This document shows positions 1 through 20,093 of a stretch of 20,093 bases of DNA, piece by piece. The stretch comes from a virus, in the IMG/VR virus record IMGVR_UViG_3300042319_000447, positions 1-20,093 of that record. The stretch is one strand, 5' to 3'. Below the pieces are notes generated by a model. That model was not told where the DNA came from. It saw only the letters and a program-made list of their open reading frames with translations, and searched no databases. Position numbers and translations under genes: made by a program. Position 1 is the stretch's first letter; each line of letters opens with the position of its first letter.

Positions 1-281
1 TTGAGATGTGTAGTGGTATGGAGAAGTTCATATCGGGATTAGCGATTAGAGTGGCTCTAATTAACATATGCAACCTGCCTAGACCAAACTTCTTAGTAAT
101 TGATGAAGGGTTCGGAACATTGGATGCCGATAACCTATCATCACTCTTTATGATGATGCAATATCTTAAAACTCAATTTGATTTCATATGGGTTATATCT
201 CACTTAGAACAAATGAGAGATATCGTAGATGGACTTATTGAAATTAAAAAAATAGATGGGTTCTCTAAGATTAATTTTTAG
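1..281 (+). CDS. Rad50/SbcC-type recombination nuclease ATPase subunit (T4 gp46-like), C-terminal fragment
   Basis: This is the 3' end of a gene that begins before the window; the reading frame enters at base 3, so the first Met in view is internal. The fragment is the C-terminal ABC-ATPase lobe of an SMC/Rad50 protein. It starts with the signature motif (CSGMEKF, in place of LSGGE), followed by Walker B with the catalytic acidic pair (FLVIDEGFGTLD, which also carries the D-loop) and then an H-switch histidine (VISHLEQ). In T4, gp46 pairs with the gp47 nuclease to resect DNA ends for recombination-dependent replication, and that role is assumed here by family. The coiled coil and Walker A lie upstream, outside the window. 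Its stop codon overlaps the tail of the minus-strand gene by 11 bases. A host-like SbcC is an alternative, but the phage context favours gp46. Confidence 0.85.
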   Translation, partial: EMCSGMEKFISGLAIRVALINICNLPRPNFLVIDEGFGTLDADNLSSLFMMMQYLKTQFDFIWVISHLEQMRDIVDGLIEIKKIDGFSKINF

Positions 282-444
282 TCACCGGTAATACATTTTT
301 AGGTGTGGTCTTGTTCAAAGACTGCACCTTTTCTTTTATAAGGGTTTCTACTAAACCATTTATCTTATATCCTTTCTCTTTACAAAATTCCTTTAATGCT
401 AGGTGTATTTTGGCATCTATTTGTATCATTGCGTACCTTTTCAT
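271..444 (-). CDS. Small ribbon-helix-helix-like DNA-binding protein (57 aa)
   Basis: This short reading frame runs on the minus strand from ATG at 444-442 to TAA at 273-271. The product has the Arc/MetJ/CopG pattern: a short N-terminal strand (YAMIQID), a first helix (residues 11-24, AKIHLALKEFCKEK), a Gly-containing turn, a second helix (residues 29-40, NGLVETLIKEKV) and a basic disordered tail. Such proteins dimerise through the strand and bind operator DNA in the major groove, usually as repressors. It is convergent with the gp46-like gene, with an 11-base overlap, and divergent from the tail-fibre gene, so the 445-535 gap is its likely regulatory target. The start has an AAAGAAAG stretch just upstream but no strong ribosome site. 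The call rests on fold pattern and codon sense only; it could also be a small RNA-binding regulator of the same fold. Confidence 0.7.
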   Translation of the reverse strand: MKRYAMIQIDAKIHLALKEFCKEKGYKINGLVETLIKEKVQSLNKTTPKNVLPVTKN

Positions 445-535
445 AACTTTCTTTATTTTTCTTTAGTTTTCTATATATAATTATAATGATAAAAAATATT
501 AAGAATATTTATCAATAAGAATAATAGAAACTCAC
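445..535. promoter_or_regulatory. Divergent intergenic region with palindromic AT-rich half-sites
   Basis: This 91-base gap separates the divergent ribbon-helix-helix and fibre genes. It holds an 8-base palindrome ATTATAAT (480-487) and two AATATT half-sites (495-500, 504-509) with a 9-base period, the second overlapping the ATATTTAT element. The arrangement suits an operator for a ribbon-helix-helix dimer pair, but in such AT-rich DNA it could arise by chance. Confidence 0.3.
505..512 (+). promoter_or_regulatory. Putative phage promoter element ATATTTAT upstream of the fibre gene
   Basis: ATATTTAT lies 23 bases upstream of the fibre ATG. The same ATA[C/T]TTAT core occurs in six other intergenic gaps of this window. 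Two AATATT half-sites (495-500 and 504-509) overlap it and could form an operator for the divergent ribbon-helix-helix gene. The promoter role is inferred from recurrence and position. Confidence 0.45.
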
Positions 536-3500
536 ATGGCAAGAATCAAAAAATATGGATTAACTTATGCACAACCATTAAGTGCATATGCAACATTTAT
601 AAAAGACACGGCACCAAATTCTCAATATTTTAGAATTACCGAATTTAAAGAAACATTTACTGGTGGTAAAAATGGTTTCTTAATTGAAGGGTGTGAGCAC
701 TTAAGCCAAGCAACGGAAGTTCAGATTCAGGTATTAGATGTTGCTGGTAACGCATTATATGTTGAAGTTGGAAATGGTATTCCTGAATATTACGAAGGAA
801 CATCAAAAATAATTTCAGTTTATGTATATGAAGATACTCCGGCTGGACCAGCAACTATAACAATATTAGGTCAATTAAAAACATATTTAGATGAAGGTGG
901 GGTTGTACGAAATATACCCGATGAGTGGAAAAATAATTATAATATTAAATGGCAAAAATCATTTAATATAAACACACTTTTAAGAAACGAAGATAAGGTA
1001 AGATTTTATAGAAGACCAAAAGTTGATATAACCGAAATAGTTAAACCAATATTTTCGGCGGGATTTTCAAATGTAACAAATACGGGATTAGTAAGTGGAA
1101 CGCCTGTATCTCCTAGAACTGGAGAATATTTATCTGATTATAAACAACCAGCTTCATATCGTTTAAAAACAACAAATAGTGCGTTTACAGGTTCAATGGA
1201 AGGTAACTTAATTAATGTAACTAGTTTAGCATATTCTCCTGTAATATCGGAAGTAATAAATAAAAACGAAATAATAGTAACGCAGCCATATGTAGATTCA
1301 TTTGGAGTTGTTTTACCATTTACTGATAGGGCATATACATCTACATTTAGTTATATTGAAGGAGCTAGTAATATAGCAAGTGCACTTACGGGGTCTTTTG
1401 CAAAAATAAAATTAACTGATTTAACTGCTTTTGTTGGTGATGTTGCTAGAGTTAGAATATTTAGAAAATCTCAATCAGATGTTACCGATTATCAATTTGT
1501 ACAAGAGGTTGTATTGGAAACAAATGAATTACTTTTAGATTTAGAAACAACTAATAAAAATCAAGAAACATATGGTATATTTACGCAAGATATAATAAAA
1601 GATTATTGGGTAACTTCATCAAATAGTATATCAGCACAATTTAATCAAAATTATTTATTTAATTCTGTAAAATTAGATAGTTCAACTCCAAATTATTTTT
1701 ATACAACAAAATCTTTAGCAATAACAAAAGATGCTGAATATAATTTAAGTTTTAATGTAAGATTGACTGAAAATATAGCTCCAGGTAATTACATTAAGGC
1801 TTTTTTAAGTGGCTCAAAACAATCTACAAATGGAACTGTACAAGTAAAACAAGCAATTACAACTGTATCATCTACAAATAATGTATTACAAAAATCAACA
1901 AATACTGATAATATAATAGCTGAAGAAATAGATAATGCTAGGTTGTATTTTGAAGTAAAAGGAAACGGATGGCATGTTGCAAATGTAAGTTTTGTAGCAG
2001 CTCAAGAGACATCTTTTTCTCCTGACGAAATTACATTTATACAACCAGTACCAAGAACATTACCTGAAGAAACTTTTAAATATCGTTTTGAGTTTTATGA
2101 TATTAATAATAATTATATTCCTGTATTAGTTGAAGAAACTAAAACATTTGATGGAGGTAATTTACAAAGATTACAAAAAGGATTAGTATTTAATCCAAAG
2201 TATTTGTATTTTACATTTGATTCTGGTTCAAATCCAGTAGAACCAACAGTTGTAGGATTTAGTGTAACAAAAAATTTATTAACTGGTTCGGTAACATATA
2301 CATCACAATCATTTGATTTTTTTGGAGATGAATTATTTGACTACGATTATACAGGACAAATATATCCTGGTGTGTTGGATGAGATTACAAGCGATAATCC
2401 AACATTAAGAGTTGCTAACTTTACTGGTTCTAGACTGGATAAAAATATCCAGCTTATAAAAATAAAAGGTAATTGTGAAGGTTTTGAGGATACGGTTATT
2501 ATTAGTAAAGTATTAGATGGATTTGGTGGAGTTAATCATATTATTAGACCTTATAGAGGAGTTGATATTAGAAATAGTAGTACTCAAAGTTTAGAAGTAC
2601 AAGCAGTTCGTATTGATGGTATAAATGAAATTATATTAAATAGTTCAGCTGTAAAGAATTGGGGAAATATACAATTACATGTTTTATCCGCATCTCTTGA
2701 CCCATTAAACGAACCTGAACGATTTGTAAACTTAATGTATGTTACTCAAAGTAATTTTATTAAAGGATTGATTACTGGTTCATTGGGTAGTAAACAAATA
2801 AACTATAATGCAACATTTAATAGAGATTCTATTGATAAACGATTGACATTGTATTTAATGCCATCTTCTTCGGCTGTGGGAGTTCCAGCGTATATCGCAT
2901 CATCTTCTGTACTAACTTCAATAGTTCTTTCAGATTTTCAGGATGGATTAGATTCTGGATTCGTAGCATATGATACTGATGTATTTAATATTAATTTCAG
3001 AGACAGTTTAAATTTTATTCCAGCGATTGCAAATGTGACTGGTTCTTTCTTTGTAAGAGGTAGAAACACAGACCCATTAACATCATCGTTGAGTGTATAT
3101 CCATCAATGTCAATTAACAAAGATTTTGTTCCTGAATATTGGGTTTATTATGTAACTCATAGTAGTACTTGGAATAGAGATATTTCAGTTGTTGCAATTG
3201 ATGATGATAATAATCCAATAATATCCCAAGCACCAAATTCTGCATATGGTAATTATGTAAGAAGTCCATTAAATCAAAGTAAGACATTAACAATAACTTA
3301 CACATATACTGAACCATATACATCTGCATCGGTTAGCGTTGATAAGACATTTACAATAATTCCTGCTGGTAAGCCTGGTGACGAAAGTATTGTATTTGAA
3401 ATAAACCCAGCTAATGTATCACTAAAAGCAAATCCAAAAGGTATAGTTAATAGCTATTCATCTTCGGTAACGGATATAAGATTAAAGCAAGGGTCTAGAT

Positions 3501-6500
3501 ATTTGATATATACGGCAAGTAGAAAAGAAGGTACATTTTATATAGCACAAGCATCTATTACATCTTCTAATATAATGCCCGGTTTTGTAATTAATCCAGC
3601 TGGACCTGGTTTTAATAAAGATTTTACTGGTTCTTTATTTATAGGAACTGCAAATAGTTTAACTAATTTAAGTGGTAGTGTAACATATCCATTGGAAATA
3701 CAACCATACTACACATCATCAGTTTATACTGCTAGTGTAATACAAACTTATACAAAAATATTAGATGGCCCTCCACCAATAGAAGTAATCATATCACCGG
3801 CAGCTACTGCTATTCAAGCTGATGAAGTTGGATTTGTATCACCTGCAGGATATGCTGGTGCTAATACAACGATTAAAGTTAGAGAAGGAAATGATTATTT
3901 AACTTTAACAACCCAATCAATGGCTCCGGGTACATTTAGAATACAAACAGGAGGTTCTGTAATACCATCAAATATTATGGTGGAAACTATTACATCATCA
4001 TCTAGAGATACTGGTATTGTTAAGTTTAATAGATTTGATTATCCATATGTATCTTCAAGTATTCAATATAATGTTGTTGTAAATCCATACTCATTAACAA
4101 ATGGACATGTTTACACATCATCGGTAATAGAAAGAACACAAACTATTACTAAAAATGTGGCACCACCAAATGCTAGAGCAGTAGCATTGGAAGCAACTAC
4201 AAACACAGTAAATTTTGATGGAGATGGTGTTATAACATCACCATTAGACCCGATAACATTAACTGCAACTGCAACAAATACAACTGGAGCTGTTTGGTTT
4301 AATTTCTATAAAAATGATGATACTAATACTGGAACAGGACCAACTCCAATTCCTGAAGTAAGTGCTGGTTCAAAAACAGCAACATATGAAATTGAGGGTT
4401 CTGATGCAGTAGATCCCGGTGAAAATGCAAAATGGTCTGTTATCATTCGTGATGGTAATAGTTCACCATCCGCACCTATAAGAGCAACAAATTCATTAAC
4501 TATCACTGGTATAAAAAATGGACCAACTGCATATAATGTTCAATTAACAAATGAAAACTGTTCTGTAATATATAAAGTTTCTGGACAACTTTCTGTTGTT
4601 GGGAGTGGTACTCAAGTAAAAGCAACTAAAGGTGATGTTCCATTATTACACAAAACCGCTGTAGTAGATGGAGGACCTGGCTTTAGTCCAAAAACAACTG
4701 ACCAATTTGGTAATGATATTGGTTCAATTGGAGAATACCAAGTTTCCGTATATTCTGTATCAAATCATTTAACATTAGGAGATAGTGTAGAATTCCCTGA
4801 TACATTACCTACATTTAATGATATTGCAAAAATAGGCGATTTAGCCGGATGGGCAACTCCTGAAACATATCCAATTGCTGAAGTAGTATATAAAGTTGAT
4901 ATTGAAAACGGAAGATTAATTCTTTTTAAAACCCAATCATTATCAATTAATTTTGAAGGAGCAACCGGTCCTGGTATTGTAATGAGAGGAGAGTGGAATA
5001 ATACTACGGATTATAGTGGTTCGGTTGAAACTCAAAATAAAAGAAGAGATGCGGTTATTTACGGAACATCTCCTGTAACTTATTACGCTGCGGTAAGTGG
5101 TAGTGGACCTACAACATATAATAAGCAAGGTACTTTAGTTAATTATCATGCACCAACTGCAGGAGGTGATAATGCTTGGTGGCAATTTTTAGGAGAAGAA
5201 GAATTCTTTGTGGCAGCTAAGATTGCAATATTTGAAGAATCATTTGTAAAAAATACAATTAATATTGGTAACAATATTGGAAGTGCATTTGCAAATATTG
5301 TATTAGCTGGAGGACGTAATGACCCATATATGGCTATAGGTCAATATGCTAATATCGGATATAATCAAAGTGGTATTTGGTTAGGAATCTATGATTTAGG
5401 AGCAGGGGCTTATATGCCTAGATTTTCTTTATTAGATACTGCTGGGACTAGTTATTTAAAGTGGAGTGGTACTGGATTGCAAATGGCAGGGGATTTGGAA
5501 ATAGTAGCAGGTGCTACTGGTAACGCATCAACTAAGGCTTTTGCATCTGGTTCGGCTGGAACGGCATTAACATCCGCAGAAAATATAGCACAATTAAAAT
5601 CAACATTTGCATATAGCGCCTCATTATCTAGAACTAAAGAATTAGCAGATGGTGCATTTCCTGGTACTTTTATATCATCTAATTTTATATACTCTCCTAT
5701 TGTTGCTGGGGTAGATGGATATTTCTCATCTACATTTAAAGTAGGACAAAATGGTATTACATTAGACGGTGGTAATAAAAAGATTTATATTGGAACTGGT
5801 ACTTACAAAAATTCAAACACTTCATTTTATGTAGATAATAACAGTCAATTCTCACTTGGAGATAGATTATATTTTGATGGTACTAACTTAACTATTGCTG
5901 GTAAAGTTACTGCAGATAGTGGTAACATTGGAGGTTGGGTTATTGATGGTGATAATTTAAGGGATACAAATTCAAATATTATATTAAATCCAACTGTACC
6001 TGCAATTGAAATTTATGATAATTCTGATGTAAAAAGATTGGATATACGAAAAGGTACACTATCTTCACCTGGTGTTGGTACAACAATCACAATAACACCA
6101 CCACAATTTGATGATGAGTTTGGAGCATCCATGTATTATTATAATACTTGGCCAGGTCTTGAAGAATATCGTTCAGTTGCATATAATACTCTTACTGTAA
6201 GTACATCGGGTACATATATAAACGCTACGCCAAGTTGGGGTGTTTCACCTACTCTTGAGTTAGAAGCAGGACCCAGTAATTATATAGGTGATATATCTGT
6301 AGATATTTATATTGAAATTCACAATTCTTCAACTCCAGGTCTTGGTACAGCTGTACAAATGTTTAAAATAGGACAAGGTAGTACTTTGACAACATCCGGT
6401 CAAACGGTTGGTATAACTAATGTAAATACATCAAGAACTTTATATTTTACAGCCGGTACATATTATGTATTTACAACGGTTCAAAGTATGGGAAGTATAG

Positions 6501-7369
6501 ACTTCTCTACCAATCCTTTTATTAGTAGGGCAGAGCTTACTGGGACAACATTTACACCAAGTGCTGTAACATTAACTACAGCTTTAGACCAAACGGAATT
6601 AACCGATGAAGGATTGTTTATTGTACAAGATATTAATAAGTACGCAAAAATAAGTAGAAATTCATCTGAAGATTTTATTAGTGTATCTCAAAATTCAGCA
6701 ACATACGCTGGTATAAATGCAACAAACTTTTTGGGAAAGGGAAATCCTGCAATTACACTTACTAAAGGAGATTTGAAAGTTTTAGATGGTAGAATTGAAT
6801 TTAATCAACCGGGCGTTGATAGAGGATTTAGTGTTAACTGGACTAAGGGAGCTCCATCAAACTACGAAGGGCAATTAGGACAAGTATTAGATGCTGGGCA
6901 GTTAAGACCTTCTATTAGATTTAATAATATTGCTGGTGCTGGTGCTATTGGTGGTACTATGAGGGGTGTGGAAATTTCTATTGCAAATGGTTGGATTGGT
7001 AGAAATACTTCATCAAGAAGATTTAAAGAAGATATTGAAATTTGGCAGCATCCTAGCGTATTGGATATTATAAATAGTGTAGATGTAAAGACATTCTATT
7101 GGAAAGTAGATGCTGAAAAAGAATATAGACCTCAAAATATAGGTTTGATTGCGGAAGAATTATTAGAAGCGGGACTTGAGGAATATGTGGGATTTGATAC
7201 TGATAGAGATGAAAATGGAGTTGATAAACTTAATTCTGATGGGTCTAAAGCTATGTTACCATATGATATTGATAAAACTGGATTGGTATTCCCATTATGG
7301 AGAGCGGTACAGGAATTATCTAAAAAGGTTAAGGATTTGGAGGATAAATTAAATCAACTTAATTCTTAA
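536..7369 (+). CDS. Giant tail-fibre / receptor-binding protein with C-terminal S74 self-cleaving chaperone
   Basis: This 2277-residue structural protein is a late virion component expected to bind the host surface. The N-terminal ~200 residues are probably the virion-attachment part. The middle is a long beta-rich stalk full of Ser/Thr turns (TGS, TSS, YTSS). It contains two diverged tandem repeats of about 133 residues (945-1077 and 1078-1210) sharing a GTF-I/R...SSNIM / PSNIM core. Residues ~1785-1805 carry ADSGNIGGW, a motif recurrent in phage tip and fibre proteins. The C-terminus is a peptidase S74 intramolecular chaperone: S2159-S-R-R-F-K2164 fits the Ser...Lys catalytic dyad of endosialidase-type fibres. 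Cleavage before S2159 would release about 119 residues. The last ~20 residues form a short coiled coil (VQELSKKVKDLEDKL). The enzymatic or binding specificity of the stalk cannot be read from sequence. Confidence 0.88.
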   Translation: MARIKKYGLTYAQPLSAYATFIKDTAPNSQYFRITEFKETFTGGKNGFLIEGCEHLSQATEVQIQVLDVAGNALYVEVGNGIPEYYEGTSKIISVYVYEDTPAGPATITILGQLKTYLDEGGVVRNIPDEWKNNYNIKWQKSFNINTLLRNEDKVRFYRRPKVDITEIVKPIFSAGFSNVTNTGLVSGTPVSPRTGEYLSDYKQPASYRLKTTNSAFTGSMEGNLINVTSLAYSPVISEVINKNEIIVTQPYVDSFGVVLPFTDRAYTSTFSYIEGASNIASALTGSFAKIKLTDLTAFVGDVARVRIFRKSQSDVTDYQFVQEVVLETNELLLDLETTNKNQETYGIFTQDIIKDYWVTSSNSISAQFNQNYLFNSVKLDSSTPNYFYTTKSLAITKDAEYNLSFNVRLTENIAPGNYIKAFLSGSKQSTNGTVQVKQAITTVSSTNNVLQKSTNTDNIIAEEIDNARLYFEVKGNGWHVANVSFVAAQETSFSPDEITFIQPVPRTLPEETFKYRFEFYDINNNYIPVLVEETKTFDGGNLQRLQKGLVFNPKYLYFTFDSGSNPVEPTVVGFSVTKNLLTGSVTYTSQSFDFFGDELFDYDYTGQIYPGVLDEITSDNPTLRVANFTGSRLDKNIQLIKIKGNCEGFEDTVIISKVLDGFGGVNHIIRPYRGVDIRNSSTQSLEVQAVRIDGINEIILNSSAVKNWGNIQLHVLSASLDPLNEPERFVNLMYVTQSNFIKGLITGSLGSKQINYNATFNRDSIDKRLTLYLMPSSSAVGVPAYIASSSVLTSIVLSDFQDGLDSGFVAYDTDVFNINFRDSLNFIPAIANVTGSFFVRGRNTDPLTSSLSVYPSMSINKDFVPEYWVYYVTHSSTWNRDISVVAIDDDNNPIISQAPNSAYGNYVRSPLNQSKTLTITYTYTEPYTSASVSVDKTFTIIPAGKPGDESIVFEINPANVSLKANPKGIVNSYSSSVTDIRLKQGSRYLIYTASRKEGTFYIAQASITSSNIMPGFVINPAGPGFNKDFTGSLFIGTANSLTNLSGSVTYPLEIQPYYTSSVYTASVIQTYTKILDGPPPIEVIISPAATAIQADEVGFVSPAGYAGANTTIKVREGNDYLTLTTQSMAPGTFRIQTGGSVIPSNIMVETITSSSRDTGIVKFNRFDYPYVSSSIQYNVVVNPYSLTNGHVYTSSVIERTQTITKNVAPPNARAVALEATTNTVNFDGDGVITSPLDPITLTATATNTTGAVWFNFYKNDDTNTGTGPTPIPEVSAGSKTATYEIEGSDAVDPGENAKWSVIIRDGNSSPSAPIRATNSLTITGIKNGPTAYNVQLTNENCSVIYKVSGQLSVVGSGTQVKATKGDVPLLHKTAVVDGGPGFSPKTTDQFGNDIGSIGEYQVSVYSVSNHLTLGDSVEFPDTLPTFNDIAKIGDLAGWATPETYPIAEVVYKVDIENGRLILFKTQSLSINFEGATGPGIVMRGEWNNTTDYSGSVETQNKRRDAVIYGTSPVTYYAAVSGSGPTTYNKQGTLVNYHAPTAGGDNAWWQFLGEEEFFVAAKIAIFEESFVKNTINIGNNIGSAFANIVLAGGRNDPYMAIGQYANIGYNQSGIWLGIYDLGAGAYMPRFSLLDTAGTSYLKWSGTGLQMAGDLEIVAGATGNASTKAFASGSAGTALTSAENIAQLKSTFAYSASLSRTKELADGAFPGTFISSNFIYSPIVAGVDGYFSSTFKVGQNGITLDGGNKKIYIGTGTYKNSNTSFYVDNNSQFSLGDRLYFDGTNLTIAGKVTADSGNIGGWVIDGDNLRDTNSNIILNPTVPAIEIYDNSDVKRLDIRKGTLSSPGVGTTITITPPQFDDEFGASMYYYNTWPGLEEYRSVAYNTLTVSTSGTYINATPSWGVSPTLELEAGPSNYIGDISVDIYIEIHNSSTPGLGTAVQMFKIGQGSTLTTSGQTVGITNVNTSRTLYFTAGTYYVFTTVQSMGSIDFSTNPFISRAELTGTTFTPSAVTLTTALDQTELTDEGLFIVQDINKYAKISRNSSEDFISVSQNSATYAGINATNFLGKGNPAITLTKGDLKVLDGRIEFNQPGVDRGFSVNWTKGAPSNYEGQLGQVLDAGQLRPSIRFNNIAGAGAIGGTMRGVEISIANGWIGRNTSSRRFKEDIEIWQHPSVLDIINSVDVKTFYWKVDAEKEYRPQNIGLIAEELLEAGLEEYVGFDTDRDENGVDKLNSDGSKAMLPYDIDKTGLVFPLWRAVQELSKKVKDLEDKLNQLNS
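3368..4165 (+). repeat. Two tandem diverged stalk repeats within the fibre
   Basis: Residues 945-1077 and 1078-1210 align over most of their length. Both open with a Gly/Pro turn and an I-x-P strand, continue through a KQG/REG-x-x-YL strand, then (E/P)GTF-x-I, then SNIM about ten residues later, and close with a (Q/N)PY segment, Y-T-(A/S)-S-V-I and T-(K/I). They look like diverged Ig-like stalk modules. The match is at protein level only; the DNA copies have drifted apart. Confidence 0.6.
6998..7366 (+). other. Peptidase S74 intramolecular chaperone domain of the fibre
   Basis: The C-terminal domain (about residues 2155-2277) begins at TSSRRFKEDI and continues with NIGLIAEELLEAGLEE and TGLVFPLWRAVQEL, all typical of the S74 family. 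In characterised members this domain drives trimer folding and then cuts itself off using a Ser-Lys dyad, here predicted as S2159 and K2164. The Asp that often follows the Ser is replaced by Ser, while Arg2162 and Lys2164 are kept. Confidence 0.85.
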
Positions 7370-7374
7370 AAAAT

Positions 7375-7389
7375 ATATACTTATATATA
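7375..7389 (+). promoter_or_regulatory. Putative phage promoter, ATATACTTATATATA copy 1
   Basis: This 15-mer ends 13 bases before the ATG at 7403. Identical 15-mers occur at 11085 and 13923, each just upstream of a gene that starts Met-Ala. I read it as a phage-specific promoter from its recurrence and position. The transcription start is unknown. Confidence 0.55.
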
Positions 7390-7402
7390 AATAAATAATA
7401 TT

Positions 7403-7687
7403 ATGGCACAAAAAACTGAAAAATTAGAACAAGGTACATTAGATAAGATAGTAAAATATCAATCTGATGCAAATCAAATTATTTTTGAATTAGGACAATT
7501 ATCTTTGCAAATTAGAGAATTTGAATCCCAATTGAAAAAAGTTAATGAAATTAAAACCCAATCTGAAGAAAAATTTGATAATATAGGACTTCAACTGGAG
7601 AACATATTATCTGATTTACAAAGAAAATATCCAAATGGAGAAATAAATTTAGAAGAAGGTGTAATTAAATTTGAATCTGCTGAATAA
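7403..7687 (+). CDS. Small coiled-coil protein, paralogue A (94 aa)
   Basis: The function is not recognised. The product is mostly one long amphipathic helix (about residues 8-74) with heptad-like hydrophobic spacing, followed by a short C-terminal beta motif, YPNGEINLEEGVIKF. It is clearly related to the 121-residue product at 11121-11486: both have a (L/F)GQ segment, an REIE/REFE-type helix and a C-terminus of the form KYP-(N/Q)-G-x-(I/L)-NL-(E/Q)-(E/D)-G. Similar small helical proteins ending in an INLETG-like strand are common among late genes of T4-like phages. Its place directly after the fibre gene would suit a fibre assembly factor or trimerising chaperone, but nothing in the sequence proves that. 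The start follows an A/T-rich leader (AATAATATT) without a Shine-Dalgarno sequence. Confidence 0.8.
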   Translation: MAQKTEKLEQGTLDKIVKYQSDANQIIFELGQLSLQIREFESQLKKVNEIKTQSEEKFDNIGLQLENILSDLQRKYPNGEINLEEGVIKFESAE

Positions 7688-7693
7688 AATAAA

Positions 7694-7725
7694 TTTGGCA
7701 GTTTCAAAATAATTTCGTATATTTG
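7694..7725 (+). promoter_or_regulatory. Bacteroidota-type host promoter, TTTG-N20-TATATTTG
   Basis: TTTG at 7694-7697 and TATATTTG at 7718-7725 are 20 bases apart. This fits the -33 TTTG and -7 TAnnTTTG elements of the primary sigma factor in Bacteroides and Flavobacterium. It lies directly upstream of the glycosyltransferase fusion (ATG 7743) and predicts a short leader of roughly ten bases. It is the only upstream gap in the window with this host-type element instead of the ATA[C/T]TTAT motif. Confidence 0.6.
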
Positions 7726-7742
7726 TTACAATAAATAGTTTA

Positions 7743-9923
7743 ATGGAAAATCCACGCAAAAAGTTACTTTATGTATGTCCTCATCTTTCTACCGGTGGAC
7801 AACCGCAATACGCATATAAGCAAATAAAACATTTTATTGATGAGTTTGATATCCAAGTTGTTGAAATAAACAATAGTGGGGGTGATGCGTTTGTAGTTCA
7901 AAAAAATAGAATAAAATCGTTAGTTACAGTTCATACACTGGGCGAAGACAAAACGGAAATAATTGAAATAATTGAACAATACAATCCTGATATAATACAT
8001 TTTCAGGAAATTCCACAATTTGATTTACCAAAATATGCATTAGACGTAATATTTAGAAAAAGTAGACCTTATTATATTGTAGCAACTACACATGGTTCAT
8101 TCACAAATCCATCTGAAATAATTTATCAACCCGATAGATATGTTTTAGTATCTGAATGGAGTAGACAAAGATTTATTGATACCGGGGTTGAAACTATGTT
8201 ATGGGAATATCCAATTGAAGAATATACATTTGATAAAGCAACTGCACAAAAAGAATTAGAATTAGACCCAACTTGGAAGCATGTACTAAATGTTGGATTA
8301 TTTGCACCAGGTAAAAATCAAAGTGAAGTATTTGCAATAGCAAGACAATTAGAAAAATATAAAATAAAATTTCATTTTGTTGGTAATCAAGCTATGAACT
8401 TTGAAGATTATTGGTCACCACTAATGAAACACAAACCTGATAATTGTGTAGTGTGGGGAGAGCGTGATGATGTAGATACTTTCTATTCAGCATGTGATAT
8501 GTTTTATTTTAGTTCTAAATTAGAATTAAATCCATTATCAATTAAAGAAGCATTATCGTATAAATTACCTTGTATATTTAGAAAGTTACACACTTATTTA
8601 GATACATATGATAATAATCCGTTAGTAACATATATTGATGATGATTTAAAAATTACCAAAAGAATTATATTACAAACTCTGATGCCTGACTTTAATGAAA
8701 TACCAGGTTGGTTTGTATATAAACCTTTATATGATAAAATGGTAGAAAATGCTCCGTTTAATTCAACATTTGTAGAAGTGGGAGCATGGTTTGGTAAGTC
8801 AACTAATTATTTAGCCGGTAAAATAAAAGAATCTAAAAAGAACATACATTTTACAACCATAGATACTTTTAAAGGAACTCAAACAGAAGAATTGCATTTA
8901 AATATTGTAGATAATTTCAATGGAGATATACTTTATGAATTTATAGATAATACTATTATATCAAACAATTATGGAACATTTGATATTATAAAAGATGAAT
9001 CAAAAAACGCAGCAACTCAATTTGTAAATCAAAGTATTGAGTATTTGATGATAGATGGTGGGCATTCGTATGATGAAGTTATGGATGATATTAGACTGTG
9101 GTATAATAAAGTGAAGCCAGGTGGGGTTATTAGTGGCGATGATTATAATATTTTTGAAGGAGTTAATAGAGCAGCTGATGAATATTTTTACAATCAATTT
9201 GATAAATCCTTTTTCAGATGTTGGGTTAGACGAAAACCACGCATTCAAATTAAACATTTATTAACTAGACCAGAAGATGTTAGAGAACGAGTTAGTATTG
9301 CATCTATAAAACAATTGGCAAAATATGGTATGGATTATCAACCAATTGTAAATAAACCATACGAAGGATTTGCACCAGCTGAACATTGTAGAAGACCTGA
9401 GCATATAAGTAAAGATAATAAGCCAGGTGAGTTACATCCTGGAGCTGGATTGGGTTGGATAACTGGTAGACATTATGGATGTTATCTAGCTCATAGAGGT
9501 GCGTTAGAAACTATGGATGAAACGAACTATGATTACACATTAATATTTGAAGCAGATGCTTTCATTAATGTAGGTTTAGAAGAATTTGTTGATATTGTAA
9601 ATAGAGCATGTTTCTTATCGGAAAGAGATGATGTATATTATATAGGATTGGCAGATAACCCATCTTGGACTAAAGATAGAATAGATAATTTATTTTCAAA
9701 AACAGCAGCAAATCAGGATTTAGCACATGCATACTTAATCCCAAATAGAACAAAACAATGGTGGATGGATAGAATTGAAGATTGTGGATGGGATGTTGGC
9801 GACCTTTGGTATAATCATGTATTTGCTAACCACCCAAAACCAAGATATACAACAAACAAAATGTATAGTAAGCAAGCGGAAGGATATTCTTTATTAGATG
9901 AGACAGTTAAAACTTGGAGTTAA
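7743..9923 (+). CDS. Three-domain glycan enzyme: GT-B glycosyltransferase / SAM methyltransferase / GT25-like glycosyltransferase
   Basis: This 726-residue fusion has three readable parts. Residues ~1-320 are a GT4-like GT-B glycosyltransferase: a Gly-rich N-terminal loop (STGGQPQYAY), the start of the C-terminal Rossmann lobe (NVGLFAPGKNQ, near 185) and an EX7E motif (E261...E269) typical of retaining enzymes. Residues ~325-490 are a class I SAM methyltransferase (Methyltransf_24 type), with motif I VEVGAWFGKST at 344-354 and IDGGHSYDEV near 438. Residues ~500-726 resemble GT25 (LPS-type, GT-A fold): LLTRPEDVRERV near 506, GCYLAHRGALE at 579 and FEADA at 602-606 as the metal-binding acidic motif. 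Together they suggest sugar addition, methyl capping and a second sugar addition by one chain. Donor and acceptor are unknown. The TAA shares one base with the next ATG, so the two genes are translationally coupled. Confidence 0.85.
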   Translation: MENPRKKLLYVCPHLSTGGQPQYAYKQIKHFIDEFDIQVVEINNSGGDAFVVQKNRIKSLVTVHTLGEDKTEIIEIIEQYNPDIIHFQEIPQFDLPKYALDVIFRKSRPYYIVATTHGSFTNPSEIIYQPDRYVLVSEWSRQRFIDTGVETMLWEYPIEEYTFDKATAQKELELDPTWKHVLNVGLFAPGKNQSEVFAIARQLEKYKIKFHFVGNQAMNFEDYWSPLMKHKPDNCVVWGERDDVDTFYSACDMFYFSSKLELNPLSIKEALSYKLPCIFRKLHTYLDTYDNNPLVTYIDDDLKITKRIILQTLMPDFNEIPGWFVYKPLYDKMVENAPFNSTFVEVGAWFGKSTNYLAGKIKESKKNIHFTTIDTFKGTQTEELHLNIVDNFNGDILYEFIDNTIISNNYGTFDIIKDESKNAATQFVNQSIEYLMIDGGHSYDEVMDDIRLWYNKVKPGGVISGDDYNIFEGVNRAADEYFYNQFDKSFFRCWVRRKPRIQIKHLLTRPEDVRERVSIASIKQLAKYGMDYQPIVNKPYEGFAPAEHCRRPEHISKDNKPGELHPGAGLGWITGRHYGCYLAHRGALETMDETNYDYTLIFEADAFINVGLEEFVDIVNRACFLSERDDVYYIGLADNPSWTKDRIDNLFSKTAANQDLAHAYLIPNRTKQWWMDRIEDCGWDVGDLWYNHVFANHPKPRYTTNKMYSKQAEGYSLLDETVKTWS

Positions 9924-11071
9924 TGATATACGATAATTTAAAAAAGAATGAAAACAATATAGTTAAAATTCAAAATAAAGTAACCCTTAATTTTGTAAGA
10001 GGGCCATTTGTTGAGATTACAGGAAATAAAAAAGCTGATTATAAAGTTGATTTTGTGGATAATAAAACTGGTAAAGTTTTATTTAGTAGTAATATTGGTT
10101 CTAATTGTTGGACTAAATGTAATATAGAATATTTTGTAGAATGGAAAGTAAACATATATGAAGATGGTAAACTTTGGTATGAACATCTTTATAATGCAAA
10201 AGGTAAACGAGTTTATATATCATTAGATTCTAGAGCATTAGGCGATACATTGGCCTGGTTTGCTTATATAGATGAGTTTAGAAAAAAACACGAATGTAAT
10301 GTTGTTACTTCTACATTTATGAATGATATGTTTATAGAGCAATATCCTAATTTAGAATTTGTTACACCTGGTAATAATGTAGATAATTTATACGCTATGT
10401 ATTCTATTGGATTATTTTATAATGATGATGATTCAGTAAATTTATTAAAAAACCCAATTGACCCTAAAAGTGTTACTCTTCAAAAAATGGCATCTGATAT
10501 TTTAGGAATAGATTATATTGAAATAAAACCAAAAATAAAAGAAAGAAATATTAAAATAGATAAAAATCTTAAGCAAGTATGTATTGCTGTATTTGGAACA
10601 GCTCAACCAAAATTTTGGAATAATCCATCTGGTTGGCAAGATATTGTAGATTGGTTAAAAGCTAGAGGTTATATTGTTAAATTAGTATCCAAAGAAGGTG
10701 ATGACTATATGGGAAATAAATTACCAAATGGAATAGTGCAACATCCACATGGACCTATTGAATGTGTTATGGATGAGATGAAAAAATCAAAAGCATTTAT
10801 TGGTATTGGTAGTGGATTGAGTTGGTTAAGTTGGACGTTAGAAGTACCTACTGTTTTAATAAGCGGATTTTCGTATGAATGGGCTGAAATGAGAGATTGT
10901 ATAAGAATTGGAGCTCCAAAAGGTAAATGTGAAGGATGTTTTAATAGACTTAGATTAGATGCCGGAGATTGGAATTGGTGTCCTGACCATAAAGGTACAA
11001 ATAGACAATTTGAATGTACTAAATCAATTACATCTGAAATGGTAATAAAAGAATTAGAAAAATTCTTATAA
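9923..11071 (+). CDS. BAHT-family protein O-glycosyltransferase (TibC-like, strand-loop-strand heptosyltransferase)
   Basis: The start is the ATG at 9923, which overlaps the previous stop (TAATG); a TTG nine bases upstream would add only three residues. The 382-residue product follows the BAHT family throughout. It has an N-terminal beta domain (residues ~15-95, with VRGPFVEITG), a GT-B region with SLDSRALGDTLAWFAYIDEF, KFWNNPSGWQDIVDWL and FIGIGSGLSWLSWTLEVP, and a C-terminal cysteine cluster C336-x2-C339-x13-C353-x11-C365 (WCPDHKGTNRQFEC). In TibC and relatives this cluster binds iron, and the enzyme transfers heptose from ADP-heptose to Ser in repeated strand-loop-strand acceptors. No autotransporter is present here. 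The adjacent Ser/Thr-rich fibre, or a host surface protein, are candidate substrates. The actual sugar cannot be told from sequence. Confidence 0.87.
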   Translation: MIYDNLKKNENNIVKIQNKVTLNFVRGPFVEITGNKKADYKVDFVDNKTGKVLFSSNIGSNCWTKCNIEYFVEWKVNIYEDGKLWYEHLYNAKGKRVYISLDSRALGDTLAWFAYIDEFRKKHECNVVTSTFMNDMFIEQYPNLEFVTPGNNVDNLYAMYSIGLFYNDDDSVNLLKNPIDPKSVTLQKMASDILGIDYIEIKPKIKERNIKIDKNLKQVCIAVFGTAQPKFWNNPSGWQDIVDWLKARGYIVKLVSKEGDDYMGNKLPNGIVQHPHGPIECVMDEMKKSKAFIGIGSGLSWLSWTLEVPTVLISGFSYEWAEMRDCIRIGAPKGKCEGCFNRLRLDAGDWNWCPDHKGTNRQFECTKSITSEMVIKELEKFL

Positions 11072-11084
11072 AAAATATAAAATA

Positions 11085-11100
11085 ATATACTTATATATAC
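11085..11100 (+). promoter_or_regulatory. Putative phage promoter, ATATACTTATATATA copy 2
   Basis: This is a 16-base exact match to the copy at 13923-13938, and its first 15 bases match the copy at 7375. It lies 20-21 bases upstream of the ATG at 11121, directly after the glycosyltransferase pair. Confidence 0.55.
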
Positions 11101-11120
11101 AAAACAATTAAATAATAATT

Positions 11121-11486
11121 ATGGCAGAGTTAGACAAAATTCCACAAAAGCAATCAATTGAAATTGAAATTGCTAAATTAGATGAAGATGTAATAAAAAA
11201 TATTACAGAATTAAACCAAAAATCAAACAATTTAATTTCAGATTTTGGACAAATTTACATCAGAAAAAGAGAAATTGAAGATGAATTAACTAAATTGGAT
11301 GAAATTTTAGAAAAAGGAGAAAACGACTTTAAATCTATTAATATGAAATTAAAAGAAATAGTAGATGCATTGGATGATAAATACCCACAAGGTAGATTGA
11401 ATCTACAAGATGGCACAGTTCAATATCAACCAGGTGCACCTAGTAGAAAACAATTAGCAGAGCAACAAGCTCAACAAGCTAAATAA
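11121..11486 (+). CDS. Small coiled-coil protein, paralogue B (121 aa)
   Basis: This gene is homologous to the 94-residue product at 7403-7687, which lies on the other side of the two glycosylation genes. Residues ~15-85 form a charged amphipathic helix. The shared C-terminal motif (KYPQGRLNLQDGTVQY) follows, and this copy then adds a Gln/Ala-rich tail (residues ~105-121, ending QLAEQQAQQAK). Both copies are preceded by the same 15-base motif and start Met-Ala behind an AATAATAATT-like leader. I infer an old gene duplication, with the glycosylation pair either inserted between the copies or carried with one of them. A scaffold, fibre chaperone or small virion protein is possible; the function is unknown. 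Confidence 0.8.
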   Translation: MAELDKIPQKQSIEIEIAKLDEDVIKNITELNQKSNNLISDFGQIYIRKREIEDELTKLDEILEKGENDFKSINMKLKEIVDALDDKYPQGRLNLQDGTVQYQPGAPSRKQLAEQQAQQAK

Positions 11487-11507
11487 TTTGTAAAAGATTA
11501 ATCCTCA

Positions 11508-11515
11508 ATATTTAT
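11508..11515 (+). promoter_or_regulatory. Putative phage promoter element ATATTTAT very close to an ATG
   Basis: ATATTTAT ends five bases before the ATG at 11521. If it acts like a -10 element, the transcript would start at or near the start codon and be almost leaderless. It belongs to the same ATA[C/T]TTAT set found in the other gaps. Confidence 0.4.
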
Positions 11516-11520
11516 ATGAT

Positions 11521-11550
11521 ATGAAAGGATTAGCAAAGTTTTTAGTAGAA
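11521..11550 (+). other. Capsid-targeting-like N-terminal peptide
   Basis: Residues 1-11 (MKGLAKFLVES) follow the pattern M-K-x4-F-(I/L)-x-E-(A/S), as does the MKTYQEFIAEA peptide of T4 internal proteins. In T4 the prohead protease gp21 cuts after Glu in (L/I)-x-E. Here the cut would fall after E10 (FLVE/S) or after E15 (ILLE/A). The adenylyltransferase fold itself begins only near residue 21, so this peptide is an added extension. Confidence 0.5.
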
Positions 11551-13905
11551 TCAATATTGTTGGAAGCGGATTCCATAGACAAAGTAGTTGTTGTCTATTC
11601 GGGCCGCTTTCAACCTTTTCATAAGGGCCATTACGCAACTTATGATAATTTAGTAAAGAAATTCGGAAAGGATAGTGTGTATATCGGAACTTCCAATGTT
11701 ACCGATTCAAAGAAATCTCCATTTAATTTTAAAGAGAAAAAAGCAATAATGACAAATATGTTTGGTATTCCATCAAGCAAAATTGCCAATATCAGAAATC
11801 CATATGCACCTGAAGAAATTCTAAATAAATACGATGAAGATACAACTGGTTTAATAGTTGTAGTTGGTGAGAAAGACCAAAATAGATTAAGTGGTAAATA
11901 TTTCGCACCATATAAAGGAAAGGTAACTGAACCTTATTTAGATAGAGGATATGTTTATGCATCCCCTGCTACGGCAAATCCTATTAGTGGTACTGATGTT
12001 CGTTATTGGTTAAGTGCTGGAAGTGCTGCCGATAGAAAGAAAAACTTTACAAAAGCATATCCTAGATTTGATGAACAAATATTCAAATTAATTACTCTTA
12101 AGTTAAAGGGATTAAAAGAATGTATCAACGAAGAAATTAAACTAAACGTAAAAGTTGGTGATACTTTACTAATGGGTAAATTCAAAAATAAAAAAGTAGT
12201 TGTTAAAAATATTGGTAAAGATGAGTGGGGAATGCCAACAATCAATGGTAAGAAAGCAGTAACATTCAGAATACCAAAAAAAGATGATTTAAAAGAAATG
12301 GGTCTTGGTGGTGGAGCTGGTGTAGGTTTGAGTTTACCGGGTGGATATATTAATGGAGCGCCTGATACTAAAGATGTTAAGAAAAATAGTAAGAAACTTA
12401 ACAACAAAGGAATGAGTGGATATGAGGAGATTGATGAAGATACTGATACTATTCCTGGTGGTTTGGCAAAAGGTAAAACGCTAATTGATTTGGCTAAGAA
12501 GTATGATGAGAAAGGATACTATGACCCAAACCAATTTGCAGCAGAATATATCAAACCTAAATTAATGAATGGTATTAAAGTTGAAATGGAACATACAACT
12601 GATGTTCGTATTGCAACTGAAATAGCTATGGACCATTTATGGGAAGATATCAACTATTATGAGAAATTAGCTAAAATTGAAAAACCAATAAAAGAATCTT
12701 TATTAACAGAAGGTGGGGCTTATGGACATATGGCACATCCATTTGATATTGAAATGGGTTTAACATTTGGTGACCTTAAACAAATAGTAGTAAGAGCCCT
12801 TAATGGTGATTTGGAATTAGCAAGAGAAAAAACCGATGGACAGGCATTAGCAATTAGTTGGGTAAATGGTAGATTGGTTGCAGCTCGTAACAAATCTCAC
12901 TTAAAAGATAAAGGAGTTGGTGCTATGACAATAGGACAAGTAGCAGATAAGTTTGCTGGTAGAGGTGGATTAACCGATGCTTACAACTTCGCTATGCAAG
13001 ATTTATCAAAAGCAATTGCAGCATTATCCGAACCTCAACGTAAGAAGGTTTTTAAGGATGGTAGTTCGTTTATGAACTTGGAAGTAATATATCCAACGTC
13101 TGTAAACGTAATCCCTTATAATCAACCCCTATTAGTATTTCATGGTACTTTTGATTATGATATGGCTGGTACTATAATTGGACAAAATCAAGATGCAGCA
13201 AAAGTATTAGGTGGAATGATTAAGCAAGTAAACGCACATGTTCAAGCTAAATACACAATACAGGGACCTCCAATGCAAACACTCCCTAAAACCGAACATC
13301 TTTCTAAATTACAAGGAAAGTATTTGGGAATGATTTCTAAACTACAATCTGAATTTGGGTTAGCTGACTCGGATGGTGTAGCAGATTATCATCAGGCTTG
13401 GTGGACAAATTTTGTAGAAAAGGGAGCAAAGAAATTGGATGCACAACAAAAAATAGGATTAATTAAAAGATGGGCTTTTTTAGATAAAAGTTTTCGTATA
13501 GGGGATATAAAGGATGACAAGATAAGAGCTTGGGCTGAACAAACGGATAAGCAAGACCAACAAAAGATATCAAAACAAAACTTAATGAGATTTGAGGAGA
13601 TATTCTTAGGCGTTGGTGCAGATGTATTATCATTTATGACATCAGTATTAACTGCAAATCCTGCAGAAGCTACTAAACAAATGAAAGCAAAATTACAAAG
13701 TACAATATCTCAAGTAAAAGCAAGTGGTGACCCTAAAAAGATTGCAAAACTTAAATTAGAATTAAGTAGGATGCAAGCTTTGGGTGGATTTGATAAAATC
13801 GTACCAAATGAGGGATTGGTATTCGTATATGGTGGAAACACTTACAAACTAACAGGTGCATTCGCACCGCTTAATCAGATTTTAGGCATATTTTTTGATT
13901 CTTAA
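11521..13905 (+). CDS. HxGH adenylyltransferase fused to a covalent nucleotidyltransferase (ligase-like), with a capsid-targeting-like N-terminus
   Basis: The 794-residue product has several modules. Residues 1-11 resemble the T4 internal-protein capsid-targeting peptide. Residues ~20-190 are an HxGH nucleotidyltransferase: GRFQPFHKGH at 28-37 and ISGTDVR at 155-161, closest in pattern to NMN adenylyltransferases (NadM type). Residues ~205-255 form a small beta module (VGDTLLMGKFKNKKVVVK). Residues ~310-390 are helical, with VEMEHTTDVRIATEIAMDHL. Residues ~398-794 look like an ATP- or NAD-dependent ligase-type nucleotidyltransferase: motif I K437-T-D-G, a motif III-like E521 (FMNLEVIYP), motif IV E764-GLVF and motif V with K776 (YKLTG). 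The spacing from motif I to IV (about 327 residues) is long, which implies an insertion. Possible roles are NAD synthesis coupled to nucleic-acid ligation, or RNA/DNA repair. The substrate is unknown. ATATTTAT lies five bases upstream. Confidence 0.8.
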   Translation: MKGLAKFLVESILLEADSIDKVVVVYSGRFQPFHKGHYATYDNLVKKFGKDSVYIGTSNVTDSKKSPFNFKEKKAIMTNMFGIPSSKIANIRNPYAPEEILNKYDEDTTGLIVVVGEKDQNRLSGKYFAPYKGKVTEPYLDRGYVYASPATANPISGTDVRYWLSAGSAADRKKNFTKAYPRFDEQIFKLITLKLKGLKECINEEIKLNVKVGDTLLMGKFKNKKVVVKNIGKDEWGMPTINGKKAVTFRIPKKDDLKEMGLGGGAGVGLSLPGGYINGAPDTKDVKKNSKKLNNKGMSGYEEIDEDTDTIPGGLAKGKTLIDLAKKYDEKGYYDPNQFAAEYIKPKLMNGIKVEMEHTTDVRIATEIAMDHLWEDINYYEKLAKIEKPIKESLLTEGGAYGHMAHPFDIEMGLTFGDLKQIVVRALNGDLELAREKTDGQALAISWVNGRLVAARNKSHLKDKGVGAMTIGQVADKFAGRGGLTDAYNFAMQDLSKAIAALSEPQRKKVFKDGSSFMNLEVIYPTSVNVIPYNQPLLVFHGTFDYDMAGTIIGQNQDAAKVLGGMIKQVNAHVQAKYTIQGPPMQTLPKTEHLSKLQGKYLGMISKLQSEFGLADSDGVADYHQAWWTNFVEKGAKKLDAQQKIGLIKRWAFLDKSFRIGDIKDDKIRAWAEQTDKQDQQKISKQNLMRFEEIFLGVGADVLSFMTSVLTANPAEATKQMKAKLQSTISQVKASGDPKKIAKLKLELSRMQALGGFDKIVPNEGLVFVYGGNTYKLTGAFAPLNQILGIFFDS
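12700..12717 (+). other. Possible internal prohead-protease site (LLTE/GG) between enzyme domains
   Basis: Residues 394-399 read L-L-T-E-G-G, which fits the (L/I)-x-E/(G/A/S) cleavage preference of T4 gp21. The site lies exactly between the helical module and the KTDG ligase-like domain. Cutting after E397 would separate the two catalytic halves. This is inferred from motif and position only. Confidence 0.35.
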
Positions 13906-13922
13906 TCGTTTTTTTGATTTTG

Positions 13923-13938
13923 ATATACTTATATATAC
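13923..13938 (+). promoter_or_regulatory. Putative phage promoter, ATATACTTATATATA copy 3
   Basis: This copy matches 11085-11100 over 16 bases and lies 18-19 bases upstream of the ATG at 13957. It probably drives the zinc-ribbon / large terminase gene pair, which are one base apart. Confidence 0.55.
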
Positions 13939-13956
13939 GAATATATTGTATATAAT

Positions 13957-14640
13957 ATGGCAAAGGAATTCAATAAAAAATTTATGCATCCAACTCGTAG
14001 GAAGTTGGTAGATATGGTATTGACTGGTGGTGATTATGAAAAGAACACACAAATATCATTTTCTGGAGCAGATGAAAAAAAGGTAAAAAGAGAAATTGGC
14101 GAAAAATGGACTGATACCAATGGTAGGTCTTGGGAGCAATTAGAAGCTGGTAAAATAGAAACATCCGAATTGGGTGATACTATGGCTGAGGTTAGAGCTT
14201 ACTTAGATAAGTTAAATACTTGCAAATCTGATAATTGTAAAACAATCAAAATAGGTAGAGTTGACAAAAAATTAATATCTAAGACAGGATATTGTTTACA
14301 TTGTCTTGCATTACGAGAAGCTCAAATAAAATATGATGGATTGTGGGAAGCATATGAAGATTATAAAATATTTTCAAATATGATTGCGCACGGTAATGAT
14401 ATAGTGGCCCAATTTAAACAAGCTTATAGAGATGCAAAGCAAACTTATGAAGTAGTTCAAGAAGATGGTAAGATTGAAACTTGGAGTATGGAAAGAGATG
14501 TAGAAGAACTTAAAGCAGAAATTCTTTTGGATATTGTTAAATTTGAAGGTGAGATTGAACAAGCTACTAAATTAAGAAATGAGGCTTACGATAAATTAAA
14601 AGATAAAAATTACGATTTAGTAAGACCTCTTAAAGATTAA
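13957..14640 (+). CDS. Zinc-ribbon, helical protein upstream of terminase; candidate small terminase subunit
   Basis: The family of this 227-residue protein is not recognised with certainty. Residues ~1-80 are mixed and charged. Residues 89-116 hold four cysteines in a C89-x4-C94-x18-C113-x2-C116 arrangement (TCKSDNCK ... YCLHC), a plausible zinc ribbon. Residues ~118-215 are predicted helical and rich in Glu and Lys. The stop is one base before the ATG of the large terminase. In T4 and many other phages that position belongs to the small terminase subunit (gp16), which recognises DNA for packaging. No clear helix-turn-helix is visible, and the protein is longer than T4 gp16 (about 164 residues). 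The small-terminase role is therefore positional inference; a packaging accessory or head protein is the alternative. Confidence 0.7.
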   Translation: MAKEFNKKFMHPTRRKLVDMVLTGGDYEKNTQISFSGADEKKVKREIGEKWTDTNGRSWEQLEAGKIETSELGDTMAEVRAYLDKLNTCKSDNCKTIKIGRVDKKLISKTGYCLHCLALREAQIKYDGLWEAYEDYKIFSNMIAHGNDIVAQFKQAYRDAKQTYEVVQEDGKIETWSMERDVEELKAEILLDIVKFEGEIEQATKLRNEAYDKLKDKNYDLVRPLKD

Positions 14641-14641
14641 T

Positions 14642-16237
14642 ATGAGTACTGGTATAACACAAAAGAAATCCTTAAAAGATATTATTGCAGACGAATATAA
14701 AAAATGTGCGGTAGACCCGATACATTTTATGAAAAAGTATTGCATGATTCAACATCCTGTAAGGGGTAAAATACCATTCCAATTATTTCCATTTCAGGAA
14801 AAGACTTTAACGCAATTTAAAGATAATAGATTTAATGTAGTTCTAAAATCACGTCAAACTGGTATCTCAACACTATGTGCTGGGTTTTCACTTTGGAAAA
14901 TGATATTTAATTCAGATTTTAATGTGTTGGTAATTGCAACAAAGCAAGAAGTGGCAAAGAACTTAGTAACAAAGGTAAGAGTAATGCATGATTTGCTTCC
15001 AACATGGCTTAAAGGTGGGTCTATGGAAGATAACAAACTTTCCCTTCGTTTACAAAATGGTTCTCAAATTAAGGCTATTGCTTCTTCTCCTGATGCAGGA
15101 CGTTCTGAAGCCTTATCACTTCTAATATTTGATGAGGCCGCTTTCATTGATGATATTGATGAGATTTGGGTATCGGCTCAATCAACCTTATCAACGGGTG
15201 GTAGTTGTATAGCATTATCTACTCCGAATGGTGTGGGTAATTGGTTTCATCAAACTTGGTTAGGTGCGGAAGAAAGTACAAATCCATTTAATACAATCAG
15301 ATTACATTGGACAGTTCATCCTGAAAGAGACCAAAAATGGAGAGATGAGCAAGAGAAATTATTGGGTACAAAGAAAGCAGCACAAGAATGTGATTGTGAT
15401 TTTATATCTTCTGGTGAAACTGTAATTGAACCTGAATTATTAATGTTTTATAAAGAAACATATGTAATACCACCAATTGAGAAAGGTGGATTTGATGGAA
15501 ACCTTTGGAAATGGGAACATGCTGATTATAATAAATCTTACATGGTAGTGGCCGATGTGGCTAGAGGAGATGGCGCCGATTATTCTACATGTCATGTAAT
15601 TGATATTGCCAATTCAGTACAGGTTGCAGAATATAGAGGTAAGGTAGATACTAAAGATTTTGGAAATTTCTTAGTAGCACTTTCAACGGAATATAACGAT
15701 GCACTACTTGTTATAGAGAATGCAAATATTGGATGGGCAACAATTCAGCAAGTAATTGATAGAGATTATAAAAACTTATTCTATATGAGTAAGGATTTAA
15801 AATATATTGATACTGAAAATCAAATGACAAATAGATATAGAGCTGAAGATAGAGGATTGGTAGCTGGATTTTCAACCACTTCTAAAACTAGACCTTTAAT
15901 CATATCTAAATTAACTGATTACTTTAGAGAAAAATCAATTATAGTTCGTTCTTCTCGTTTAATAGATGAGTTATTTACATTTATTTATATGAATGGTAGA
16001 GCAGAGGCTATGAAAGGTTATAATGATGACTTGGTAATGGCATTTTCAATTGGATTATGGGTTAGGGATACTGCACTTCGTTTAAGACAGGAGGGTATTG
16101 ATTTAACCAAAAGTGCGGTTGGTGGTATTACATCACATACTTACAATGGTGTATATGGTGGTGGTAATGGTATGGATGATGACCCGTGGAGAATGAAAAT
16201 TGGTGATGGGTTTGAAGATTTAACTCAATGGTTGTAG
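14642..16237 (+). CDS. terL: Terminase large subunit (T4 gp17-like packaging ATPase and nuclease)
   Basis: This 531-residue motor protein pumps DNA into the prohead through the portal and cuts the concatemer. The ATPase half has a Walker A-type loop K69-SRQTGIST (69-77) and Walker B LLIFDEAAF with D164/E165. Coupling motifs (CIALSTPNG) follow near 186-194. The nuclease half shows the RNase H-like acidic set: D305 in VADVARGDGADYS, E359 in LVIENAN, and D462/D463 in YNDDLVMAF. The Walker A loop lacks the usual Lys before Ser/Thr (GIST rather than GKT); Lys69 at the front of the loop may substitute, as in lambda-type terminases. It is slightly shorter than T4 gp17 (610 residues). It follows the zinc-ribbon gene after one base and is probably co-transcribed with it. 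Confidence 0.95.
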   Translation: MSTGITQKKSLKDIIADEYKKCAVDPIHFMKKYCMIQHPVRGKIPFQLFPFQEKTLTQFKDNRFNVVLKSRQTGISTLCAGFSLWKMIFNSDFNVLVIATKQEVAKNLVTKVRVMHDLLPTWLKGGSMEDNKLSLRLQNGSQIKAIASSPDAGRSEALSLLIFDEAAFIDDIDEIWVSAQSTLSTGGSCIALSTPNGVGNWFHQTWLGAEESTNPFNTIRLHWTVHPERDQKWRDEQEKLLGTKKAAQECDCDFISSGETVIEPELLMFYKETYVIPPIEKGGFDGNLWKWEHADYNKSYMVVADVARGDGADYSTCHVIDIANSVQVAEYRGKVDTKDFGNFLVALSTEYNDALLVIENANIGWATIQQVIDRDYKNLFYMSKDLKYIDTENQMTNRYRAEDRGLVAGFSTTSKTRPLIISKLTDYFREKSIIVRSSRLIDELFTFIYMNGRAEAMKGYNDDLVMAFSIGLWVRDTALRLRQEGIDLTKSAVGGITSHTYNGVYGGGNGMDDDPWRMKIGDGFEDLTQWL

Positions 16238-16239
16238 GG

Positions 16240-16279
16240 TTTTGATATTTTACGATATTTATGTTATATAATGTCAAAA
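16240..16279 (+). terminator. AT-rich inverted repeat after the terminase gene
   Basis: TTTTGATATT (16240-16249) can pair with AATGTCAAAA (16270-16279), ten pairs including one G-U, around a 20-base loop. It begins three bases after the terminase stop. The stem is weak and has no U-tract of the usual kind, so it may be a marginal terminator, an mRNA-end structure or chance in AT-rich DNA. The loop contains the ATATTTAT element. Confidence 0.25.
16255..16262 (+). promoter_or_regulatory. Putative phage promoter element ATATTTAT upstream of the portal gene
   Basis: ATATTTAT lies 47 bases upstream of the portal ATG, inside the 72-base gap after the terminase. It shares the ATA[C/T]TTAT core with the other gaps. 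The leader then ends in AATAATAAATT before ATG, with no Shine-Dalgarno sequence. Confidence 0.4.
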
Positions 16280-16309
16280 TAGGATTTTTATAGAAATTAA
16301 TAATAAATT

Positions 16310-18091
16310 ATGGCAGAGCAAGAAGGAATGGATGATAGGAGTTTTTTTGGTAGATTAAAGAAGTTGTTTGCATCGCAAGCTATCGTAACCGTTGATAAAG
16401 ATGGTAAACGTAAGGTTGTTGATACGGATGAACGCCAAATGAATACAAACTTCGTAAATCTTAGAGACAGATATACAAAATTACAAAGGTCTTACTACGA
16501 AACAAATCAGGGTGCACAATCAATGGCATACCATCAAGTTCGTAGAGAATTATTCAGAGATTATGATGCTATGGATAATGACCCAATTATAGCATCGGCA
16601 TTAGATATATACGCTGATGAATCAACAACAAAAAATGAATATGGTGATATATTAGCAATTAAATCAACAAATGAAAATGTAAGTGCAATACTTCACAACT
16701 TATTTTATGATGTAATTAATATAGAATTTAATTTATGGCCTTGGGTAAGAAACTTGGTAAAATACGGAGATTTCTTTTTAGCATTAGAAATTGCAGAAGG
16801 TAAAGGTATTGTAAATGTATTACCATACTCTGTATATAACACCGAAAGATTAGAAGGTACTGAACCAATGAACCAAAACTATGTTAAGTTTAAAGTTGAA
16901 TTAGATAGATTTGGCAAAAAGGAATATGAGAACTATGAAATGGCCCATTTCCGTTTACTTTCAGATACAAACTTCCTTCCATATGGTAAGGCTATGATTG
17001 AAGGTGGTCGTAGAGTATGGAAACAATTATCTTTAATGGAAGATGCGATGTTAATTCATCGTATTATGAGAGCACCTGAAAAGAGAGTGTTCAAAATTGA
17101 TATTGGTAATATTAATCCACAAGAGGTTGATGGCTATATGCAAAAGATTATCAACAAAATGAAAAAAACTCCATTTGTTGATAAGAATAGTGGCGATTAC
17201 AACTTAAAATACAATATTCAAAACCTTACGGAAGATTTCTTCTTACCTGTTAGAGGTGGAGATAGTGGAACATCAATAGATAACTTAAGTGGATTAGAAT
17301 ATACAGCAACTGAAGATATTGATTACTTAAAAGCAAAATTATTTAGCGCATTAAAGATACCTAAAGCATTCTTAGGATATGAAGAAGGTATTAGTGGTAA
17401 AGCAACTCTTGCAGCTCAGGATGTTCGTTTTGCTAGAACTATTGAAAGAATTCAAAGAACTGTTGTTAGTGAATTATATAAAATAGCTATTGTTCATTTG
17501 GCTGGGCAAGGTATTGATGATTCTGAATTAACAAACTTCCAACTTACTTTAACAAACGCTTCTACAATATATGAGCAAGAGAAAGTAAATCTTTGGAGTG
17601 AGAAAGTTAGATTAGCAAGTGATACGAAAGCATTAAACATGTTATCTACCGATTGGGTGTATCATAATATATTTAATATAAGTGAAGATGATATGGATAC
17701 TGAAAGAGCTAAAATGATATTAGACCTTAAAGACCGTTTCAGACACACTTCAATTGAACAGCAAGGACAAGACCCAGCAAATCCACCGCAACAACAAAAT
17801 GTGGAGGAGGAGATTGAAAAAATGAAGCAAGAGATTGTAGATAATAAAGGTGGAAGGCCAAGAGAAGGAAATACCTACGGTAAAGACAAACACCCATTGG
17901 GTAGAGACCCATTAGGTAATAAAGAAAATGAGAGTGAGAGAAAGAGAGAAATGAGAACAAACGAATCAAATAAACGAATAGCGCAGGAATATATTAATGC
18001 ATTTTCATCAAAAAAGAAAATTTTAAGTGAAAAAACACAAAAAACCGACCTTTTAGATGAAAATAATTTATTAGATGACACCAAATTTTAA
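16310..18091 (+). CDS. Portal protein (T4 gp20-like)
   Basis: This 593-residue protein should form the dodecameric portal at the unique head vertex, where it nucleates prohead assembly, docks the terminase and later joins the tail. The central region is typical of gp20: YDAMDNDPIIASALDIYADE (near residues 83-102), NLWPWVRNLVKYGDFFLAL (near 141-160), MRAPEKRVFKIDIGN and LKAKLFSALKIPKAFLGYEE, the conserved stem and wing segments. T4 gp20 has 524 residues. The excess lies mainly in a C-terminal extension (about 485-593), which is Gln/Pro-rich and then strongly charged, with GGRPREGNTYGKDKHPLGRD in the middle. That tail is probably disordered and may contact the head interior or scaffold. Start choice: ATG in an A/T-rich leader, giving Met-Ala-Glu. 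Confidence 0.93.
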   Translation: MAEQEGMDDRSFFGRLKKLFASQAIVTVDKDGKRKVVDTDERQMNTNFVNLRDRYTKLQRSYYETNQGAQSMAYHQVRRELFRDYDAMDNDPIIASALDIYADESTTKNEYGDILAIKSTNENVSAILHNLFYDVINIEFNLWPWVRNLVKYGDFFLALEIAEGKGIVNVLPYSVYNTERLEGTEPMNQNYVKFKVELDRFGKKEYENYEMAHFRLLSDTNFLPYGKAMIEGGRRVWKQLSLMEDAMLIHRIMRAPEKRVFKIDIGNINPQEVDGYMQKIINKMKKTPFVDKNSGDYNLKYNIQNLTEDFFLPVRGGDSGTSIDNLSGLEYTATEDIDYLKAKLFSALKIPKAFLGYEEGISGKATLAAQDVRFARTIERIQRTVVSELYKIAIVHLAGQGIDDSELTNFQLTLTNASTIYEQEKVNLWSEKVRLASDTKALNMLSTDWVYHNIFNISEDDMDTERAKMILDLKDRFRHTSIEQQGQDPANPPQQQNVEEEIEKMKQEIVDNKGGRPREGNTYGKDKHPLGRDPLGNKENESERKREMRTNESNKRIAQEYINAFSSKKKILSEKTQKTDLLDENNLLDDTKF

Positions 18092-18108
18092 TAAACATTA
18101 AAAAGTTT

Positions 18109-18116
18109 ATATTTAT
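18109..18116 (+). promoter_or_regulatory. Putative phage promoter element ATATTTAT downstream of portal
   Basis: ATATTTAT lies 42 bases upstream of the ATG at 18159, in the 67-base gap after the portal gene. It carries the same core as the other upstream gaps and could drive the three closely packed genes that follow. Confidence 0.4.
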
Positions 18117-18158
18117 ATGTGTTAGTTTATAGACATAGGTTAAATTATAGGGTAATAA

Positions 18159-19040
18159 ATGAAAAAAATAAAACATTCCAAAGTTAAGAATACTGGAGTG
18201 CTATTTGAGCTTTTAGTAAGACAAATAACATTAGAGGTACTTAATGGAGATAAAACTGAAAACGCTAAACATATAGTAAAAGAGTTCTTTGCTGCAGGTA
18301 CTGAATTAAATAAAGAATTACGTCTTTATGATTTATTATTAAAAGAGAAGTATAATTCCGAATCAAGAGCAGAAATGTTTGTAGATACTGTATCTCAAGC
18401 ACACTCTAAGTTAAATGAGAACAAACTTTCAAAAGAGAAATATAATCTTATTAAGCAAATTAATGAGAAATTTGAATTAGAACAATTCCTTTCTTCTCCT
18501 ATAACTAACTATAAAGTATTAGCTTCAATATATAAAGTATTTGAATCTAAAAAGTCCAAAAACTACGATATTAAAGATATATTCAATTCTAAAGTAACCC
18601 TTATTGAGAACATCATCTCAAGACCCGCAGTGGCTAAAACTAACAAAACAACAGAGGATACTAAATTAATTGAATCATATAAAAAGCAAGATAAAGATTT
18701 AAGATTATTAACTTATAAGATTCTTGTTGAGACTTTTAATAAAAAATACACAAATTTAGATGAAAAACAAAAGGGCTTGTTAAAAGAGTATATCAATAAC
18801 ATGTCTAATACAACTAAATTTAAAGATTATTTGGCAGTAGAACTTCCACAAATTGTGAAAGAACTAAAAACAATTAAATCCAAAATATCAGATAAAGTAA
18901 CTACAATTAAATTATCAGAAACTATTTCTGTTTTAGAAAAAATGAAAATTGGTAAAAATGTAACTGATAGTAATGTTTCATCTATAATGCTTTCTTATGA
19001 GTTAATCAAAGAATTAAAATTAAAGGTAAATGTCAAATAG
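18159..19040 (+). CDS. Conserved-type late phage protein after the portal, function unknown (293 aa)
   Basis: The product is almost wholly helical and highly charged, with no signal peptide, membrane segment or catalytic motif that I can see. The N-terminus is basic and distinctive (MKKIKHSKVKNTGVLFELLVRQI). Proteins opening in this way seem familiar to me next to the portal gene in T4-like phages, but I cannot name a family. T4 has prohead core and protease genes (67, 68, 21) after gene 20, so a role in head assembly or core formation is likely by position. The start has AGGGTAA a few bases upstream, the closest thing to a ribosome site among these late genes. The 3' end overlaps the next gene by 11 bases, which suggests translational coupling. 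Confidence 0.8.
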   Translation: MKKIKHSKVKNTGVLFELLVRQITLEVLNGDKTENAKHIVKEFFAAGTELNKELRLYDLLLKEKYNSESRAEMFVDTVSQAHSKLNENKLSKEKYNLIKQINEKFELEQFLSSPITNYKVLASIYKVFESKKSKNYDIKDIFNSKVTLIENIISRPAVAKTNKTTEDTKLIESYKKQDKDLRLLTYKILVETFNKKYTNLDEKQKGLLKEYINNMSNTTKFKDYLAVELPQIVKELKTIKSKISDKVTTIKLSETISVLEKMKIGKNVTDSNVSSIMLSYELIKELKLKVNVK

Positions 19041-19617
19041 ACTAAAAGAAATAATTAGAGGTATAGTTAAAGAAATCCAAGACGAAAAGGAATTGGAAGA
19101 AATGACTGGAACTGGTGCAGTTGCTGGATATGATACTCCAAACGCATTTTCTAAACCAGGTCAAACTGCAAAGAAAAATAAAAGATTAGCTAACGTAACT
19201 GGTGGTGAGGTTGTTGATGATTTGGAAGAAGGTAAGGACTGGTTGAAAAACGATGTTCCTGCTGATTCTAAAAAACCATTAGCAATAAAACCAACAGCAA
19301 TTAGTTCAGCAGATGCTGGTGGTATTGCAGATAAGAGTGGTATGATATTAGCTAAAGAGGATGATGAAGCTAGTTTAAATGAAAATCGTTGGTTAGAAAT
19401 TAAAAACGGAGATGGTTCACCTAAAGCTAAAATGAGTAGAGGGGTAACATCTATCAAACAACAATTAGGTGAAGTAGAAAAATTTGTTAACTGGTATTCT
19501 AAGATAAAGAATGAGAATGGAGTTAAAAGAGGAGATTACTATAAAAGAACAAATAAGAGTTTACATAAGATAAAAGAAAGGTTAATGAATCTTTCAGAAA
19601 AAATTAGAACATTATAA
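19030..19617 (+). CDS. Probable head/prohead-core protein with VAGYDTPNAF motif (195 aa)
   Basis: The function is not proven. The N-terminus (SNRLKEIIRGIVKEIQDE) is an amphipathic helix resembling that of the next gene (SRLKELVKEVMVEE). It is followed by TGTGAVAGYDTPNAFSKPGQ (about residues 26-45), a Gly/Pro-rich motif I associate with small virion proteins of marine T4-like phages. The middle (about 50-125) is low-complexity and probably disordered. The C-terminal ~65 residues are basic and helical (VEKFVNWYSKIKNENG ... LMNLSEKIR). There are several E-containing sites of the (L/I/V)-x-E type near the N-terminus that a prohead protease could cut. The start overlaps the preceding gene by 11 bases and the stop is one base before the next ATG, so the three genes form one unit. 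Confidence 0.78.
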   Translation: MSNRLKEIIRGIVKEIQDEKELEEMTGTGAVAGYDTPNAFSKPGQTAKKNKRLANVTGGEVVDDLEEGKDWLKNDVPADSKKPLAIKPTAISSADAGGIADKSGMILAKEDDEASLNENRWLEIKNGDGSPKAKMSRGVTSIKQQLGEVEKFVNWYSKIKNENGVKRGDYYKRTNKSLHKIKERLMNLSEKIRTL

Positions 19618-19618
19618 T

Positions 19619-20093
19619 ATGAACACATCAATTACAAAATCAAGACTAAAAGAATTAGTTAAAGAAGTAATGGTAGAAGAAAATGAATATCAAGCGTTTT
19701 TTGCTAAAGCATTAGAAAAGTCTGGAAAATCTATTCCATCTATGAGTGATGACGAAAAGAAAGCATTCTTTAATAAAATAGATTCTGCTTGGAATGGTAA
19801 AGGTGATAAGAACGAAGCATTAGTTGGTGGACAAAAAGAACTAGATACCGATAAGGATGGTGATATTGAGGGAGATGATTTAGCAGATTTAAGAGCTAGT
19901 AAAAATGAAGCAAGAGATGCTGATGGTAATGAATTTCCTGAACTAGATGATTTTAAAGCAGCTATTAAAAAAATGATTCAAAATAATGATGTTGAAAAAC
20001 TTTTAAAAAATAAAGTTGTTTCATATTTACAAAAAGAAAAAAGATTTGATGGCGCGGGTAATACAAATAGTATGAGATTATACGATAAAGTAA
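19619..20093 (+). CDS. EF-hand-containing probable head protein, 3'-truncated by the window edge
   Basis: The ATG at 19619 lies one base after the preceding stop, and the frame stays open for 158 codons to the window end. The N-terminus (ITKSRLKELVKEVMVEENEY) shares the RLKE helix with the previous gene. SIPSMSDDEKKAFFNKIDSA (residues ~40-59) is followed by a canonical calcium loop D76-T-D78-K-D80-G-D-I83-E84-G-D-D87. This satisfies positions 1, 3, 5, 6, 8 and 12 of an EF-hand or dockerin-like loop. The rest is charged and helical (DDFKAAIKKMIQNN and KNKVVSYLQKEKRFDG). A calcium-stabilised structural role in the head or core is plausible. The full length and C-terminus are unknown. Confidence 0.78.
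   Translation, partial: MNTSITKSRLKELVKEVMVEENEYQAFFAKALEKSGKSIPSMSDDEKKAFFNKIDSAWNGKGDKNEALVGGQKELDTDKDGDIEGDDLADLRASKNEARDADGNEFPELDDFKAAIKKMIQNNDVEKLLKNKVVSYLQKEKRFDGAGNTNSMRLYDKV

Follow-up and report, generated by a model that had tools for sequence, protein, structure and literature searches.

The protein encoded at positions 9923..11071 (+ strand) of the virus record IMGVR_UViG_3300042319_000447, a large environmental phage whose 20,093 bases constitute the window analysed here, is probably a protein O-glycosyltransferase of the TibC type that would attach one sugar, most likely a heptose, to the repeats of phage tail fibres, with a coupled GT4/methyltransferase protein elaborating the glycan. 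The proposal draws on a comparison with hundreds of relatives: homology, the conservation of the catalytic residues and of the iron finger, the order of the genes, and a statistical linkage with repeat-encoding genes. From these we infer the acceptor, the donor, the elaboration of the glycan and the effect on the virion.

The enzyme is a member of the TibC family

The open reading frame starts with an ATG at 9923, its stop codon ends at 11071, and the product is 382 residues long. The sequence-only reading had assigned a phage-borne BAHT (TibC-like) protein O-glycosyltransferase to exactly this frame, and a profile search against the BAHT family, set beforehand as a check, places the protein inside it: the TIGR04414 profile (autotransporter strand-loop-strand O-heptosyltransferase) is matched at 292.6 bits against a cut-off of 200 over profile positions 10-373 of 374, and TibC (PDB 4RAP) is matched with E=3.3e-53 in a single-sequence phmmer search and with E=1.5e-85 in a profile search. 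All 44 diverse relatives included in the alignment also match TIGR04414, each with E < 1e-10, while the N-terminal TibC beta-barrel domain (Pfam TibC_1st) scores 16.2 bits in the window protein, with a cut-off of 27.

The residues known to be important in TibC are mostly retained. In the TibC numbering of PMC4358343, the catalytic base Asp110 corresponds to Asp108 of the window protein (codon 10244..10246, + strand), and Thr226, Lys230 and Trp305 correspond to Thr226, Lys230 and Trp301; all four are invariant in 44/44 relatives. The hydrophobic pair at the tip of the beta-hairpin thumb, Phe265-Val266 in TibC, is Tyr262-Met263 in the window protein, and Tyr-Met is kept in nearly all relatives. 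The cysteines of the motif C336-x2-C339-x13-C353-x11-C365 (10928..11017, + strand), rightly described earlier as intact, align column by column with Cys339, Cys342, Cys358 and Cys370, the iron ligands of TibC (PMC4358343), and would form the same putative 1Fe-0S iron finger; each of them is invariant in TibC and in 44/44 relatives. A similar cysteine spacing arose in 87 of 20,000 shuffled sequences and is therefore weak evidence when taken alone, which does not apply to the homology, and it is the alignment to the known TibC ligands that carries the argument.

The most conspicuous departure concerns Arg286, which in TibC contacts the adenine, is highly conserved and essential, and upon replacement by alanine abolishes or largely reduces activity (PMC4358343). 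The equivalent position is Val282 in the window protein and Val in 80/80 close phage relatives; among the 44 phage-type proteins it is Val, Ile, Leu, Thr, Ala or Met in 43 and Arg in one. The position of Pro300 is likewise occupied by Gly or Ser in the phage-type proteins. With Asp110, Thr226, Lys230 and Trp305 invariant but Arg286 replaced, the catalytic core is kept and the nucleotide contact has changed.

A phage-type branch apart from the autotransporter enzymes

In the functional sense, a BAHT enzyme transfers heptose from ADP-heptose onto Ser, forms a dodecameric ring and has an autotransporter as its partner. By sequence, the window enzyme belongs to a separate branch: in the tree, nine classical autotransporter-type proteins including TibC are split from all phage-type proteins at 100/100, and TIGR04414 scores are 480-660 bits for the classical members and mostly about 190-380 bits for the phage-type ones. 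AIDA stalk repeats are found in the immediate neighbours of two classical loci, and a classical locus of Pantoea is annotated likewise. In contrast, no autotransporter was found next to the phage-type enzymes, and Pfam and PHROG searches confirm the earlier statement that the window encodes none. The phage-type proteins therefore resemble TibC and Aah (BAHT, TIGR04414, PDB 4RAP/4RB4) in full-length homology above the family cut-off, in the catalytic Asp, Thr226, Lys230, Trp305 and the four iron-finger cysteines, and in the hydrophobic thumb tip, but differ in branch, in the residues at positions 286 and 300, in the partner protein, in their frequent fusion or coupling to GT4/methyltransferase modules, and in the HldE-like genes that often follow.

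The proteins from Methylobacter, Methylomicrobium and Polaromonas nest among the phage proteins in the tree, and the chromosomal enzymes of methanotrophs and Polaromonas (loci L084, L086, L087 and L088 and other Methylococcales loci) sit within the phage diversity. Such nesting suggests that the enzyme has been transferred between phages and bacteria together with the repeat gene described below.

Linkage to collagen-like repeat proteins

What consistently accompanies the phage-type branch are collagen-like proteins with Gly-[Thr/Ser]-Ser repeats, in phages mostly tail-fibre-like. The phage-type enzymes were grouped into 37 clusters at 70% identity, and tracts of the G-[ST]-[ST] type of at least 15 or at least 60 residues were sought around them. 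A repeat open reading frame lies within about 10 kb of the enzyme in 26 of the 37 clusters at the shorter length and in 21 at the longer one, and in several unrelated clusters the two genes are separated by just 45-150 bp. At the 60-residue level no repeat frame occurs in 57 random viral loci, in 78 Gly-Pro-x loci or in seven classical BAHT loci, the last examined with 13-20 kb of flanking sequence after a first comparison with just 4-7 kb, which was unfair to them. In composition the tracts are Gly-[Thr/Ser]-[Ser/Asn]; the second position is Thr or Ser in ~98% of cases, a value to which the search pattern itself contributes. In PHROG the proteins find matches to tail fibre and collagen-like minor tail families, for which their low complexity is partly responsible.

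The linkage is also seen in the reverse direction. Among 80 viral contigs selected solely by a nucleotide pattern of the repeat, TIGR04414 is present in 23 (22 above cut-off), and the 57 contigs that lack it are mostly short fragments; among those of at least 60 kb, 15/21 have the enzyme and 6/21 do not. None of 50 control contigs picked by a random 14-mer contains TIGR04414, nor does any of 41 picked by (Gly-Pro-x)5, the latter chosen for length. The difference corresponds to a Fisher p=3.6e-9 overall and 1.1e-6 for the long contigs, values which ignore relatedness and habitat; the contigs are largely fragmentary, environmental and phylogenetically non-independent, and the controls are unmatched for host and habitat.

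A similar arrangement is found in bacteria, where 9/10 phage-type loci (one weak) have a repeat frame no more than about 1 kb from the enzyme and the classical loci examined have none. The count includes six Methylococcales loci typed as phage-like by score outside the tree, which contribute five pairs, one of them weak. In Methylobacter, Methylomicrobium and Polaromonas the adjoining gene encodes a putatively exported protein with (Gly-Thr-Ser)n-type repeats that matches Pfam Collagen, the export being judged by eye from a signal-peptide-like or lipoprotein-like N-terminus. Most of these bacterial genomes have such repeats at one or two places, one of which is always ~1 kb or less from the enzyme.

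The window itself has no repeat tract and extends just 9 kb downstream of the enzyme, so the acceptor for this particular phage is extrapolated from its relatives. Sixteen longer contigs of its group and nearest relatives were examined for this purpose: the seven that continue for at least 21.7 kb past the enzyme all encode repeat frames, on the same strand and 16-42 kb downstream of it, and the nine ending earlier show no downstream repeat frame among the positions listed.

The sugar donor

The site between the enzyme and the next gene of the window (11072..11120, unstranded) is empty, and comparison with relatives identifies it as the place of split HldE-like genes, an adenylyltransferase with or without a kinase. 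Extra DNA of ~1.17 kb is present here in 25/77 relatives and of ~0.43 kb in nine more. Where read, it encodes a 129-aa protein, the best match of which is heptose-1-phosphate adenylyltransferase (TIGR02199, E ~1e-25, about 88-107 bits against a cut-off of 181.5), and a ~247-aa protein with heptose-7-phosphate kinase as its best match (TIGR02198, E=1e-15, 58 bits against 345, for a tested piece of 150 aa). The proteins carry SPEAPVP and KGxxRP-type motifs. They resemble HldE in having TIGR02198 and TIGR02199 as best NCBIfam matches, but differ from it in being split into two small genes, adenylyltransferase then kinase, in scoring below both equivalog cut-offs, and in that their substrate is putative. 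The pair also occurs in four other clusters, and in locus L250 a GT4-BAHT fusion, the adenylyltransferase, the kinase and a repeat fibre are all encoded in about 6 kb, while neither the random nor the Gly-Pro-x loci contain HldE-like genes. As gmhA was found in just 2/38 enzyme-bearing records, a full heptose pathway is not encoded.

A heptose is plausible because the split HldE-like genes directly follow the enzyme in many relatives, which makes ADP-heptose the leading candidate donor. It is possible, though doubtful, that the repeats are the acceptor and the sugar is something other than heptose, the near-universal replacement of Arg286 and the Gly or Ser at position 300 marking a different NDP-sugar, as the effect of R286A in TibC would allow. 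However, Thr226, Lys230 and Trp305, which provide phosphate and heptose contacts, are invariant, and Ser at position 300 is also found in AAH, which takes both ADP-heptoses (PMC4358343). A change of donor was not adopted from Arg286 alone in view of the HldE-like neighbours. The NMN-adenylyltransferase-type gene at 11521-13905 was considered as an ADP-heptose synthase and rejected, as it matches NMN adenylyltransferases; its 794-aa product has an NMN-adenylyltransferase-like N-terminus (GRFQPFHKGH), a DUF5661 domain and a KTDG motif that resembles those of ligase-type nucleotidyltransferases, and the gene is conserved beside the terminase in relatives.

Gene neighbourhood and alternative acceptors

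The enzyme gene is embedded in a cassette on the + strand. Directly upstream lies a gene for a 726-aa multidomain partner (7743..9923, + strand), assigned from Pfam and PHROG matches, the stop codon of which overlaps the start codon of the enzyme in a TAATG junction; in 79/80 relatives the glycosyltransferase protein stops 2-17 bp ahead of the enzyme. The partner consists of a GT4-type glycosyltransferase (residues ~1-320), a Methyltransf_24/TylF-like methyltransferase (~340-480) and a C-terminal part with weak similarity to GT25, which is below cut-off. At the edges of the cassette are two coiled-coil-like paralogues, of 94 aa at the 5′ side (7403..7687, + strand) and of 121 aa at the 3′ side (11121..11486, + strand), which share 31% identity over 87 aa (E=3e-17) and flank the glycosyltransferase genes as if the cassette had inserted in a duplicated gene. 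In 80 viral loci the gene order, as far as each extends, is fibre, 94-aa protein, 726-aa GT4/methyltransferase/GT25-like protein, BAHT enzyme, 121-aa protein, NMNAT-like protein, 227-aa protein, terminase and portal. No RNA or tRNA genes were found in the window, and PADLOC returned no match that would indicate a defence role for the three proteins submitted.

The window terminase is 56-58% identical to those of Flavobacterium phage immuto and Microcystis phage Mel-JY01, two phages in which T4-like genes are annotated. Immuto, the closest sequenced relative by terminase, has neither the enzyme nor repeat tracts. Mel-JY01 encodes both enzyme and repeats; its BAHT domain makes up the C-terminal portion of a 1226-aa product (4750-8430) that carries no annotation beyond methyltransferase FkbM, with GT4 at the N-terminus and the methyltransferase in the middle. 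A BAHT-GT4 fusion is also present in a 735-kb phage (LR756501), where genes for a Gly-Thr-Ser repeat protein and for a glycosyltransferase of 1140 aa lie close by, and another BAHT fusion, on a 7.5-kb contig of a Rickettsiaceae MAG (L085), lies beside phage-like, fibre-type genes and may come from a mis-binned phage fragment.

Upstream of the cassette is the 2277-aa fibre gene (536..7369, + strand), the product of which matches PHROG tail fibre and Peptidase_S74 chaperone domain families. Its Ser/Thr-rich character had been noted earlier and is real, Ser and Thr making up 19% of the residues, and the accompanying suggestion that the phage glycosylates this fibre or another virion protein holds in its general part: modification of a virion protein is, from the genomic evidence, a well-supported and most likely role for the enzyme, but this fibre is probably not the main acceptor. 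That the enzyme modifies it at ordinary Ser/Thr, independent of repeat tracts, is unlikely. The fibre gene does precede the cassette in the window and in those relatives that reach far enough upstream, and short tracts of the G-[ST]-[ST] or G-[ST]-x type occur among its orthologues in 16/153 loci of the window's cluster; however, no G-[ST]-[ST] tract is found in the window's own copy, and in other phages and in methanotrophs the same branch of enzymes adjoins unrelated repeat proteins instead of orthologues of the fibre. The fibre is hence a conserved neighbour and not the favoured acceptor.

The linkage could in principle reflect the mere shared ancestry of large aquatic phages that own both genes, and the mostly environmental, largely freshwater-type origin of the loci, set against controls not matched by habitat, gives this some weight. 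We nevertheless regard it as very unlikely, considering that the two genes directly adjoin each other in several unrelated clusters, that they are paired in the chromosomes of Methylococcales and Polaromonas as well, and that another collagen-like repeat gave 0/41. Finally, a role in altering the host's surface glycans (LPS or capsule), for instance as a block to superinfection, with a lipid-linked or saccharide acceptor for the enzyme, is highly improbable, since despite GT4 and methyltransferase partners typical of surface polysaccharide synthesis and a distant similarity to Glyco_transf_9 and WaaC-type heptosyltransferases, the invariant features include the iron finger and others specific to TibC, which serve protein-substrate recognition and oligomerisation there (PMC4358343), and the linkage with repeat proteins is tight in both phages and bacteria.

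Proposed mechanism

In the favoured model, modification of the Gly-[Thr/Ser]-Ser repeats, a cytoplasmic GT-B enzyme of the TibC fold family would be made during infection and add one sugar, most likely heptose from ADP-heptose, to Ser/Thr of the collagen-like repeats in phage tail-fibre proteins ahead of virion assembly. The donor would be supplied by the host or, in many relatives, by the HldE-like genes adjoining the enzyme, and the translationally coupled 726-aa protein would probably add to this first sugar and methylate it. For the window phage, we expect the repeat fibre to be encoded beyond the end of the contig, 16-42 kb downstream of the enzyme. The chances are about even that this represents a widespread phage O-glycosylation system combining TibC-type heptose priming of repeat fibres, linked GT4/methyltransferase glycan building and an HldE-like donor supply, with the enzyme-repeat pair moving between phages and methanotrophs.

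Discussion

Phage genomes are rich in glycosyltransferases without an assigned target. A search of a limited library for phage BAHT enzymes, GTSGTS repeats, phage HldE and Mel-JY01 gave no account of the present system, which may be a widespread, undescribed route by which phages decorate their particles. A likeness exists to the virion glycosylation of mycobacteriophages (Freeman et al. 2023, as cited in PMC12619734), where, so far as that citing account goes, phage-encoded glycosyltransferases also decorate virion proteins; there the C-termini of capsid and tail-tube proteins are modified, whereas the present data point to a TibC-type enzyme and to collagen-like repeats in fibres.

If the model is correct, one large class of phage glycosyltransferases would gain a defined acceptor, one that a short repeat peptide would suffice to test, and the TibC family would be widened from beta-helical adhesins to collagen-like repeats. 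The collagen-like Gly-Thr-Ser fibres that are common in environmental phages would then be glycoproteins, a phage-carried supply of ADP-heptose would be raised as a topic, and receptor binding, fibre stability and defence or immune recognition would need to be rethought for such phages.
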